Of a DNA stretch of 64,000 bases, positions 1 to 64,000 are shown piece after piece (within the stretch, counting starts at the first letter, position 1; each line of letters opens with the position of its first letter). A model generated the notes under the pieces. It had not been told where the DNA came from, did no database searches, and worked only from the letters and a program-made list of their open reading frames with translations. This DNA comes from Modestobacter sp. DSM 44400 (lineage in GTDB: Bacteria; Actinomycetota; Actinomycetes; Mycobacteriales; Geodermatophilaceae): the NCBI RefSeq assembly GCF_900107175.1, contig NZ_FNOZ01000015.1, forward strand, positions 1-64,000, read 5' to 3'. The translations under genes were made by a program, and so were the position numbers.

Positions 1-484
1 CCAGCGCGGTGCCGTTTCCGTTGGTGCTCGTGTCGCCGGTGCTCGTGTCGCCGTCGGTGCCGGCTGCTGTGGTGCAGGTGCCGGTGGCGTCGCCCGCGAC
101 CGCGACGGCATTACCGCAGACGGTGACCGGGACGTCGACGTCCCCGAACGCCCCGCCGTCGTCCGGTGCAGCGGTGGGCGCGGCCGCCGGCTGGGCCACG
201 TCGATCCCGCCCGCGTCGGCGGCGTTGCCGCCTACGGTGATCGGGACGGAGGCGGTGACCGCCCCCAGGTCGGCGCCGGCCGTGCCGCTCAGCGCCGGGA
301 GGGTGATCTCGGCCGGGGTGTCCCCGGGCGCGGTGCCCAGGACGGCCAGTGCGTTGTCGGTGATGGTGACCGGGGCGGTGACGTCGATGGTGCTCTCGTC
401 GGCCGAGGCGATGCCCGTCCCGACGGCCAGCAGGCCGCCGGTGAACAGGCCCGTCTGCAGGGCGCGCTTCATCCACACGTTCAT
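1..484 (-). CDS. Chaplin-like secreted protein, N-terminal part (runs off the window)
   Basis: The gene starts at ATG 484 and reads leftwards past the window edge, so only its first 161 codons are seen. Residues 1-28 form a signal peptide: MNVWMKR, then a hydrophobic stretch ending GTGIASA. The mature part holds three spaced copies of a chaplin-like core, VTITDNALAVLG, ITVGGNAADAGG and VTVCGNAVAVAG, separated by Pro/Ala/Asp-rich linkers. Only the third has the Cys pair (CGN...TGTC) typical of the chaplin domain. Chaplins are small secreted amphipathic proteins that assemble on actinobacterial surfaces. Surface location is inferred from the signal peptide. After the third core the sequence is a Thr/Gly/Asp linker, so more repeats or an anchor may lie outside the window. 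Confidence 0.75.
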   Translation of the reverse strand, partial: MNVWMKRALQTGLFTGGLLAVGTGIASADESTIDVTAPVTITDNALAVLGTAPGDTPAEITLPALSGTAGADLGAVTASVPITVGGNAADAGGIDVAQPAAAPTAAPDDGGAFGDVDVPVTVCGNAVAVAGDATGTCTTAAGTDGDTSTGDTSTNGNGTAL

Positions 485-570
485 GAGGGGTGTCCTTATC
501 CGTGACTGGGGGACCGGCCCGATCGGACCGGTGGGGGAGCCGTGTCAGCGCGGGGGCTGACCACGGCGTC

Positions 571-1488
571 TCAGTCGGGAGAGGAGGAGGGGTCGAACGC
601 GCGGTCCGCCGCGGCATCGCGGGCCTCGTCGGCCACGGCGGAGCGTGCCGCGGAGCCGGCAGGGACGGCGACCGGGAGGTCGGCCGGGGTCTGGTCGGGA
701 GCGGAGGGCGCGGCGGAGCCGGCCGACGTCGGGACGCCCAGGGGACCGGTCGGCAGGGAGGCCGGCACGGGGGCGGGCACGACCGGGGCACCTGCCGGGT
801 CGGCGGCGGGGGACGCCTCGCCGGTGCCGGCGTCGCGCGGTCCCGCGGTCGTCGTCTCCCGCGGACCGACCGGCGCGGACGGGCCGGCGGCCGGCTGCGG
901 GGCAAGCTGGAGGCCGGCGTCCGGCAGCGGAGCCGGCGCGGGCGGCAGGGCTGCGGCGACCGGGCGGACCGTCGGCTCCAGCGGCGGCGCGGCGACCTCG
1001 ACGACGGGCGCCGCGAGCTCCCGCAGCGGCGCAGCGACCTCCCGGACCGGCGCCACAACGGGCTCCGCGGCGGTGAGGACGGTTTCGAGGACCGGCGCCG
1101 CAGCCTGGACGACGGGCGCCGCGAGCTCCCGCAGCGGCGCAGCGACCTCCCGGACCGGCGCCACAACGGGCTCCGCGGCGGTGAGGACGGTTTCGAGGAC
1201 CGGCGCCGCAGCCTGGACGACGGGCGCGACGACAACAACGGCGGGCGCGACCACCGGCGCCGCTGCCTGGACCGCCGGGTCGACCAGATCGGTCACCGGC
1301 GCCATGAGGTCGTCGGCGAGTGCCGGCAGCGAGTTGAGCGCGCCGGTCGGCGCGACCTCCTCGGCCGACGCGGAAGCGGTGGCTGATCCGAGCAGCCACA
1401 GGCCGATGCCGACGACGGCGAGCAGCAGGGCGCGGCCCGCGAAGCGGGGGAGCGCGGCGAGACGGGATCGAGATCCATGCTGCGACAT
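571..1488 (-). CDS. Secreted Ala/Pro/Val-rich repeat protein
   Basis: About 305 residues from ATG 1488, chosen because GGAGG lies just upstream; an in-frame GTG at 1506 is possible. Residues ~13-42 form a signal peptide (hydrophobic ALLLAVVGIGLWLLG, then ATASASA). The rest is low-complexity Ala/Val/Pro with regularly spaced charged residues. It contains an exact duplication of a 36-residue unit beginning VVQAAAPVLETV and ending LRELAAP, with the same heptad-like spacing. The tail is Pro/Ser/Thr-rich. There is no catalytic motif or transmembrane anchor. It lies beside the chaplin-like gene on the same strand, so both may be surface or matrix proteins. I do not recognise a family. Confidence 0.6.
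   Translation of the reverse strand: MSQHGSRSRLAALPRFAGRALLLAVVGIGLWLLGSATASASAEEVAPTGALNSLPALADDLMAPVTDLVDPAVQAAAPVVAPAVVVVAPVVQAAAPVLETVLTAAEPVVAPVREVAAPLRELAAPVVQAAAPVLETVLTAAEPVVAPVREVAAPLRELAAPVVEVAAPPLEPTVRPVAAALPPAPAPLPDAGLQLAPQPAAGPSAPVGPRETTTAGPRDAGTGEASPAADPAGAPVVPAPVPASLPTGPLGVPTSAGSAAPSAPDQTPADLPVAVPAGSAARSAVADEARDAAADRAFDPSSSPD
1003..1218. repeat. Two exact tandem copies of a 108-bp unit
   Basis: The unit beginning gacgggcgccgcgagctc at 1003 recurs at 1111, and I see no mismatch across the 108 bases. A third copy starts at 1219 but diverges after about ten bases. The period is 36 codons, so the repeat keeps frame in the secreted Ala/Pro/Val protein. Confidence 0.9.
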
Positions 1489-1654
1489 CGCGCCTCCCTC
1501 CACCAACCGTCATCGGGTGTTGACACCCAGTGAACTCGCTGGCCGGGGCTACGGCAGCCTCAGCCGGGTCCCTCGATGGGGTGCACTTGGGGTCGATCCG
1601 GTGACCCTGAGTGAGTTGAGGGTCGTCCTCTCGTCCTCCCCGGGCGGGACCCGG

Positions 1655-2854
1655 TCATGCAGCGACGGATGTCCGCTCCCGCCGGCTGAGGGCGGCGCCG
1701 AGGGCGGCGAGCAGCGCGACCAGCACGGCCAGCCCGAGCGCGGCATCGGTCAGCGTCGTCACCGTTGCCAGCTCCCCGACCCCCACGACCGGCACCGTGA
1801 TGCCCAGGTAGGCGGCGACGAAGAAGGTCGAGGTCACCGCGGCGCGGTCCGCGGGGCCGGCGAGCGACCCGACCCGGGCTACGCCGGACTGGAAGGCGAA
1901 CCCGATCCCTGCCCCGCCCACCAGCGCGGCGAGCACGAACAGCGGCAGCGACCCGGCAGCCAACGCGCCGACCACCACGGCCGCGCCGACCGGGAGCAGG
2001 GCCAGTCCGACCAGCGCGGCCCGGGCGACGTCCATCCGCTGCACCAGCAGCTGCGCGCCGACGGCGGCGGCGAACACCACCGCGACGGAGAGGCCGACCA
2101 CCTGCGGGCCGGGAGCGTCGAGCGCCGAGCGAAGGAAGGAGGAGGTCAGCGAGGTGAACAGCCCGAGCAGCGCGAAGGCGGCGAACCCGGCGGTGGCCGC
2201 TCCGGCGAACTCCGCCCGTGTTCCACGTGGCACGCCGAGCCGCTGCGGGCGCACGGCACGCACCAGGTCACGGGGCGTCCGTGCCCGCGCGGGCCCGGTC
2301 TCCGGGACGAGCAGCAGCGCGACCGCCGGCAGCAGGAGGAGGAGCAGCGCCCAGAACGGCGTGCTCGTCGGGCCGGGCAGGTGCGCGGCCAGCACCCCGG
2401 CGAGCACCGGTCCGAGACCGAGGCCGCCCATGTTGGCCACGGTCGCCAGCGTGGTCGCCGTCCGCCGGTCGGGGTGCAGCTCGACCAGCGCGGCGGTCGC
2501 CGTCCCGGTGGCGAGCCCGACCGACATGCCGGACAGCGCCCGCCCGGTCAGCAGGCCGGGCAGGGTCGGCCAGGCCAGGAAGACCGCCGCGCTCACGGCC
2601 GCGACGGCGACGGCCAGCCCGAGCACCGGACGACGGCCGACCCGGTCGGACAGCCCGCCGCCGAGCAGCAGCGCGGCCAGCGTGCCGACGGCGTAGGTGG
2701 CGAAGACGATGGTCATCAGGAACGGGGACAGAGCCAGCGAGTCGACGTAGAACGGGTAGAGCGGCGTCGGCACCGTCCCGCCCAGCATCACCGCGACGAA
2801 GACGTAGGCGACGACGACGACCGACCAGCGCTGCCCCCGGTTCACCCGGCCCAC
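1655..2854 (-). CDS. MFS transporter (drug/metabolite efflux type)
   Basis: A 399-residue integral membrane protein with about twelve hydrophobic segments. The MFS signature in the loop after segment 2 is clear (GGGLSDRVGRRPVLG, residues ~67-81), and a PETGPARARTP loop follows segment 6. It belongs to the 12-TM proton-driven efflux type, with no visible sugar-transporter motifs. It starts 35 bases after the CfaS-like gene on the same strand and probably ends the lipid-modification operon. The substrate cannot be read from sequence; context suggests lipid products or general efflux. Confidence 0.85.
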   Translation of the reverse strand: MGRVNRGQRWSVVVVAYVFVAVMLGGTVPTPLYPFYVDSLALSPFLMTIVFATYAVGTLAALLLGGGLSDRVGRRPVLGLAVAVAAVSAAVFLAWPTLPGLLTGRALSGMSVGLATGTATAALVELHPDRRTATTLATVANMGGLGLGPVLAGVLAAHLPGPTSTPFWALLLLLLPAVALLLVPETGPARARTPRDLVRAVRPQRLGVPRGTRAEFAGAATAGFAAFALLGLFTSLTSSFLRSALDAPGPQVVGLSVAVVFAAAVGAQLLVQRMDVARAALVGLALLPVGAAVVVGALAAGSLPLFVLAALVGGAGIGFAFQSGVARVGSLAGPADRAAVTSTFFVAAYLGITVPVVGVGELATVTTLTDAALGLAVLVALLAALGAALSRRERTSVAA

Positions 2855-2888
2855 GCTAGGCGTGGCCGGACCGGCGCCGGCCGGCCGG

Positions 2889-4178
2889 TCAGCCGCCGCT
2901 GAACGGGTTGCGCGCCAGGCCGAGCTGGCTCACCCCGAGGTAGCCGACCCGGAAGCCGGCCTCGCAGTAGGCGAGGTAGAACTCCCACATCCGGCGGAAC
3001 GTGTCATCGAAGGCGCCGTCGAGCTGTGGCCAGTTGGCGCAGAAGCGTTCCCGCCACAGCGCCAGGGTGTGCGCGTAGTGCGGGCCGAGGTCGCGCCGCT
3101 CGACGATCGACAGGCTGGTGTGCTCGTCGAGGTTGGTCGCGATCGAGTGCAGCGAGGGGATGATTCCGCCCGGGAACACGTACTTGTGGATCCAGGTGTA
3201 GCTGCGCGCGGTGGCCACCATCCGGTCGTGCGGCATGGTGATCGACTGCAGCCCGACCCGGCCGCCGGGCTTGAGCAGGGTGTCCAGCGCGGTGAAGTAG
3301 GTGGGCCAGAACTCCTCGCCGACCGCCTCGATCATCTCCACCGAGACGACGGCGTCGTAGCTGCCGGTCGCGTCGCGGTAGTCCTGCAGCCGGACGTCGA
3401 CCAGGTGGCCGACCCCGGCGGCCTCCGCGCGCTGCCGGGTGAGCGCCTGCTGCTCGCTGGACAGGGTGAGCGTGGTGACCCTGGCGCCGCGCTCCCGGGC
3501 GGCCCGGATGGCCAGCGCGCCCCAGCCGGACCCGATCTCGAGCACGGAGTCGCCGGCCCGCACGCGGGCCATGTCGAGCACGCCGTCGATCTTCCGCTCC
3601 TGCGCGGACACCAGGTCGTCGCCGGGCTCGAACCAGGCCGACGAGTAGGTCATCGTCTCGTCGAGGAAGGCCTCGAACAGCTCGTTGGACAGGTCGTAGT
3701 GCCGGGAGATGTTCGACCGGCTGTTCTCCTTGCTGTTCTCCTCGCCGATCGGCTGGGTGCGCTCGGCCAGGTGCCGGAGTCGCTGCAGGGCGGGCGGCAC
3801 CAGCTGGGTGAGCCGCGCGGCGAACGGGGACAGCACGTCGGCCAGGTCGCTACCGGGGGCGGTGGTCCAGTCGCCGGTCATGTAGGCCTCGCCGAAGCCG
3901 ATCTTCGCGTCGCAGCCGAGTCGGTGGTAGACGTTGGCCGGCCGGACCATCTGCATCACCGGTGCGCCCGCTCCGCCGGCACCGAGCACCCGGCCGTCGG
4001 GGTACTCGACGCGGACCGGCAGCGGCGCTACCGCGCGCTCGAAGATCGACCGGGCGATCCGGGCGCGGAAGGCGTTGCGCGGCGGGGTGGCCAGGCCGGG
4101 CCAGTGCGCCTCGTCGGGTCGGGGGACCGGGAACCGCGGGTCCTCGGTCCGGCTCTCCTGGTGCTGCACGGCGGTCAT
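2889..4178 (-). CDS. CfaS-like SAM-dependent fatty-acid methyltransferase
   Basis: A 429-residue member of the cyclopropane-fatty-acyl-phospholipid synthase family. Seen in order: an N-terminal lipid-binding region with FGEAYMTGDW (~95-104), NISRHYDLSNELF (~156-168), the SAM-binding VLEIGSGWG (~212-220), and a C-terminal part with YTWIHKYVFPGG. Family members transfer a methyl or methylene group from SAM to the double bond of unsaturated phospholipid acyl chains at the membrane. Its ATG overlaps the DUF1365 stop (ATGA, 4175-4178), which implies translational coupling. The FAD-oxidase/DUF1365/CfaS trio is linked in many bacteria and tied to unusual fatty acids and oxidative stress. The product could be cyclopropane, 10-methyl or another modified acyl chain. 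Confidence 0.88.
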   Translation of the reverse strand: MTAVQHQESRTEDPRFPVPRPDEAHWPGLATPPRNAFRARIARSIFERAVAPLPVRVEYPDGRVLGAGGAGAPVMQMVRPANVYHRLGCDAKIGFGEAYMTGDWTTAPGSDLADVLSPFAARLTQLVPPALQRLRHLAERTQPIGEENSKENSRSNISRHYDLSNELFEAFLDETMTYSSAWFEPGDDLVSAQERKIDGVLDMARVRAGDSVLEIGSGWGALAIRAARERGARVTTLTLSSEQQALTRQRAEAAGVGHLVDVRLQDYRDATGSYDAVVSVEMIEAVGEEFWPTYFTALDTLLKPGGRVGLQSITMPHDRMVATARSYTWIHKYVFPGGIIPSLHSIATNLDEHTSLSIVERRDLGPHYAHTLALWRERFCANWPQLDGAFDDTFRRMWEFYLAYCEAGFRVGYLGVSQLGLARNPFSGG

Positions 4179-5029
4179 GCCTGGCCCTCCTGGCTGGTTG
4201 AAACGTCACGATGATGCCGGTCCACCCCGGGCGGTGGAACGTGGGGAATGCGCGGCACGACCGGCAGCCGGCGCAGCCACAGGCCGATGCCCTGGCGGCG
4301 TATCAGCGCGCTGACCTGCAGGGCCATGAACGGACGGCGCAGCACGGTCCGGGTGACCGCGGCGACGGTGGCCGGCCGGGAGGTGCCGCGCACCCAGGCG
4401 GTGAACGGCGTCCGGTCGTCCTGGCGCAGCGCGATGCCGACGTGCAGCTGCTCCCCGGGGGCGGAGAAGCGCATCCGGTAGCGGCCGTCGACGGTGGTGA
4501 AGGGGGAGACGTAGAACGCCTTGTCCACCTCCGCCCGCCCGGCCGCGTCGGGGTGCAGCAGGTAGGCGTGCAGCTCGCCATAGGTGTTGTGCACCTCGGC
4601 GACCAGGCAGGCCAGCGAGCCGTCGGCCCGGTAGCACCAGTGCGTGGACAGCGGGTTGAACCCGGAGCCGCCGGAGCGGGCGTTGGCCAGCATCAGCACC
4701 CGGGCGACGTCGTCCACCCCGGAGTGGCGGGCGAAGGCGACGACGTTGTCCTTGATGCTGCGGGTCGGGTCGCCGAGGTGGTCGGCGGCCTCGAACCGCA
4801 CCTGCCCGCGGAGCCACCGGGGCAGCTGCCTGCCGGTGACCAGCCGGCCGGCCGCGACATCGTCGAGGTCGACCAGCCACAGGTAGGCGCCGTACTCGAA
4901 GGCGTTGTCCAATGGGGCGGAGCGGCGGTGGTCGATCCGGACGTCGTAGAGCGCCGGGGTGGCGACCGGCGTCCAGTTCTGGGTGCGCTGCGGACCCTCG
5001 ACGTCCGGGGCGCGGTCGAGCGCGGTCAC
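4175..5029 (-). CDS. DUF1365 family protein
   Basis: About 284 residues from GTG 5029, which overlaps the stop of the upstream FAD gene as GTGA (5026-5029). Typical DUF1365 features are TPALYDVRIDHRR near the start, the NPLSTHWCYR segment mid-protein, VHNTYGE, KAFYVSPF and a FTAWVRG core. The biochemical role of DUF1365 is not established to my knowledge. It is almost always found between an amine-oxidase-like flavoprotein and a CfaS-like methyltransferase, as here, so a role in the same acyl-chain modification is inferred. It overlaps both neighbours by four bases. Confidence 0.85.
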   Translation of the reverse strand: MTALDRAPDVEGPQRTQNWTPVATPALYDVRIDHRRSAPLDNAFEYGAYLWLVDLDDVAAGRLVTGRQLPRWLRGQVRFEAADHLGDPTRSIKDNVVAFARHSGVDDVARVLMLANARSGGSGFNPLSTHWCYRADGSLACLVAEVHNTYGELHAYLLHPDAAGRAEVDKAFYVSPFTTVDGRYRMRFSAPGEQLHVGIALRQDDRTPFTAWVRGTSRPATVAAVTRTVLRRPFMALQVSALIRRQGIGLWLRRLPVVPRIPHVPPPGVDRHHRDVSTSQEGQA

Positions 5030-6339
5030 CAGCCGGACCCGAGCGACTCGGCTGCCCGGACCCCGGAGGCGCAGCCGTCCTCGTGGAAGCCCCAGCCGTG
5101 GTACGCGCCGGCGAAGGCGGTACGGCCGGTGTTCAGCGCGGGCAGGCGGCGCTGTGCGGCCACCGACTCCGCCGTGTACAGCGGGTGGTCGTAGGTCATC
5201 CGGCGCAGCACCGTGTCCGGGTCGATCCGTTCGTCGCCGTTGAGCGTCACCAGGTACTCGACCGGCTCGTCGAGGGCGTGCAGCCGGTTCATCCAGTAGC
5301 TGACCACCACGGCGTCCACGCCCTGGGTGCAGGAGCTCATCCGGTAGTTCCACGAGCTGCGGGCCGCCTGGGCCGCGGGGAGCAGCGTGGCGTCGGTGTG
5401 CAGCACGGTCTCGTTGGTCGAGTAGGAAAAGCAGCCGAGGGTGGCGCGCTCGTCGTCGGTGGGGTCGGCGAGCAGGGTGAGCGCCTGGTCCGGGTGGGTG
5501 GCGACGACGACGACGTCGGCGGCGTGCCGCTGGCCGTCGCCGTCCACGAGCTCGACACCGTCGGCGTGCCGGGTGAGCGACCGGATCCCGGCGCCGGTCT
5601 GCACCGCGGTGAGGCCCTTGGCGGCCTTCTCCACGTAGCTGCGCGAGCCGCCGGTCACGGTGCGCCACTGCGGCGACCCGCTGACGGTGAGCATCCCGTG
5701 GTTCTCCAGAAAGCGGAACAGGTAGACAGCGGGGTACTGCAGCGACAGCCCGGCAGCCGAGGACCACACGCAGGAGACGACCGGGACGACGAAGTGCGAC
5801 ACGAAGTGGTCGGAGTAGCCGCCCAGGGCCAGGAATGCGCCCAGGCTGAGCCTGTCGAACTCGCTCACGCCGCCCTCGCCCCGGCGGTGCTCGGGACCGG
5901 CGAGCTCGAGCAGCCGCCTGGCCTGGCGGTGGAAGCGCCTGACCTCCACGAGCATCCGCAGGAAACGCGGGTCGGCGATGCGGCGCGGCTGGGCGAAGAC
6001 CCCGCCCAGGCCGCGGGCGCCGGCGTACTCCAGGCCGCAGCCCTCGCAGGAGATGGACATCGACATCTCGGTGGGCTGGGTGCTGACCCCGAGCTCGGCG
6101 AACAGCCGCAGCAGGTTCGGATAGGTGCGCTCGTTGTGCACGATGAACCCGGTGTCGATGGGCACGATCCGGTCGTCGGGGGTCGGCACGTCGTGGGTGT
6201 GCGCGTGGCCGCCCAGCCGGCCGTCGGTCTCGAACAGCGTGACGTCGTGGGTCTTCTGCAGCAGGTGGGCGGCGGTCAGGCCGGAGACGCCGGAGCCGAC
6301 GACCGCGGCCGTGGGGCGGGTGAGCGCGGCAGCGGTCAC
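5026..6339 (-). CDS. FAD-dependent amine-oxidase-like oxidoreductase
   Basis: About 437 residues from GTG 6339, which overlaps the stop of a small leader ORF. The N-terminus has the dinucleotide motif VVGSGVSGLTAAHLL, then an acidic strand end and GRLGGHAHTH, the FAD-binding layout of the amine-oxidase/phytoene-desaturase fold. Mid-protein there is IDTGFIVHNERTYPNL. The C-terminus has FAGAYHGWGFHEDG, where FAD-contacting residues lie in this family. In the FAD-oxidase/DUF1365/CfaS trio the flavoprotein is thought to act on acyl chains, perhaps dehydrogenating the methylated product; that is inference. Longer in-frame starts exist upstream but would add a low-complexity Arg/Pro tail unlike the family. 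Confidence 0.85.
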   Translation of the reverse strand: MTAAALTRPTAAVVGSGVSGLTAAHLLQKTHDVTLFETDGRLGGHAHTHDVPTPDDRIVPIDTGFIVHNERTYPNLLRLFAELGVSTQPTEMSMSISCEGCGLEYAGARGLGGVFAQPRRIADPRFLRMLVEVRRFHRQARRLLELAGPEHRRGEGGVSEFDRLSLGAFLALGGYSDHFVSHFVVPVVSCVWSSAAGLSLQYPAVYLFRFLENHGMLTVSGSPQWRTVTGGSRSYVEKAAKGLTAVQTGAGIRSLTRHADGVELVDGDGQRHAADVVVVATHPDQALTLLADPTDDERATLGCFSYSTNETVLHTDATLLPAAQAARSSWNYRMSSCTQGVDAVVVSYWMNRLHALDEPVEYLVTLNGDERIDPDTVLRRMTYDHPLYTAESVAAQRRLPALNTGRTAFAGAYHGWGFHEDGCASGVRAAESLGSGW

Positions 6340-6395
6340 CGGCCGGACCTGTCCAGGACGGGGGACACATCGAGGACGTGGGACAGCACTGGCAT
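6336..6395 (-). CDS. Putative 19-residue leader peptide (uORF)
   Basis: Reading from ATG 6395, the ORF MPVLSHVLDVSPVLDRSGR ends in a TGA that overlaps the GTG start of the FAD gene (GTGA, 6336-6339). A strong Shine-Dalgarno GGAGGAG sits eight bases before the ATG, and nothing equally good precedes the FAD start itself. The same 4-base overlap links the next two genes, so ribosomes loaded here could feed the whole operon. It has no polyresidue run of the kind seen in amino-acid attenuators. It could be a true leader peptide or just a ribosome-loading ORF. Confidence 0.5.
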   Translation of the reverse strand: MPVLSHVLDVSPVLDRSGR

Positions 6396-6459
6396 GGGTC
6401 GTACTCCTCCGGACCGGGCCCACAGAATGGGCTGGCCGCTGGGCGCGGCACACGGATCC

Positions 6460-6472
6460 GGAGGTGACCTCC
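6460..6472. promoter_or_regulatory. Palindrome GGAGGT-G-ACCTCC, operator candidate for the lipid operon
   Basis: The 13-base sequence ggaggtgacctcc has perfect 6-base arms around a single centre base. It lies just past the stop of the hydrolase gene, about 65 bases before the leader ATG, where a promoter for the FAD-DUF1365-CfaS operon would sit. Its core AGGT-N-ACCT matches the palindrome at 32681-32693 next to a MarR gene. Being an operator is inference. Confidence 0.35.
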
Positions 6473-6476
6473 CTCG

Positions 6477-7175
6477 TCAGAGGGGGACGGCCAGACCCTC
6501 CGGACTGGCTTGCTGGAGGGCATTCGCTACATCGGGCCGCATCGGTTCGAGTCCGGCCCCGGCCAGGACGACGTCCTGGGTGAACGTGTGCCACCGGTGC
6601 GCCCGCCGAAGCATGCTGTGGCCGCCCTCGATGGTGAAACGGGCGACCCGGGCGCCGGAGCGGCGGGCGCGGACGGCGAACTCCTCGGACAGCCGTGCGG
6701 GCACCCAGCGGTCGGTGCGGCCGTGCAGGATCACCACCGTCTGGTCGCGCAGGTGCATGACGGGTTCACCCGGCGGGGTCCACGGGGCGAGCGCGCAGAT
6801 GGCGGTGACCTGGTGCTCACCGCCGGCGCGGAGCGCGGCCCGCCCGCCCATGGAGTGGCCGACCAGCACGATCGGCACGTCGGAGCCGTCTCTTTCGCGG
6901 AGCTGGCCGATCGCCCACCGGACATCGTTGTAGGCGTCGGCGGCCTCACCGTTCCAGCCGGCGACCCGATAGCGGATCAGGGCGGTGGCGATGCCGCGGT
7001 CGGCGGTGGTGCGGTGCACGAACTGCTCGAAGGCACGCATGCGAACCAGGGACAGGGCCCGTTCCCGGGGTGGCTCCACGTTGGCCGCGGTGCCGCCGTG
7101 GCAGAACAGGGCGATGCCGCGGGTCTCGCCGTTCGCGGGGCACTGCTCGAGCACGGGGGTGGTCGTCGGTTCCAC
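6477..7175 (-). CDS. Alpha/beta hydrolase
   Basis: About 232 residues from GTG 7175, chosen because AAGGAC lies six bases upstream and because the oxyanion-region motif LFCHGG then falls near residue 24. The nucleophile elbow GHSMGG is mid-protein, LHGRTDRWVPA contains the likely acid residue, and the late GGHSM supplies the catalytic His. The family covers esterases, lipases and related hydrolases. It precedes the lipid-modification operon on the same strand with a 137-base gap that holds a palindrome and leader ORF, so it may be transcribed separately. Substrate unknown. Confidence 0.75.
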   Translation of the reverse strand: MEPTTTPVLEQCPANGETRGIALFCHGGTAANVEPPRERALSLVRMRAFEQFVHRTTADRGIATALIRYRVAGWNGEAADAYNDVRWAIGQLRERDGSDVPIVLVGHSMGGRAALRAGGEHQVTAICALAPWTPPGEPVMHLRDQTVVILHGRTDRWVPARLSEEFAVRARRSGARVARFTIEGGHSMLRRAHRWHTFTQDVVLAGAGLEPMRPDVANALQQASPEGLAVPL

Positions 7176-7243
7176 GTCGTCCTTCGGTTCGCGATGGGAC
7201 AGTGCATCCCGCGTTCGGACGGCGGGGTGGATCTGGACGTCGG

Positions 7244-7450
7244 TCAGCGGCGGGAACCGCGTCCGCCGCGGAGCTTGGCGCGTGCCCGGTCGCCGAGCTC
7301 GCCGGCTTTGAGCAGACCATTGCTGATCGACGAGGGGCCGTTGCGCCGCTCGAGGGCCTGGCCGACCCGGCGCAGCAGCCCGGTGGCGAGGGGGACCAGC
7401 ACTGTGAGTAGGACCCAGGTGCGGAAACGGCGGGTGAGGAAGAGCCACAT
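7244..7450 (-). CDS. Small single-span membrane protein
   Basis: A 68-residue ORF from ATG 7450. Residues ~1-27 are a basic start (MWLFLTRRFRTW) followed by a hydrophobic span (VLLTVLVPLATGLL). The rest is basic (RRVGQALERR, RARAKLRGGRGSRR), which suggests one membrane helix and a cytoplasmic basic tail. It lies 68 bases upstream of the hydrolase on the same strand and is divergent from the repeat-protein gene. The family is not recognised. Confidence 0.55.
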   Translation of the reverse strand: MWLFLTRRFRTWVLLTVLVPLATGLLRRVGQALERRNGPSSISNGLLKAGELGDRARAKLRGGRGSRR

Positions 7451-7573
7451 GCCTCGTCCCTGCCCCGAACACGGCGGACCCAACCGACGGCGCGCGTGGG
7501 GCTGGTGGGGTGTTGAGGCGAAATGCTTGAAGAAGTGGTCACGGTCCCGTTGTGTGCCGCCGAGAAGAGGGGC

Positions 7574-8227
7574 ATGACCACTCTCGAAGGCATCACGGAC
7601 ACCGCCGCCGTGGCGGGCCTGAAGGCCGTGGAGGACACCGCCACCGCGACCCTCGTGGCGATCGAACGCGCCTACGAGGCCGCCATGGCCCACGTGGCCG
7701 AACTCGCCACGAACCGCGTGCGGGTCATGGCCCCCTCCGTCGTCGTGGTGCCGCACTCCGTCGTCGCCGCGCCGCCGGCTCCGGTGGTCGAGGTGCCGGT
7801 GGTCGAGGTGCCGGTGGTCGAGGTGCCGGTGGTCGAGGTGCCGGTGGTCGAGGTGCCGGTGGTCGAGGTGCCGGTGGAGGCGCACGTCGAGCACGAGATC
7901 GAGGCCGAGGCTCCGATCGAGGCAGAGATCGAGACCCCGGTCGAGGCGCAGATCGAGATCGAGGTCGAGGCCGCGGCCGACGTCGCTGCGGAGGCGGCCC
8001 CCGAGGTCGCCCCCGAGCCGCGGGTGTCCCCGCTGGTCGAGGCCCTGCAGGCGCTGCAGGGCGTCGAGGTCCGCGCCGAGGTCACCCCGGAGCCGCAGCC
8101 GACCCCGCTCACCGATGTCTTTCCGGTGGTCGAGGTCATCGAGCGCCCCCGCCTGGTCGATGCAGTGTGGATCGCCGGCCGGCACGCCGAGGCCAAGACC
8201 GACCAGATCCCCGTCCAGGCCGCCTGA
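7574..8227 (+). CDS. Acidic protein with VVEVP pentapeptide repeats
   Basis: About 217 residues from ATG 7574, which follows the ribosome-binding site GAAGAGGGG; an in-frame upstream start is less likely. Residues ~1-55 look like an amphipathic alpha-helical region (TTLEGITDTAAVAGLKAVEDTATATL). Then comes PAP followed by six exact VVEVP units, a Glu/Ala-rich stretch with I/E alternation (EHEIEAEAPIEAEIE), and a C-terminal region ending in VWIAGRHAEAKTDQ. It has no signal peptide or transmembrane helix. The alternating Val/Glu/Pro unit could form an extended rod or a binding array. The family is unknown. Confidence 0.65.
   Translation: MTTLEGITDTAAVAGLKAVEDTATATLVAIERAYEAAMAHVAELATNRVRVMAPSVVVVPHSVVAAPPAPVVEVPVVEVPVVEVPVVEVPVVEVPVVEVPVEAHVEHEIEAEAPIEAEIETPVEAQIEIEVEAAADVAAEAAPEVAPEPRVSPLVEALQALQGVEVRAEVTPEPQPTPLTDVFPVVEVIERPRLVDAVWIAGRHAEAKTDQIPVQAA
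7781..7870. repeat. Six exact copies of a 15-bp coding repeat
   Basis: The unit ccggtggtcgaggtg is repeated six times without a mismatch and encodes PVVEV in frame; a partial seventh copy follows at 7871. Identity at the DNA level, not only the protein level, suggests recent slippage or recombination. Confidence 0.95.
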
Positions 8228-8299
8228 CCCAGCGTCACCCGCACGACCCCGACGGCGCAGGAGCGGTTCAACAGCGAGCCGACCACTCCCTCGTTCTGC

Positions 8300-8330
8300 C
8301 GACCCGACGCCTGAGCGGGGCGGCGGGTCG
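8300..8330. terminator. Hairpin between convergent genes
   Basis: Arms cgacccg (8300-8306) and cgggtcg (8324-8330), continued by cgcc/ggcg (8308-8311 with 8319-8322) across one mismatch, enclose a 7-base loop. The hairpin sits exactly between the two convergent stop codons. There is no T-tract, so its efficiency is uncertain. Confidence 0.45.
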
Positions 8331-9353
8331 TCACTCGGGGTCGGGCGTCAGCCGGACGACCATCTTCCCGGTGTTCCCGCCGCGGAGCAGGTCCCGGAAC
8401 GCGTCGACCGCGCCGTCCAAACCCTCGACGACGGTCTCCCGCGCGACCAGCGACCCGTCCCGCAGCCAGCCCGACACGGTCTCGACGAACTCCGGCTGCA
8501 GGTCCGCGTGGTCGCCGACCAGGAACCCGCGCAGCGTGAGCCGCTTGCCCACGAGCAGGAACATGTTCCTCGGCCCCGGCGGCGCGCTCACCGCGTTGTA
8601 GCTGGAGATGGCCCCGCACACGGCCGCCCGCCCGTGCAGGTTGAACGCGGCGATGGCCGCCTCCAGGTGCTCGCCGCCGACGTTGTCGAAGAACACGTCG
8701 ATGCCCTCGGGCGCCGCCGCGGCGAGCAGGTCGGCCACCGCGCCGTCGTGGTAGTCGAAGGCGGCGGAGAAGCCGAGCTCGTCGCCCAGCCAGCGCACCT
8801 TCTCCGGCGTCCCGGCGCTGCCCACGACCCGCGACGCCCCGCGCAAACGGGCGAACTGCCCGACCAGGCTGCCCACCGCGCCCGCGGCGCCGGACACGAA
8901 AACCGCGTCGCCAGGGGAGAACGCCGCGACCCGGAACAGCCCGGCCCAGGCGGTCAGCCCGGGCATGCCCAGCACGCCGAGGTACAGCGAGAGCGGGAGC
9001 CCCGGCAGCGGTTCGACCACGGACACGTGCCCGGCGTCCAGGACGGCGACGTCCCGCCAGCCCATCCCGTGCAGCACGAGCGCGCCCTCGGGCACCGCGT
9101 CGGAGCGGGAGGCGATCACCTGCCCCACGGTTCCGCCCTGCATCGTCTCGCCGAGCTCCCAGCTCGGGGCATAGGACTTCGTGGCGTTCATCCGCCCACG
9201 CATGTACGGGTCGACCGACATCGCGATGGTGCGCACGACGACCTCGCCCGGTCCGGGGTCGGGGCGCTCGGCCTCGACCGGCCGGAAGTCGTCGGCCACC
9301 GGTTTGCCGTGCGGACGGCGGACCAGCTGCCACTCCCGCGTCGCGATGCTCAC
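8331..9353 (-). CDS. NADP-dependent MDR-family oxidoreductase (CurA/LTB4DH type)
   Basis: A 340-residue zinc-free medium-chain dehydrogenase/reductase. The N-terminal fragment VRTIAMSVDPYMRGRMN is characteristic of the leukotriene-B4 dehydrogenase/curcumin-reductase group. The Rossmann motif is SGAAGAVGSLVGQ (~155-167), and the C-terminal half has FDNVGGEHLEAAI and LRGFLVGDH. These enzymes reduce activated double bonds of enals and enones with NADPH. The ATG overlaps the stop of the upstream SDR gene (ATGA, 9350-9353), so the two are co-translated and may act in sequence. The physiological substrate is unknown. Confidence 0.85.
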   Translation of the reverse strand: MSIATREWQLVRRPHGKPVADDFRPVEAERPDPGPGEVVVRTIAMSVDPYMRGRMNATKSYAPSWELGETMQGGTVGQVIASRSDAVPEGALVLHGMGWRDVAVLDAGHVSVVEPLPGLPLSLYLGVLGMPGLTAWAGLFRVAAFSPGDAVFVSGAAGAVGSLVGQFARLRGASRVVGSAGTPEKVRWLGDELGFSAAFDYHDGAVADLLAAAAPEGIDVFFDNVGGEHLEAAIAAFNLHGRAAVCGAISSYNAVSAPPGPRNMFLLVGKRLTLRGFLVGDHADLQPEFVETVSGWLRDGSLVARETVVEGLDGAVDAFRDLLRGGNTGKMVVRLTPDPE

Positions 9354-10126
9354 CGTGGAAAGTCCGGCTCGTTGCGGGGCACGACGAACACCTCGGGCAC
9401 GAAGCTGGTGGGCGGCATGGTCACCATGGTCAGCACCATGGCGGCGACGTCGGTCGGCGGCATCATCCGGTGCCCGGGGATGCCCCAGCGCTCCATCATC
9501 GGGGTGTCCATCGCCGCCGGTACGATGCTGTGCACCCGGGCCGGGAAGGGCGTCTCGGCGCCGTCGGCGTCCACGGTCGCCTTCTCCCGCAGCTCCCGCT
9601 GGATGCAGCGGGTGGCGCTCCGGAAAGCCGCCTTCGAGCTGTTGTAGGCGATCGCACCGCTGCCCGAGGTCACCGCCGACAGCGACGTCACGTGGACGAC
9701 GTCGGCCAGCGTGCCGGCCGGCCGGTGCTGCACCACCTTGAGGAACTCGCTGGTCAGGAAGACCGGCCCCTCGCAGTTCACCGCGTGCACCTGCCGGTAG
9801 TCGGCGAGGTCGATGTCGGTGACGTAGCCCGGACGGTCGATGCCGGCCACGTTGACCAGCAGGTCGAAGGCGTCGCCGTGCCGGTCGAACAGGTCGGCGA
9901 CCACCCGGCGGCGGGCCTCGTCATCGGTCACGTCCAGCTCGACCACCTCGGCCGTGCCGCCGGCGGCGGCGACCTCCTCGGCGGTCCGCTTGGCGCCCAC
10001 GGTGTCCACGTCACCAAGGGCCACGGTGGCGCCGGCGGCCGCCAGCGTCGTGGCCACCGCCCGCCCCAGCCCGCTCGCCGCCCCGGTCACCAGGGCCACC
10101 CGGCCCGCCAGTCCGTCCGTCGTCAT
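9350..10126 (-). CDS. Short-chain dehydrogenase/reductase
   Basis: About 258 residues from ATG 10126, with GAGGAG about eight bases upstream. The cofactor motif [13 protein letters not shown] and the downstream acidic GDVDTVG suggest NAD(H) preference. NVAGIDRP is present. The expected catalytic Ser-Tyr-Lys falls in the VTSLSA and AYNSSKAA segments, giving a Tyr-x3-Lys pattern. It forms a two-gene operon with the downstream MDR oxidoreductase (4-base overlap). The substrate cannot be assigned. Confidence 0.85.
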
Positions 10127-10215
10127 CTGCTGCGCTCCTCTTCGGTGCACGTGAGCCGAAGTGGCCACAATGGCCGACCCGGTCGTGGGTTGCAGGACGG
10201 ACCTACGCTGGGGGC

Positions 10216-10869
10216 ATGTTCTTCTCCCGCGCCAAGACCCAGCCGGTCACCGCGGACGACGCCCTGACCGGCCGTTCCGAGCCGCTCCCGGCCATCCCCG
10301 AGGTGCACGCCGTGAACGGCAACCGCATCCGGCCGCCCTTCCCCGAGGGCATGCAGACCGCCGTCTTCGGCGCGGGTTGCTTCTGGGGGGTCGAGAAGGT
10401 GTTCTGGGAGACCCCGGGCGTCTATTCGACCGCGGCCGGCTACGCCGGTGGCTTCACCCCGAACCCCACGTACGACGAGGTCTGCTCGGCGCGCACCGGG
10501 CACACCGAGGCCGTGCTGGTGGTCTTCGACCCGGCGGTTCTCTCCTACGAACGCCTGCTGAAGGAGTTCTGGGAGGAGCACAACCCGACCCAGGGCATGC
10601 GCCAGGGCAACGACGTCGGCACCCAGTACCGCTCGGCGATCTACACGCAGGGCCCGGACCAGGAGGCGGCGGCCAAGGTCAGCCGGGACCTGTTCCAGGA
10701 GCGCCTGACCGCCGCCCGTTACGGCGAGATCACCACTGAGATCGCCCCGCTCGGGAACTTCTTCTACGCCGAGGGCTACCACCAGCAGTACCTGTACAAG
10801 GAGCCGAACGGCTACTGCCCGGTGAACTCGACCGGCGTCGCCTGCCCGGTGGGCCTCCCCGGCGTCTGA
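10216..10869 (+). CDS. msrA: Peptide methionine (S)-S-oxide reductase MsrA
   Basis: A 217-residue MsrA. The active-site [11 protein letters not shown] (~54-64) contains the nucleophilic Cys, and [35 protein letters not shown] and YHQQYL are all family hallmarks. The C-terminal tail ([15 protein letters not shown]) carries extra Cys residues usable for resolving the disulfide. It repairs oxidised methionine in the cytoplasm with thioredoxin as reductant. It is transcribed divergently from the SDR/MDR pair. Confidence 0.95.
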
Positions 10870-10949
10870 AGAAGGACCCCTGCCCCCACCACTCGCAGGC
10901 TCGTGGCGGGTCCCTGCAGGGGGCCGCCCACCAGTCGAGGAGGCCTGAG

Positions 10950-11867
<918 letters not shown>

Positions 11868-11898
11868 GGGCCGGCCACCGGTAGGGCATCGTGGGGGC

Positions 11899-13032
11899 GT
11901 GCTCCCCTCCGGCCCCGCGGCAGACCTGTTCGACCTCCTCCGCCGCGAGCCCGACGTCGAGGCGCCGGACCTGGTCGCCGTCGACGCCACCGACCGGCTC
12001 CTCCTGGACGAGGCCGCCGGGGCGCTGGCCGTCGACGGCGACCGGGTGGCCGTGGTCGACGACTCGCACGGTGCGCTGACCCTGGGCGCGGTCGTGCTGC
12101 ACGGGGCGGTCGACGTCCGGGTGCACCAGGACCTGCTGGTCGGCGAACTGGCGCTGGGGGCGAACGCCGCGCGACTGGAGCGGACCGGTTCGTACCGCTC
12201 CCTCCCGCTGGCGCCCGAACTGGTGCAGGGCGCCCGGGTGGTGCTGGCCAAGGCGCCCAAGAGCCTGGACGGGCTGCGTGAGCTCGCCGAGGTCGTGGCC
12301 GCGGACGCCGACCCGGCCGTCACCCTCTACGTCGGCGGCCGGCTCAAGCACATGACCCGCGCGATGAACGACGTCCTCGGCGACTGCTTCACCGACGTGT
12401 CCGCGACGCTGGCCCGGCAGAAGTCGCGGGTGCTGGTCGCCCGCGGCCCCCGACCGGTCACCCCGTCGTTCCCGCGCTGCCGGGAGCACGCCGACCTCGG
12501 CGTCACCCTGTGCGCCCACGGGGCTGCATTCGCCGGCGCGAAGGTCGCCCGCGGCACCCGGGCCCTGCTCGCCGCGCTGCCGCAGGCCGCCCCGGACGCG
12601 ACCTCGGCGGTCGACCTGAGCTGCGGCACCGGGCTGCTCGCCGTCGCCCTGGCCACCGCCCGCCCCGGGCTGACCGTGCTGGCCACCGACCAGTCGGCCG
12701 CGGCTGTCGCCTCGGCACGGGCGACGCTGGCCGCCAATGGCCTCGGGAACCGCGTCCGGGTAAGTCGGGACGACGCCGCGGCCGGCGTCCCCGACGCCAG
12801 TGTGGACCTGGTCGTCTGCAACCCGCCGTTCCACCTCGGCGTCGCTGTGCACACCGGCGTGGCAGAGCGGCTGTTCGCCGCCGCGGCCCGGGTGCTGCGC
12901 CCGGGCGGGGAGTTCTGGTGCGTCTACAACTCCCACCTGCCGCACCGCGACACCCTGCGCCGGCTGATCGGGCCCACCCGCCAGGTCTCCCGCGACCCGG
13001 TCTTCACCGTGGCGGTGTCCACCCGGCGGTGA
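11899..13032 (+). CDS. RsmC/RlmG-like class I rRNA methyltransferase
   Basis: A 377-residue protein from GTG 11899. The N-terminal half is a degenerate methyltransferase-like domain (residues ~1-190), as in RsmC and RlmG. The C-terminal half is the active domain: VDLSCGTGLLAVALA (~232-246), an acidic strand end at ATDQSAA, and VVCNPPFHLG, the NPPF motif of N-methyltransferases acting on guanine N2. In the known families the product is N2-methylguanosine in 16S or 23S rRNA. Which rRNA is modified here cannot be decided. It follows the dehalogenase gene by 31 bases. Confidence 0.8.
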   Translation: MLPSGPAADLFDLLRREPDVEAPDLVAVDATDRLLLDEAAGALAVDGDRVAVVDDSHGALTLGAVVLHGAVDVRVHQDLLVGELALGANAARLERTGSYRSLPLAPELVQGARVVLAKAPKSLDGLRELAEVVAADADPAVTLYVGGRLKHMTRAMNDVLGDCFTDVSATLARQKSRVLVARGPRPVTPSFPRCREHADLGVTLCAHGAAFAGAKVARGTRALLAALPQAAPDATSAVDLSCGTGLLAVALATARPGLTVLATDQSAAAVASARATLAANGLGNRVRVSRDDAAAGVPDASVDLVVCNPPFHLGVAVHTGVAERLFAAAARVLRPGGEFWCVYNSHLPHRDTLRRLIGPTRQVSRDPVFTVAVSTRR

Positions 13033-13086
13033 CCGGGGTCCTCCGACCCTGGTCGTCGTTCCCGCCGCGGTGCATCGTCGCCCGGC

Positions 13087-14172
13087 ATGACGACCCCGGC
13101 CGGTCCCGGGCCGGCGGACCTCCCCGACCGGCTGCTGGCGGCGCTGCTGGGCGCCCAGGAGGTGGCCGCGGTCGCCCTCGGGGCCCGCCTCGGCTGGTAC
13201 GGCTGCCTGGCCGAGGCCGGTCCGGCGACCGCCGCAGAGCTGGCCGGGCGCTCGGGGACCGACGCCCGCTACGCCCGCGAGTGGCTGGAGCACCAGGCGG
13301 TCTCGGGCTACCTGGCGGTGGACGACGTGTCCGCCGCCCCCGACGACCGGCGGTACCACCTGCCCGCCGCGCACCGGGGCGTGCTCGTCGACGAACTGGA
13401 TCCTGCCCACATGACGCCGCTCGCCACGCTGACCGCCACCCTGGTGGGCGCGGTGCCCGAGCTGACCGAGGTCTACCGGGGCCGGCGCACCCTGTCCTGG
13501 GCCGACCTCGGCGACGACGTCCGGGAGGCGCAGGCGGCGGCGAACCGGCCGCTGTTCCTCGGTGCGCTGGTCGACGAGCTGCTGCCCGCCGTCCCCGGGC
13601 TGGACGCCGCATTGACCGCCGGCGGCCGGGTGGCCGACGTCGGATGCGGCTACGGCTGGTCCTCGATCGGCATCGCCCGCCGGTGGCCGGCCGCGCGGGT
13701 GGACGGCTTCGACGTCGACGGGCCCTCGGTCGAGCGGGCGCGGGCACACGCGGCGGACGCCGGGGTGGCCCAGCGGGTCACCGTCAGCACCGACGACGTC
13801 CGGCGGCTCGGCCGGGACGGCGAGTACGACCTGGTGACGGCGTTCGAGTGCGTGCACGACCTGGCCGATCCGGTCGCGGTCCTCGCCGCGATGCGCCGGC
13901 TGTCGCGACCGGGCGGGGTGGTGCTCGTGCTGGACGAGGCCGTGGCCGAGGAGTTCACGGTGCCCGGCAGCGACATCGACCGGTTGATGTACGGCTACAG
14001 CGTGCTGTGCTGCCTGCCCGACGGGCGGTCCAGCGAGCCGTCGGCGGCGACCGGCACCGTTCTGCGGCCGGCGACCCTGCGGGCCTACGCCCGGCAGGCC
14101 GGCTTCGCCGACGTCGAGGTGGTGCCGGTGGACGCCGGCTTCTTCCGGCTCTACCGGCTGGTCACCGGCTGA
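13087..14172 (+). CDS. SAM-dependent methyltransferase with winged-helix N-terminus
   Basis: A 361-residue protein. Residues ~10-100 look like the winged-helix dimerisation domain seen in O-methyltransferase-like proteins (LGWYGCLAEAGPATAAELAGRSGTDARY). The catalytic domain has VADVGCGYGWSSIGIA (~182-197), DGFDVDGPSVERA, and AFECVHDLADPVAVL. It resembles uncharacterised mycobacterial Rv1405c-type methyltransferases more than a defined pathway enzyme. It starts 54 bases after the RsmC-like gene on the same strand, but the reaction and substrate are not inferable. Confidence 0.75.
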   Translation: MTTPAGPGPADLPDRLLAALLGAQEVAAVALGARLGWYGCLAEAGPATAAELAGRSGTDARYAREWLEHQAVSGYLAVDDVSAAPDDRRYHLPAAHRGVLVDELDPAHMTPLATLTATLVGAVPELTEVYRGRRTLSWADLGDDVREAQAAANRPLFLGALVDELLPAVPGLDAALTAGGRVADVGCGYGWSSIGIARRWPAARVDGFDVDGPSVERARAHAADAGVAQRVTVSTDDVRRLGRDGEYDLVTAFECVHDLADPVAVLAAMRRLSRPGGVVLVLDEAVAEEFTVPGSDIDRLMYGYSVLCCLPDGRSSEPSAATGTVLRPATLRAYARQAGFADVEVVPVDAGFFRLYRLVTG

Positions 14173-14299
14173 GGGGCCGAGCTCGCGGCCGGAACAGGAC
14201 AGTCCGCGCACTCTGCAGCGGGTCGGCCGGATGGCCGGGCCGGGCACCGCCGCGGGTCAGTGCCCCGGGCCGCCCCGCCGGTTGACGAGCGGCGGCAGG

Positions 14300-14612
14300 G
14301 TCGACCGGTGAGGTCGTCGGCGATCAGCACGTACGCGCCAGTCAGGTCCACCCGGTCGAGGTTCGGCGGCAGCATCACCGGCAGGTCCAGCCGCTCGTCG
14401 ACGTCGGTGTAGAGCTCCACGTTCATCACGCAGAGGTTCTTCACATCCAGCGCGTAGCCCAGCGGCCGCCCAGGAACAGGCCGCCGCGGGCGATGGAGAG
14501 GATCGGGTCGGGCTCGAACCCGTCGTCGGCGACCCGCTAGGCCAGCTCACGGGCCGCCCGGCCGACGTCCTCGTAGGTCAGCGTCTCGCGCTCGGGGGCC
14601 GCGCTGCTGATC
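14300..14612 (-). pseudogene. Phosphoribosyltransferase remnant
   Basis: Reading leftwards from ~14612, the phosphoribosyltransferase N-terminus ETLTYEDVGRAARELA is followed by an in-frame TAG (14537-14539), then RVADDGFEPDPILSIARGG. A single-base loss near 14461-14464 shifts the frame, after which the protein resumes as LGYALDVKNLCVMNVELYTDVD and VLIADD. The family would continue into the PRPP-binding loop (VDDVADTG-like), but the sequence turns to noise there, so the C-terminal half is lost. No good start codon is left. It lies directly after uricase on the same strand. Intact homologues belong to purine salvage, which makes loss beside a urate-degradation cluster notable. Confidence 0.75.
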
Positions 14613-15518
14613 TCAGCAGAAGCCAGGCGTGCCCAGCCAGGCGACCTCCGCCGGCGGGACGTCGTCGCGCAGCGCGCTGCCCTCGATCAGGCCGTAGGGC
14701 CGGTCGGCGGCGTGGTAGACCACCGCGCCCGGGCCGTCGAGGTCGTTGTCCAACCCGAACGCGGACAGGTCCGCCAGGTTGTGGTGCCTGTTCGGCATCG
14801 ACATCCGCACCTCGGCGACCTGGGGATGCGCCTTCAGCACCGCCTCGCCCATCGCGTACAGCGACTGCTGCAGCGCCAGGGAGTGGGTGCCGGCGAAGGT
14901 CTCCAGCAGCGTCGTCCGGACGCCGGCGAACAGTGCGTCGAAGTCCAGCTCCGTGCCGGTGTACCGCCAGCGGGCGGTCACCGCGGTGGCCAGGATCCGG
15001 TCCCGGGTCTCCGGCAGGGTCGTGTAGCGGTCGCGGGGGTAGCCCCAGAACTCCGAGCTGGTGGTCTTGAGGACGACGAGGTCGGTCAGCCCGGCGAGCA
15101 CGTGCAGCTGGTCGCCGTCCGCCGTGACCACCGCCGTCCGGACCTCACCGCCGGCCCGGGAGAAGGCGTGGTCGTGCGGCTGCCCGCCGACGGCGATCCG
15201 GTCCCAGCCGTAGGACTCCACGGCCACCCGGGCGCCGCTGATCCACTCGTAGGCACCGGCGAAGTGCCGGGCCAGCCGCAGCGCGAAGGCGTCGGGGGAG
15301 CCGACGCCGTCCCGGGCGAAGGCGAAGACGGTGTTCTTCTGCGTGTCGGTGGTGAGCACGTGGGCGTTGTCGCCGGCGGTGTGTGCCGCGGCGAAGTCAC
15401 CGCGCAGGGCGCAGGAGACGTTGAGGTCGACCAGCGAGTGGCGGGGGGTCGACCGGTCGACCGCGACGACACGGACCTCGGCCTTCCCGTACTGGTGGGG
15501 TCCGAGCACGATCGCCAT
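14613..15518 (-). CDS. pucL: Urate oxidase (uricase)
   Basis: About 301 residues from ATG 15518. Cofactor-free uricase features: LGPHQYGKAEVRVV at the start, TTDTQKNTVFAFA (the TD(T/N)xKNT substrate-binding motif), KTTSSEFWGYPRDRYTTL mid-protein, and SMPNRHHNLADLSAFGLDN near the C-terminus. It oxidises urate to 5-hydroxyisourate with O2, releasing H2O2. A gap of 93 bases separates it from the HIU hydrolase gene, which acts on its product. The three enzymes run in the same direction as an operon. The usual peroxisomal C-terminal signal is absent, as expected in a bacterium. Confidence 0.95.
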   Translation of the reverse strand: MAIVLGPHQYGKAEVRVVAVDRSTPRHSLVDLNVSCALRGDFAAAHTAGDNAHVLTTDTQKNTVFAFARDGVGSPDAFALRLARHFAGAYEWISGARVAVESYGWDRIAVGGQPHDHAFSRAGGEVRTAVVTADGDQLHVLAGLTDLVVLKTTSSEFWGYPRDRYTTLPETRDRILATAVTARWRYTGTELDFDALFAGVRTTLLETFAGTHSLALQQSLYAMGEAVLKAHPQVAEVRMSMPNRHHNLADLSAFGLDNDLDGPGAVVYHAADRPYGLIEGSALRDDVPPAEVAWLGTPGFC

Positions 15519-15611
15519 GACGGTGACCTTCCGATCGACGTTGCCGGGATGTTGCAAAAGGACTTCCTCCTGGCTCCCGTCGCACGCTCGGGAAGGCCCT
15601 GGAGGGGGCCG

Positions 15612-15929
15612 TCAGCTGCCCCGGTAGGTGGAGTAGGCGAACGGGGAGAGCAGCAGCGGAACGTGGTGGTGCTCAGCGGGTCCCCGGACGGCGAAGGTCA
15701 GCACGACCTCCGGGTAGAACGTCTCGCGCCCCTGGCCGGTGAACCACTCGCCGGTGCCGAACACCAGCCGGTGCGCGCCCGTGCCGGTGGCGCCCTCGGC
15801 CAGCCGGCAGCGCCCGTCGGCGTCGGTCGCCCCGGAGGCGAGCAGCTCGTCCCCGGCGAACAACGCGACGGCCACACCGGCCGCCGGCCGGCCGGTCACC
15901 GAGTCCAGCACGTGCGTGGAGACGCTCAT
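15612..15929 (-). CDS. uraH: 5-hydroxyisourate hydrolase (transthyretin-like)
   Basis: A complete 105-residue TTR-like protein from ATG 15929. The N-terminal block STHVLDSVTGRPAAGV, the central RLVFGTGEWF, and the exact C-terminal tetrapeptide YRGS are diagnostic of HIU hydrolase rather than vertebrate transthyretin. It converts 5-hydroxyisourate to OHCU, the second step of urate breakdown. Its ATG overlaps the OHCU decarboxylase stop (ATGA, 15926-15929). Confidence 0.95.
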   Translation of the reverse strand: MSVSTHVLDSVTGRPAAGVAVALFAGDELLASGATDADGRCRLAEGATGTGAHRLVFGTGEWFTGQGRETFYPEVVLTFAVRGPAEHHHVPLLLSPFAYSTYRGS

Positions 15930-16429
15930 GACACGAACTGTCGCACCCGCAGGCCGGTGATCTGCGCCAGCTGCTCGGTCACCTCGGCCCGCTCGTCGTC
16001 GGGGGAGTTCCCCAGCCGGCGGTGCAGCTCGGCGAGCATCTCCGCCGCCGAGCGGCCGGCGGCCCGGATGAGGAAGACGTGGTCGAAACGCTCCTCGTAG
16101 GCGCGGTTGCCGCCCACGATCGCCGCGCGGTCGCCGTCGCCGGCCGTGCCCATCGCGCTCTGCTCGCGCCGGGACGCCGCCGCCTCCGCCGAGGTGCCCT
16201 CCACCCGATCGCCGATCCGCGGGTGGGCGGCCAGCGCCGCGGCAACCTCCTCCCACGGAAGTGCGCGGCTCACCTCCTCGGCCCGGGCGACCAGCTCGTC
16301 GGCGTCCGGATAGGGCCGGCCGGCGGCGACGCGGGGGGCGAAGGACGGCGCGGCGTTGCAGGCGCGCAGCCGCTCCTCGGCCCGCTCGGCCGGCTCGGTG
16401 TTGAAGCGGTCCAGCTCGGGATCGGGCAC
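15926..16429 (-). CDS. uraD: OHCU decarboxylase
   Basis: A 167-residue protein. AAHPRIGD (~67-74) carries the catalytic His, SRREQSAM contains the substrate-binding Glu/Gln pair, and NRAYEERFDHVFLIRAAGRSAAEML is the family core. It makes S-allantoin from 2-oxo-4-hydroxy-4-carboxy-5-ureidoimidazoline, completing the uricase pathway. It is first in the minus-strand operon uraD-uraH-uricase, with a 4-base overlap to uraH. It is divergent from the DUF6986 gene with only 20 bases between starts, so the promoters overlap. Confidence 0.95.
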   Translation of the reverse strand: MPDPELDRFNTEPAERAEERLRACNAAPSFAPRVAAGRPYPDADELVARAEEVSRALPWEEVAAALAAHPRIGDRVEGTSAEAAASRREQSAMGTAGDGDRAAIVGGNRAYEERFDHVFLIRAAGRSAAEMLAELHRRLGNSPDDERAEVTEQLAQITGLRVRQFVS

Positions 16430-16449
16430 GGCTGAGAGAATGCCAGGCC

Positions 16450-17586
16450 ATGGTCCCCGAGTCGCTGCTCAACGAACTGGACCGACGGCTGGCGCCGGTG
16501 GACGCCGCCCGGGCGGCCGCCTACCCGGGGGAGTCGCCGGCCCGGCAGCCGGTGCACACCTGCTACGTCCCCGCCGACGCCGTCGTTCCGGGCCTCACCG
16601 TCGCCTGGGGCGCCGCCGCGCTGGCCGCCCTGGACCAGCACGGCCTGCCCGACCTCGGCCTGCCCGCGGCGCTGGTCGCCGAGGTGCTGCCCCGGGTACG
16701 CGCCAAGCTGGCCGCCGAGCCGGTGGAAGACCTGCGGGTGGACGCCGAGGACGGCTACCGGGGCGGCCCGGATGCCGAGGACGGCGATGTCTTCCGCGCT
16801 GCGGCCGTGCTGGCCGCCGAACCCGGGCTGTCGCCGTACCTGGGGGTGCGGGCGAAGTCACTGGAGGGCCCGACCCGACGCCGCGGTGTCCGCACGCTCG
16901 ACCTCTTCATGGGTGGCGGGCTGGACGCGCTGGAGCAGCAGCACGGACTCGGGCTGGACCTGGACCTGGAGCTGCAGGTGGAGACGCCGCAGGCGGTCCT
17001 GGGGGCCGACGGGACGACGACGCTGGCCCGGATGCTGCACGCCGGCGCCGGTCGGGTCACGGGGCTGCACTACGGCACCTACGACTACAGCGCCGCGCTC
17101 GGCCTCGCGGCGGCCCACCAGTCCTCCGACCACCCGGCCGCCGACGTCGCCAAGCAGGCGATGCAGGTGGCGGTGGCGGGCACGGGTGCGCGGGCGGTCG
17201 ACGGCTCGACCAACGTGCTGCCGGTGGGGCCCACCGCCCAGGTGCACGCGGCCTGGCAGCTGCACGCCGGGCTGGTCCGCCGGGCGCTGGAGCGCGGCTT
17301 CTACCAGGGCTGGGACCTGCACCCGGGCCAGCTCGTGACCCGCTACGTGGCCACCTACGCCTTCTTCCGCGCGGCGCTGCCGGCCGCGGCCGCGCGGCTG
17401 GACGGCTACGTGCGCAGAGTGGCCGGCGGCGTGCTGGACGAGCCGGCCACTGCGCGGGCGCTGGCCACCGTGGTGCTGCGTGGCCTGGACTGTGGGGCGC
17501 TCGACGGCGGCGAGGTCAGCGCCGCGACCGGCCTAGACCGCGGCGAGTTGGACAGGCTCGCCGGACGGCGTCCCCGGGCGGCCTGA
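16450..17586 (+). CDS. DUF6986 family, aldolase/citrate-lyase-like protein
   Basis: A 378-residue protein typical of the actinobacterial DUF6986 family, which resembles HpcH/HpaI-CitE aldolases. Seen: HTCYVPADAV at the N-terminus, LRVDAEDGY (an acidic metal-site candidate), YLGVRAKSLEGPTRRRGVRTLDLF, LQVETPQAV, GLHYGTYDYSAALG, and a late YQGWDLHPGQL. The fold suggests Mg2+-dependent C-C bond cleavage, but no reaction is established. Its position head-to-head with the urate operon is a recurring arrangement and suggests a step in purine-nitrogen or glyoxylate metabolism. That role is inference. Confidence 0.7.
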   Translation: MVPESLLNELDRRLAPVDAARAAAYPGESPARQPVHTCYVPADAVVPGLTVAWGAAALAALDQHGLPDLGLPAALVAEVLPRVRAKLAAEPVEDLRVDAEDGYRGGPDAEDGDVFRAAAVLAAEPGLSPYLGVRAKSLEGPTRRRGVRTLDLFMGGGLDALEQQHGLGLDLDLELQVETPQAVLGADGTTTLARMLHAGAGRVTGLHYGTYDYSAALGLAAAHQSSDHPAADVAKQAMQVAVAGTGARAVDGSTNVLPVGPTAQVHAAWQLHAGLVRRALERGFYQGWDLHPGQLVTRYVATYAFFRAALPAAAARLDGYVRRVAGGVLDEPATARALATVVLRGLDCGALDGGEVSAATGLDRGELDRLAGRRPRAA

Positions 17587-17724
17587 CGGCTGCGCCTCCG
17601 AGGTGGCTGTCACGACACGCCGGGTGGGGACGGCCCGGCGGGGGGTGAGCGCACACTGCTCAGGGGGTCGTTTGAGAATGCGACCAGTCGTTCCCGTGCG
17701 TCGTCCCGTCGAGAGGTCCCACCC

Positions 17725-18720
17725 GTGGTCGGAGGTCTGCGTCCCGGCGATGTCGGCGCTGCCCCGGCAGCTGTCGACGGGGCCGGCCAGCACACCCACG
17801 CTGCGGCCGTGATCGGGTCGTCGGGTGAGGCACTTGCGGCGGCGGTGCCGTTCATGGACGCCGGGCTCCGCGCCGGGGACCTCGTCGTCCTCTCCTGTTC
17901 CCTGGAACGCAACGACCTGCTGCGTCGCGAGCTGGGCGCCCGCGCCACCGACGTCCAGACCGACGCCCGGATCAGCCTGCTCGACACCCGGGCCCCTGAC
18001 GCGCTGGTGGCCATCCGCAAGCTGCTGGAGCAGGCGGCCGGCTCGCGGTCGGGCCGGGTGCGGTTGGTGGGGGAGACCCGCTTCGGCCTGGCCCCCCGCG
18101 ACTGGCGCGAGGGCCAGCGCTACGAGTCTGTGATCAACACGCTGCTGTCGGCCGAGCCGATCGACGCGCTGTGCTTCTACGACCGGCGGTCGCTGCCGGC
18201 CGAGGTGGTCGACAGTGCCGCCGCCACCCATCCCGTGCTGCTGGTCGACGGGGTCGCGCGACCCAACCCGCACTACCTGAGCCCACCCGACTACCTGGCG
18301 CGGCTGCCGCTCCCCCGGGAGCCCCTGGAGGACGGCGACCCGGTCTTCGCGGTCGACGACGCCCCGGTCCTGGCTGCGCTGCGGCATCAGCTCGCCGCCG
18401 CCCTGGCCACCGTGGTGCCCGACCGCGAGCAGCGGGAGGACCTGCACATCGCGGTCAGCGAGATCGCCGCCAACGCCTTCCGGCACGGAGGGCCGCCGGT
18501 CTCGGCCCGGCTCTGGGCCGCCGCCGACCGACTGGTGTGCACCATCCGGGACCGCGGCACCGGCTACGGCGACGTCCTCGCCGGCTTCCAACCTGCGCAC
18601 GGCGCGGACCTGTCCCGGGGAGGGATGGGCCTGTGGCTGGCCCGCAAGCTCTGGGACCACGTCGACCTGCTCCCCAGCCCCGACGGCCTGACCGTCCGGC
18701 TCAGCTCTGCCCTGCGCTGA
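17725..18720 (+). CDS. MEDS-domain protein with HATPase (anti-sigma/sensor kinase type)
   Basis: A 331-residue protein from GTG 17725. Residues ~20-190 form a MEDS domain (VPFMDAGLRAGDLVVLSC, RLVGETRFG, CFYDRRSL). Residues ~210-330 form a GHKL ATPase: SEIAANAFRHGGPP (N-box), IRDRGTGYGD (G1-like) and GGMGLWLARKLWDHVDL (G2). There is no phospho-accepting His box, so it is more like an RsbW-type anti-sigma kinase than a classical histidine kinase. MEDS domains sense small ligands in related regulators. A STAS protein 1.3 kb downstream could be its antagonist partner. Confidence 0.8.
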   Translation: MVGGLRPGDVGAAPAAVDGAGQHTHAAAVIGSSGEALAAAVPFMDAGLRAGDLVVLSCSLERNDLLRRELGARATDVQTDARISLLDTRAPDALVAIRKLLEQAAGSRSGRVRLVGETRFGLAPRDWREGQRYESVINTLLSAEPIDALCFYDRRSLPAEVVDSAAATHPVLLVDGVARPNPHYLSPPDYLARLPLPREPLEDGDPVFAVDDAPVLAALRHQLAAALATVVPDREQREDLHIAVSEIAANAFRHGGPPVSARLWAAADRLVCTIRDRGTGYGDVLAGFQPAHGADLSRGGMGLWLARKLWDHVDLLPSPDGLTVRLSSALR

Positions 18721-18773
18721 CCCGCCCGGTCGCTGCCCCCCGGCGGGAGTACCTCATCGCTAAGGTGAGCCGG

Positions 18774-19484
18774 ATGATCGTGGTCACCGCCGCCGGCGGA
18801 CCCACCGGGACGGCGGTGGTCCGCGCGCGGGACCTGCCGGTGCGGGCCGTGGTCGCCCGCCGCGGCGACCGGCCAGAACTGACCGCGCTGGGAGCCGAGG
18901 TGGTGGTGGCCGAGCTGACCGCACCGATGCAGTGGGACCGCGTGCTCGTCGGCGCGCAGGCCATGTACCTCATCTGGCCGAACTTCGACCCCGACGAGGC
19001 CGAGGGGGCACCGGCCCTGTTCGCCGAGGCGCGCCGCGCACGACTGCCGCGGCTGGTCTACCACTGGGTGCTGCATCGCCCGCAGCTGCGGGCGATGCAG
19101 CACCATGCGGCGAAGGATCGGGCGGAGGAGGCACTCGACGGCAGCGACCTGCGGGACGTCGCCGGGGCCGCCGCCGTGCTGCTGACCGAGGACGGGCTGG
19201 ACGGCGGCACGTTCGAGGCCGCCGGGCCGCAGGCGCTCACCGCTCCCCGGCTGGCCGAGCTGATCGGTGCACGGCTGGGCCGGGACGTCGTCGCGGACGA
19301 CGTCGTCCCCGGCAGGGAGGTGCCGACCGGGTACGCCGCCCGCTGCGCCCGGGCCATGGTCGACCACTACCGCGCCCACGGCTTCGCCGGCAGTCCGCGG
19401 CTGCTCACCGCCCTGCTCGGCCGCCCGCCGCGCACCTACGCCGAGCACCTCGTCGACGTGCTCACGCCCGAGGTGAAGGGATGA
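18774..19484 (+). CDS. NmrA-like NAD(P)-binding protein, apparently internally shortened
   Basis: About 236 residues. The N-terminal dinucleotide fold is VVTAAGGPTGTAVVRA, followed by VVAELTAPMQWDRVLVGAQAMYLIWPNF, as in NmrA/HSCARG proteins. The segment KDRAEEAL is normally followed by roughly 60-70 residues carrying the [S/T]GLxWTxLRP and MQN motifs, but here it runs straight into DLRDVAGAAAVLL. An in-frame internal deletion is therefore likely, and function is doubtful. A 38-bp perfect palindrome lies just upstream of the join. The stop overlaps the next ATG (ATGA, 19481-19484), so it is coupled to a MarR gene. Confidence 0.65.
   Translation: MIVVTAAGGPTGTAVVRARDLPVRAVVARRGDRPELTALGAEVVVAELTAPMQWDRVLVGAQAMYLIWPNFDPDEAEGAPALFAEARRARLPRLVYHWVLHRPQLRAMQHHAAKDRAEEALDGSDLRDVAGAAAVLLTEDGLDGGTFEAAGPQALTAPRLAELIGARLGRDVVADDVVPGREVPTGYAARCARAMVDHYRAHGFAGSPRLLTALLGRPPRTYAEHLVDVLTPEVKG
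19067..19104. repeat. 38-bp perfect palindrome inside a coding sequence
   Basis: The arms ggtgctgcatcgcccgcag and ctgcgggcgatgcagcacc are exact reverse complements with no loop (19 bp each). It sits in the NmrA-like gene, encoding the VLHRPQLRAMQH stretch, 40-50 bases before the apparent internal deletion. A loop-free palindrome this long is unusual and is a known trigger of deletion. Confidence 0.9.
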
Positions 19485-19996
19485 CCGAGCCCGGCGGGGA
19501 TGCCCTCGACCTGATCCTCGGGCAGTGGTGCCGGGAACGGCCCGACCTGGACTGCTCGCCGATGGGCGTGATCGGCCGGATCAGCCAGCTGCAACGGGAG
19601 GTGTTCCTCGTTCAGCGGGCCACCTTCGCCCGCCACGGGCTGGACGCGCCGTCCTTCGACGTGCTGGCGGCGCTGCGCCGGGCGGGACCGCCTTACCAGC
19701 TGACCCCGACCGCGCTGATGCGCACGGCGCTGGTCACCTCCGGGGCGATCACCCAGCGGCTGGACCGGCTGGAGGAGAAGGGGTGGATCACCCGAGGGCG
19801 CAGCGCAGCCGACGGGCGGGCGGTCGTCGTCTCGCTGACCGAGGCCGGCCGGACGGCGCTGGACGCCGCGCTGCCCGACCACCTGGAGACCGAGCGCGGG
19901 ATGCTGGCCGGACTGTCGGCCGACGAGCAGACCCAGCTGGCCGGCCTGTTGCGCCGGTTCCTGGTCGCGCTGGGCCGGGTGCCGCAGGAGCCCTGA
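19481..19996 (+). CDS. MarR-family transcriptional regulator
   Basis: A 171-residue winged-helix protein. The DNA-binding region runs LDAPSFDVLAALRRAGPPYQLTPTALMRTALVTSGAITQRLDRLEEKGWITRGRSAADGRAVVVSLTEAG, with the recognition helix in the TSGAITQRLDRLEEKG part and the wing in RSAADGR. The N- and C-terminal helices form the dimerisation region. It is translationally coupled to the NmrA-like gene and may control it and itself. It converges on the STAS gene with only four bases between stops. Ligand unknown. Confidence 0.88.
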   Translation: MTEPGGDALDLILGQWCRERPDLDCSPMGVIGRISQLQREVFLVQRATFARHGLDAPSFDVLAALRRAGPPYQLTPTALMRTALVTSGAITQRLDRLEEKGWITRGRSAADGRAVVVSLTEAGRTALDAALPDHLETERGMLAGLSADEQTQLAGLLRRFLVALGRVPQEP

Positions 19997-20000
19997 GGGA

Positions 20001-20402
20001 TCAGCTCCCGCCGCCGTCCGGGTGGCGGCGGTCGATGATCGGGAAGCGGTGCCACAAACCGGACAGCTGCAACGGGCGGGTCACCGCGGTGCTCTGCACC
20101 GCCAACGTCAGTTCGATGCCCCGGGGCTGGCCCATCTTCTGCAGCTGCACCAGGGCGGCGATGCCCGCGGAGTTGATGAACGTCACCGCGCAGACGTCGA
20201 CCACCACCCGGTGCAGGGGCGTGCCGCTCAGCATGAGGTCGGTCATCACCCGGACCATGGGACGCCGGGCGCTGTCGGTGAGCTCGCCGACGACGGTGAT
20301 CTGGGCGGTGTCGCCCTGCTCGGTGCAGGTCACCTCGACAGTGGACGGCTGCGCGTCTCCGCCCGGCCCGGCTGGGCTGTCCGCGGGCGTGGGCGGTGTC
20401 AT
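20001..20402 (-). CDS. STAS-domain anti-sigma-factor antagonist
   Basis: About 133 residues from ATG 20402, with GGAAG eight bases upstream. Residues ~20-120 form a STAS fold (AQITVVGELTDSARRPMVRVM, VVVDVCAVTFINSAGIAALVQLQ). The phospho-acceptor Ser is expected in the FINSAGIAAL loop and is present. Such proteins bind RsbW-type kinases and free a sigma factor when dephosphorylated. The nearby MEDS-HATPase is a plausible cognate kinase. A disordered Pro/Ala N-terminus precedes the domain. Confidence 0.85.
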   Translation of the reverse strand: MTPPTPADSPAGPGGDAQPSTVEVTCTEQGDTAQITVVGELTDSARRPMVRVMTDLMLSGTPLHRVVVDVCAVTFINSAGIAALVQLQKMGQPRGIELTLAVQSTAVTRPLQLSGLWHRFPIIDRRHPDGGGS

Positions 20403-20472
20403 GGTCGGGATCTTCCCGCTTCCGCGCCGGTTCATTCCTGGGACGGCCCGGGAGTCGGCCGGCGTGGCCGGC

Positions 20473-21000
20473 TCAGCCCCGGTCGAGCAGCAGCAGGCTG
20501 TAGGCCGCCAGCGAGGGCCCGTCGGTGAACCGGCCGTCCCGGACCATCGCCTGCAGCTCCCTCTCGGGGACGAACGCCGACCGCATGTCGGCCTCGGTGG
20601 CCTCGCGCGCGGTCGGGCCCGGGGTGAGCCCGGTGGCCAGCCAGACGTCGAACTCCTGGGTGGACAAGCCAGGGGCGAGGTCGAGGCGCCCGAGGTGGTG
20701 CAGCTCGGCGGCGCGCAGGCCGGTCTCCTCGGCGAGCTCGGCGCGGGCCAGCTCCTCGGCGCTCCCGTCCTCGCCCGCCGTCCACGTGCCCTGCGGGAAC
20801 TCCCACGCGCGCCGGCCGAGCGGGTGGCGGAACTGCTCGACCAGCCAGAAGCCGTCCCGCTCGGCGGGGAGCACCAGCGCGAAGTGCGGTTTCTCGACCA
20901 CGCCGTACACGCCGGTCGACCCGTCGTCCCGCTCGACCTGGTCCTCCCGCACCCGGATCCACGGGTTGCGGTACACCTCCCGGCTGCTCGTCGTCCGCAT
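20473..21000 (-). CDS. Nudix hydrolase, ADP-ribose pyrophosphatase-like
   Basis: A 175-residue protein from ATG 21000. The core segment WEFPQGTWTAGEDGSAEELARAELAEETGL holds the Nudix box: AELAEETGL matches its second half, while the first half is shifted by a residue or so from the consensus. The fold signatures VLPAERDGFWLVEQFRHP and LDLAPGLSTQEFDVWLATGL are those of ADP-sugar pyrophosphatases. It likely hydrolyses a nucleoside diphosphate linked to a sugar, with Mg2+. It is divergent from the DUF1992 gene, 33 bases away. Confidence 0.82.
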   Translation of the reverse strand: MRTTSSREVYRNPWIRVREDQVERDDGSTGVYGVVEKPHFALVLPAERDGFWLVEQFRHPLGRRAWEFPQGTWTAGEDGSAEELARAELAEETGLRAAELHHLGRLDLAPGLSTQEFDVWLATGLTPGPTAREATEADMRSAFVPERELQAMVRDGRFTDGPSLAAYSLLLLDRG

Positions 21001-21033
21001 GGCGCTCAGACTGGCAGACGAGGGAGGACGCCG

Positions 21034-21516
21034 ATGACGCAGCGCAAGCCGACGGGGATGTCGTTCGAGACCTGGATCGACAGCCAGATCACCCGGGCTC
21101 AGGAGGACGGTGCCTTCGACGGACTCGACGGTGCCGGGAAGCCGCTGCCCCGCCGGACGCGCGAGCAGACCAGCTACGACTGGGCGCTGGAATGGGCGAA
21201 GCGGGAGAACGCCGACGTCGTGGGCATGCTGCCCAGCGGCCTGGTGCTGCGCAGGGAGCGCGAGGAGCTGCCCGGACTGGTGGCCCGGCAGCCGACCGAG
21301 GAGCTGGCGCGCGCGGTCGTCGAGGCGCACACCGCCCGCGTCGACCAGTACTACCGGCGGCTCGCCGACGGACCGTGGATCCCGGTCGGGATGCCCGACG
21401 TCGAGGAACTGGTCGCCGAGTGGCGCCGCACCCGGCCGGTGGTGGCCGCGGAGCCCGCCGCGTCCGAGGCCCCGTCGTCCCGCCGTCGGCGCTGGCTGCG
21501 TCGGCGCGCGGCCTGA
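21034..21516 (+). CDS. DUF1992 protein (DnaJC28-related domain)
   Basis: A 160-residue protein from ATG 21034, preceded by a strong AGGGAGGA ribosome site. Features: SFETWIDSQITRAQEDGAFDGLDGAGKPLP, the usual DUF1992 opening (family members have EAxIxxAxxxGxFDxLPGxGKPL), then a helical middle and a basic C-terminal tail (SSRRRRWLRRR). The domain is conserved with the C-terminal region of DnaJC28, but no J-domain is present and no function is established. Confidence 0.8.
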   Translation: MTQRKPTGMSFETWIDSQITRAQEDGAFDGLDGAGKPLPRRTREQTSYDWALEWAKRENADVVGMLPSGLVLRREREELPGLVARQPTEELARAVVEAHTARVDQYYRRLADGPWIPVGMPDVEELVAEWRRTRPVVAAEPAASEAPSSRRRRWLRRRAA

Positions 21517-22255
21517 GCGGGCAGGATCGGCGCATGTGATTCGTTCCGCACGTCGACCTCGACGCCGGAGCACTCTCCGAAGGGAGCCGGGCTGACGAGC
21601 TGACCCGGATACTGCGGTGCTGGGCCGGCGCGTTGGAGCAGGTCCCACTGCACGCCGGCAGCTCACCGGCCATCTACGGCAGCGGCTACACCGAGGCGGA
21701 CGCCTGGCGGGTACTCGACGACCGACGCGCGGATCAAGATCCCACATCTTCTCCCGCCGGGGGGCTGGCCCCCCCTGCCGCACCGACAGCATCCAACGAC
21801 TCTGGGAAAGGTTGCGAGCATGGGCGATGACCAGGCGGGCGGTGCGCTCGACGTCGTCCGCCGGATCGCTCGGTCGCCGCCATCATCGTCGGCTTGGTGG
21901 GGAAGCGTCGCAGGCGGCTCTGCGGGCCGGCCTCCTGGGTCTGGCCAGCAGCTTCGCTCCGCTACCGGGCGAGGGGACGTCGGTGGCCACGGTCGGGTTC
22001 ACCCTGAGTGAGTCACGACCCGTTCGATGCTTCGCCGGAGTTCAAGGATCGAGCTCTGCGGCTGCTGAAGACGACTGGCCGCCGGGCGGCACCATCCTGG
22101 CCGTAGGGGCTGACGGCTGGGTTCTCGGCGCTATCGGCCTAGCCCGCCAGGGAGCGGTCAGTCGTTCTCGGCGTCGCTCCCCGGCGAGTTCCCGGGTGAC
22201 CATGCCGCCTTCTCCGCCTTCGTTCCGCGGCCGGGGCGCAGTGGTCGACCGCCCG
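21517..22255. other. Decayed non-coding stretch with broken ORF fragments
   Basis: No intact gene is seen in 740 bases. A readable fragment after 21541 (FVPHVDLDAGALSEG ... YGSGYTEADAWRVLDD) has an ATG immediately followed by a TGA stop codon, then a good frame, as if codon 2 had mutated. Another frame around 22006-22110 starts VSHDPFDASPEFKDRALRLLK and appears to continue in a different frame as WPPGGTILAVGADGWVLGA. The stretch at 21758-21774 (gggggg/cccccc) can form a short hairpin. These look like remains of at least two genes of unknown family. Confidence 0.5.
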
Positions 22256-24160
22256 CTACAGGACGTCGAACTCGTTGAACGCCGCCCCGCCGGACAGCGT
22301 CGCGTAGCCGGGGCCGCGGTCGAAGAACGGCTCCACCTCGGGGCGCTGCGCGCGCCGGTCGGCGCGTAGCGCCTCCGTCGCCGCCGCGTCGGCTCCGCCG
22401 TCCGCGTCCACGACCACTCCGTAGTCGGCCCGCGCACCCGCGACGCTCACCTTGCGCCAGGCGATGTCCTGCAGCACCTCGGCGACCGGGCGCTCCAGCG
22501 GGTCGCTCCAGCCGCCGCCGCCCGTCGTCCGCACCCGGACGACGGTGCCGGCGCACAGCGGCTCGGCGTCGGCCAGCGCGTCGACCTCGTGCTCGTGGAT
22601 GCCTCCCGGGTCGACGGTGATCTGGAACGGCTGCCCTGCCTTGCCGCCCTTGACGCCCCAGCAGGCCAGGATCGAGCGGTCGGCGATCGACATGAAGTGC
22701 GCGTCGCGCAGCACCCGGATGTGCTTCTCGTAACCGCAGCCCCCGCGGTATCGGCCCGGGCCGCCGGAGTCCACCGCCAGTCCCAGCCGCTCGATCCGCA
22801 ATGGGAAGCGGGACTCGGTGAACTCCGTGGGCAGGTTCCGGGAGTCCGGGACGACGTGGATCGTGTCCTCGCCGTCGGCGTAGTAGCGCCCGCCCGAACC
22901 GCCGCCGAGCACCTCGCGCATCAGGTACGGCTCGCCGGCCTCATCATTGCCGTAGACGCCGGTGTACCGGATCGTCTCCTGGTCGGCCGGCATCCGACCC
23001 CCCGTCGCCTTGGCCAGCACCCCGGCCAGCACGCCCAGCAGCCGCAGGATGACGAACGTCCGGGCATTGGTCGGGGCCGGGAAGATCGGCGTGAGCAGGG
23101 TGCCCTTCTCCGGGAACCGCATCTCGATCAGCGGGACGACGCCCTCGTTCACATCGAGCTCGGCCATCCGCTCCGGCGTCGCGGCCAGGTTGCGCAGGAT
23201 CGGCGCCAGCCACTTCTTCAGGAAGTTGCCGTCGGCGTAGTCGCCGCAGTGGTTGATCGGGCCCTTGGCCTGCGGGCCGGTGCCGGTGAAGTCGATGACC
23301 AACGGGACGGCCTTGGTGGCGTCCATGGTCAGCGTGATCCGCTGCCGGTGCAGCTGCGGTGCGTCGACGCCATCGTGCTCGGCATAGTCCTCCCACACGT
23401 AGGTGCCGTCGGGGATCTGGGATAGGATCTCCCGCCGGTAGACCTCGGTGGAGCTGCTCAGGATCGCCTCGAAGCACGCCTCGACCGCGGCCACGCCGTA
23501 CCGGTCGAACAGCTCGCCCAGCCGCCGGGCGCCGGCCAGGCAGGCCGAGCACTCGGCATCGAGATCGGCGGCCAGCGAGTCGGGCATCCGTGAGTTGCGG
23601 GTCATGATGGTCAGCGCCGCGTCGTTGCGGACGCCGCGATCCCACAGCTTGATCGGCGGGACCATCAGCCCTTCCTCGAACACCGACGTGGCCGCCGAGG
23701 GCATGGAGCCGGGCACCGCGCCGCCGATGTCGTCGTGGTGGCCGAACGCCTGGATGAACGCCACCACCTCCGGGGTCCCGTCCGCGGCGGCCGCGAACAC
23801 CGGCACTGTGACGCACAGGTCGGGCAGGTGGCCGATGCCCCCCTCGGACAGGTAGACGTCGTTGTGGAAGTAGACGTCGCCGGGGTTCATCGTCGGGATC
23901 GGGTGGTCGCGGACGACCGGGTGCACCAGCGCGGAGTACGAGCGGCCGGTGAGCTTGCGCAGCCGGCGGTCGTGGATGCCGGCGCGGAAGTCGTGCGCAT
24001 CGCGGATCATCGGCGAGCGGGAGGTCCGCCCGATCGACGTCTCCACCTCCTTCTCGATCGCGGCCAGCGTGCCGGCGACGATCTCGACCAGCACCGGGTC
24101 GGCAGCCGACGTCCCCGCTGTCCGGCCAAAGTGGCCACTTTGGTCGGGAACGGTGCTCAC
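22256..24160 (-). CDS. hyuB: Hydantoinase/oxoprolinase B subunit
   Basis: A 634-residue HyuB-family protein. Family blocks: PVLVEIVAGTLAAIEKEVE, the NPGDVYFHNDVYLSEGGIGHLPD segment, GHHDDIGGAVPGSMP, the VIDFTGTGPQ core, and GGCGYEKHIRVL and GTVVRVRTTGGGGWSDPL near the end. Together with HyuA it makes ATP-dependent N-methylhydantoinase, 5-oxoprolinase or acetophenone-carboxylase-like enzymes. Its ATG overlaps the hyuA stop (24157-24160), giving 1:1 coupled translation. The exact substrate is not predictable. The C-terminal ~50 residues are less typical of the family. Confidence 0.9.
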   Translation of the reverse strand: MSTVPDQSGHFGRTAGTSAADPVLVEIVAGTLAAIEKEVETSIGRTSRSPMIRDAHDFRAGIHDRRLRKLTGRSYSALVHPVVRDHPIPTMNPGDVYFHNDVYLSEGGIGHLPDLCVTVPVFAAAADGTPEVVAFIQAFGHHDDIGGAVPGSMPSAATSVFEEGLMVPPIKLWDRGVRNDAALTIMTRNSRMPDSLAADLDAECSACLAGARRLGELFDRYGVAAVEACFEAILSSSTEVYRREILSQIPDGTYVWEDYAEHDGVDAPQLHRQRITLTMDATKAVPLVIDFTGTGPQAKGPINHCGDYADGNFLKKWLAPILRNLAATPERMAELDVNEGVVPLIEMRFPEKGTLLTPIFPAPTNARTFVILRLLGVLAGVLAKATGGRMPADQETIRYTGVYGNDEAGEPYLMREVLGGGSGGRYYADGEDTIHVVPDSRNLPTEFTESRFPLRIERLGLAVDSGGPGRYRGGCGYEKHIRVLRDAHFMSIADRSILACWGVKGGKAGQPFQITVDPGGIHEHEVDALADAEPLCAGTVVRVRTTGGGGWSDPLERPVAEVLQDIAWRKVSVAGARADYGVVVDADGGADAAATEALRADRRAQRPEVEPFFDRGPGYATLSGGAAFNEFDVL

Positions 24161-26238
24161 TGGGCGGTCTCCTTCGTCAGCAGCAGGTTCCCGAACCGGT
24201 CGACGGTGGCCACGAAACCCGGGTGCACGGGGACGGTGGAGCCGAACTCCTCGATGATGGCCGGCCCGGCGACGACGTCACCGGCGCCCAGGTCGGGCCG
24301 CCAGTGCACCGGGGTGTCGACCCAGTCGTCGTCGAAGAACACCTGTCGGGTGCCCGTGACGGACCGGTTCACCCCGCCGTCCCGGGCGGCCAGCTCGACC
24401 AGGTCGGGACGGCGGATCGGCCCGATCCCGCTGACCCGGAGGTTGACCCACTCCACGGCCTGGCGGGGGTCGTCGGCGAAGTCGTAGCCGTAGAGCTGGG
24501 CGTGTGCGGCGTGGAACTCGGCGGCCACCGCGTCCAGGGCGGCGCGGTCGAGCGGCCCTCCGGCGACGGGCACCCGGACCTCGAAGGCCTGCCCGACGTA
24601 GCGCAGGTCGGCGGTGCGCTGCATCCGTTGCTCGTCGCGGGCGAAGCCCTCGCCGTCCAGCGCCTGGGCGGCCTGTTCCTCCAGCGTGGTGAACGCGGCC
24701 GTCACGGCGTCCGGCCCCAGGTCCGCGGCGCGGGTCACCATCGTCTGCACATAGTCATTGCGGACGTCGACGGTCAGCAGCCCGAAGGCGCTGACGTTGC
24801 CCGGGTTCGGCGGGACGAGGGTGCGCGGCAGCCCGAGGACGTCCATCAGCCGGCAGGCCAGCAGCGAGCCGGAGCCGCCGAACGTGGTGAGGGTGAAGTC
24901 GCGGACGTCGCGGCCGCGGGCGACGGTGACCTGGCGCAGCGCGTTGGCCTGGTTCCACGCGGAGATCTCCAGGATGCCGGTGGCCGCCTGCTCCGGGGAC
25001 AGACCCAGCGTCGTCCCGATGTGCTCGAGCCCGCCGCGGGCGGCGTCCACCGACAGCGGGATCTCCCCGCCGAGCAGGTGCGGGGGGATCCGGCCGAGGA
25101 CGACGTGGGCGTCGGTGACCGTCGGCTGGTCGCCGCCGGCCGGGTAGCACATCGGACCCGGCTCGGCGCCCGCCGACTTCGGCCCGACCTTGAGCGTGCC
25201 CTCGGGCGAGAGCCAGGCGATCGAACCGCCGCCGGCGCCCACCGTGACCACGTCGATCATCGGGATCTTGGAGGGGTAGTCGCCGACGCGGCCCTCGGTG
25301 GTCAGGGTGGGCTCGCCGTCGATGACCACGGTGACGTCGGTCGACGTGCCGCCGCCGTCGCAGGTGAGCACCCGGTCGAAGCCCGCCGTGCCGGCGATCA
25401 GGGCCGCGCCCAGGGCGCCGGCGGCCGGGCCGGAGAGCATCGTGGTGATCGGCTGGTGCACCACCTCGGACGCGCTGAGCACGCCGCCGTTGCTCTTCAT
25501 CACGTAGAACGGGACGCCGGGAGCCAGCTCGTCGAGGCGGCGGCGGATGTTGGTGACGTAGGCGCCCACCCGGGGCTTGACCGCGGCGTCGACCAGCGTG
25601 GTGACCGAGCGCTCGTACTCGCGGTACTCGCGAAGCACCTGGGAGCTGATCGACACGACGGCGCCCGGGTGTTCCACGTGGAGGACGTCGAGCATCTGCT
25701 GCTCGTGGCCGTCGTCGGCGTAGGCGTGCAGGAAGCAGACGCCGATCGTGGTGATGCCCGCGTCGCGGAAGAACCGGGCGGCCGCGGCGGCATCGTCCCG
25801 GTCGAACGGGCGGACTTCCGCGCCGGTGGGATCCAGCCGGCCGCGGACGGTGCGCACCAGGTCGGCCGGGACGATCCGCGGCGGCTTGACCCAGAAGTAG
25901 CTGTTGCCGTAGCCGTCGGGCACCGACTGGCGGGCTATTTCCAGCACCGACTCGTAGCCCTCGGTGGTGATGAAGCCGATCCGGTCGAGCGTGCCCTCGA
26001 GCAGCTGGTTGGTGGCCACCGTCGTCCCGTGGCTGACCGCGCTGACCGAGTCGCCGGACAACCCCAACTGGCCGAGCACCTTCTGCACGCCGACGATGAA
26101 GCCCTCAGCCGGGTCGCTGGGGGTCGAGGGGGTCTTCGTCGTCGACACCTGGCCGGTCTGCTCGTCGACGGCGACGACGTCGGTGAACGTGCCCCCGGTG
26201 TCGATCCCGATCCGTACCCGACGGGCCGGTGCGCTCAT
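24157..26238 (-). CDS. hyuA: Hydantoinase/oxoprolinase A subunit
   Basis: About 693 residues from ATG 26238. The N-terminal RVRIGIDTGGTFTDVVAVD is the phosphate-binding opening of the family, followed by VSHGTTVATNQLLEG, then VDAAVKPRVGAYV, MKSNGGVLSA, SGPAAGALGA, CDGGGTSTDVTVV, VGAGGGSIAWL and GPKSAGAEPGP. All are standard HyuA blocks, so the actin-like ATPase fold is complete. It is the first gene of a two-gene operon with hyuB. No hydantoin racemase or carbamoylase is nearby, so oxoproline- or ketone-type substrates stay possible. Confidence 0.9.
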   Translation of the reverse strand: MSAPARRVRIGIDTGGTFTDVVAVDEQTGQVSTTKTPSTPSDPAEGFIVGVQKVLGQLGLSGDSVSAVSHGTTVATNQLLEGTLDRIGFITTEGYESVLEIARQSVPDGYGNSYFWVKPPRIVPADLVRTVRGRLDPTGAEVRPFDRDDAAAAARFFRDAGITTIGVCFLHAYADDGHEQQMLDVLHVEHPGAVVSISSQVLREYREYERSVTTLVDAAVKPRVGAYVTNIRRRLDELAPGVPFYVMKSNGGVLSASEVVHQPITTMLSGPAAGALGAALIAGTAGFDRVLTCDGGGTSTDVTVVIDGEPTLTTEGRVGDYPSKIPMIDVVTVGAGGGSIAWLSPEGTLKVGPKSAGAEPGPMCYPAGGDQPTVTDAHVVLGRIPPHLLGGEIPLSVDAARGGLEHIGTTLGLSPEQAATGILEISAWNQANALRQVTVARGRDVRDFTLTTFGGSGSLLACRLMDVLGLPRTLVPPNPGNVSAFGLLTVDVRNDYVQTMVTRAADLGPDAVTAAFTTLEEQAAQALDGEGFARDEQRMQRTADLRYVGQAFEVRVPVAGGPLDRAALDAVAAEFHAAHAQLYGYDFADDPRQAVEWVNLRVSGIGPIRRPDLVELAARDGGVNRSVTGTRQVFFDDDWVDTPVHWRPDLGAGDVVAGPAIIEEFGSTVPVHPGFVATVDRFGNLLLTKETAQ

Positions 26239-26327
26239 GGCAGGAACCTTAACGCTGAGGTATCCCGGCCGGAAGATGCCGCTGACAGCCACGTGCGCAC
26301 CGCCCGCTGTTCCGGGACAGCGCCGGT

Positions 26328-26597
26328 TCAGTCGTCGCCGTGGCGACGCTTCTCCACGCGCACGAGCAGCTCGCCCAGCGAACCGATCAGCATGCCCAGG
26401 CTGCCGAAGACGAAAATCCAGATGGCCGGCAGCATCGTGCTCTTCCAGAAGAACAGGATGCTGCCCGCGAAGAACAGGCTGTTCCCGAGCAGGCCGATGC
26501 CCAGGTGGACCCAAGGGAAGTCGCGGAGCAGCGCGCCCAGTCGGCGGCTTCCGTGCGGGTTGCCGGTGCTGGAGTGATGGTGGGTCGTAGCAGCCAT
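26328..26597 (-). CDS. YrhK-domain small membrane protein
   Basis: About 89 residues from ATG 26597; a GTG three codons earlier is also possible. Two hydrophobic segments, LGIGLLGNSLFFAGSILFFW and MLPAIWIFVFGSLGMLIGS, match the YrhK-like two-helix domain with its GN-x-LFFxGS signature. The C-terminus is basic (LLVRVEKRRHGDD). The function of the domain is unknown. It lies 89 bases upstream of hyuA and may be in the same transcription direction by chance. Confidence 0.65.
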   Translation of the reverse strand: MAATTHHHSSTGNPHGSRRLGALLRDFPWVHLGIGLLGNSLFFAGSILFFWKSTMLPAIWIFVFGSLGMLIGSLGELLVRVEKRRHGDD

Positions 26598-26720
26598 CCC
26601 TGGCACCTACCCATGGTCGCCGGTGCATGCGCACGCAGGTTGATCCGCCTGGTGCAGGGGCAGGCCCCCGGGCGCAGACTCGAGGTCGGGTTCGATCCGT
26701 CCCGTCCGAGGAGGTTCTGG

Positions 26721-27092
26721 GTGCCCGACCGCCCGCAGATGACGTTGACCAGCACCGTGCTCGGCTGCCCCGACCCGCGGACGCTGGCCAGGTTCTACGC
26801 GGCGCTGCTGGACTGGCCGATCGCCACCGACGAGCCGGAGTGGGTCACGTTGCGACCGGGCGGCCCGGGGCTGTCCTTCCAGCTCGAGACCGACCACGTG
26901 CCGCCGTCCTGGCCGGCCGGGCCGGACGAGCAGCAGATGCAGCTGCACCTGGACGTGCGAGTCGACGACCTGGCGGCGGCCGTCGAGTACGCGGTGTCCC
27001 TCGGCGCCCGGCCCGCGGAGTTCCAGCCTCAGGACGGCGTCCGGGTCATGCTGGACCCGGCCGGGCACCCGTTCTGCCTGTTCGCCGGCTGA
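26721..27092 (+). CDS. VOC (glyoxalase/bleomycin-resistance) family protein
   Basis: About 123 residues from GTG 26721, chosen because GAGGAGG lies six bases upstream; a later ATG (26739) is possible. The fold begins TLTSTVLGCPDPRTLARFYAALLDWPI, followed by LSFQLETDHVPPSWP, LHLDVRVDDLAAAVEYAVSLGA, and a final VMLDPAGHPFCLF. This is the beta-alpha-beta-beta-beta pattern of VOC proteins with a terminal metal-ligand-like GHPFCL. Members bind or isomerise small molecules. The substrate is unknown. Confidence 0.8.
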   Translation: MPDRPQMTLTSTVLGCPDPRTLARFYAALLDWPIATDEPEWVTLRPGGPGLSFQLETDHVPPSWPAGPDEQQMQLHLDVRVDDLAAAVEYAVSLGARPAEFQPQDGVRVMLDPAGHPFCLFAG

Positions 27093-27095
27093 CCG

Positions 27096-27447
27096 CCGCC
27101 CCCGATCTCCGGCCGCCGTGGTGGCCGTGGTCCGACACCGCCGGGTGGCGGCGGGCCGACATGGGGCGCTCAACGGGCACAGCAACGCCCGCGGGTGCTC
27201 GCGATCATGCGCACGATGTCCCTGGGCGGGGCGTCCGGCGGCGTCCGGCTGCTCTCGCCGGAGACGATCGACCTGGTGTTCCAGCCGCAGTCCGAGGGTG
27301 TCGACCTGGTGCTCGGCGTCCCGTTCCGGTTCGGCAGCGGGTACGCGCTGGACGATCAGTTACATGATGAACCGGATGGCGCCCGGAATCATCGGCTCGG
27401 ACCGCAGTCAGGCCTACGTCGAGGCGGTCCACGCCGCGCTCGACTGA
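27096..27447 (+). pseudogene. Serine beta-lactamase/esterase-like remnant
   Basis: Pieces of a class C beta-lactamase-like (EstB type) hydrolase lie in three frames. DTAGWRRADMG is followed by a frame change to ALNGHSNAR. Another change leads to VLAIMRTMSLGGASGGVRLLSPETIDLVFQ and GVDLVLGVPFRFGSGYALD. A large segment that should carry the WGGWGGS-like triad region is then absent, and the last piece is YMMNRMAPGIIGSDRS ... AALD. The N-terminal SxxK half is also missing. It begins right after the VOC gene stop, so no functional start remains. Confidence 0.7.
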
Positions 27448-27460
27448 AGGCCCAGTCAGC

Positions 27461-27910
27461 GTGCTGGGCCAGGGGTGGCGCTGGCGGGGTGCTCCGCGGG
27501 GCGTGCGGGCGGCCGCCGGAGCCGTTGTCGTCGTATTCGGCTACGGGACCGTCGTCCACATCGGCCAGGTGGCCGGTCTCGGCGCGCCCGCGGGGCCGTT
27601 GCCGGCCTGGCTGTCGGCGTTCTTCGCCTCGCTGGTGCTGCTCGATCCGCTCGTCGCGGTCCCGGTGACGCGGCGACTGCGAGCCGGCGTCGTGCTCGGC
27701 GCGGTCGTGCTCAGCGCGGTCGTCCTGGCCGCGGACGCCATGGCGAACGCGTGGGCGAGCTACGTCCTGGACGCAGCCGGCGTGGTGACGGCCGGCCGCG
27801 TAGGGCAGGGGATCGTCACCGTGCTCGCCGTGGCGCTGCTGACCGTCGTCCCGACCCTGTGGCGCTGGTCGGAGGGCCGGGGTACGGCCGGGCGGCGGCC
27901 GGTCGGATGA
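27461..27910 (+). CDS. Four-helix membrane protein of unknown family
   Basis: A 149-residue ORF from GTG 27461. Hydrophobic segments: VRAAAGAVVVVFGYGTVVHIGQV, AWLSAFFASLVLLDPLVAVPV, AGVVLGAVVLSAVVLAADAMA and IVTVLAVALLTVVPTLW, separated by short charged loops. This fits four transmembrane helices. No enzyme or transporter signature is visible. It starts 13 bases after the hydrolase remnant and ends 14 bases before the convergent EAL gene. Confidence 0.6.
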   Translation: MLGQGWRWRGAPRGVRAAAGAVVVVFGYGTVVHIGQVAGLGAPAGPLPAWLSAFFASLVLLDPLVAVPVTRRLRAGVVLGAVVLSAVVLAADAMANAWASYVLDAAGVVTAGRVGQGIVTVLAVALLTVVPTLWRWSEGRGTAGRRPVG

Positions 27911-27923
27911 CCGGACCGGTCCG

Positions 27924-29135
27924 TCATACGAGGTGCAACTCCTCGGCCGGCACCCGCGGGCGCGGCACCGCGGCGAGCAGGTCGGGGGCGCCGGGGCTGC
28001 CGTGGTACCAGCCCTGCCCGTAGTCGACGCCGAGCGTGCGCAGGACGGCGGCCTCCTCGGCGGTCTCGACGCCCTCGGCCACCACCCGGGCGCGGCAGCC
28101 CCGGCCGAACTCGACCAGCGACCGGACCAGGGTGGTCAGCACCGGGTCGGTGTCGAGCCCGCTGACGATGCTGCGGTCGATCTTGATCACGTCGGGGGAG
28201 GTGACCACGATGTGCCGCAGCGAGGAGAAGCCGGCGCCGACGTCGTCGATCGCCAGCCGCATGCCGGCCGCCCGGAGTGGCGCCAGCACGTCGTTCAGCG
28301 CGACGTAGTCCTCGACCTGGTCGTGCTCGGACAGCTCCAGCAGGACGCGGTCCAGCGCCAGCCGGGAGAGCAGCTCGGCGCACTCTGGGCGCAGCAGCGT
28401 GGCTGGGGAGACGTTCATCGCCACGTACCCGTCCACCCGGGACAGGTGTTCGGCGGCGCGTTCGAGGGCGAGGAGCTCCAGTTCGTGCCCGCGGCCGATG
28501 CTGTGCGCCTCGGCGAAGCAGACGTCCGGCGCCTTGCCCCACTCCGCGGGGAAGCGGCTGAGCGCCTCGGCGCCGAGGCGCGACCCGGTGGCCAGCTCGA
28601 CGATCGGTTGCAGCACGACCACCGGCCCACCCACGGCGATCACCGGCTCCAGTCGGTCCTCGATCTCCTTGCGCAGTGCCCGCGACCGCACCTCGGGCTC
28701 GATGATGACCGCCGCGGCCGAGGCCAGGACGTCCATCAGCGACTTGTCCCGCTCGGTGAGGTCCTTGTCGGTGGTCAGCCCGGCCGCGCAGAAGGTGCCG
28801 TAGAGCTCGCCGTTGGACAGCCGCACCGGAACCGAGACGTAGCTGCGCAGCCGCGGCATCTTGGCCGCGGGCAGCTCCATCGCCGCGGGGAAGGCCTTGA
28901 GGTCCGGGATGACCGGCGGCAGCTTCTTGTCCAGGACGACCTGGCAGAGCGTCTGGTCCTGCTGCTGCTGGTGGCCCTCCTGGAAGAGGAACGGAATGTT
29001 GGTCTCGACGACCTCCAGGTGCTGGGTGGTTCCGTCGAGCCGGCTGAGGAACGCCACGCTCAGGTGCAGCGACTTCTTCGCCGTCTGCAGCAGCTCGGCG
29101 ATCTGCTGCTCGGCGTCCGTGCGCTTCTTGCCCAT
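27924..29135 (-). CDS. GAF-EAL cyclic-di-GMP phosphodiesterase
   Basis: A 403-residue cytoplasmic protein. Residues ~10-145 form a GAF domain (LHLSVAFLSRLDG, YVSVPVRLSNGELYGTFCAAGL). Residues ~160-395 are an EAL domain with all catalytic landmarks: AEALSRF (E190-A-L), MNVSP, LELSE, IDDVGAGFSSL, VIKIDRS, VAEGVET and YGQGWYHG. Because the metal-binding and catalytic residues are kept, it should hydrolyse c-di-GMP to pGpG, gated by ligand binding in the GAF domain. No GGDEF partner is fused; a separate PAS-GGDEF protein is encoded at 54,977. Confidence 0.92.
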   Translation of the reverse strand: MGKKRTDAEQQIAELLQTAKKSLHLSVAFLSRLDGTTQHLEVVETNIPFLFQEGHQQQQDQTLCQVVLDKKLPPVIPDLKAFPAAMELPAAKMPRLRSYVSVPVRLSNGELYGTFCAAGLTTDKDLTERDKSLMDVLASAAAVIIEPEVRSRALRKEIEDRLEPVIAVGGPVVVLQPIVELATGSRLGAEALSRFPAEWGKAPDVCFAEAHSIGRGHELELLALERAAEHLSRVDGYVAMNVSPATLLRPECAELLSRLALDRVLLELSEHDQVEDYVALNDVLAPLRAAGMRLAIDDVGAGFSSLRHIVVTSPDVIKIDRSIVSGLDTDPVLTTLVRSLVEFGRGCRARVVAEGVETAEEAAVLRTLGVDYGQGWYHGSPGAPDLLAAVPRPRVPAEELHLV

Positions 29136-29378
29136 GTCGTCCCCTCACCTGGTGGTCTGCCCTCGTCATCGACCGGGCAGGGCACCGACTGAAGTTCCCG
29201 GCCGGCGGATTCCGTGCGGCACACCCGGATGGGGGGACGCGGAAGCGTTGATGTGGCCGCTGTGTCAGATGGGGGAGGCTGGGACGGTCGATGCACGGTC
29301 ATGGCTGTTTCGTGACGTTCGTGCGTCGGTTGCCGTCTCGGGCGTGCCGTCTCCCGCGCCGCAGGAGAGTCTGGGGGG

Positions 29379-30992
29379 ATGCGTGCGGGTGGGATGAGCG
29401 GCGGAGCGGCACCGGTGGAACCGCAGCAGCGCCGGGACGAGGACGTGGGGCACCGGATTCCGGCTGGGCGGGCAGCGCTGTCCGGGCTGGTGGCCACCGC
29501 CGCGGCGCTCGGGGTGGTCGAGCTGCTCGCCGGCGCACTGGGCGGCGTGCAGTCGCTGGTCATCTCGGTGGGGGACGCCGCCATCGACAGCGTCCCCGGC
29601 TGGCTCGAGCGCGCGGCCATCGCCGCACTCGGCACCCACGACAAGCCGGTGTTGCTCACCGTGGTCGTGCTGGTCTGCGCGCTGCTGGGCGCCGGGCTCG
29701 GGCTCCTGGCCCGCCGCCGGTTCGCGATCGCTGCGACGGGGTTCGTCCTGTTCGCCGGACTCGGCGTCGCCGCGGCGCTGGCCGATCCGCGCGGCTCGGC
29801 CCTCGGCACGGTGCTCGTCGGGCTACTGGGCGCCGCGGTGGGCGTCGTCCTGCTGCACCGCCTGTTGGCCGAGGCGCGCGTCCCCGAGCCGGGTGCCGGC
29901 GGGCAGCAGGAGGGCGTCGCGTCCGAGACCGACCGCAGGCGATTCCTCCTGGTGGCGGCAGGTGTGACCGCGCTGGCGGTGGCCGGTGGCGTCGGTGGAT
30001 GGCTGCTGACCGGGCGGGAGCGGCTGGGCGAGCTCCGCGCGGCCATCCGGCTTCCCGTGCCGTTCCGGCAGGCTGGGCCGGTTTCGCCGGGCGCCGACCT
30101 GGAGATCCCCGGTCTGACGCCGCTGTTCGTGCCGAACAAGGAGTTCTATCGGATCGATACCGCGCTGCGGGTGCCGATCGTCGACCCGACCACCTGGCAC
30201 CTGGAAATCCGGGGGCGGGTGGACAACCCGTTCACGCTGACCTACGGCGAGTTGATGGCCATGCCGCAGATCGAGGCTGACATCACGCTGTCCTGCGTAT
30301 CCAACGAGGTCGGCGGGGACCTGGTCGGCAACGCGCGCTGGCAGGGCGTGCCGCTGCGCCCGCTACTGGAACGAGCGGGGCTGCAGGACGGAGCGACGCA
30401 GCTGCTCGGCCGGTCGGTCGACGGGTTCACCGCCGGCTTCCCGACCATCACCGCGCTGGACCTCGAGGAGGCCATGGTGGCGGTCGCGATGAACGGCGAG
30501 CCGCTGCCGGCCGAGCACGGCTTCCCGGCGCGGCTGGTCGTCCCCGGCTTGTACGGCTACGTTTCGGCGACCAAGTGGCTCTCGGCGATCGAACTCACCG
30601 ACTGGGACGTCGACGGCTACTGGATCCCGCGGGGCTGGGCCAAGGAGGGCCCGATCAAGACGTCGTCCCGGATCGACGTCCCCGCGCCGGGCTCGCGCGT
30701 TGCCGCCGGACGGCGCCCGATCGCCGGGGTCGCCTGGGCGCCCACCCGCGGTATCGAGGGCGTGGAGGTGCGCGTCGACGACGGGCTATGGCAGCAGGCC
30801 GAGCTGGCCGAGCGGCTCGACGTCGACTGCTGGCGTCAGTGGTACCTGCCCTGGGACGCGACGCCGGGCCGGCACGTCATCGCGGCCCGGGCCACCGACG
30901 GCCTCGGCGAGGTGCAGACCGACGAGCGGACGCCGGTCGCGCCCGACGGCGCATCGGGCTACCCGGTCATCGAGGTCGTCGTCGAGGGTTGA
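29379..30992 (+). CDS. Membrane-anchored molybdopterin oxidoreductase (sulfite-oxidase fold)
   Basis: A 537-residue protein. The N-terminal ~200 residues have about five hydrophobic segments (e.g. LSGLVATAAALGVVELLAG, PVLLTVVVLVCALLGAGLGLLA, RFLLVAAGVTALAVAGGV). The C-terminal domain is a molybdopterin-binding fold with ITLSCVSNEVGGDLVGNARWQGVPLRPLL, whose single Cys coordinates Mo in this fold. DGFTAGFP and a Moco dimerisation-like domain (RIDVPAPGSRVAAGRRPIAGVAWAP) follow. Substrate could be sulfite or an organic oxide; the family is diverse. The start ATG follows AGGAGAG by eight bases. Confidence 0.88.
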   Translation: MRAGGMSGGAAPVEPQQRRDEDVGHRIPAGRAALSGLVATAAALGVVELLAGALGGVQSLVISVGDAAIDSVPGWLERAAIAALGTHDKPVLLTVVVLVCALLGAGLGLLARRRFAIAATGFVLFAGLGVAAALADPRGSALGTVLVGLLGAAVGVVLLHRLLAEARVPEPGAGGQQEGVASETDRRRFLLVAAGVTALAVAGGVGGWLLTGRERLGELRAAIRLPVPFRQAGPVSPGADLEIPGLTPLFVPNKEFYRIDTALRVPIVDPTTWHLEIRGRVDNPFTLTYGELMAMPQIEADITLSCVSNEVGGDLVGNARWQGVPLRPLLERAGLQDGATQLLGRSVDGFTAGFPTITALDLEEAMVAVAMNGEPLPAEHGFPARLVVPGLYGYVSATKWLSAIELTDWDVDGYWIPRGWAKEGPIKTSSRIDVPAPGSRVAAGRRPIAGVAWAPTRGIEGVEVRVDDGLWQQAELAERLDVDCWRQWYLPWDATPGRHVIAARATDGLGEVQTDERTPVAPDGASGYPVIEVVVEG

Positions 30993-31044
30993 GCCTCGGG
31001 AGGACCGCGGCACTCGGCCGGGACCGGTCCGTCCCCACCGACAG

Positions 31045-31097
31045 CACAGCGCCCCCGGGCCCCCCGTCGGAGAGAACGGGGGGCTGAGGGCGCTGTG
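31045..31097. terminator. Strong bidirectional hairpin between convergent genes
   Basis: Outer arms cacagcgccc (31045-31054) and gggcgctgtg (31088-31097) pair perfectly over 10 bp. Inner arms ccccccgt (31060-31067) and acgggggg (31076-31083) pair perfectly over 8 bp. A small asymmetric internal loop separates them and the apical loop has 8 bases. It lies between the molybdopterin gene and the convergent gene at 31116, without a T-tract. Confidence 0.75.
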
Positions 31098-31115
31098 TTC
31101 AGCCCTGCTCCGGAA

Positions 31116-31739
31116 TCACTGCGCGAGGGTGATGTCCGTGGCCTGGACGTAGGAGTCGCCGGCCTCCAGCTGCTGCGCGGGGTCGTAGAGCTGCAGATCG
31201 GCGAGAAACTCCTCGTCGATCTGCTGGAGGGTCCCGGTGAAGCTCACGCGGTCACCCGTCTCCACCTCGAAAGGGGACTCGGGGTCATCGCTGCCGGCGA
31301 ACGGCTGCAGCCGCACCATGATCGTCTGCCCGGCCTCCGGGCCGACGAAGAACGCCTCGTCGGCGACGACTGCCTGGACCTGCACGGTGTTGGCCTCGAC
31401 CGGTTCCCCGACGCTCGTGGTCAGATCGACGTTCGGCGTGAGCACGTCGAGGTCCCCGACCATGATGACGCCCAGGCCGGCCATCGTCGGAACGGCCGGG
31501 GACGTCGTCGCTGCGGCGTCGGTGGAGTCGGCCCCCTCCACGTCCTCGGTGGCGCCGGTGGTCTCCTCGATCGCGGTCTCCGCGCCGGGGTCAAGATTCG
31601 GATCCTCGTCGCCGGTGAATTCTGCGATGATCCACCAGAGGACCAGCGCGGCGATCAGCGCGGCCAGCAGCAGCCATGGCCACAGGGGCCGCTTCTTCGT
31701 CGCGGCCACGGTGGCGCCGGTTGTTCGCGGTTCGGTCAT
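31116..31739 (-). CDS. Single-pass membrane-anchored extracytoplasmic protein
   Basis: A 207-residue protein. After a basic N-terminus (ATKKRPLWPW), residues ~20-40 form one hydrophobic helix (LLLAALIAALVLWWIIA). A Glu/Thr-rich linker (~43-80) follows, then a folded domain of about 120 residues with VIMVGDLDVLTP, VQVQAVVADEAFFVGPEAG and VRLQPFAG. The topology is N-in, with the domain outside. The domain is beta-rich and acidic, resembling OB-like or lipoprotein-type domains only in general character. No family recognised. Confidence 0.65.
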   Translation of the reverse strand: MTEPRTTGATVAATKKRPLWPWLLLAALIAALVLWWIIAEFTGDEDPNLDPGAETAIEETTGATEDVEGADSTDAAATTSPAVPTMAGLGVIMVGDLDVLTPNVDLTTSVGEPVEANTVQVQAVVADEAFFVGPEAGQTIMVRLQPFAGSDDPESPFEVETGDRVSFTGTLQQIDEEFLADLQLYDPAQQLEAGDSYVQATDITLAQ

Positions 31740-32225
31740 CGGAAGGTGTCCTCGGGGTCGGTGACGTTGTGCTCCCCTGCGGTGCCCGGCTGGGCCGCGA
31801 TGCCCGCATCCGGCGGCCGAACGTCATGGGATCGACACACGCCACTCGACCGAGCGGAGCGCTGGTCCGCTCGCTGGACCATCCCGCCGGGGTCCTCGGG
31901 CGCGCCGGATCGCACCTTCCCGACCACGGAGAGGAACTGGGCCGCAGCTCGAAGAAGGCGACCAGCGGAAGGGTGTTGATTCGGACGGGCCGGCGCTGAA
32001 GCCGGTCCCGCACGTCACGCGGACCGACCGCGGCTCCGCGCCGCTTCGGCGTCCGTGCCGCCCTCGGCCTGCTGGCCGTCCTGGTCGGGGGGGTGCCCTT
32101 CCTCGTCCTGTGGCTGCTCGTCCAGGATGGTCGCCGCTGGCGTCCCTCGCCGGGGGGTCCCGGACAGGTGCTGGGCGGCCAGGTCGCCCGCGCGGGAGGC
32201 CCTGAAGATGGTCGGGGGGCCGGTA
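31740..32225. other. Region without intact gene
   Basis: There is no convincing start-to-stop ORF between the membrane-anchored gene and the MarR gene. From 31740 to about 32030 I see only short out-of-frame ORFs with no recognisable content. The 3' part holds a probable phosphatase remnant, listed separately. Confidence 0.45.
32030..32215 (+). pseudogene. PAP2-type phosphatase N-terminal remnant (tentative)
   Basis: One frame reads RFGVRAALGLLAVLVGGVPFLVLWLLVQDG, a hydrophobic segment like the first helix of PAP2-family phosphatases. After one base of frame change it continues as WSPLASL, the family's usual next motif. The rest of the enzyme (phosphatase motifs C1-C3) is absent and the frame ends at TAG/TGA noise before 32226. 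No start codon is identifiable. Confidence 0.35.
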
Positions 32226-32642
32226 TCAGTCGCTGATGACCCGCAGGATCCGCCCCAGCTCGGCGCGGTCGGCGGTGGACAACCGGGCGAACAGCTCGTG
32301 CGAGTCGGCCGCCCGGGCAGCGTCCACCTCGCCCTGCACCCGCCGGCCGGCCACGGTGGGCGTGAGCACGACCGCCCGCCGGTCGCCGGGGACGGGGACC
32401 CGTTCCACCAAGCCCCGCTCCTGCAGGCCGTCGGCCACCTCGGTCGCCGACCGTGGTGCGATCCGCAGCGCCCCGGCCAGGTCCGACACCCGGACGCCGT
32501 CCTGCCCGCACACCACCCGCAGCGCGCGGGCCTGGTGCGGTGATAGGTCCCACGGCGCGAGCGCCTCGCGCCACCGACGGCGCTGGGTGCGCGCGAGCCG
32601 CATCACCAGGTCGCCGAGCGCGGCCGTCCCGTCGTCCACCAC
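32226..32642 (-). CDS. MarR-family transcriptional regulator
   Basis: A 138-residue winged-helix protein from GTG 32642. DLSPHQARALRVVCGQDGVRVSDLAGALRIAPRSATEVADGLQERGLVERVPVPGDRRAVVLTPTVAGR contains the HTH, with the recognition helix in RSATEVADGLQERG, and the wing at PGDRRAVV. It is divergent from the ABC exporter gene, and a clear palindrome lies between their starts. Such MarR/ABC-exporter pairs usually regulate drug or metabolite efflux in response to ligand binding; the ligand here is unknown. Confidence 0.9.
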   Translation of the reverse strand: MVDDGTAALGDLVMRLARTQRRRWREALAPWDLSPHQARALRVVCGQDGVRVSDLAGALRIAPRSATEVADGLQERGLVERVPVPGDRRAVVLTPTVAGRRVQGEVDAARAADSHELFARLSTADRAELGRILRVISD

Positions 32643-32667
32643 CCGGGAATCGTAACGGCACCTCTGC

Positions 32668-32693
32668 GGTTACCGCATCGTGAGGTAACCTCA
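32668..32693. promoter_or_regulatory. MarR operator candidate between divergent genes
   Basis: ggttacc (32668-32674) is the exact reverse complement of ggtaacc (32684-32690). The second half also forms TGAGGT-A-ACCTCA (32681-32693) with perfect 6-base arms. It sits 26-51 bases upstream of the MarR start and 22-47 bases upstream of the exporter start, so one site could repress both. Confidence 0.6.
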
Positions 32694-32714
32694 GTAATCT
32701 CGGATCGAAAGGGG

Positions 32715-34553
32715 GTGGTCATCATCGACACCATGGACCCAGGCCGGGCAGGCGGGCGCTCGGGCGGGCGGCCCGACCCGGCCGACCGCGCCCAGCTGGA
32801 GCGCTCGCCCGTCCGGTGGAGCCGGGTGGCCGGGCTGTTCCGCCCGTACCGCTGGCAGCTGAGCCTGGTGGTGGTCCTGATCGTGGCCTCCTCCACGATC
32901 GCGCTCGCCACGCCGTTCCTCGTCCGGCTGGTCATCGACGAGGCCCTCCCCCGCCAGGACGTGCCGCTGCTGGCCTGGGCCGTCGCCGGCATGGTGGCGG
33001 TCACGGCGGCGACCGCCGTCCTCGGCGTGCTGCAGACCTGGCTGTCCACCACCGTCGGCCAGCACGTCATGCACGGCCTGCGGACGTCGGTGTTCACCCA
33101 CCTGCAGCGCCAGTCGCTGGGCTTCTTCACCCGCACCAAGGGTGGCGAAGTGCAGTCGCGGCTGATGAACGACGTGGGCGGCATGCAGTCGGTCGTCACT
33201 TCGACCGCCACCTCGGCCGCTTCCAACGCCACCACCGTGATCGGGACGGCGGTCGCCATGGCCGCGCTGAGCTGGCGGCTGTCGCTGCTGTCCCTCGTCG
33301 TCCTCCCGCCGGCCATCGCGCTGACCCGCAAGGTCGCCCGGATGCGCCGCACCATCACCGCCCAGCGGCAGCGGCACCTCGCCGACCTGCACTCCCAGGT
33401 CGAGGAGGGGCTCAGCGTCAGCGGCGTGCTGCTCGGCAAGACCCTCGGCGCCGGACCGGCCCAGTCGCAGCGCTTCGCCGGCACCTCCGACGAGCTCGTC
33501 GCCCTCGAGGTGCGCTCGCAGCTGGCCGGCCGGTGGCGGATGGCCACGATGAGCATCATCTTCGCCGGCATCCCGGCGCTGATCTACCTGGCCGCTGGGC
33601 TGCCGGCCACGTCCGGTGGGATGACCATCGGCACGCTGGTCGCCTTCACCGCGCTGCAGGGCAACCTGTTCCGCCCGCTGATGGGGCTGCTGGACATCGG
33701 CGTCTCGCTGACCGCGTCGATGGCGCTGTTCAGCCGGGTGTTCGAGTACCTGGACCTGCCGGTGGACATCGACGATCCGGCGCACCCGGTGCAGCTGGGC
33801 CCCGTGCGCGGCGAGGTGCGGTTCTCCCACGTCGGTTTTCGCTACCCCGACGGTCCCCGACCGGCCCTGGACGACGTCGACCTCACCGTGCCGGCCGGCG
33901 CCACGCTGGCGCTGGTCGGGGCGACCGGGTCGGGCAAGAGCACCCTGGCCTCGCTGGTCGCCCGGCTCAACGACCCCACGACCGGCCGGGTGACCATCGA
34001 CGGCGTCGACGTCCGCGACGTCATGCTGGCTGACCTGGCCCGGGTGGTCGGCGTCGTCTCGCAGGAGACCTACCTGCTGCACGGCACCATCCGGGAGAAC
34101 CTGCGGCACGCCAAACCCAACGCGACCGACGCCGAGCTGGTCACCGCCGCCCGCCGCGCGCAGGTGCACGACCTGATCGCCTCGCTCCCGGACGGCTACG
34201 ACACCGTCGTCGGAGCACGCGGGCACCGTTTCTCCGGCGGGGAGAAGCAGCGGCTGGCGATCGCCCGCACGCTGCTGCGCGACCCGCGGGTGCTGGTCCT
34301 CGACGAGGCGACCAGCGCACTGGACAACGAGACCGAGCGCGCGGTGCAGGCCGCACTCGACGAGGTCAGCCGCGGCCGGACGACGGTCACCATCGCGCAC
34401 CGGCTGTCCACCGTCCGGTACGCCGACGTGATCGCCGTCCTGGACGCCGGCCGCGTCGTCGAGCAGGGCTCGCACGAGGAGCTCGTGGACCTGGGGGGCC
34501 GCTACGCCCGGCTGGCGGGAGCCGTACAGCGGGACGCCGTCCTGGCCACCTGA
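32715..34553 (+). CDS. ABC exporter, fused membrane and ATPase domains
   Basis: A 612-residue half-transporter, likely acting as a homodimer. Residues ~40-320 are a six-helix exporter membrane domain. The ATPase has Walker A GATGSGKST (~402-410), a Q-loop near VVSQETY, the signature RFSGGEKQRLAIARTLL, Walker B VLVLDEATSALD and H-loop IAHRLST. It starts at GTG 32715 with GGGGG overlapping; an ATG at 32733 is an alternative. The divergent MarR gene and shared palindrome suggest ligand-regulated efflux of drugs, lipids or peptides. Confidence 0.92.
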   Translation: MVIIDTMDPGRAGGRSGGRPDPADRAQLERSPVRWSRVAGLFRPYRWQLSLVVVLIVASSTIALATPFLVRLVIDEALPRQDVPLLAWAVAGMVAVTAATAVLGVLQTWLSTTVGQHVMHGLRTSVFTHLQRQSLGFFTRTKGGEVQSRLMNDVGGMQSVVTSTATSAASNATTVIGTAVAMAALSWRLSLLSLVVLPPAIALTRKVARMRRTITAQRQRHLADLHSQVEEGLSVSGVLLGKTLGAGPAQSQRFAGTSDELVALEVRSQLAGRWRMATMSIIFAGIPALIYLAAGLPATSGGMTIGTLVAFTALQGNLFRPLMGLLDIGVSLTASMALFSRVFEYLDLPVDIDDPAHPVQLGPVRGEVRFSHVGFRYPDGPRPALDDVDLTVPAGATLALVGATGSGKSTLASLVARLNDPTTGRVTIDGVDVRDVMLADLARVVGVVSQETYLLHGTIRENLRHAKPNATDAELVTAARRAQVHDLIASLPDGYDTVVGARGHRFSGGEKQRLAIARTLLRDPRVLVLDEATSALDNETERAVQAALDEVSRGRTTVTIAHRLSTVRYADVIAVLDAGRVVEQGSHEELVDLGGRYARLAGAVQRDAVLAT

Positions 34554-34614
34554 GCGACCCGGGTCATCGGCGATCAGCACCACCGGGGCGCCCCCCGCGT
34601 TGCGGGCTGCGTCT

Positions 34615-35898
34615 TCAGGCGAGGAGGAAGTACCTCAGGTAGAGGTACGGCACGCACAGCAGCACGGTCACGAGCGTGACGAGCGACCCGTACTTCGCGA
34701 AGTGCCAGAAGGTGATCCGGTAGCCGTTCTTCTCGGCGATGCCCAACATCACCACGTTGGCGCTGGCGCCGATCACCGTTGCGTTGCCCCCCAGGTCGGC
34801 ACCGAGCGCCAGGGCCCACCACAGCACGTTGCCCGGGTTGCCCGTCTCGGCGGCCAGGGAGTCGACCAGCGGCGCCATGGTCGCCACGTACGGAATGTTG
34901 TCCACGACGCCGGACAGCACAGCGGAAGCCCCCAACAGGAGGAAGGTCGCGGTGCGGGCGCTGCCGCCGGTGGCATCGGTGGCCCACTCGGCGAGCTGCT
35001 CGATCGCGCCGACCTTGATCAGGGCGCCGACCATGATGAACAGCCCGGCGAAGAAGATCAGCGTGGGCGCCTCGACCTCGGCCAGGTACTCGCGCGGTTG
35101 CAGCCCGCTGATGAGGACCAGGACGCCCGCACCCAGAAGTGCAACGGCCGCCGGGGCGTAGCCGAGCGGCGAGCTGAGCACGAACCCGGCCAGGACGGCG
35201 AGCAGCACCGAGCCGGCCTTGATCAGCAGCGGCCGGTCGGAGAGCGCCTCACGCTCGTCCAGTTCCATCACCTCGGCGACCCGCTCGGCGTCATAGGTGA
35301 AGGCCTTGCGGAACAGCACGCGGCACATGCCCAGCAGCGCGATGACCAGCACCACGACGATCGGGGCGAGGTTGGTCAGGAAGTCGTTGAAGCTCAAGCC
35401 AGCGCGACTGGCGATGATGATGTTGGGCGGGTCACCGATCAGCGTGGCCGTACCGCCGACGTTGGACGCCAGCACCTCCGCGATCAGGAACGGCACCGGT
35501 GGCACGCCCAGGCGCTGGCAGACGAGCAGCGTCACGGGCGCGACGAGGAGCACCGTGGTCACGTTGTCCAGCAGCGCGGACGCCCCGGCCGTCAGCACGA
35601 CGAGCGTCACCATCACCCGGAACGGCCGGCCCCGGGCCTGCTTGGCCGCCCGGATCGCCGCGTACTCGAACACTCCGGTCTGCCGGAGCACGCCCACGAT
35701 GATCATCATCCCGAGCAGCAGGAAGATGACCTCCCAGTCGACCCCCGTCTCGGGTGACTGGAAGGCGTCCTCGAAGCTGACGACACCGGCGAGGAGCATC
35801 AGTCCCGCTCCACCGAGAGCGGCCTTGACGCGGTGGACCTTCTCCGAGGCGATGAGGGCGTAGGCGATCACGAAGACCGCGACGGCGAAGGCGGCCAT
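34615..35898 (-). CDS. SLC13/ArsB-type anion permease
   Basis: A 427-residue protein with about eleven hydrophobic segments, of the ArsB/NhaD ion-transporter superfamily (CitMHS-like). Conserved: SALLDNVTTVLLVAPVT and, in the second half, SGVVDNIPYVATMAP (the paired inverted repeat), with NVGGTATLIGDPPNIII and GGNATVIGASANVV. These Asn/Pro-rich loops bind substrate. Transported ions may include arsenite, Na+/H+ or dicarboxylates. It abuts the CBS gene upstream (stop 35899-35901, start 35898) and is co-transcribed with it. Confidence 0.88.
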   Translation of the reverse strand: MAAFAVAVFVIAYALIASEKVHRVKAALGGAGLMLLAGVVSFEDAFQSPETGVDWEVIFLLLGMMIIVGVLRQTGVFEYAAIRAAKQARGRPFRVMVTLVVLTAGASALLDNVTTVLLVAPVTLLVCQRLGVPPVPFLIAEVLASNVGGTATLIGDPPNIIIASRAGLSFNDFLTNLAPIVVVLVIALLGMCRVLFRKAFTYDAERVAEVMELDEREALSDRPLLIKAGSVLLAVLAGFVLSSPLGYAPAAVALLGAGVLVLISGLQPREYLAEVEAPTLIFFAGLFIMVGALIKVGAIEQLAEWATDATGGSARTATFLLLGASAVLSGVVDNIPYVATMAPLVDSLAAETGNPGNVLWWALALGADLGGNATVIGASANVVMLGIAEKNGYRITFWHFAKYGSLVTLVTVLLCVPYLYLRYFLLA

Positions 35899-36348
35899 TC
35901 AGCGTGCAGCGAGCAGCACGTCGAGCACCCGGGGCAGCGTCACGCAGCCCAGCAGCCGGTTGTCCTCGACGACGGCGACCAGCGGGCTGTGGGCCCGGGC
36001 CATCAGGACACACAGCTCCAGCACGGTGTCATCCGGTGCGGCGACCACCAGATCGCTGCGTCCACGCTCGGGGAGCAGGTCGCGCACCTTCCTGCCCCGG
36101 AGCTCGGCCAACAGCCGGTCGGCCCCACGCTCGCCGATCACCCGGGCCAGCGCCGAATCGTCCTGTACGTACTGCGGGATGACGAACCGCAACACGTCCG
36201 GACCGGGCAGCATCCGGGTCGGGCGGCCGTCGGGCTCGCAGACCACGATCCCCGGCAGGTGCTGCTCGGCCATCAACCGGGCGGCAGCCAGCGCATCGTC
36301 GTTCATCCCGATGGCCGGGAAGGGGACCATCAGGTCGCGGGCGAGCAC
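35899..36348 (-). CDS. Paired CBS-domain protein
   Basis: A 149-residue protein made of two CBS motifs. The first (~1-60) is ARDLMVPFPAIGMNDDALAAARLMAEQHLPGIVVCEPDGRP; the second (~85-145) is KVRDLLPERGRSDLVVAAPDDTVLELCVLMARAHSPLVAVVEDNRLLGCVTLPRVLDVLL. Bateman modules of this kind bind adenosyl ligands (AMP, ATP or SAM). The stop and the start of the downstream permease are adjacent with no gap, so this small protein probably senses energy charge and regulates or accompanies the transporter. Confidence 0.88.
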   Translation of the reverse strand: MLARDLMVPFPAIGMNDDALAAARLMAEQHLPGIVVCEPDGRPTRMLPGPDVLRFVIPQYVQDDSALARVIGERGADRLLAELRGRKVRDLLPERGRSDLVVAAPDDTVLELCVLMARAHSPLVAVVEDNRLLGCVTLPRVLDVLLAAR

Positions 36349-36503
36349 CCGACCAACCTACCGACCGGGTGGGTCGGGCGCGCCGGGGCGGTGGTGCATG
36401 ATGGCGGCGCGGATGGACGGACGGCAGTCCGAGCTCCTGGTGGTCTCCTCCGCCAACGACCGGAACGTCGGGGGTCGCCTGTGCCCCAGGAAAGGGGTGG
36501 GGG

Positions 36504-37400
36504 ATGAGCACGCTCTTCGTGGGGCTGGGGAGGATGGGCGCGCCGATGGTGCGCCGGTACGCCGGCGATCACGACACGGTGCTGTACGACGTCGACCATG
36601 CCGTCGCGTCCGCCCTGGCCGATGAGCTGGGAAGTCCTGCGGTTGCGTCCCTCGAGGAGTTGCCCGCCGGCGTCGACACCGTGATCCTCATGCTGCCCAG
36701 CAGTGCCGTCGTCGAGTCGGTCCTGGTGGCCGGCGGCCTGTTGACGCGCCTGCCCAGCGGCTCGCTCGTCATCGACATGGGGTCCTCCGAGCCCGGGAGC
36801 ACGCGGCGGCTGGCCGAAGCCGCGCGAGCCCGGAATGTCGGGTACGTCGACGCGCCGGTCTCCGGAGGAGTGGCGAAGGCGGTGACCGGCGAGCTGTCGA
36901 TCATGCTCGGTGGCACCGAGGCCGACAGGGCGCGGGCGCGGCCGCACGTGCGTGCACTGGGCGGCAAGGTGCTGGACGTGGGTCCTCCCGGGGCCGGGCA
37001 CGCCGCCAAGGCGTTGAACAACCTGCTTTCGGCGGCCAACCTGGCGGCGGCGGCGGAGGTCCTCACCGTGGCCAGGAAGTTCGGCATCCAGGCCGAGGTG
37101 ATGGTCGATGTGCTGAACGCCTCCACCGGGCGTTCGCAGGCCACCGAGGTGAAGTACCCCAAGCACGTGCTGACCGGCGGTTACGACTCCGGCTTCGCCA
37201 TGGACCTCATGATCAAGGACCTCGGCATCGCGGTGGCACTGGCGCGCGAGGAGGGGCTGAGCACCCCGGTCACCGATGCCGCCGTGCAGTCCGCGACCCG
37301 CGCCCGCGAGGTACTGGGCGGGGCGGGTCTGGACCACACCGAGGTCGCCCGCTACTACGAGTCGGTCAACCAGGTGTCGCTGCGCGCCACCGACGGATGA
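36504..37400 (+). CDS. 3-hydroxyisobutyrate-dehydrogenase-like NAD(P) oxidoreductase
   Basis: A 298-residue beta-hydroxyacid dehydrogenase. N-terminal FVGLGRMGAPMVRRY is the NAD(P)-binding motif, VILMLPSSAVVESVL the SNR-type segment, YVDAPVSGGVAKAVTGELSIMLGG the substrate-binding signature, and GAGHAAKALNNLL carries the catalytic Lys. It ends with a short C-terminal tail (SVNQVSLRATDG). Substrates in this family are 3-hydroxyisobutyrate, tartronate semialdehyde, 2-hydroxymethylglutarate and other 3-hydroxyacids. It opens the dicarboxylate island and is followed 40 bases later by a CMD-family gene. Confidence 0.9.
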   Translation: MSTLFVGLGRMGAPMVRRYAGDHDTVLYDVDHAVASALADELGSPAVASLEELPAGVDTVILMLPSSAVVESVLVAGGLLTRLPSGSLVIDMGSSEPGSTRRLAEAARARNVGYVDAPVSGGVAKAVTGELSIMLGGTEADRARARPHVRALGGKVLDVGPPGAGHAAKALNNLLSAANLAAAAEVLTVARKFGIQAEVMVDVLNASTGRSQATEVKYPKHVLTGGYDSGFAMDLMIKDLGIAVALAREEGLSTPVTDAAVQSATRAREVLGGAGLDHTEVARYYESVNQVSLRATDG

Positions 37401-37440
37401 CCCGGCCGGTCCGTCCGTACCCCGAAAGAGGAGATGCACC

Positions 37441-37857
37441 GTGAGCGGCGACCCGCAGGACTACATCGACGACATGGCCCGGACGCGCGGCTACGTCCTG
37501 GATTACCACAAGAAGATGGCCAAGCACGACTTCCCGGTCCTGCAGGCGGCCAACGGCCTGGTGTCCGCGGCCTACCTGGACCAGCGGTCGTTGGACCGCA
37601 GGACCAAGGAACTGATCTTCATCGTCAGTCTCACGGTGATGCGCGCGTCCAAGGGGCACATCCAGAGCCACATCCGGGTGGCACTCGATCTCGGTGTCTC
37701 CGCGCAGGAGATCCTGGAGGCCATCGAGATCTCGCTCCCCGAGGCGGGGGTCGTCGCGTTCCAGGCCGGCTTCGACGCCTGGTGCGAGGTGGTCGGGGCC
37801 GACGGCCTCGAGCCCACCGTCGAGGTGCACGAAGGTGGCAGCGGCGCCGGTTCCTGA
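37441..37857 (+). CDS. Carboxymuconolactone-decarboxylase-family protein
   Basis: A 138-residue helical protein from GTG 37441, preceded by AAAGAGGAG. The core is RTKELIFIVSLTVMRASKGHIQSHIRVALDLGVSAQEILEAIEISLPEAGVVAFQAGFDAW. In AhpD-like members this helix carries a redox Cys-x-x-Cys; here the same place has SKGHIQSH, so disulfide reductase activity is unlikely and a decarboxylase or structural role is more probable. It forms a two-gene unit with the HIBADH-like gene. Confidence 0.8.
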   Translation: MSGDPQDYIDDMARTRGYVLDYHKKMAKHDFPVLQAANGLVSAAYLDQRSLDRRTKELIFIVSLTVMRASKGHIQSHIRVALDLGVSAQEILEAIEISLPEAGVVAFQAGFDAWCEVVGADGLEPTVEVHEGGSGAGS

Positions 37858-37891
37858 CCGGCCTGCGGCCACCCCCAGTGGTCGCCGGACG

Positions 37892-38464
37892 TCAGGAGCG
37901 ACGCCAGCGTTCCCGGCCCTCCAGGTACAGGTCGCCACCGTGGACGTCGTTGACGACGACGGCGGGGAAGTCCTCCACGACCAGTCGCCGCACGGCCTCT
38001 GAGTCCAGGTCCTCGTAGGCGATCACCTCGGCGCTGCGTACGCACTGGGCGAGCAGCGCCGCGGTTCCCTCGACGGCCCCGAAGTAGACGCAACCGTGCT
38101 GTCGCATGGACGCCTTGACCGGGTCGGAGCGCAACCCCTTCCCGATCATGCCGCGCAGCCCGCGTTCGATGAGCAGGGGGGACCAGGCGTCCATCCGCGA
38201 CGCCGTGGTCGGTCCGGCGCTGCCGATCACCGCGCCGGGGCGCGCGGGGGCGGGGCCGGTGAAGTAGAGCACCTGACCCGCCACGTCGAAGGGCAGCGGC
38301 CGGCCGTCGGCGATGGCCTCGGCCATCCGCTCGTGCGCCGCATCGCGGGCGGTGTAGATGGTGCCGCTGATGGAGACCACGTCCCCGGTGCGCAGGCCGG
38401 CCACGGCGTCGGCGGTCAGCGGGGTCGTCACCCGCACCGGCCGGAAGCCCTCCCCGGCGCTCAC
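37892..38464 (-). CDS. Class I fumarase-type hydratase, beta subunit
   Basis: About 190 residues from GTG 38464, overlapping the alpha-subunit stop (GTGA, 38461-38464). The swivelling beta domain has GDVVSISGTIYTARDAAHERM, LPFDVAGQVLYFTGP, VIGSAGPTTASRMDAWSPLLIERGLRGMIGKG, CVYFGAVEGTAAL and EDFPAVVVNDVHGGDLY. Such separate-subunit enzymes include L-tartrate dehydratase (TtdB) and two-subunit fumarases; class I fumarases also act as mesaconases. The chemistry is reversible hydration of fumarate, mesaconate or a hydroxy-diacid. Confidence 0.9.
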   Translation of the reverse strand: MSAGEGFRPVRVTTPLTADAVAGLRTGDVVSISGTIYTARDAAHERMAEAIADGRPLPFDVAGQVLYFTGPAPARPGAVIGSAGPTTASRMDAWSPLLIERGLRGMIGKGLRSDPVKASMRQHGCVYFGAVEGTAALLAQCVRSAEVIAYEDLDSEAVRRLVVEDFPAVVVNDVHGGDLYLEGRERWRRS

Positions 38465-39300
38465 AGCTCGATGCTCCGGGTGCGGTGGGAGTGGCAGTCG
38501 AGGTTGACCGCGACCGGAAAGGCGGCGATGTGGGTGGGAAAGCTCTCCACGTGCACGGCCAGCGCGGTCTGGGTGCCGCCGTAACCGGCCGGGCCCACAC
38601 CGGTGGCGTTGATCTCCTCGAGCAGCCGCCGCTCCAGCGCCGCGAGCTGCGGATCGGGGTTGGCTTCTCCGGACGGCCGGGTCAGCGCCTTCTTGGCCAG
38701 CACGGCGGAGCGCTCGAACGGGCCGCCGATGCCCACCCCGACCGTCACCGGAGGGCTGGCGTTGGGCCCGGCCCGCTCGATCGTCTCCACCACGAACCGG
38801 ACCATCCCCTCCACGCCCTCGGCGGGGGTCAGCATCCGCAGTGCGCTCATGTTGTCGCAGCCGGCGCCCTTGATCAGCAGGCGGATCTTCAGCCGGCTCC
38901 CGGGCACCAGGTCGGTGTAGACCACGGCCGGTGTGTTGTCACCGGTGTTGCGCCGGTCCACCGGCCCGCGCACCAGGGATTTGCGCAGGTACCCGCGCTC
39001 ATAGCCCCGGCGGACGCCCTCGTCGAGCGCCGCGGCCAGCCCACCCTCCACCCGCAGGTCCTCGCCGTGGTCGACGAACAGCACGGCGTAGCCGGTGTCC
39101 TGGCAGAAGGGCACTCCGTCGCGGCAGGAGACGGCCGCGTTCTCCAGCAGCCGGTCCAGCACCTCCCGGCCGTGGTCGGACTCCTCGTCCTGCCGTGCGC
39201 GCCGGAGGGCGCGCAGTTGGTCCTCGCCCAGACAGGTGTTCGCGGTGATGCACAGCTGTGCCACCGCCTCGGTCAGGTCCTCGGCTGCGATCGTGCGCAT
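38461..39300 (-). CDS. Class I fumarase-type hydratase, alpha subunit (4Fe-4S)
   Basis: A 279-residue catalytic subunit from ATG 39300. CQDTGYAVLFVDHG (~66-79) and KGAGCDNMSALRML (~155-168) carry two of the [4Fe-4S] ligands, and NLDCHSHRTRSIEL near the C-terminus supplies the third. Also conserved: RNTGDNTPAVVYTDLVPGSRLKIRLLIKG and VGIGGPFERSAVLAKKAL. Two-subunit architecture matches L-tartrate dehydratase TtdA or archaeal-type fumarase. Beside a tartrate/malate dehydrogenase, a CoA-transferase and a TRAP transporter it is likely to act on C4/C5 diacids; fumarase, mesaconase or tartrate dehydratase all remain open. Confidence 0.9.
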   Translation of the reverse strand: MRTIAAEDLTEAVAQLCITANTCLGEDQLRALRRARQDEESDHGREVLDRLLENAAVSCRDGVPFCQDTGYAVLFVDHGEDLRVEGGLAAALDEGVRRGYERGYLRKSLVRGPVDRRNTGDNTPAVVYTDLVPGSRLKIRLLIKGAGCDNMSALRMLTPAEGVEGMVRFVVETIERAGPNASPPVTVGVGIGGPFERSAVLAKKALTRPSGEANPDPQLAALERRLLEEINATGVGPAGYGGTQTALAVHVESFPTHIAAFPVAVNLDCHSHRTRSIEL

Positions 39301-39514
39301 CGGCGTCCTCGCCGTCCCCTCGGGGACCACCTGTGCCAGCGTGGTCCGGTCGTGCCTGCAGCGGCGCAGGCCTTGACATGCTCTCGTCGTCCTGCGGAGA
39401 GTGCCACCCGGAGAATATTTAATCGAACATCGCGGGCGGACGATGCCTGGGGGAGAGGACGACGATGACGACGCCACGGGACCTGCCAGAGCTCGGCGTG
39501 CCGGGGGCACGCTG
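39301..39514. promoter_or_regulatory. Divergent promoter region, fumarase operon versus CoA-transferase
   Basis: This 214-base gap separates divergent starts and is the only AT-rich patch nearby. TTGACA lies at 39373-39378 on the plus strand, and cggagaatatttaatcg (39410-39426) provides -10-like sequence in both directions. The adjacent direct repeat cggagagtgccac/cggagaat may be part of an operator. The GntR-FCD regulator encoded at 40692 is a likely ligand-responsive controller, but no classical GntR palindrome could be assigned. Confidence 0.35.
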
Positions 39515-40672
39515 ATGCGGCCGCTGGAGGGCATGACGGTCGTCTCGCTCGAGCAGGCCGTCGCGGCCCCCTTCGCCACCCGACAGCTCGCCGATCTCGG
39601 CGCCCGGGTGATCAAGGTGGAACGACCGGGCGCGGGGGACTTCGCCCGCGGCTACGACGAGACGGTCCGCGGCATGTCCAGCCACTTCGTCTGGCTCAAC
39701 CGCTCCAAGGAGTCCCTCGCCCTGGACCTCAAGTCCGAGCATGGCCGGAACGTCCTCGAGCACCTGGTCGCGCGCGCCGACGTCTTCGTGCAGAACCTCG
39801 CTCCGGGAGCGGCCGAGCGCCTCGGATTCGGAGCATTCCAGCTGCGTCAGCGTCACCCGCGGCTGGTGCACTGCTCGATCTCCGGCTACGGCGAAGGCGG
39901 CCCCTACACCGACAAGAAGGCCTACGACCTGCTCGTGCAGTGCGAGTCCGGGCTCGTGTCGATCACCGGCACCGAGGAGACGCCGGCCAAGGTCGGCATC
40001 GCCGTGGCCGACATCGCCGCCGGCATGTACGCCTACACCGGCGTGCTGACGGCCCTCCTGCGGCGGGAGCGGTCGGGCGAGGGCGCCACCGTCGAGGTCT
40101 CGATGCTGGAGGCGCTCGCGGAGTGGATGGGGTTTCCCATGTATTTCACCCTGTACGGCGGCACTCAGCCGGATCGCTCGGGCGCCTCGCACGCAGCCAT
40201 CGCTCCCTACGGCCCCTTCGAGGCCAGCGACGGGGTGGTCTTCCTGGGCATCCAGAACGAGCGGGAGTGGGCAGCCTTCTGCCAACGGGTGCTGGAGCGC
40301 CCGGCGATGGTCTCCGACGAGCGGTTCGCCACCAACAGCCGGCGGGTAGCCTCCGCCGCGGCGCTGCGGGAGGTTATCGAGGGGATCTTCCGCGCCGTGC
40401 CGAGTGAGGAGGTGCTGCGCCGATTGGAGGCCGCGGGCATCGCCAATGCGCGGCTCCGCGACGTGGTGGGCCTCATCGACCACCCGCAGCTCGCCGCCCG
40501 GGATCGCTGGCGGGAGGTCGACTCGCCGGTCGGCACGCTGCGGACCCTCCTCCCGCCCGCGCGCCTGGACGCCGACGAGCCGGTGATGGGTCCCATCCCC
40601 ACCCCGGGCCAGCACACGGCTGCGATTCTGCGCGAGCTCGGTCTCGACGACGGGGACGGCGAACGGTCGTGA
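39515..40672 (+). CDS. Family III CoA-transferase (CaiB/BaiF type), copy 1
   Basis: A 385-residue CaiB-family enzyme from ATG 39515. Family features: VVSLEQAVAAPFATRQLADLGARVIKVERPGAGDFARGYD at the N-terminus, then FVWLNRSKESLALDLKSEHGRNVL, the aspartate nucleophile expected near the KKAYDLLVQCESGL segment (YDLLVQ matches), and RDRWREVDSPVGTLRTLLPPARL near the C-terminus. It moves CoA between acids. It is strikingly similar to the second copy at 52226. Expected donors and acceptors are succinyl-CoA and a dicarboxylate such as malate, itaconate or mesaconate. It starts a plus-strand run with GntR. Confidence 0.9.
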   Translation: MRPLEGMTVVSLEQAVAAPFATRQLADLGARVIKVERPGAGDFARGYDETVRGMSSHFVWLNRSKESLALDLKSEHGRNVLEHLVARADVFVQNLAPGAAERLGFGAFQLRQRHPRLVHCSISGYGEGGPYTDKKAYDLLVQCESGLVSITGTEETPAKVGIAVADIAAGMYAYTGVLTALLRRERSGEGATVEVSMLEALAEWMGFPMYFTLYGGTQPDRSGASHAAIAPYGPFEASDGVVFLGIQNEREWAAFCQRVLERPAMVSDERFATNSRRVASAAALREVIEGIFRAVPSEEVLRRLEAAGIANARLRDVVGLIDHPQLAARDRWREVDSPVGTLRTLLPPARLDADEPVMGPIPTPGQHTAAILRELGLDDGDGERS

Positions 40673-40691
40673 CCGCCCGGGGGGCCACGCC

Positions 40692-41384
40692 GTGACCCGC
40701 CAGCCCGTCCACCCCGTCCAGTCCGCGCAGGCCGTACCGGCGGTGACCAAGGTGGAGGCGGCGGCCGCCACGCTGCGTGCGGCGATCCGCGCGGGTCGAT
40801 ACGCCCCCGGTGCCCGGCTCATCACCCGGGACCTCGCCGGCGAGCTCGGCATGAGCCTCACCCCGGTGCGCGAGGCGCTGTACCAGTTGCGGGCCGAGGG
40901 CCTGGTCGAGCACCGCCCCCACCGCGGCACGGTGGTCAGCGACCACAGCCGGAAGCGCGCCGAGGAGGTCTACCGGCTGCGCGCCGCGCTCGAGCCGATG
41001 GCCGGCGCGCTCGCCGCCGAGCGGGCCGGGGAAGCCGACCTCGCAGAGGTCGAGCAGTTGCTCGCCGACCTCACCGCGGCCATCGAGCAGGGGCGGACCG
41101 GCGACGTGCCCGTGCTCAACGCCGCTCTGCACCGGCGCATCTACGCGGCGTCGGGTTCGGGGCTGCTCGTGGAGTTCGTGGACCGGCTCTGGAACGGCGT
41201 GCCGTACCAGACGATCAGCCTCGGTGCGCGGGTCGCCGAGTCCGCGGCGGAGCACGAGCGGATCGTCGCGGCACTGCGCCGCCGGGACGCCGAGGCGGTC
41301 GCGGCCGAGATCCGCGGGCACATCGAGGCCGGAGCGGCGGCGGCCCTGTCGTCACTGCCGGGTCCGGTCCGACCGGCGCCGTGA
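40692..41384 (+). CDS. GntR/FadR-family regulator with FCD domain
   Basis: A 230-residue protein from GTG 40692. The winged HTH is TKVEAAAATLRAAIRAGRYAPGARLITRDLAGELGMSLTPVREALYQLRAEGLVEHRPHRGTVVSD (residues ~18-85). The C-terminal FCD domain (~90-220) has RLRAALEPMAGALAAERAG, HRRIYAASGSGLL and EHERIVAALRRRDAEAV, with the metal-binding acidic/His positions kept. FCD regulators bind small carboxylic acids. It lies 20 bases after CoA-transferase copy 1 and 58 bases before the dehydrogenase gene, whose leader holds a perfect inverted repeat. Confidence 0.9.
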   Translation: MTRQPVHPVQSAQAVPAVTKVEAAAATLRAAIRAGRYAPGARLITRDLAGELGMSLTPVREALYQLRAEGLVEHRPHRGTVVSDHSRKRAEEVYRLRAALEPMAGALAAERAGEADLAEVEQLLADLTAAIEQGRTGDVPVLNAALHRRIYAASGSGLLVEFVDRLWNGVPYQTISLGARVAESAAEHERIVAALRRRDAEAVAAEIRGHIEAGAAAALSSLPGPVRPAP

Positions 41385-41395
41385 TCAACACGGCA

Positions 41396-41415
41396 GTGCG
41401 TCCGCCTTGACGCAC
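41396..41415. promoter_or_regulatory. Perfect 7-bp inverted repeat before the dehydrogenase
   Basis: gtgcgtc (41396-41402) and gacgcac (41409-41415) are exact reverse complements around a 6-base spacer. It lies 27 bases upstream of the GTG start at 41442 and just after the GntR gene. It could be an operator for GntR, or an RNA hairpin near the ribosome-binding site; the sequence cannot separate these. Confidence 0.45.
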
Positions 41416-41441
41416 GCATTTTCGCCCGGTGGACTCCCAGG

Positions 41442-42518
41442 GTGACCGGCTACCGCATTGCACTCATCCCCGGCGACGGCATCGGCACCGAGGTGTTGCC
41501 GCCGGCGCAGGCCCTGCTCGAGGTCGTCGGCGCCCGGCACGGGTTGTCCTTCACCTACGACTCGTTCGACTGGTCCTGCGAGCGCTACGTGCATGCGGGG
41601 GCGATGATGCCCGCTGACGGTCTCGACCAGATCCGAGGCCATGACGCCGTCCTGCTCGGGGCGGTCGGCTGGCCGGGTGTGCCGGACCACGTGTCGCTCT
41701 GGGGTCTGCTCATCCCGATCCGCCGGCAGTTCCGCCAGTACGTCAACCTGCGGCCGATCAAGGTGCTGGACGGGGTTCCCAGCCCACTGCGCCGCGCAGA
41801 ACCGGGCGAGGTCGACCTGGTCGTCGTCCGCGAGAACGTCGAGGGCGAGTACTCCGAGGTCGGTGGCCGGTTCAACCGCGGGTTCCCCGACGAGCTGGCC
41901 GTGCAGCAGGCGGTGTTCACCCGCGTCGGGGTCACCCGGGTCGTGGAGTACGCCTACACGCTCGCCGAGGCGCGCGGCGGTCATCTGACCTCGGCCACGA
42001 AGTCCAACGGGATCGTGCACACCATGCCCTTCTGGGACGAACTGGTGGCGGAGGCGGCGGACCGGCATCCGTCGGTGCGCACCGACCAGGAGCACATCGA
42101 TGCCCTGGCGGCCAAGCTGGTGCTCGATCCCACGAAATTCGACGTCATCGTCGGGTCCAACCTGTTCGGTGACATCCTCAGCGACCTGGCCGCTGCGGTG
42201 GCCGGGAGCATCGGCGTGGCCCCGGCCGCGAACCTGAACCCGGAACGGGAGTTCCCGTCCATGTTCGAGCCGGTGCACGGTTCGGCGCCGGACATCGCCG
42301 GCAAGGGCGTGGCCAACCCGGTAGGCGCTATCTGGTCAGCGTCGATGATGCTGGACCACCTCGGACACCCGGAAGCCGGCGCCGAGCTGCTCGAGGCGTG
42401 CTTCGGGACCCTCGCCGAGGGAGTCCGCACCGGCGACCTCGGCGGCACAGCGAGCACCGCCGAGTTCACCCGCGCGGCGCTCGACCGGGCCGAGGGGCTG
42501 GCCCGGCGCACCGGCTGA
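41442..42518 (+). CDS. Tartrate/D-malate dehydrogenase (decarboxylating, IPMDH-like)
   Basis: A 358-residue isocitrate/isopropylmalate-dehydrogenase-fold enzyme from GTG 41442. YRIALIPGDGIGTEVLPPA, RQYVNLRPIKVLDGVPSPL, VVRENVEGEYSEVGG, TKSNGIVHTMPFW, GSNLFGDILSDLAAAVAGSIGVAPAANLNP and EPVHGSAPDIAGKGVANPVGAIWSASMML are all typical. Sequence groups it with tartrate dehydrogenase/D-malate dehydrogenase (TtuC/DmlA) rather than LeuB. It oxidises and decarboxylates a 2-hydroxydiacid with NAD+ and a divalent metal. It converges on the MFS gene with five bases between. Confidence 0.88.
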   Translation: MTGYRIALIPGDGIGTEVLPPAQALLEVVGARHGLSFTYDSFDWSCERYVHAGAMMPADGLDQIRGHDAVLLGAVGWPGVPDHVSLWGLLIPIRRQFRQYVNLRPIKVLDGVPSPLRRAEPGEVDLVVVRENVEGEYSEVGGRFNRGFPDELAVQQAVFTRVGVTRVVEYAYTLAEARGGHLTSATKSNGIVHTMPFWDELVAEAADRHPSVRTDQEHIDALAAKLVLDPTKFDVIVGSNLFGDILSDLAAAVAGSIGVAPAANLNPEREFPSMFEPVHGSAPDIAGKGVANPVGAIWSASMMLDHLGHPEAGAELLEACFGTLAEGVRTGDLGGTASTAEFTRAALDRAEGLARRTG

Positions 42519-42523
42519 CCGCC

Positions 42524-43798
42524 TCAGCCGGCAGGCACAGCCCCGGCCGGGGGCAGCCCGCGCAGGGAGGCGGCGATTCCGGTGGCCAGCAGCATCAGCC
42601 CGCTGACCACGGCGACGACGCCTTCCCAACCGGCCGCGTCGAAGGCGAAGCCGCTCGCCCAGCCGCCCACGCTACTGCCCGCGTAGTACGCCAGGAGGTA
42701 CAGCGACGAGGCCTGCGCTCGCCCGCTGGTGGCCCGCCGGCTGACCCAGCCGCTGGCCGCGGTGTGCGCACTGAAGAACCCGACGGTGAATAGGATCAGC
42801 CCTCCGCCGATGGCCGGCAGCGAGTCCGGCACGGTCATCAGGATCGCCGCCAGCGACAGCAGGGTGCCGCCGAGCAGCACGTGGCGCCGCCCGATCCGAT
42901 CACCGAGGCGGCCGCCCAGCGTGGAGGCGACCGTTCCCGCGAGGTAGACCAGGAACAGCAGGCCCACCACTGTCTGGGACAGCGAGAAAGGGGCGTCCAG
43001 GAGCCTGAAGGCCAGGTAGTTGTAGACGGTGATGAACGCGGACATGATCAGGAAGCTGATGGCGAACAGCCGCACCAGTCCGCTGTCGCGCAGGTGCGCT
43101 CTGACGTGCGACCACGCCGACCCGGAGTCCGGTGCGGCTGGTCGGTGGCTCATGCCTGACTCGCGGGGGAGCAGCAGCCAGAACGCCGCCAGGCAGGCCA
43201 GCGACAGGACGCCGGCCACGGTCATCGCGGGCCGCCAGTCACCGCCGAGATCGGCGGCCGTGCTGGTGACCACCCGCCCGGTGAGCCCGCCGAGGGTGTT
43301 GCCGGCCACGAGCAGCCCCATCGCGGAACCCAGCGACCCGGCATGGATCTCACGCCCGAGGTATGCCATCCCGAGCGCGGGCACGCCCGCCATCAGCAGG
43401 CCCTGCAGCGTCCGGACGGCCAGGAGCGCCCCGAAACTGGGCGCAAGTGGAGCCAGCAGTCCCAGGACCGCGGTGGCGAGCAGGGACATGCGGACGACCC
43501 GTCCCAGTCCCCAGCGCCTGGCGGCGGCGCTGGCCGGTATCAGTCCGAGGGCCAGGGCACCGGTGGCGACGGACAGGGTCAGGCTGGCGGTGCTGGGGTT
43601 GACGTCGAAGTCCGCCGCCACAAGGGGCAGCAGGGCCTGCACCGAGTACAACGAGACGAAGGTCCCCGCGCCGGCCACCGCCTGCGCCGCGCTCGCGCGC
43701 CGGTATCCCGCGCTGCCGCGGACGAAGCCCCGCTCCGTCGCCGCGGGGCGGGGAGACGCGGCCGCCGCCATCGCCGCCGCACTGCCCTGCTCGGTCAC
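42524..43798 (-). CDS. MFS transporter (YnfM-type)
   Basis: About 424 residues from GTG 43798. Twelve hydrophobic segments; the MFS motif in the second half is LGGRLGDRIGRRHVLLGGTL. VAGAGTFVSLYSVQALLPLVAADFDVN at the N-terminus and GMAYLGREIHAGSLGSAMGLLVAGNTLGGLTGR mid-protein resemble YnfM/arabinose-efflux-type transporters. It is divergent from the LysR gene; with an inverted repeat between, it is the natural LysR target. It may export an intermediate or take up the catabolic substrate. Specificity is unknown. Confidence 0.85.
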   Translation of the reverse strand: MTEQGSAAAMAAAASPRPAATERGFVRGSAGYRRASAAQAVAGAGTFVSLYSVQALLPLVAADFDVNPSTASLTLSVATGALALGLIPASAAARRWGLGRVVRMSLLATAVLGLLAPLAPSFGALLAVRTLQGLLMAGVPALGMAYLGREIHAGSLGSAMGLLVAGNTLGGLTGRVVTSTAADLGGDWRPAMTVAGVLSLACLAAFWLLLPRESGMSHRPAAPDSGSAWSHVRAHLRDSGLVRLFAISFLIMSAFITVYNYLAFRLLDAPFSLSQTVVGLLFLVYLAGTVASTLGGRLGDRIGRRHVLLGGTLLSLAAILMTVPDSLPAIGGGLILFTVGFFSAHTAASGWVSRRATSGRAQASSLYLLAYYAGSSVGGWASGFAFDAAGWEGVVAVVSGLMLLATGIAASLRGLPPAGAVPAG

Positions 43799-43832
43799 GC
43801 ATCGACGGTAGAGACGGACGCTCCGCACGTCC

Positions 43833-43852
43833 AATGCATCGGTCAGCGCATT
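43833..43852. promoter_or_regulatory. LysR-type inverted repeat between divergent genes
   Basis: aatgc (43833-43837) and gcatt (43848-43852) are exact reverse complements with a 10-base spacer, matching the T-N11-A style of LysR operators. It lies 12 bases before the LysR start and 35 bases before the divergent MFS start. Confidence 0.5.
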
Positions 43853-43863
43853 AGCATGCAGTC

Positions 43864-44781
43864 GTGTATGAAGCGGCCGGTGGCCCCGTCGCGACCATCG
43901 CTCCGCGCCTCGTGGAGTTCGCCGTCCTGGCGCGCGAACTGCACGTGACGCGGGCCGCGGAGGAGCTCGGCATACCCCAGCCGACGCTGAGCCGGCGGAT
44001 GGCCCGACTCGAGCAGGAACTCGGCATCGCGCTGCTGGTGCGCTCCGGCCGTCGGGTGTGGCTCACCGCGGCGGGGCAGGCACTGCGCCGGTCCGTCGAC
44101 GATGCCGTGGCGGAGCTGAACCTCGGGCTGCGGCAGGTTCTGCTGGACGCCGACCCCGGCCGTGGGCGGGTCGATCTGGGCTTCGTGCACACCCTCGGCC
44201 CGGTCGTGGTCCCGCGTCTGCTGCAGGAGTTCCGCGCGCGCAATCCTGGGATCCGCTTCGAGCTCCACCAGGAGGCGCACGACACGATGCTGACCCGACT
44301 GCACGCGGGCACCATCGACGTCTGCCTCACCTCACCGATGCCCGCGGATCCCGATCTGTCGACGCGGCCGCTGAGTGACCAGCGGCTGATCTGCCTGGTG
44401 CCGGCCGGCCATCCGCTGGCCCGGCGGCAGAGGGTCTCGCTCGCCGAGCTTGCGCAGGAGTCGTTCGTCGGACTCAAGCCGGGGTACGGGATCCGCAGGA
44501 TCACCGACGAGTGGTGCAACGGGGCCGGGTTCACCCCGCAGCTGACCTTCCAGGGCGACGACATCGACACCGTCCGCGGGTTGGTGGCCGCCGGTCTCGG
44601 GCTGGCGTTGCTTCCCCGGGAGCCCGGCCGCCTCCCGCCCGGCACGATCGAGCTCCCGGTCACTCCCGAGGCGGCCCGCACGATCGGGGTCGTGTGGCCC
44701 CGGGACCGGCCGGAGACGCCACCGGTGACGCTGTTCCGGGAGTTCCTCATCGACCGCGGGGGTGCCCTGCTCCGGAACTGA
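43864..44781 (+). CDS. LysR-family transcriptional regulator
   Basis: A 305-residue LysR protein from GTG 43864. The N-terminal HTH is RLVEFAVLARELHVTRAAEELGIPQPTLSRRMARLEQELGIALLVRSGRRVWLTAAG. The effector domain begins RVDLGFVHTLGPVVVPRLLQEFRARNPGIRFELHQ and contains GLVAAGLGLALLPREP. It should activate the divergent MFS gene when bound to a small ligand, probably an acid of this island. Its 3' end carries the left arm of an 18-bp hairpin. Confidence 0.92.
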   Translation: MYEAAGGPVATIAPRLVEFAVLARELHVTRAAEELGIPQPTLSRRMARLEQELGIALLVRSGRRVWLTAAGQALRRSVDDAVAELNLGLRQVLLDADPGRGRVDLGFVHTLGPVVVPRLLQEFRARNPGIRFELHQEAHDTMLTRLHAGTIDVCLTSPMPADPDLSTRPLSDQRLICLVPAGHPLARRQRVSLAELAQESFVGLKPGYGIRRITDEWCNGAGFTPQLTFQGDDIDTVRGLVAAGLGLALLPREPGRLPPGTIELPVTPEAARTIGVVWPRDRPETPPVTLFREFLIDRGGALLRN

Positions 44782-44797
44782 GCAGGGCACCCCCGCG
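44755..44797. terminator. 18-bp perfect hairpin overlapping the LysR 3' end
   Basis: The arms at 44755-44772 and 44780-44797 (cgcgggggtgccctgctc core) pair perfectly around the 7-base loop cggaact. The left arm and loop lie inside the LysR coding region, whose TGA is at 44779-44781. The hairpin separates LysR from the convergent dctM. No T-tract follows. Confidence 0.8.
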
Positions 44798-44802
44798 ATC
44801 GG

Positions 44803-46089
44803 CTACTGGCCGAGCAGTGCCAACGAGATGAACGGCAGGTAGGTCACCAGCGCGAGCGCCACCAACAGGACCAGAGCGCTGGGCATGGCTGCCCGGGCGA
44901 CCTGCAGCACGCTCATCTTCGAGATGCCGCTGGCCACGAACAGGTTCAGCCCCAGTGGCGGCGTCACCATGCCGATCTCCAGGTTCATCACCATGATCAC
45001 CCCGAGGTGGATGGGGTTCACGCCGAGCGTCAGGGCGATCGGCAGGAGGATCGGCGCGATGATGAGGATCGCGCTCGAGGTCTCCATGAAGGCGCCCGCG
45101 ATGAGCAGCAGGATGTTGACCAGGAGCAGGAACGTGAAGGTGTTGAGGTTGTAACCCAGGAACAGCTCGGTGATCTGCCCCGGGATACGTTCCGACGTCA
45201 GCACGAAGGAGAACAAGATCCCGTTCGCGATGATGAACATGATCATCGCTGACGTACGGGTCGACCTCAGCAGCACCTCCCCGAGGTCTTTGATGCTCAG
45301 CTCCCGGTAGATGCCCAGGGCCAGGATCAGGGCATAGGCGACCGCGACCGCGGCCGCCTCGGTGGGGGTGAAGACGCCGCCGTAGATGCCACCGAGCACG
45401 ATCCCGGGCAGGGCCAGGCTGAGCACCGCGTCCCGCAGGGCACGCAGTTTGTCCGACCGGGTCATGCGTTGGCTCTCGTCGACCACGCCGAGGTTGCGCC
45501 GGCGGGAGATGACGAAGACCAGCAGCAGCAGCATCAAGCCGGCCATGATGCCCGGCAGGATGCCGGCGATGAAGAGGTCGCCGATCGACTCCTCGGTGGC
45601 GATCCCGTAGACGATGAGCGGGATGGACGGCGGGATCAGGATGCCCAGCGACCCCGACGTCGCCACCAGGCCGGTGGAGAACTTCTTGCCGTAGCCGCTG
45701 TTCACCATCGCCGGGATGATCAGCGTGCCGACGGCGACGACCGTTGCGGGGCTGGAACCGGAGATCGCGGCGAAGAACATGCACGCGAGCACAGCCGTCG
45801 CCGCCAGGCCACCGCGGACCTCACCGACGATCGCGTTGCCGGCGGCGATGAGTCGTCGGCTGATGCCGCCGCGGCTCATGATGCCGGCCGCCAGGACGAA
45901 GAACGGGATCGCCATGAGCGGGAAGCTGTTGAGTGAGTTGAACAGGCGCTCCGGCACCTGGGTGAGCGGAATGGTCGTGAAGTAGAAGAAGTAGAGGAAC
46001 GACGTCAGGCCCAGGGCGACCGCGATGGGCGCCGATGACGCCAGCAGCAGGAAGAGGACGACGACCAGCGTGATGATCGCCCCGGTCAT
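44803..46089 (-). CDS. dctM: TRAP transporter large permease DctM
   Basis: A 428-residue membrane protein from ATG 46089, overlapping the dctQ stop (ATGA). About twelve hydrophobic segments; signatures: IPFFVLAAGIMSRGGISRRLI, CMFFAAISGSSPATVVAVGTLIIPAM, LGILIPPSIPLIVYGI, GGVFTPTEAAAVAVAYAL and GMVTPPLGLNLFVASGIS. This is the channel-forming subunit that couples Na+ flow to uptake of an organic acid delivered by DctP. It sits at the end of the dctPQM operon. Confidence 0.95.
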   Translation of the reverse strand: MTGAIITLVVVLFLLLASSAPIAVALGLTSFLYFFYFTTIPLTQVPERLFNSLNSFPLMAIPFFVLAAGIMSRGGISRRLIAAGNAIVGEVRGGLAATAVLACMFFAAISGSSPATVVAVGTLIIPAMVNSGYGKKFSTGLVATSGSLGILIPPSIPLIVYGIATEESIGDLFIAGILPGIMAGLMLLLLVFVISRRRNLGVVDESQRMTRSDKLRALRDAVLSLALPGIVLGGIYGGVFTPTEAAAVAVAYALILALGIYRELSIKDLGEVLLRSTRTSAMIMFIIANGILFSFVLTSERIPGQITELFLGYNLNTFTFLLLVNILLLIAGAFMETSSAILIIAPILLPIALTLGVNPIHLGVIMVMNLEIGMVTPPLGLNLFVASGISKMSVLQVARAAMPSALVLLVALALVTYLPFISLALLGQ

Positions 46090-46640
46090 GCCCGGGTCTC
46101 CCCATCGAGCTTGGTGCCGGTTGCCTCGGCTTCGGACATGAGGATGGAGCCCTCGCCCTCCTCGAACGCGGTGCGGCCGCGGGCGGTGCGCCACACGATC
46201 TCCAGCGCCCGCACGAACATGAGCGTGAAGCCGATCGGGACGGCGGCCTCCACCACCCACAGCGGCAGCTTGGTCGAGGGGGTGACCGTCGAGGTGGAGA
46301 ACGGCTCGAACAGGAGCAGCCAGGCGTAGATCCCGACCACCAGCAGGTAGATGGCGGTCAGGACGGCTCCGAGGACGGCCACGGCCCGCCGGACGCGGCC
46401 CTTCAGCACGATGAGCAGGACGTCGACGCTCACGTGCTCGTTGTGCCGCAGGGTGATGACGGCGCCCAGGAAAGTCGAGTAGATGATCAGATAGATGATC
46501 GCCTCCTCCGACCAGGAGAAGAAGACGTTGAAGAAGAAGCGCAGCAGCACCGCGCTCACTGCGATCGCCGTGGCCAGCCCCAGCGCCGTCATGGCCAGCG
46601 CGTTCTCGATGGCGGTCAGTATCTTGTCGAGCCGGGACAT
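46086..46640 (-). CDS. dctQ: TRAP transporter small permease DctQ
   Basis: About 184 residues from ATG 46640, with AGGAG six bases upstream. Four hydrophobic segments; the DctQ signature FFFNVFFSWSEEAIIYLIIYSTFLGAVITLRHNEHVSVDVLL is intact. The C-terminal tail after the last helix is acidic. It pairs with DctM in the membrane. Between its start and the dctP stop lies a 16-bp GC hairpin that should reduce read-through and keep dctP expression higher than dctQM. Confidence 0.93.
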   Translation of the reverse strand: MSRLDKILTAIENALAMTALGLATAIAVSAVLLRFFFNVFFSWSEEAIIYLIIYSTFLGAVITLRHNEHVSVDVLLIVLKGRVRRAVAVLGAVLTAIYLLVVGIYAWLLLFEPFSTSTVTPSTKLPLWVVEAAVPIGFTLMFVRALEIVWRTARGRTAFEEGEGSILMSEAEATGTKLDGETRA

Positions 46641-46661
46641 CCGATCTCCTGTCACGAAGCA

Positions 46662-46697
46662 CCGCGGGGGGCGGCGCCGCAGCGCCGCCCCCCGCGG
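46662..46697 (-). terminator. 16-bp perfect GC hairpin between dctP and dctQ
   Basis: Arms ccgcggggggcggcgc (46662-46677) and gcgccgccccccgcgg (46682-46697) pair without mismatch around the 4-base loop cgca. It lies wholly in the dctP-dctQ gap. Known TRAP and ABC operons use such intergenic hairpins to raise the ratio of binding protein to permease. It could act as an mRNA stabiliser or partial terminator. Confidence 0.75.
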
Positions 46698-46714
46698 ATG
46701 AGCCCTGGGTCCGG

Positions 46715-47764
46715 TTACTTCTGTGCGAGCAGCGAGTCGATCAGGTCAGAATCGATCACGTCGCGGTACTGATCCCACACCGCCGGGACGACGGCGTCCT
46801 TGAAGGCCTGCCGCTCCTGGTCGGTCAGCTTGAGGATCTGGGTCGTCCCCGCGTCCTCGATCGTCTTCTTCGCGTCCTGGTTGAGCTGCGCGGCGATCTT
46901 GCGGTTGTAGTCACTCGCCTCGTCGGCCGAATCCTGCACGACCTGCTGGAGATCATCCGGGAGGCTGTTGAGGAAGTCGTTGTTGATCACCAGCACGTAG
47001 CCGATGTAACCGTGGTTGGACTCGGTGATGTTCGTCTGCACCGTGTGCATGTTCTGCGACTCGATGTTGGAGTACGGATTCTCCTGGCCATCGATAACCC
47101 CCTGCTGCAGGGCGTTGAAGACCTCGGAGAAGGCCAGTGGCGTGCTGTTGGCGCCCCATGCGGAGAACTGGGCGGCCAGCACGTCGGAGGGCTGGATGCG
47201 GAAGCTCAGCCCCTGGAGGTCGGCCGGCGTGCGCATCTCCGTGTTCGAGGACAGCTGCTTGAGGCCGTTGTCCCACAGACCGAGGACCTTGATGTTGTTG
47301 TCGGCCAGGGCCTGGTTCTCGAAGATGGCCTTCCCGGCGGGGGTGTCCGGGGATACGACCTTGGGGATGTCGTCGACGCTGTCGAACAGGAACGGCAGGT
47401 CGAGCACCTGCAGCGCCGGGGCCAGCGTGGTGAACTTCGCGCTGGCGGGCGCCAGGACCTGCACGCTGTTGGACTGCAGCGCCTGCAGTTCGTCCTTGTC
47501 CCCGTAGAGCTCGGAGTTGGGGAAGACGTCGACGGTGATCTTCCCGTCGGACTTCTCCTCGACGAGCTCCTTGAACTTCTCGGCGGCCTGACCCTTCGGA
47601 GTCTTGGGGGCCACCACGTGGGAGAACTTGATCGTGAAGGTCTGATCCTCGCCTCCGCCACCACCGCTCCCACTACTGCGTGCGCCGCCACAGGCGCTCA
47701 GTGCGAGCACCGCGCTCAGCCCGAGCACGGCAACGCTCGTGGCACGACTCCGTCGTCGCATCAT
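46715..47764 (-). CDS. dctP: TRAP transporter substrate-binding lipoprotein DctP
   Basis: A 349-residue lipoprotein. MMRRRSRATSVAVLGLSAVLALSACGG is a lipoprotein signal peptide with the Cys acceptor at 25. Mature features: FSHVVAPKTPKGQAAEKFKELVEEKSDGKITVDVFPNSELYGDKDELQALQSNSVQVLAPA, FRIQPSDVLAAQFSAWGANSTPLAFSEVFNALQQGVIDGQENPYSNI, where the Arg of FRIQ binds the substrate carboxylate. It is C4-dicarboxylate type (DctP), fitting the island. It has a strong GGAGG site six bases before the start, with the long untranslated region to the GntR gene. Confidence 0.95.
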   Translation of the reverse strand: MMRRRSRATSVAVLGLSAVLALSACGGARSSGSGGGGGEDQTFTIKFSHVVAPKTPKGQAAEKFKELVEEKSDGKITVDVFPNSELYGDKDELQALQSNSVQVLAPASAKFTTLAPALQVLDLPFLFDSVDDIPKVVSPDTPAGKAIFENQALADNNIKVLGLWDNGLKQLSSNTEMRTPADLQGLSFRIQPSDVLAAQFSAWGANSTPLAFSEVFNALQQGVIDGQENPYSNIESQNMHTVQTNITESNHGYIGYVLVINNDFLNSLPDDLQQVVQDSADEASDYNRKIAAQLNQDAKKTIEDAGTTQILKLTDQERQAFKDAVVPAVWDQYRDVIDSDLIDSLLAQK

Positions 47765-48054
47765 GTATTTCCTCCGTCGTCGACGGGCTCAGGGCAAGAG
47801 AGAACTGAGCCCTGGATGTGCGCCCCGATTTGGCAGGCCATTCATACCCAGGAGTGTGACCTGGGTCAAGCTGCCTGCTGCAAGTGACACCGAGACGTGA
47901 CCACCGCCTTCCGATGCCGGGTCTCCGCGGGCACCGCATGGGGCATGGGGACGACGTCGTGCGACCTAGACTGCCCCCACACCCACTACCGGGTGTCGAG
48001 GTTCCGGCACCCGGCGTGCTGCCCGGCCAGGGGGATGCTGCGATCGGAACCGCG

Positions 48055-48822
48055 ATGTACGAGGAGCCCAGGCGGGTCGCGGGAGCGGGCCGGCCGGAGC
48101 CGGCGTTCCGGCGTCTGGAGAACGACCTCCGTTCGCAGATCCACCGGAACGAGTTCCCCGCCGACACGCCGCTGCCCACCGAGGCCGAGCTCGCCCGCCG
48201 GTATTCGGTGAGCCGCCAGACGGTGCGGCGCGCCTTCCACGACCTGGTCGCCGAGAACCTGGTCTTCCGAGTTCCGGGCAGAGGCACCTTCGTGACCGCC
48301 CCGTCCGGGCGCTATCTGCGCCAGTTCGGCTCGGTCGAGGAGCTGATGTCGTTGTCGGCCGACAGTCAACTGCAGGTCGTGCAACCCCTGACCGCGCTGG
48401 TGGACCCGACTGCCGCCGGGCGGCTCCGCCTGCCCGACGACCGCGTGGCGATGACGATCTTCCTCCGCCTGCACCACGGCGAGGCCTTCTCCCACACCGT
48501 CGCCTACCTCCCCCCGCGGGTCCGCGAGCGGCTCGGCGAGGTCGGTGAGCTGGCGAGCGCGGGAACCGCGAGCCGGGTGACCCTGATCGGCCTGCTCGAC
48601 GCCGTACTCCCACGGCCGATCCGGGACGCCGAGCAGAGCATCACGGTCGCCATGGCGCCGGCTGACGTGGCGACCGCCCTCGAGGTCGAGACCGGCAGTG
48701 CCCTCCTGCGAATTGACCGGATGTACTTCGACACCGACGGGGAACCCGTGGAGCTGGCGATCAGCCACTTCCACCCGGACCGCTACTCCTACCGCGTCCG
48801 ATTGCACCGGAGCCCCGCCTGA
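48055..48822 (+). CDS. GntR-family regulator, HutC/UTRA subfamily
   Basis: About 255 residues from ATG 48055. Winged HTH: AFRRLENDLRSQIHRNEFPADTPLPTEAELARRYSVSRQTVRRAFHDLVAENLVFRVPGRGTFVT (residues ~18-85). The C-terminal UTRA-like domain has VAMTIFLRLHHGEAFSHTVAYLPPRV and ALLRIDRMYFDTDGEPVELAISHFHPDRYSYRV. HutC-type regulators bind small molecules and repress adjacent catabolic and transport genes. It is divergent from dctP and upstream of the mmgE/prpD operon, so it plausibly controls both. Confidence 0.9.
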   Translation: MYEEPRRVAGAGRPEPAFRRLENDLRSQIHRNEFPADTPLPTEAELARRYSVSRQTVRRAFHDLVAENLVFRVPGRGTFVTAPSGRYLRQFGSVEELMSLSADSQLQVVQPLTALVDPTAAGRLRLPDDRVAMTIFLRLHHGEAFSHTVAYLPPRVRERLGEVGELASAGTASRVTLIGLLDAVLPRPIRDAEQSITVAMAPADVATALEVETGSALLRIDRMYFDTDGEPVELAISHFHPDRYSYRVRLHRSPA

Positions 48823-48917
48823 GGTCCGGTCGTCGTCACCGCTTGACGGACCGGCCACATGCTGAATAAATGGCCGTACATTACCCGTTGAACCTCCCGC
48901 CCCGAGGAGCTGACGTC

Positions 48918-50105
48918 GTGCCCTCTCTTGCCAGCGAGCTCGCCACCTGGGCTGCTGACCTCGATCCGACCGCCGAGGACCTCGCGCTGGCGGACCGAGC
49001 GCTCGTGGACACCGTCGCCGTCGCCGTCGCCGCCCGCGCCGAGCCCGTCGTCGGCCGCGCCCTCGGCGTCTCGGAGGCCGCGCGCTGGGCCACCGCGGCC
49101 CACGTCCTGGACTTCGACGACCTGCACATGGAGTCGACGACGCACATCAGCACCGTCTGTGTCCCGGCCGTCCTGGCGACCGGCGGTGGGGCCCGGGCCT
49201 ACCTGGCCGGTGCGGGGGTGATGGCCCGGATCGGCCGCGCGCTGGGCTGGGCGCACTACAGCGCCGGCTGGCATGCCACCACGACGGCCGGCGCGCCGGC
49301 CGCGGCTGTGTCGGCCGGCGTGGCCCTCGGTCTCGACGCCGAGCGGCTGGCCACCGCGATGGCCCTGGCAGTCCCGGCGGCGGGCGGGGTGCAGCGCGCC
49401 TTCGGCACCGATGCGAAGTCCCTGCAGGTCGGCTTCGCCGCCGACGCCGGCGTCCGGGCGGCTCGCCTGGCCGCAGCCGGCGCCACGGCCGACCCGCGGG
49501 CCCTCGACGGCTGGTTGGAGCTGGCCGGCGGCGACCCGAGCAGCCTCGACATGGGCGGCCCGGCGGTCCCGGGCGGCCTGGCCATCAAGGTGTTCCCCTG
49601 CTGCTACGCCCTGCAGCGCCCGATCAGCGCGCTGTCCGCGCTCCGCGCGGGCGGGGTGGACCCGGCCGAGGTGCGCCGGATCGTCGTGCGGACGCCGAAG
49701 GGCACCGTCACGCCGCTGAGCCACCACCGTCCCGTCACCGGGCTCCAGGCCAAGTTCAGCATGGAGTACGCCGCGGCCACGGCCCTGCTCGATGACTACG
49801 CGGGGTTCTGGAGTTTCACCGACGAGGCCGTCCAGCGGCCGGCGGCGCAGCGGCTGGTCGAGCTGGTCCAGATCGAACTGGGCGACGGCGGGGACTGGCT
49901 GCTGGCCGGGGAGTTCGACGCGGAGGTCCACGTGGGGGACGAGGTGCTGCGCGCCTCGCAGCAGTTCCCGCCGGGGTCGCCCCAGCGCCCTCCGACGCAC
50001 GAGGAACTGCTGCGCAAGGTGCGGGAATGCCTGGCCGGCTCCGGTCTGGAGCCCGAGTCGATCGAGTGGTCGACCGCCGGGCAGCTCCTGCGCGACCACG
50101 TCTGA
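48918..50105 (+). CDS. MmgE/PrpD family protein (2-methylcitrate dehydratase/cis-aconitate decarboxylase-like)
   Basis: About 395 residues from GTG 48918, chosen because GAGGAG lies nine bases upstream; an earlier in-frame ATG (48870) is less likely. The MmgE/PrpD opening (HVLDFDDLHMESTTHISTVCVPAVLA) has the family's DFDD-H-x3-S pattern; GWHATTTAGAPAAAVSAGVALGLD, TDAKSLQVGFAADAGVRAARLAAAGATAD and VFPCCYALQRPISAL are typical. The family includes 2-methylcitrate dehydratase, cis-aconitate decarboxylase (itaconate-forming) and iminodisuccinate epimerase. Next to CoA-transferase, MaoC and CitE-like genes, an itaconate- or citramalate-type role is attractive, but specificity is not decided. It starts the operon with four genes downstream. 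Confidence 0.85.
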   Translation: MPSLASELATWAADLDPTAEDLALADRALVDTVAVAVAARAEPVVGRALGVSEAARWATAAHVLDFDDLHMESTTHISTVCVPAVLATGGGARAYLAGAGVMARIGRALGWAHYSAGWHATTTAGAPAAAVSAGVALGLDAERLATAMALAVPAAGGVQRAFGTDAKSLQVGFAADAGVRAARLAAAGATADPRALDGWLELAGGDPSSLDMGGPAVPGGLAIKVFPCCYALQRPISALSALRAGGVDPAEVRRIVVRTPKGTVTPLSHHRPVTGLQAKFSMEYAAATALLDDYAGFWSFTDEAVQRPAAQRLVELVQIELGDGGDWLLAGEFDAEVHVGDEVLRASQQFPPGSPQRPPTHEELLRKVRECLAGSGLEPESIEWSTAGQLLRDHV

Positions 50106-50177
50106 CCCCGCGCGAGGCCGAACCATCGAAACGGCCGCAGTGCACCAAAGGACGCAACGAACCGAGGGAGGGGCCCC

Positions 50178-51335
50178 GTGGAAGGGCTGACCGAGGAAGA
50201 ACAGGCGATCGTCGAGACCGTGCGGGACTTCGTCGACCGGGCGGTGAAGCCGGTGGTCCAGGAGCTGGACCACACGAACACCTACCCCGAGGCGCTCATC
50301 GAGCAGATGAAGCAGCTGGGCATCTTCGGCCTGGCGATCCCCGAGCCGTGGGGCGAGGTCCGGGTGAGCGCCCCCTGTTACGCGCTGGTAACCGAGGAGC
50401 TCGCCCGGGGCTGGATGAGCCTGGCCGGCGCCATGGGCGGGCACACCGTGGTGGCCAAGCTCATCCTCGATCACGGGACGCAGGAGCAGAAGGACACCTA
50501 CCTGCCCCGGATGGCGACCGGCGAGCTGCGCGCCACGATGGCGTTGACCGAGCCCGGCGGCGGCTCGGACCTGCAGGCCATGCGCACCACCGCGACGCGG
50601 GCCGGCGACGAGTACGTCGTCAACGGGGGGAAGACGTGGATCACGAACGCCCGTACGTCCGGGTTGGTGGCCCTGCTCTGCAAGACCGACCCGGCCGCCG
50701 TCCCCGCCCACTCGGGCATCAGCATCCTGCTGGTGGAGAAGGGCCCGGGCTTCACGGTCTCCCGCGACCTGCCGAAGCTGGGCTACAAGGGTGTGGAGAG
50801 CTGCGAGCTCTCCTTCGACGACTACCGCACCCCGACGAGCGCGCTGCTCGGCGACCATGAGGGCCGTGGGTTCTCGCAGATGATGCGCGGGCTGGAGATC
50901 GGCCGGATCCAGGTCGCCTCGCGGGCCCTCGGCGTCGGCCGCGCTGCTCTGGAAGACGCCTTGCGGTACGCCCAGGAGCGGGAGAGCTTCGGCAAACCTA
51001 TCTGGAAGCACCAGTCGATCGGGAACTACCTCGCCGACATGGCGACCAAGCTGATCGCAGCGCGGCAGTTGGTGCTCTACGCCGCCCGGCGGTTCGAGGC
51101 GGGAGAGCGGGCCGACATGGAGGCCGGGATGGCGAAGCTCTTCGCCTCCGAGACGGCCATGCAGATCGCGCTGGACGCGATCCGCATCCACGGTGGCTAC
51201 GGATATTCGACCGAGTTCGACGTCGAGCGCTATTTCCGGGATGCCCCGCTCATGATCGTCGGCGAGGGCACGAACGAGATCCAGCGGAATGTCATCGCGC
51301 GCCAGCTGGTCAGCCGCAACAGCGTGGCCCCGTGA
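50178..51335 (+). CDS. Acyl-CoA dehydrogenase
   Basis: A 385-residue flavoenzyme. Landmarks: ATMALTEPGGGSDLQAM and KTWITNA (FAD binding), ERESFGKPIWKHQSIGNYLADMATKL, and the catalytic base region IVGEGTNEIQRNVIARQL, with Glu in the usual EGT position, as well as RIHGGYGYSTEFDVERYFRDAPL. The ending RQL...NSVAP is typical. It introduces a double bond alpha-beta into an acyl-CoA, here plausibly methylsuccinyl-CoA or another diacyl half-ester. It starts after the PrpD gene (72 bases), one base before the CitE gene. Confidence 0.92.
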   Translation: MEGLTEEEQAIVETVRDFVDRAVKPVVQELDHTNTYPEALIEQMKQLGIFGLAIPEPWGEVRVSAPCYALVTEELARGWMSLAGAMGGHTVVAKLILDHGTQEQKDTYLPRMATGELRATMALTEPGGGSDLQAMRTTATRAGDEYVVNGGKTWITNARTSGLVALLCKTDPAAVPAHSGISILLVEKGPGFTVSRDLPKLGYKGVESCELSFDDYRTPTSALLGDHEGRGFSQMMRGLEIGRIQVASRALGVGRAALEDALRYAQERESFGKPIWKHQSIGNYLADMATKLIAARQLVLYAARRFEAGERADMEAGMAKLFASETAMQIALDAIRIHGGYGYSTEFDVERYFRDAPLMIVGEGTNEIQRNVIARQLVSRNSVAP

Positions 51336-51336
51336 C

Positions 51337-52215
51337 ATGAGCCAGGCCGCTGACCAGGGTTCCGGACGTCCGGATGCACGGAGCGCGTGCTCCTGGCTGT
51401 TCGTCCCCGGAGACCGTCCCGACCGCTTCGGCAAGGCGGTGGCGAGTGGAGCCGATCTGGTGGTGTGCGACCTCGAGGACGCCGTCGGCGTGGACGCCAA
51501 GGCGCCGGCCCGCGGCGAGGTCGCCCGCTGGCTCGCCGGTGGCGGGGTGGGCTGCGTGCGGATCAACGCGCACGGGACGCCGTTCCACGACGCGGACGTC
51601 GCTGCGCTCGCCGGCGCGCCCGGCCTGGTCGCCGTGATGGTGCCCAAGGCGGAGGACCCGCGGCGGCTGACCGCGCTGAGCGAACGCCTGGGACCGGGCA
51701 CCGCCGTGGTGGGACTGGTCGAGACCGCACTGGGCGTGCACCGCGTCCACCGGCTGGCCGCGACGCCTGGGGTGGCGCGACTGGCCTTCGGTTCGGTCGA
51801 TCTCGCCCTTGACCTGGGCGCGGAGGACGCCGCACTGCCGCTGCTGTTCGCGCGCTCCGCGCTGGTGCTGGCCTGCCGGGTCGCGGGCCTCCCGGCGCCG
51901 GTGGACGGCGTCACGCGGGAGCTCGACGACCCGTCGGCCATCGGATCGGACACCGCCGCTGCCGTCGGCGTCGGCTTCGGCGGCAAGCTGTGTGTGCACC
52001 CGAAGCAGGTGAGCGCCGTCAACGCGGGTTTCCGGCCCAGCGACGCCGACGTCCGGCACGCCCGCGAGGTGCTGGCTGCCGCCGCCGGCGGGTCTGCCGC
52101 GCGGATCGGTGGGCAGATGATCGACCGGCCGGTCCTCGAGCACGCCTGGCGGGTGTTGCGGCGGGCCGGCTCCGATTCCGGCTCCGATGCGCCGGACAGT
52201 CCCCCCACGATATGA
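51337..52215 (+). CDS. CitE/HpcH-type CoA-ester lyase
   Basis: About 292 residues from ATG 51337, one base after the acyl-CoA dehydrogenase stop. Family features: SWLFVPGDRPDRFGKAVASGADLVVCDLEDAVG, RINAHGTPFHDADV, VMVPKAEDPRRLTAL, VGLVETALGVHRVHRLA, LAFGSVDLALDLGAEDAAL and GKLCVHPKQVSAVNAGF. The metal-binding Glu/Asp (in VVCDLEDAVG and FGSVDLALDLG) are kept. Relatives cleave malyl-CoA, citramalyl-CoA or beta-methylmalyl-CoA into an acyl-CoA and a keto acid. With the neighbouring CoA-transferase and hydratase it makes a good citramalyl-CoA lyase candidate. Confidence 0.9.
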   Translation: MSQAADQGSGRPDARSACSWLFVPGDRPDRFGKAVASGADLVVCDLEDAVGVDAKAPARGEVARWLAGGGVGCVRINAHGTPFHDADVAALAGAPGLVAVMVPKAEDPRRLTALSERLGPGTAVVGLVETALGVHRVHRLAATPGVARLAFGSVDLALDLGAEDAALPLLFARSALVLACRVAGLPAPVDGVTRELDDPSAIGSDTAAAVGVGFGGKLCVHPKQVSAVNAGFRPSDADVRHAREVLAAAAGGSAARIGGQMIDRPVLEHAWRVLRRAGSDSGSDAPDSPPTI

Positions 52216-52225
52216 GGAGTGCACC

Positions 52226-53396
52226 GTGCTGCCGTTGACCGGGATCACCGTCGTCGCCTTGGAGCAAGCGGTGGCAGCCCCGTTCGCCACCCGGCAACTG
52301 GCCGACCTGGGAGCTCGCGTGCTCAAGGTGGAGCGGCCCGGGGTCGGCGACTTCGCCCGCGGCTACGACGAGACGGTCGAGGGGATGTCCAGCTACTTCG
52401 TGTGGCTGAACCGGGGCAAGGAGAGCGTCGCCCTGGACATCAAGGACCCCGACGACCGGGCGGTGCTGGACGCGATGCTGGCCGAAGCCGACGTGTTCGT
52501 GCAGAACCTGCTGCCCGGGGCGACGGCTCGTCTCGGCCTGGACCAGGAGACCCTCCGCGACCGGCACCCACGGCTGATCACCTGCTCCATCTCCGGCTAC
52601 GGCTCCGACGGGCCCTATCGCAGCAAGAAGGCCTATGACCTGCTCGTCCAGTGCGAGGCGGGGTTCCTGTCGGTGACCGGAACGCCCGGGTCGCCGGCGA
52701 AGGCCGGTGCGTCGGTCGCCGACATCTCCGCCGGCATGTACGCCTTCACCGGTGTGCTGACCGCGCTGTACGAGCGGGAGCGGACCGGCGCCGGCACGAG
52801 CTTCGAGGTGGCGATGCTCGACGCGTTGGGTGAGTGGATGGGCCAGCCGTACTTCTACGCCCGCTACGGGGGCTCGCCGCCGCCGCGTACCGGCGCCCGC
52901 CACGCGTCCATCGCCCCCTACGGGCCGTACCGGGCCGGGGGCGGCGCCCAGGTGTTCATCGGGGTGCAGAACGAGCGGGAGTGGGCGGCGCTGTGCACCG
53001 ATGTGCTGGCCCGGCCGGACCTGGCCGAGGATCCGCGCTTCGTCCGCAACTCCCGCCGGGTCGCCAACAACCGCCGAGCTCAGTACGCTGCTCGAGGCGG
53101 CGCTGGCGCAGCTGACCGCCGACCAGGTCACCGAGCGCCTCGACGAGGTGGGCATCGCAAACGCACGCCTGCGGACGATGGCCGAGTTCGCCGAGCACCC
53201 CCAGCTCGAAGCCCGCGATCGCTGGCGGGATGTCGACTCCCCGGTCGGCCCACTCCGTTCACTCCTCCCGCCGGTCACCGTCCCCGGACGGGAGTCCGCC
53301 ATGGGGCCGGTGCCGGCCATCGGGCAACACACTGACGCCATCCGTGCGGAGTTCGCCTCTGGGCGCGACCGGACGCGCAGACAGGAGCAGTCATGA
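52226..53396 (+). pseudogene. Family III CoA-transferase, copy 2, one-base frameshift
   Basis: From GTG 52226, with GAGGAG eight bases upstream. The protein follows the family and closely resembles copy 1 at 39515 (GITVVALEQAVAAPFATRQLADLGAR, KKAYDLLVQCEAGF). After NSRRVANN it loses frame at 53071-53072, where one extra C is present. Removing it restores VANN-AELSTLLEAALAQLTADQVTERLDEVGIANARLRTM to a stop at 53394-53396, giving 389 residues, the expected length. The downstream half is otherwise undamaged (RDRWRDVDSPVGPLRSLLPP). It may be a very recent pseudogene or a sequencing or assembly error. The stop overlaps the next ATG. Confidence 0.85.
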
Positions 53397-54271
53397 CGAC
53401 GAGCGCCATGGTGCAGCCGGCTGAGCCGGAGAGCAGCGCACGCACCGAGCTCATCACCCGGGAGCCGGCCGAGGCCCTGGCCGGGGTGCTGGACATCGCG
53501 GCGCCCTCGGCCGAGCAGGGCCTCCCGGCGTTGTGGCACTGGACGTACCTGCTCGAGCGTCGCCGGCAGAGCGATCTGGGCCCGGACGGTCACCCGACGC
53601 ACGGCATACCGGCCCCACCCGGGCCCGGGCGGCTGCGCATGTTCGGCGGTGGCCGGGTGTCGACGTACTCGGCGCTCGAGTTCGGGCGGCCCGCGGTGCG
53701 CACCACCCGGCTGGCCCGCGAGGTCGACAAGGTGGGCGCGTCGGGGCCCATGACGCTGGCGACGGTGCGGTCGGACGTCGAGCAGGACGGCCGGCTGGCC
53801 ATTACCGACGAGCAGGACATCGTGTACCGCCTCGCCGGTCCTCCGGCGCAGCCCCGCGCGGCTGCGGCACCGCAGGCCGACGAGCCGGCGCCGGAGGGAC
53901 GGCTGGAGATGCCGGTCGACCCGGTGGTCCTGTTCCGCTTCTCCGCGCTGACCTACAACGCGCACCGGATCCACTACGACGCGACGTACGCGGCCGAGGA
54001 GGGCTATCCCGGCCTGGTGGTGCACGGACCCCTGAAGGCGCTGCTGATGGGCGAGTGCTTCCGCCGCTCCGGCGTCCCGCTGGAGGGGACGGTGTTCGCC
54101 TACCGGCTGGTCGCGCCGACGTTCGGAGCGCAGCGGCTGACCGTCACCTCGCGGGTCCTCGACGGACAGCGGTCCGCCCGCGTGCAGGACGGCCGAGGTC
54201 GGACCACCGCGACAGCCACGCTGGAGCCCCTCGAGGACGTCCGTCCCGCGCCCGCCGCGATCACCCGGTGA
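53393..54271 (+). CDS. Mesaconyl-CoA-hydratase-like MaoC/FAS1 protein
   Basis: A 292-residue double hot-dog protein whose ATG overlaps the CoA-transferase stop (53393-53396). The N-terminal hot-dog is WHWTYLLERRRQSDLGPDGHP...GRVSTYSALEFGRP. The C-terminal domain has the hydratase motif FSALTYNAHRIHYDATYAAEEGYPGLVVHGPLKALLMGE with the Asp/His/Ser-Gly catalytic arrangement (HRIHYD, HGP). This HTD2-like layout matches mesaconyl-C4-CoA hydratase and itaconyl-CoA hydratase, which form citramalyl-CoA. The neighbouring CitE-like lyase would use that product. The two remain candidates by context. Confidence 0.88.
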   Translation: MTTSAMVQPAEPESSARTELITREPAEALAGVLDIAAPSAEQGLPALWHWTYLLERRRQSDLGPDGHPTHGIPAPPGPGRLRMFGGGRVSTYSALEFGRPAVRTTRLAREVDKVGASGPMTLATVRSDVEQDGRLAITDEQDIVYRLAGPPAQPRAAAAPQADEPAPEGRLEMPVDPVVLFRFSALTYNAHRIHYDATYAAEEGYPGLVVHGPLKALLMGECFRRSGVPLEGTVFAYRLVAPTFGAQRLTVTSRVLDGQRSARVQDGRGRTTATATLEPLEDVRPAPAAITR

Positions 54272-54882
54272 CACACTCGGCGGCCCCCGTGGACAGGGCA
54301 TCGGTCGCGGCGCGCCTGCTCGGGTTCCCGCGGCTGGAAGCTGACCGGCCGGAGCTCAAGCAGGCAGCGGTTGCGGTGTGCATCACCGAGCACCACGGCC
54401 GGCCGGCGCTGCTCATCACCCGGCGCGCTCCCCGGATGCGCGCCCACGCCGGCCAGCTGGCGCTGCCCGGCGGTCGCCGGGAGCCCGGGGAGGCCGCCGT
54501 CCAGGGAGCGCTGCGGGAATTGCACGAAGAGGTCGGGCTGACCGTGGGCCCGGACGACGTCCTGGGACTGCTGGACGACTACGTGACCCGATCCGGCTAC
54601 GTCATGACGCCGGTCGTCTGCTGGGCCGGCGATCGCGGTGAGCTGGTCGGCGCCGAGGCCGAGGTCGCCCAGGTCCATCAGGTGCCGCTGGCCGACCTGG
54701 ACGTCGAGCCGCGGTTCCTCCAGATCCCGGAGTCCGACGCGCCGGTCATCCAACTGCCGCTGTTCGATCGCTACCTCCACGCGCCGACGGCGGCGATCGT
54801 CCACCAGTTCTGCCAGATCGCCTGCCGTGGGCTGGTCACCCGGGTCGCGCACCTCGAGCAACCGGTGTTCGCCTGGCGGTGA
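54268..54882 (+). CDS. CoA-type Nudix hydrolase (YeaB/NudL-like)
   Basis: A 204-residue protein from GTG 54268, overlapping the hydratase stop (GTGA). The Nudix box GGRREPGEAAVQGALRELHEEVGL is complete. The preceding RRAPRMRAHAGQLALPGGRR matches the NuCoA/PROSITE signature of CoA pyrophosphatases (LLTxRxxxxRxHxGQxxxPGG). It would hydrolyse CoA or acyl-CoA to phosphopantetheine plus 3',5'-ADP. Coupling to the CoA-thioester module suggests it clears unwanted CoA esters, but it may simply be the last gene. Confidence 0.9.
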   Translation: MTHSAAPVDRASVAARLLGFPRLEADRPELKQAAVAVCITEHHGRPALLITRRAPRMRAHAGQLALPGGRREPGEAAVQGALRELHEEVGLTVGPDDVLGLLDDYVTRSGYVMTPVVCWAGDRGELVGAEAEVAQVHQVPLADLDVEPRFLQIPESDAPVIQLPLFDRYLHAPTAAIVHQFCQIACRGLVTRVAHLEQPVFAWR

Positions 54883-54976
54883 GTTCGGCCGGCCACTCCT
54901 GATCCCGGTGCTGGGTAGGGTCACCAGCAGCCGATGCCGCACCGCCGCGGGATGCCCCGAGCCGGGAGTGCCGAAC

Positions 54977-55891
54977 GTGACGTCTGGGGACGGATGGACG
55001 AGCCCCGAGGTCGCCCTGTCCCGGGCGTTCGTCGAGGCGACCCGGTCGTTGGTCTGCGTCGTCGACGGCGAGGGCCGGATCCTGCTCGCCAACCCCGCGC
55101 TGCAGCGGTTCACCGGCCGGTCGCCCGACGAGCTGGTCGGTCACCGGTTCTGGGACGTCTTCGTCGTCCCCGAGCACGTCCTGCTGGCCGAGGACGCGGT
55201 CGTCCGGGCGATGGCCAGCGGGGTCGCCTTCCCGCAGGAGGGCGACTGGCTGGCCGCGGACGGCGAACGCCGGCGGGTGGCCATGCAGAACGACGTCCTC
55301 ACCGATGCCGACGGCCGGCCGTGGGGCATCGCGTGCGTGGGCCTTGACGTCACCGAGCAGCGCCGCCGTGAGGAGCAGCTGCACCTGCGCGCGCAGACCG
55401 ACCTGCTGACCGGCCTGCCCAACCGGCGGGCGCTGTTCGACGTGCTCGGCCGCATGCTGGACCCCCCGGTCGGGGGCAGCTGCGGCATCCTGTTCTGCGA
55501 TCTGGACGAGTTCAAGAGCGTCAACGACGAGTACGGGCACGCGGTCGGTGACGCGCTGCTCACCGAGGTGGCCCGGCGGCTCCTGGCCGTGGCCGAGTCC
55601 GGCGACGTCGTCGTCCGGTTCGGGGGCGACGAGTTCGTGCTGGTCTGCTCGCACGCCGACGACACGCGGCTGCGGGCCCTCGCCGCGCGGGTGGTGGACC
55701 GGGTGTGTGCCCCGGTCGCCGGCCCGGACGGGCCGCTCGCCGTCGGAGTGAGCGTCGGCACTGCTGCCGCGCGGCCCGGTGAAGGGCCCGACGAGCTGAT
55801 CAGCCGCGCCGACCGGGCGATGTACGGCGCGAAGACCCATCAGGTCCGCCGCCATCCCCGTCGCCCGGCGCCGGGTGGTCCGCCGGCCTGA
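54977..55891 (+). CDS. PAS-GGDEF diguanylate cyclase
   Basis: About 304 residues from GTG 54977; an in-frame GTG at 54968 is also possible. Residues ~15-130 form a PAS domain (VCVVDGEGRILLANPALQRFTGRSPDELVGHRFWDVF, GIACVGLDVTEQRR). Residues ~140-290 form a GGDEF domain with TDLLTGLPNRRALFDVLGRML, FCDLDEFKSVNDEYGHAVGDALL and VRFGGDEFVLVC, keeping the GGDEF active-site. No RxxD inhibitory site is obvious. It would synthesise c-di-GMP in response to the PAS signal. Cytoplasmic. The EAL gene at 27,924 could oppose it. Confidence 0.93.
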   Translation: MTSGDGWTSPEVALSRAFVEATRSLVCVVDGEGRILLANPALQRFTGRSPDELVGHRFWDVFVVPEHVLLAEDAVVRAMASGVAFPQEGDWLAADGERRRVAMQNDVLTDADGRPWGIACVGLDVTEQRRREEQLHLRAQTDLLTGLPNRRALFDVLGRMLDPPVGGSCGILFCDLDEFKSVNDEYGHAVGDALLTEVARRLLAVAESGDVVVRFGGDEFVLVCSHADDTRLRALAARVVDRVCAPVAGPDGPLAVGVSVGTAAARPGEGPDELISRADRAMYGAKTHQVRRHPRRPAPGGPPA

Positions 55892-55897
55892 GCGGGC

Positions 55898-56722
55898 TCA
55901 GCTGCCCTGGGCGACCGCGGAGACGTGCTCCCACGCGCGCCACTCGGCCAGCCGGGACTCGTAGTCGCGGGTCGCGATGCCCAGCGGACCGCTCCCGAAG
56001 AACACCCGCAGCGGCGGGTTCTCGGCGTCGACGATCTGCAGCACGGCCTCGCGGGTGGCGACGGGGTCGCCGGGCGTGGACACCCGGGACCGGCGCAGCT
56101 CGGCGGCCTTCTGCCGGTAGGTGTCGTAGGCCGGCTTGGCGTCGGCATGCTTGGCCGAGGCGCCGCCCCAGTCGGTGGAGAACCCGCCGGGCTCGATGAT
56201 CGTCACCTTGATGCCGAAGTCGGCGACCTCCTGGGCCAGCGACTGGCTGAAGCCCTCGAGCGCCCACTTGGAGGCGTTGTAGATGCCGATGTTGGGGAAC
56301 GCGCTGATCCCGCCGATCGACGAGACCTGCAGGACGTGCCCCGAGCACTGCTCCCGCAGGTAGGGCAGCGCGGCCTGGGTGACGAACAGGGCGCCGAACA
56401 CGTTGGTGTCGAACTGCCGGCGGGTCTCCGCCTCGGAGACCTCCTCGATCATCCCGAACTGGCCGTAACCGGCGTTGTTGACGACCACGTCCAGCCGGCC
56501 GAAGTGGTCGTGCGCCCGGGCAACGGCGGCGAACACGGCGTCCCGGTCGTCGACGTCGAGCTGGATCGGCAGCACCTGGTCGCCGTACTGCTGCACGAGG
56601 TCCTCGAGGCTGGCGGTGTCGCGGGCGGTGGCGGCGACGGTGTCACCGCGATCGAGGGCCGCGATCGACCACTCCTTGCCGAAGCCGCGCGATGCGCCGG
56701 TGATGAACCAGGTCCTGGCCAT
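55898..56722 (-). CDS. Short-chain dehydrogenase/reductase
   Basis: A 274-residue protein from ATG 56722 with AAGGAG eight bases upstream. N-terminal RTWFITGASRGFGKEWSIAAL carries the TGxxxGxG motif, LDVDDRDAVFAAVARA the cofactor acid, NNAGYGQFG the NAG motif, and SSIGGISAFPNIGIYNASKWALEG the catalytic Ser-Tyr-Lys. VTIIEPGGFSTDWGG resembles classical SDRs of the oxidoreductase type. Substrate unknown. It is divergent from the DHA2 transporter with a 217-base gap between. Confidence 0.88.
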   Translation of the reverse strand: MARTWFITGASRGFGKEWSIAALDRGDTVAATARDTASLEDLVQQYGDQVLPIQLDVDDRDAVFAAVARAHDHFGRLDVVVNNAGYGQFGMIEEVSEAETRRQFDTNVFGALFVTQAALPYLREQCSGHVLQVSSIGGISAFPNIGIYNASKWALEGFSQSLAQEVADFGIKVTIIEPGGFSTDWGGASAKHADAKPAYDTYRQKAAELRRSRVSTPGDPVATREAVLQIVDAENPPLRVFFGSGPLGIATRDYESRLAEWRAWEHVSAVAQGS

Positions 56723-56939
56723 GAAGGTGCTCCTTCGGGGTACGTGGGTGTCGGCACGGGGGCGGCATTGCCTCGGCCCGTCGGAGGCGGCAGCACCCCG
56801 CCGGGGGAATCTGTTCCAGGTCGCGGCCAGGCGGCGGACCGCATGTGATCTGTGCAGCACAAGGGAGCTCCGGGCCAGGCGGTGTCTTAGGTTCGTTGTC
56901 CACCGCAAGTAAAAGGCGTAGAGGATTGAGATCAGCTGC

Positions 56940-58415
56940 ATGGGCACTCCTGAGCGTCGCGCTCACCACCAGGTCACCTTTGCCGTCCTGACGGCGGGGG
57001 TGATCGCGTTCTCGCTGCTGCAGTCGCTGGTGACCCCGGTGCTGCCGACCATCGAGGCGGCGCTGCACACCAACCAGTCCGACGTGACGTGGGTGCTCAC
57101 CGCCTACCTGCTGTCGGCCTCGATCTTCACGCCGATCCTGGGCCGGCTGGGCGACATGACCGGCAAGAAGCGGATGTTCGTCCTCGCGCTCGTCGCGCTG
57201 GCCGTCGGCTGCCTGCTCGCCGCCCTCGCGGCGAACCTGACCGTCATGATCATCGCCAGGGTCGTGCAGGGCATCGGCGGCGGCGTGCTGCCGCTGGCCT
57301 TCGGCATCATCCGGGACGAGTTCCCCCGCGACCGGGTGCCGGGCGCAATCGGAGCGATCTCGGCCCTGATCGCGGTGGGCGCCGGTGTCGGCCTGGTGGT
57401 CGCCGGTCCCATCGTCGACCTGCTCGGGTACTCGTGGCTGTTCTGGGCGCCACTGATCGTGCTGGTCGTCGCCGCGCTGGCCGCCCACTTCCTGGTCCCA
57501 GAGTCCCCGGTGCGCACGTCGGGGGCGATCAACTGGCCGGCCGCCCTGTTGCTGTCGGGCTGGCTGGTCGCGCTGCTCCTGCCGATCAGCCAGGCCCCGG
57601 CCTGGGGGTGGGGCTCCGCGAAGGTGGTGGGGCTGCTGGCCGTAGCCGTCGTCCTGGCGGCGCTGTGGATCCTCAGGGAGTCGCGGGCCGCGCAGCCGCT
57701 GATCGACATGCGGATGATGCGCATCCGCGCGGTGTGGGCGACCAACCTGGTGGCGCTGCTGTTCGGCGTGGCGATGTACGCAGCCTTCGCGTTCCTGCCG
57801 CAGTTCCTGCAGACGCCGTCCGCGGCCGGCTACGGGTTCGGCGCCTCGATCACCGAGTCCGGTCTGCTCGTGCTGCCGCAGACGATCGCCTCGTTCGTGC
57901 TGGGTCTGGTGTCCGGGCGGATGGCCCAGCGCGTCGGCTCGAAGGTCGTGCTGGTGGTGGGCGCGGCCATCGGGGCGCTCGGCTACCTCGGCTTCGTGTT
58001 CGCGCACGACTCGCGGACGGAGATCGTGGTGGTCTCGGTGGTGATGGGCGCCGGATTCGGGCTGGCCTTCGCCGCGATGTCCAACCTGATCGTGGCGGCC
58101 GTGCCGCCGCAGCAGACCGGGGTGGCCAGCGGGATGAACGCAAACATCCGCACCATCGGCGGTGCGATCGGTGCCGCGGTGATGGCCAGCGTGGTGACCG
58201 CGGGCGCGGGCCCGGGCGGGCTGCCGCAGGAGTCGGGCTACACGAACGGCTTCCTGCTGCTGAGCGGGGCGCTGCTGCTCAGCGCACTGGCCGCGCTGCT
58301 CATCCCGGCGGTGCGGCGGGACCCGGGCACCCACGTCGAGCCGGACGTCGAGCTGCGCCACCCCGAGGCGGCGTTGATCGCCGGAGGCACCCTGGTCGGC
58401 GACGACCCGGAGTGA
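56940..58415 (+). CDS. MFS exporter, DHA2 (14-TM) family
   Basis: A 491-residue protein with about fourteen hydrophobic segments. VLPTIEAALHTNQSDVTWVLTAYLLSASIFTPILGRLGDMTGKKRMFVLALVALAVGCLLAALA is the DHA2 opening with motif A (GRLGDMTGKKR), and RVVQGIGGGVLPLAFGIIRDEFPRDRVPGAIGAISALIAVGAGVGLVVAGPIVD gives motif C-like antiporter sequence. Proton-driven multidrug or metabolite export is expected. No regulator lies beside it except the divergent SDR. Confidence 0.9.
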   Translation: MGTPERRAHHQVTFAVLTAGVIAFSLLQSLVTPVLPTIEAALHTNQSDVTWVLTAYLLSASIFTPILGRLGDMTGKKRMFVLALVALAVGCLLAALAANLTVMIIARVVQGIGGGVLPLAFGIIRDEFPRDRVPGAIGAISALIAVGAGVGLVVAGPIVDLLGYSWLFWAPLIVLVVAALAAHFLVPESPVRTSGAINWPAALLLSGWLVALLLPISQAPAWGWGSAKVVGLLAVAVVLAALWILRESRAAQPLIDMRMMRIRAVWATNLVALLFGVAMYAAFAFLPQFLQTPSAAGYGFGASITESGLLVLPQTIASFVLGLVSGRMAQRVGSKVVLVVGAAIGALGYLGFVFAHDSRTEIVVVSVVMGAGFGLAFAAMSNLIVAAVPPQQTGVASGMNANIRTIGGAIGAAVMASVVTAGAGPGGLPQESGYTNGFLLLSGALLLSALAALLIPAVRRDPGTHVEPDVELRHPEAALIAGGTLVGDDPE

Positions 58416-58429
58416 GTCCACTGCGTCCG

Positions 58430-58930
58430 AGGTGAGGGCAGCAGGTCCTCCTCGTGGTCGAGCTCGCGCTCCAGGATCCGGAGGCCCTCGTCGGTCAGCT
58501 GGCCGGCGTTCCGCCAGCGGATCAGATCCTCGCGCTGGGCGTGCTGCAGGGAGGTCCAGCCGGCGCTGGTAGCGGGACAGCCGGGTCTGCCACCAGTCCC
58601 ACCGCGACGCCGCCGGCCGCGGCCACGATGAACTGGCCCAGCGCGGACCAGGCGGAGAACGCCTCGCCGCGGGCGGCGGTGACCGCCACGGTGAGCGTGG
58701 TCAGCGCCGTCGCGTCGTTGAGCAGGCCCTCGCCCTGGATGAGGGTGACCAGCCGCGGGGGCAGGCCGACTCGCGGCCCACGGCGAGCGCGGCGCCCGGG
58801 TCGGGTGGCGTGACGGCGGCGCCCAGGGCGATCCGGCAAGCCCGGTGCGCTCGGCGACCCGGTGCAGCACCACGATCACGGCGACGGTGGCCAGCACGAG
58901 CAGGACCATCGTCTCGACGTTAACCCGGGT
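58430..58930 (-). pseudogene. Na+/H+ antiporter (CPA1) remnant
   Basis: The minus strand holds fragments in several frames: VNVETMVLLVLATVAVIVVLHRVAERTGL as first helix, then a decayed PPDPGAALAVGR segment, LPPRLVTLIQGEGLLNDATALTTLTVAVTAARGEAFSAWSALGQFIVAAAGGVAVGLV (the CPA1 core), and finally REDLIRWRNAGQLTDEGLRILERELDHEEDLL, the family's C-terminal regulatory segment. Hundreds of residues between them are missing. It cannot make a working antiporter. Confidence 0.75.
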
Positions 58931-59024
58931 CATCCTTCCCGGGCAGGCCGTCCACCGGGCGTGCGGGCTTCCGACCGATCTGGTTCACGACGTGAACTTT
59001 CTCGGTCCAGGGGGAGGTGTGGCC

Positions 59025-59183
59025 GTGACCGAGCCGGAGTGGTCGGAGCTGGACGCGACCGGTCTGCGGGTGCTCAGCGACGCGGCCCTGGTGCTGGTCG
59101 GTGAGGACGTCGCCCGGGTGCTGGCCGACCTCGCCGCCGTCCGGGACGAGGTCCAGCAGGAGGATCGGACGCCGTCCCGCTGA
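59025..59183 (+). CDS. Small helical hypothetical protein
   Basis: About 52 residues from GTG 59025, with GGGGGAGG seven bases upstream. The sequence VTEPEWSELDATGLRVLSDAALVLVGEDVARVLADLAAVRDEVQQEDRTPSR is largely helical and acidic, with no family match. It lies 22 bases before the sigma-factor gene and may be co-transcribed with it, perhaps as a small regulator. The start and even the coding nature are moderately uncertain. Confidence 0.45.
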   Translation: MTEPEWSELDATGLRVLSDAALVLVGEDVARVLADLAAVRDEVQQEDRTPSR

Positions 59184-59205
59184 CCCGTTCGGCTGGGCTG
59201 AGAGG

Positions 59206-60126
59206 ATGCTGGGCGTGACCGATGACCCGAGCGTGCTGGCGCCCTTCCAGGCGCAGCGGCCGCGGCTGTTCGGCATCGCCTACCGGATGCTCGGCTCGGC
59301 CACCGACGCCGAGAACGTGCTGCAGGACGCCTGGGTGCGCTGGTCGGGGGTGGACGTCGCCTCGGTCGCGGACCAGGGCGCCTACTTGACCCGCGTCGTC
59401 ACCAACCTGTGCTTGTCCGCGCTGGACTCGGCCCGGGTGCGCCGCGAGGTGTACGTCGGCCCGTGGCTGCCCGAACCGGTGCTGACCGGGGCCGACTCGG
59501 AGCTCGGGCCGCTGGAGGACGCCGTCCAGCGGGAGAGCGTGTCGTTCGCCCTGCTGGTGCTGCTGGAGAAGCTGACGCCGACGGAGCGGGCGGCCTACGT
59601 GCTGTGCGAGGCGTTCGGCTACAGCTCGAAGGAGGCCGGTGAGCTGATCGGCGCCACGGACGCCAACGTCCGGCAGTTGCTGACCCGGGCGCGCAAGCAC
59701 ATGGGGGAGTCGCCCGGCCGGGCGGTGGACCCGGAGCAGTGGCGCACGCTGGTGGAACGGTTCCTGGCCGCAGCGCGGGACGGGGACGTGGCCGGCCTGA
59801 CCGAGCTGCTGGCGGTCTCGGTGACGGTGCGGGCGGACGGCGGCGGTCGGGTGACCGCGGCCCGCAACCCGGTGCGCGGCAAGGACAAGGTCGCCCGGTA
59901 CGTGCTGGGTGTGGTCGACCGCTTCGCCGTCGACATGGTCTCCGGCGTGGTGGAGGTCAATGGCGGGCCGGCGGTGGTGGCGACCGTGGACGGGGAGTTG
60001 AGCGCGGTGTGGTTCGTGCACACCGACGGCGAGCGGGTCACCGGCGTGGACGCGGTGCTCAACCCCGACAAGCTGGCGGTCGTCGCGGAGCAGTTGTCAC
60101 GAACGGGCGGGCTGCCCGGTCGATAA
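59206..60126 (+). CDS. sigJ: ECF41-group RNA polymerase sigma factor (SigJ-type)
   Basis: About 306 residues from ATG 59206; GTG 59215 is possible. Region 2 (~15-85): FQAQRPRLFGIAYRMLGSATDAENVLQDAWVRW. Region 4 (~110-165): FALLVLLEKLTPTERAAYVLCEAFGYSSKEAGELIGATDANVRQLLTRARKHM. The C-terminal ~130 residues form a SnoaL-like domain with the ECF41 hallmarks WLPEP, DGGGR and NPDKL all present. No anti-sigma gene is nearby. In ECF41 the C-terminal domain itself controls activity and neighbouring COE genes are targets; the oxidoreductase gene 4 bases downstream fits that arrangement. Confidence 0.93.
   Translation: MLGVTDDPSVLAPFQAQRPRLFGIAYRMLGSATDAENVLQDAWVRWSGVDVASVADQGAYLTRVVTNLCLSALDSARVRREVYVGPWLPEPVLTGADSELGPLEDAVQRESVSFALLVLLEKLTPTERAAYVLCEAFGYSSKEAGELIGATDANVRQLLTRARKHMGESPGRAVDPEQWRTLVERFLAAARDGDVAGLTELLAVSVTVRADGGGRVTAARNPVRGKDKVARYVLGVVDRFAVDMVSGVVEVNGGPAVVATVDGELSAVWFVHTDGERVTGVDAVLNPDKLAVVAEQLSRTGGLPGR
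60095..60121 (+). promoter_or_regulatory. ECF41-like promoter candidate at the sigma gene 3' end
   Basis: TGTCACG (60095-60101) matches the ECF41 -35 consensus TGTCACA with one change. After a 16-base spacer (60102-60117) comes GGTC (60118-60121), one base off the -10 CGTC. The site lies in the last codons of sigJ, about 8 bases before the partner gene start, so transcripts would be nearly leaderless. Confidence 0.4.
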
Positions 60127-60129
60127 GGC

Positions 60130-60873
60130 ATGAGTCCTGTTCTCGCCACCGGTGCCACGGGCACGCTCGGCGTGCCCACCGTCGCTCGTCTGCCTGCGGC
60201 CGGAGTCGAGGTGCGGGCGCTGAGCCGACGGACCGGGCCGGGGCTGGCGACCGGCGCCCTGGTCACCGGTGTTGGTCTGGGCGCCGCGCTGGGCGGCGTG
60301 GAGACGGTGCGGCACCTGGCGACGGGCCGGTCCGACGTGCTCGCCGCTTTTCACCTGGTGGCTGCTGCCCGGGCTGCGGGCATACGGCACCTGGCGTTCA
60401 TCTCGATCGTCGGGGTGGACCGAATTCCGTTCCCTTACTACCGGCAGCGCGTGGCGATCGAGGAGCTGGTGTCCTCCTCGGGCATTCCGTTCACCATCCA
60501 GCGGGCGACGCAGTTCCACTCGTTCCTTGAACAGTTCTTCACCGGGCTGCGCTTCTTCCCGGTGCTGCTCGCGCCGACCTTCCCGGTGCAGTCGATCGCA
60601 GCGGAGGAGGTGGCCGCGCTTTTGGTGCAGCTGGTCGGTGCTGAGCCGGCGGGACGGGCGCCGGACATCGGTGGGCCGGCTGCCCGACCGCTGCGCGAGC
60701 TGGCGTCGGTCTGGCGCCGGGCGGCGGGCGCCCGCCGTCCGGTTGTGCCCGTGACGTTTCCGGGCCGGACCTCCCGGGCTGTGACGGCGAGGCACGCGTT
60801 GGTGCCCGGGCCGGCGTACGGGCGGACGACGTTCGAGGAACACCTGGCGTCCCGGTACGCCAGGGCGCAATGA
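60130..60873 (+). CDS. NAD(P)-binding NmrA/epimerase-like protein (ECF41 partner)
   Basis: A 247-residue protein from ATG 60130. N-terminal LATGATGTLGVPTVARL is the dinucleotide motif, IRHLAFISIVGVDRIPFPYYRQRVAIEELVSSSGIPFTIQRATQFHSFL the extended-SDR core, and PVQSIAAEEVAALLVQL follows. It lacks the DVxD-type acidic strand of classical epimerases, resembling NmrA-like NAD-dependent epimerases. ECF41 sigma factors are linked to carboxymuconolactone decarboxylases, oxidoreductases or epimerases (COE); this is an epimerase/oxidoreductase-type partner. Its stop overlaps the next ATG. Confidence 0.82.
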   Translation: MSPVLATGATGTLGVPTVARLPAAGVEVRALSRRTGPGLATGALVTGVGLGAALGGVETVRHLATGRSDVLAAFHLVAAARAAGIRHLAFISIVGVDRIPFPYYRQRVAIEELVSSSGIPFTIQRATQFHSFLEQFFTGLRFFPVLLAPTFPVQSIAAEEVAALLVQLVGAEPAGRAPDIGGPAARPLRELASVWRRAAGARRPVVPVTFPGRTSRAVTARHALVPGPAYGRTTFEEHLASRYARAQ

Positions 60874-61370
60874 TCACCGCTCCTTCCGAGGGGCTGGTCA
60901 TGCCCCACGCAGCGACGGTGACGACGGTCGACGAGTACATCGGGGGCTTTCCGCCCGAGGTGGCGGCGCGGTTGGAGGAGGTGCGCCAGCTGATCCGGTC
61001 GGTGGTGCCGGCCGTGAGGGAGACGATCAGCTACAAGATGCCGACGTTCACCCTGGATGGCCGGCCGCTGGTGCACATGGCGGGCTGGAAGAACCACATC
61101 GGCCTGTACCCGCTGCCCCCGATGGACGACGAGCTGGCCGCAGCCGTGGCTCCCTACCGGTCGGCCAAGAATGCGATGAACCTGCCGCATGCGGTGGCGC
61201 TGCCGCGGGAGCTCCTGGCGCGGGTGATCGGGGTGCTGGTCGAGCGGCAGGGCACCAGCGAGCGCGGACCACGCGGTACGTCACCTACTCGGGCCATCAC
61301 CACGATCCTGTCGCGCGGCTGCAGGTCCGGCGTGCCGACGCCCCGCCTGCGGACGGATGCGGACGGTTGA
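60870..61370 (+). CDS. DUF1801 protein (YdhG-like)
   Basis: 166 residues from ATG 60870, overlapping the preceding stop (ATGA). ATG 60900 is an alternative start. Family features: TVDEYIGGFPPEVAARLEEVRQLIRSVVPAVRETISYKMPTFTLDGRPLVHMAGWKNHIGLYPLPPMDDEL, typical of DUF1801 iron-chaperone-related proteins. After LVERQ the family normally ends, but here ~45 extra Arg/Ser/Gly-rich residues follow, suggesting a frame change near 61255 or read-through into non-coding sequence. Its function in the sigma operon is unknown. Confidence 0.75.
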   Translation: MITAPSEGLVMPHAATVTTVDEYIGGFPPEVAARLEEVRQLIRSVVPAVRETISYKMPTFTLDGRPLVHMAGWKNHIGLYPLPPMDDELAAAVAPYRSAKNAMNLPHAVALPRELLARVIGVLVERQGTSERGPRGTSPTRAITTILSRGCRSGVPTPRLRTDADG

Positions 61371-61442
61371 CGCAGTCGGTGCAGTGTGGTGCTGTGCAGA
61401 AATCACAACGATGTGACTCGCCGTAGACGGAAGAGGGACGCC

Positions 61443-63656
61443 ATGCGCAGCCCACGCTCCTGCCGGACGCTCGTCGCCGCCGCTGCCACCGCGGTCTTCC
61501 TTCCACTGGGAGTGCCGGTGGCGCTGGCTACCGATGGTCCGCCGGGCCGTCCCGGCGACGTGCCAGCTGTCGGTGCCCGCCAGCTCGAGGTCTCCGTCGT
61601 CTCCAGCCGTCCGGACGCCGTGAGTGGCGGCGACGCGCTCGTCCGCGTGGACCTCCCCGAAGGCGTGCCGCCCGAGCGGGTCCGGGTCCTCCTCGACGGC
61701 GAGGACGTCTCCGGCGACCTGCGCCCCTCCGACGGCGGCCTGCTCGGACTCGTCAACGGGCTCGCGCCGGGCCACCACAAGATCCGCGCCTCCGCCCACG
61801 GCGCCCGCTCGGACTCCGTGAAGATCACGGCGCACCCTGGGACGGGACCGGTGTTCTCCGGTCCCCAGGAGGAGCCGTTCGTCTGCGAGACGGCGGAGTT
61901 CACCACGGTGACCGGCCAGAGCCTCGGTGAGCCCCTCGACGCGGACTGCTCCGTCGCTCCCCGCGTCGAGTTCGTCTACCGCACCACCGCGGGGACCTTC
62001 CAGCCGCTGGCCGACCCCGCGGCTCTGCCGGACGACGTGGCCACCACCACAACGCTGGAGGGCGTCGAGACCCCGTACGTCGTCCGTGTGGAGACCGGCA
62101 CGGTGAACCGCGGCGTGTACGAGTTCGCCGTTCTGTACGACCCGGCCGACGGGGTCGACCCCAGCCCCTTCGAGCGCAACCGCGCCTGGAACGACCGCCT
62201 CGTCTACACCCTGGGTGGTGGCTGCCGCGGCGGGTGGTACCAGCAGGGTGACAGCACCGGTGGCGTGCTGGTCGACTCGATGCTCTCGCGCGGCTTCGCG
62301 GTCGCCTCCAACACCCTCAACGTCTTCGGCAACAACTGCAGCGACCTGCTGACCTCGGAGACGCTGAGCATGACGCGGGAGGAGTTCATCGAGGCCTACG
62401 GAGAGCCGACATACACCATGGGCTGGGGCTGCTCGGGCGGCTCGTACCAGGCCCACCAAGCGGCCGACAACTACCCGGGGCTGCTCGACGGCATCGTCGT
62501 GGGCTGCAGCTTCCCCGACGTCGGCTTCGCCACCTCCCAGATGCTCGCCGACGCCCGTCTGCTCCACCACTACTTCACCATCACCGACCCCAGTGCAATG
62601 GACGAGGCGCAGGAACTGGCGGTCGCGGGCTTCGGCGTGCACGGCGCGATCGCCAGCCAGAGCGAGGGCGCCAAGCGGCTGGACCCGCAGGCCGAGTTCG
62701 ACCCGTCGGTGCCGCAGGAGTTGCGCTACGACCCGCAGACGAACCCGGGCGGCGCGAGAGCGACCGTGTGGGACCACACCCGCAACGCCTACGGTGTCGA
62801 CCCGGAGACCGGGTTCGCCCGACGGCCGCTGGACAACGTGGGAGTGCAGTACGGCCTGCACGCACTCCAGGCCGCAGCGATCACTGTCGACCAGTTCCTG
62901 CAGCTCAACGACCGCATCGGCGGGCTGGACATCGACGCCAATGTGGTCGCCGACCGGATGAGCGCCGACCCGGTGGCGCGCAAGGCGGCCTACGAGACCG
63001 GCCGCATCCTCGACGGTGGCGGGCTCGGGAACATCCCGATCATCGACTACCGGGCGTACACCGACGACCTGCCGGTGGGCGACATCCACATGCGCTATCA
63101 GTCGTTCTCCACCCGGGAGCGCCTGATCGAGGCCAACGGCGACGCCGACAACCAGGTGATGCTGGTCGAGGACAACACCCTGGGTCTGTTCAACGCTGAC
63201 AGTCCGGTGCTCGTGTCGGCGCTGGAGCAGATGGACCGGTGGCTCCTCGCCCTACAGACTGCGGGCGACACCGGTGACGACCGGCACGAGGCCGTGGTCG
63301 CTGCCAAGCCGGCCGACCTCGTCGAGGCCTGCTTCGCGCCCGACGGCAGCAAGATCGTCGAGGAGCAGGTGTACCGGGGCGACACCCGCTGCAACGAGCT
63401 GTACCCGTCGTTCGCCTCGCCGCGGATCGTGGCGGGCGGGCCGGTCGCGAGCGACGTCATCACCTGTCAGCTGCAGGAGCCGGCCAGGACCGACTACCCG
63501 GAGATGACCGACGAGCAGTGGGCGCAATTGCGGAACGTCTTCCCGGCCGGCGTCTGCGACTACACCCAACCGGGGGTGGACGAGACGGTGCGCCAGGGCA
63601 CCTGGGCCTTCTTCGACGCTCCCGGCGAGTGGACCTTCCACGAGCCGGCGGAGTAG
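61443..63656 (+). CDS. Secreted DUF6351 family hydrolase-like protein
   Basis: About 737 residues from ATG 61443, with GAGGGA upstream. Residues 1-29 are a signal peptide (RSPRSCRTLVAAAATAVFLPLGVPVALA). An Ig-like N-terminal domain (~35-125, LEVSVVSSRPDAVSGGDALVRVDLP) is followed by the DUF6351 body with LVYTLGGGCRGGWYQQG, and TMGWGCSGGSYQAHQAADNYPGLLDGIVVGCSFPD, a serine-hydrolase-like elbow (GCSGGS). Several Cys pairs are consistent with secretion. It resembles tannase/feruloyl-esterase-like alpha/beta hydrolases. The substrate is unknown. Confidence 0.75.
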   Translation: MRSPRSCRTLVAAAATAVFLPLGVPVALATDGPPGRPGDVPAVGARQLEVSVVSSRPDAVSGGDALVRVDLPEGVPPERVRVLLDGEDVSGDLRPSDGGLLGLVNGLAPGHHKIRASAHGARSDSVKITAHPGTGPVFSGPQEEPFVCETAEFTTVTGQSLGEPLDADCSVAPRVEFVYRTTAGTFQPLADPAALPDDVATTTTLEGVETPYVVRVETGTVNRGVYEFAVLYDPADGVDPSPFERNRAWNDRLVYTLGGGCRGGWYQQGDSTGGVLVDSMLSRGFAVASNTLNVFGNNCSDLLTSETLSMTREEFIEAYGEPTYTMGWGCSGGSYQAHQAADNYPGLLDGIVVGCSFPDVGFATSQMLADARLLHHYFTITDPSAMDEAQELAVAGFGVHGAIASQSEGAKRLDPQAEFDPSVPQELRYDPQTNPGGARATVWDHTRNAYGVDPETGFARRPLDNVGVQYGLHALQAAAITVDQFLQLNDRIGGLDIDANVVADRMSADPVARKAAYETGRILDGGGLGNIPIIDYRAYTDDLPVGDIHMRYQSFSTRERLIEANGDADNQVMLVEDNTLGLFNADSPVLVSALEQMDRWLLALQTAGDTGDDRHEAVVAAKPADLVEACFAPDGSKIVEEQVYRGDTRCNELYPSFASPRIVAGGPVASDVITCQLQEPARTDYPEMTDEQWAQLRNVFPAGVCDYTQPGVDETVRQGTWAFFDAPGEWTFHEPAE

Positions 63657-63666
63657 ACGGGCTGAC

Positions 63667-63691
63667 CGTTGGCGCGGACCGGGCGCCGACG
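63667..63691 (+). terminator. Hairpin after the DUF6351 gene
   Basis: cgttggcgc (63667-63675) pairs with gcgccgacg (63683-63691) around a 7-base loop, with one T-G wobble. It lies 11 bases after the stop codon at 63654-63656 and before a convergent gene. No T-tract is present. Confidence 0.45.
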
Positions 63692-63814
63692 GGGCAGCGA
63701 CGGCGATGCCCTGCGACGGCCCAGCAGGGTCGAACGCCGCGATCAGCGCCTCCTGTCGGCGGTCTGGCGGGCCAGGAGCAAGTACCGCGGACTTCAGGCT
63801 CCGAACACTCCTGG

Positions 63815-64000
63815 TCAGCGCCGGCGGCCCAGGAGGTAACCGATCCACACCCCCACCAGTGCCAGCACGCCGCCGCCGGCGGCGCCGACCAGCAGCGGGC
63901 GCGCCTCGGTCGGGACCCAGCCGCCTGTGGCGACGGCGGGGTTCGTGAACGTCGTCCGCAGTGCCGGAGGCGGTTCCGCGGAACCGTCCGTCGTCGACAC
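63815..64000 (-). CDS. C-terminal part of a membrane-anchored protein (5' end outside the window)
   Basis: Minus-strand reading enters from the right edge. The visible end is Pro/Thr-rich (TTDGSAEPPPALRTTFTNPAVATGGWVP), then the helix PLLVGAAGGGVLALVGVWIGYLL and the basic tail GRRR. That is a C-terminal transmembrane anchor with a short cytoplasmic basic end, as in secreted surface proteins held by a single helix. The ectodomain lies outside the window. A start at the very edge is possible but unlikely. Confidence 0.5.
   Translation of the reverse strand: MSTTDGSAEPPPALRTTFTNPAVATGGWVPTEARPLLVGAAGGGVLALVGVWIGYLLGRRR

Follow-up and report, generated by a model that had tools for sequence, protein, structure and literature searches.

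Does the single surplus base in a class III CoA-transferase gene of Modestobacter sp. DSM 44400 reflect a genuine loss of function, or is it an error in the draft sequence? The gene lies in the window, i.e., the whole stretch of 64,000 nucleotides that we analysed, and a sequence-only reading of this DNA had proposed that it is either a very recent pseudogene or a base error. That choice proved to be the right one. On the evidence presented here we slightly favour a genuine, very recent null mutation over a base error, giving it roughly an even chance.

A surplus base splits the gene into two frames

The gene starts at GTG 52226, and its first frame is open to TGA 53333-53335 (369 aa). The proper CoA-transferase frame ends at 53071 after 282 codons. 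From 53076 to TGA 53394-53396 the sequence gives the family ending, ELSTLLEAALAQL, which places the C-terminal quarter (53076-53393) in the next frame relative to the N piece. At the break, four bases stand where relatives carry one codon. The nearest orthologue, which is intact and comes from a Modestobacter sp. MAG (hereafter the sister), reads AAC GAC GCC GAG CTG and a Sphaerisporangium MAG (L029) reads AAC GAC GCC GAA CTC, compared with AAC AAC C GCC GAG CTC in the window, one base more than in the sister. The alignment with the sister orthologue thus bears out the surplus base reported earlier at 53071-53072, and the expected length of 389 residues agrees with a codon count of 282 + 1 + 106. 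The "C-run" described at this site is a CC at 53071-53072, with no longer run.

Both halves match PF02515 above its cut-off of 23.3 bits, the N half at profile positions 1-277 (E 3e-93, 313 bits) and the C half at positions 280-366 (E 5.7e-10, 39 bits). They are consecutive parts of one Pfam domain, and the gathering score of CoA-transferase family III is reached only by separate pieces that lie in different frames. The window gene lacks the one continuous frame of about 371-407 residues of its relatives, which, among those printed, are mostly 371-407 aa long, contig-end fragments aside. Disruption of the coding sequence relative to intact homologues, one mark of a pseudogene, is therefore present. 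Neither the frame scan nor the open reading frames revealed a stop or a second frame break in the gene. The features are listed in Table 1.

Table 1. Features of the window and frame-broken genes elsewhere in the assembly (positions with an L prefix refer to other loci)
Feature	Position	Strand	Evidence
Other class III CoA-transferase (copy 1), 385 aa, intact, different clade	39515..40672	+	ORF; Pfam; tree
MmgE/PrpD family protein, intact	48870..50105	+	PF03972 and PF19305; 76% identity to L029 over 411 aa
Acyl-CoA dehydrogenase, intact	50178..51335	+	Pfam; 93% identity to sister
HpcH/HpaI (CitE-like) lyase, intact	51289..52215	+	PF03328; RipC 165 bits, cut-off 375
Class III CoA-transferase, N-terminal 282 codons, with Asp138 and GAxH loop	52226..53071	+	PF02515 1-277; invariant columns in 19 sequences
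Frame break, CGCC at 53072-53075, surplus C in CC 53071-53072	53071..53075	+	Alignment to sister orthologue and L029
Out-of-frame tail actually encoded, to TGA 53333-53335	53072..53335	+	Sequence; pLDDT <50 for residues 294-369
CoA-transferase C-terminal 106 codons, next frame, to family stop TGA 53394-53396	53076..53396	+	PF02515 280-366; omega 0.11
AGGAG ribosome-binding site and spacer before MaoC-like gene	53383..53392	+	Read in sequence
MaoC-like hydratase, start overlaps CoA-transferase family stop	53393..54271	+	Weak Pfam match below curated cut-off; 77% identity to sister over 281 aa
Na+/H+ exchanger remnant	58238-58990	-	PF00999 recognised only at positions 129-191
Alpha/beta hydrolase, frame-broken	L114:13995-14778		Pfam
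MFS, frame-broken	L154:11072-12107		Pfam
GMC oxidoreductase, frame-broken	L155:19131-19998		Pfam
MFS, frame-broken	L157:3543-4357		Pfam
Histidine kinase, frame-broken	L158:17598-18865		Pfam

Frame conservation and constraint among relatives

The comparison covered 113 loci, a set that counts the window itself and further copies from the same genome, and in which at least five entries repeat a gene already fetched. We could place both halves at 101 loci; at the remaining 12 the C half had either been lost at a contig end or diverged too far for placement. The halves lie in one frame at 100 of the 101 placeable loci, the window being the sole exception, so the pairing of the two halves is not a matter of chance. 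Conservation among relatives would be expected of a programmed frameshift, and none of the 100 other loci with both halves placed shows the break. It is highly improbable that the gene uses programmed +1 frameshifting or phase variation or yields a functional split protein, for which the open frame on both sides of the break is the one favourable point; the site also carries no repeat tract, and the encoded tail is predicted to be unstructured.

Compared with the sister, the N piece has a dN of 0.057 and a dS of 0.437 (omega 0.13, 267 codons), and the C piece a dN of 0.093 and a dS of 0.845 (omega 0.11, 104 codons), its differences falling 13/7/43 over the three codon positions. Relaxed constraint or further lesions, the other marks of a pseudogene, are thus absent from the window gene (C-piece omega 0.11). 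Constraint is as strong on the C piece as on the N piece, so the lesion is either very recent or an error; judged from these alignments, no decay is visible since the break, which would make it very recent or not real.

Two alternatives to a null mutation draw on this point. In the first, the gene is intact in the cell and the surplus C exists in the draft only, through a base-calling or assembly error. Equal purifying selection on both halves, the lack of any other lesion and the single frame in the sister and 100 other placeable loci all agree with such an error, to which we give a slightly less than even chance; the site, however, is not a homopolymer. In the second, a mixed population or an assembly of close strains holds broken and intact alleles, of which the assembler took one. 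This would fit a lesion without a trace of decay, but the estimated contamination of the assembly is low (0.24) and we saw no sign of heterogeneity here; we regard it as very improbable.

The encoded product

The encoded product consists of 282 proper residues followed by 87 scrambled ones and ends at TGA 53333-53335. It lacks the C-terminal quarter of the CoA_transf_3 domain and the conserved HPQL...RDRWREVDSP stretch, but retains both the GAxH loop and the invariant Asp138. This residue, in the motif AYDLLVQ, is invariant in 19 sequences and would be the catalytic Asp expected of CoA-transferase family III, Asp169 in formyl-CoA transferase; the corresponding YD of copy 1 lines up with that of 10uh. 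AlphaFold, run with a 19-row alignment in each case, gave a mean pLDDT of 59.5 and a pTM of 0.57 for the encoded product, with residues 294-369 below a pLDDT of 50 and predicted to be unstructured. For the intact L029 orthologue the values were 80.4 and 0.77, and helices and strands continued across its C-terminal part. By prediction only, the encoded product is not confidently folded past residue 293 and the intact orthologue is.

The solved members of CoA-transferase family III (CaiB/BaiF, PF02515) nearest to the N piece by sequence are YfdE (4hl6, E 3.5e-58), formyl-CoA transferases and succinate--hydroxymethylglutarate CoA-transferase; the window gene differs from the family in being broken into two frames. 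All seven NCBIfam models matched scored below their curated cut-offs, both for the N piece (an unfairly short query) and for full-length copy 1, and we therefore withhold a substrate assignment. In the system of succinyl-CoA:mesaconate CoA-transferase and mesaconyl-CoA hydratase (PMC5592240), C5 dicarboxylates are handled by a CoA-transferase of class III together with a hydratase of the MaoC type. The window likewise pairs a class III CoA-transferase with a MaoC-like gene. However, the succinyl-CoA:mesaconate model gave 172.5 (N piece) and 204.7 (copy 1) against a cut-off of 700, and the window operon additionally carries MmgE/PrpD, acyl-CoA dehydrogenase and CitE-like genes.

The operon-like row and its downstream hydratase

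The broken gene is the fourth of an operon-like row at 48870-54271 comprising genes for MmgE/PrpD, acyl-CoA dehydrogenase, HpcH/HpaI (CitE-like) lyase, class III CoA-transferase and a MaoC-like protein. The row is preceded by a GntR-type regulator, whose score fell short of the cut-off in each of the 21 models matched; on the other strand there is a TRAP solute-binding gene. The true start of the lyase gene is probably downstream of 51289. RipA, RipB and RipC form the itaconate degradation set, and the lyase stayed below the RipC equivalog cut-off (165.2 bits vs 375). A hidden frame break in this gene, considered in view of its high omega (0.38), was absent from the alignments to the sister and L029, so we attribute the value to divergence.

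The sequence-only reading also held that downstream genes depend on the stop of the CoA-transferase. This did not hold up for the hydratase-like gene, which has its own AGGAG (53383-53387), five bases before ATG 53393, and therefore need not depend on the lost stop and need not be silenced. In the family frame the stop TGA 53394-53396 overlaps this ATG; the break shifts the stop 61 bases upstream and leaves 57 bases before it. Weaker translational coupling is therefore possible, and a loss of coupling would go beyond the evidence.

The same five genes occur in the same order in the Sphaerisporangium MAG (L029:4682-10012), with protein identities to the window of 66-89% for the four neighbours and 84% for the CoA-transferase N piece. 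Among the 22 other same-genus genomes searched, a close match to the CoA-transferase (87% DNA) was found in one, G015; G002, G016 and G022 gave matches of 71-72%, like copy 1, and the remaining genomes weaker ones. The row is thus patchily distributed and perhaps mobile. In the sister, contig L109:1-1922 matches the window MmgE/PrpD protein only over the last 72 residues, with no upstream match at E 1e-5; the sister gene is therefore truncated or different, or the contig is chimeric.

The other CoA-transferase copy

Copy 1, at 39515-40672, is intact as first described, but it is not the close paralogue it was taken for: it shares 68% protein and 71% DNA identity with the N piece. In a tree of 89 rows, copy 2 (the broken gene) groups with the sister species and the Sphaerisporangium MAG; copy 1 falls in another supported set, of 14 rows, where its partner is a Rubrobacter MAG. 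Copy 1 also sits among other genes, including a tartrate dehydrogenase gene over its curated cut-off. On this phylogeny, copy 1 is not a recent duplicate. The proposal that it covers the role of the second copy finds no support, the copies falling in separate supported sets; a place in another clade does not imply redundancy or substitution between them.

A decayed exchanger gene nearby

The raw frame scan flagged 58439-58768 on the minus strand, which led us to the remnant of a Na+/H+ exchanger gene 5 kb from the broken CoA-transferase. In genome G011 (L231) the exchanger is open for 539 aa and adjoins the same MFS gene; set against contig C369 of G011, the collinear pieces of the remnant are separated by deletions of about 255, 810 and 70 bases. 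By this comparison the exchanger gene is truly decayed. A plasmid search with the remnant found nothing.

Frame breaks across the assembly

The assembly is a 5.0-Mb draft in 182 contigs. We examined sampled stretches of it with a seven-state frame scan for one-strand frame changes, with the upstream frame open for at least 100 bases and both segments at least 150 bases long. In the tallies, one codon model, trained on this assembly (G000, window included), served for G000 and the same-genus controls; with each control's own codon model, there were 4, 4 and 0 raw candidates in G010, G007 and G020 (overlap of at least 45 bases). Raw candidates with an overlap below 100 bases were dropped, two of which, for example, read as ribosomal-protein and ATP-synthase gene boundaries. 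Unconfirmed candidates are included for G000 and controls alike.

The window holds 1 frame break in 57,889 coding bases. Elsewhere in G000 there were 15 in 198,025 (sample 1, contig starts and small contigs), 12 in 349,203 (sample 2), 5 in 287,119 (sample 3) and 1 in 167,538 (essential-rich stretches, in a gene that looks GGDEF-like by eye). The controls gave 3 in 276,166 (G010), 2 in 174,328 (G007) and 0 in 179,947 (G020). Without the window, G000 thus has 33 breaks in 1,001,885 coding bases vs 5 in 630,441 in the controls (p 5.6e-4), i.e., 3.3 vs 0.8 per 100 kb, about fourfold; without sample 1 the rates are 2.2 vs 0.8 (p 0.024). In-frame stops showed no such excess, with 11 in 714,766 coding bases of samples 1 and 2 and the essential-rich stretches (sample 3 set aside) vs 7 in 630,441 in the controls (p 0.33).

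The breaks fall in clumps on particular contigs (dispersion p 0.004), with 2 in 350,607 coding bases on C104, C128 and C111 vs 31 in 651,278 elsewhere, a grouping picked after seeing the counts. The contrast between the essential-rich and other large-contig samples reached only p 0.085. No stop or frame break was found in the matched genes for rpoB, rplB, ftsZ, gyrA, atpA, dnaE and ileS; by themselves these genes offer too few bases for a uniform error rate to be excluded. A Pfam scan covered 10 of the 28 counted pairs from samples 1 and 2 and the essential-rich stretches (the five of sample 3 set aside). In five the halves match consecutive parts or domains of one protein (Table 1), two are ambiguous (L155 DUF1206 and L116 Kelch) and three (L173, L118 and L120) lack Pfam support.

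Some candidates look like transposases by eye (L131 and L167). Contig C90 (L116 and L173) carries five counted breaks over 36 kb and is a badly decayed or badly assembled stretch; two or more of these breaks fall within a single GlxA/Kelch-type oxidase gene (L116:10463-11929).

Null mutation or sequence error

For a genuine null mutation we count the fourfold excess of frame breaks, their clumping, their low number in essential-rich stretches, the non-homopolymer site, the exchanger remnant and the AlphaFold scores of the encoded product compared with those of the L029 orthologue. Clumping speaks for real decay because evenly scattered base errors are not expected to clump; clumping, the scarcity of breaks in essential-rich stretches and the true gene remnant nearby correspondingly weigh against an error. 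Contig coverage differences, however, could mimic clumping. Against a null mutation stand the absence of a second lesion, the constraint on the C piece, the p 0.085 contrast, the 182-contig draft and the missing stop excess, since decay should yield stops as well as indels. The draft status and a frame-break excess without a stop excess conversely favour an error.

So does the published expectation. The GeneTack survey (PMC3711429) expects singleton frameshifts validated by homologues to stem from sequencing errors and not from real indels. Error and recent indel are the two standing causes of such singletons. The window case resembles them in showing one lineage-specific frame transition in a gene that is intact elsewhere, and differs in that control scans of the same genus and the orthologue of the sister stand behind it.

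Under the null mutation that we slightly favour, the insertion of one C, probably through slippage next to GCC, would have struck codon 283 of an accessory CoA-transferase gene whose distribution is patchy. The enzyme would be inactive and the CoA step on the operon's substrate, probably a dicarboxylic one, would be lost in this strain, while the remaining operon genes would stay translatable. More tentatively, the frameshift might be one of about a hundred real ones, a number extrapolated from the large-contig samples with unconfirmed candidates included. On that view this Modestobacter-like actinobacterium, free-living in soil, would be undergoing a burst of gene loss through indels, in which accessory genes for catabolism, transport and sensing disappear and the core is spared; we consider this doubtful.

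Recent loss or sequencing slip, either would be ordinary, and there is no new mechanism here. Frame breaks are more numerous in this assembly than in the same-genus controls, so a single frameshift here should be checked against reads before it is taken for gene loss. Any pathway call made for this strain from the operon would depend on a gene that is broken, and one should not count on copy 1 as a substitute for the broken copy.
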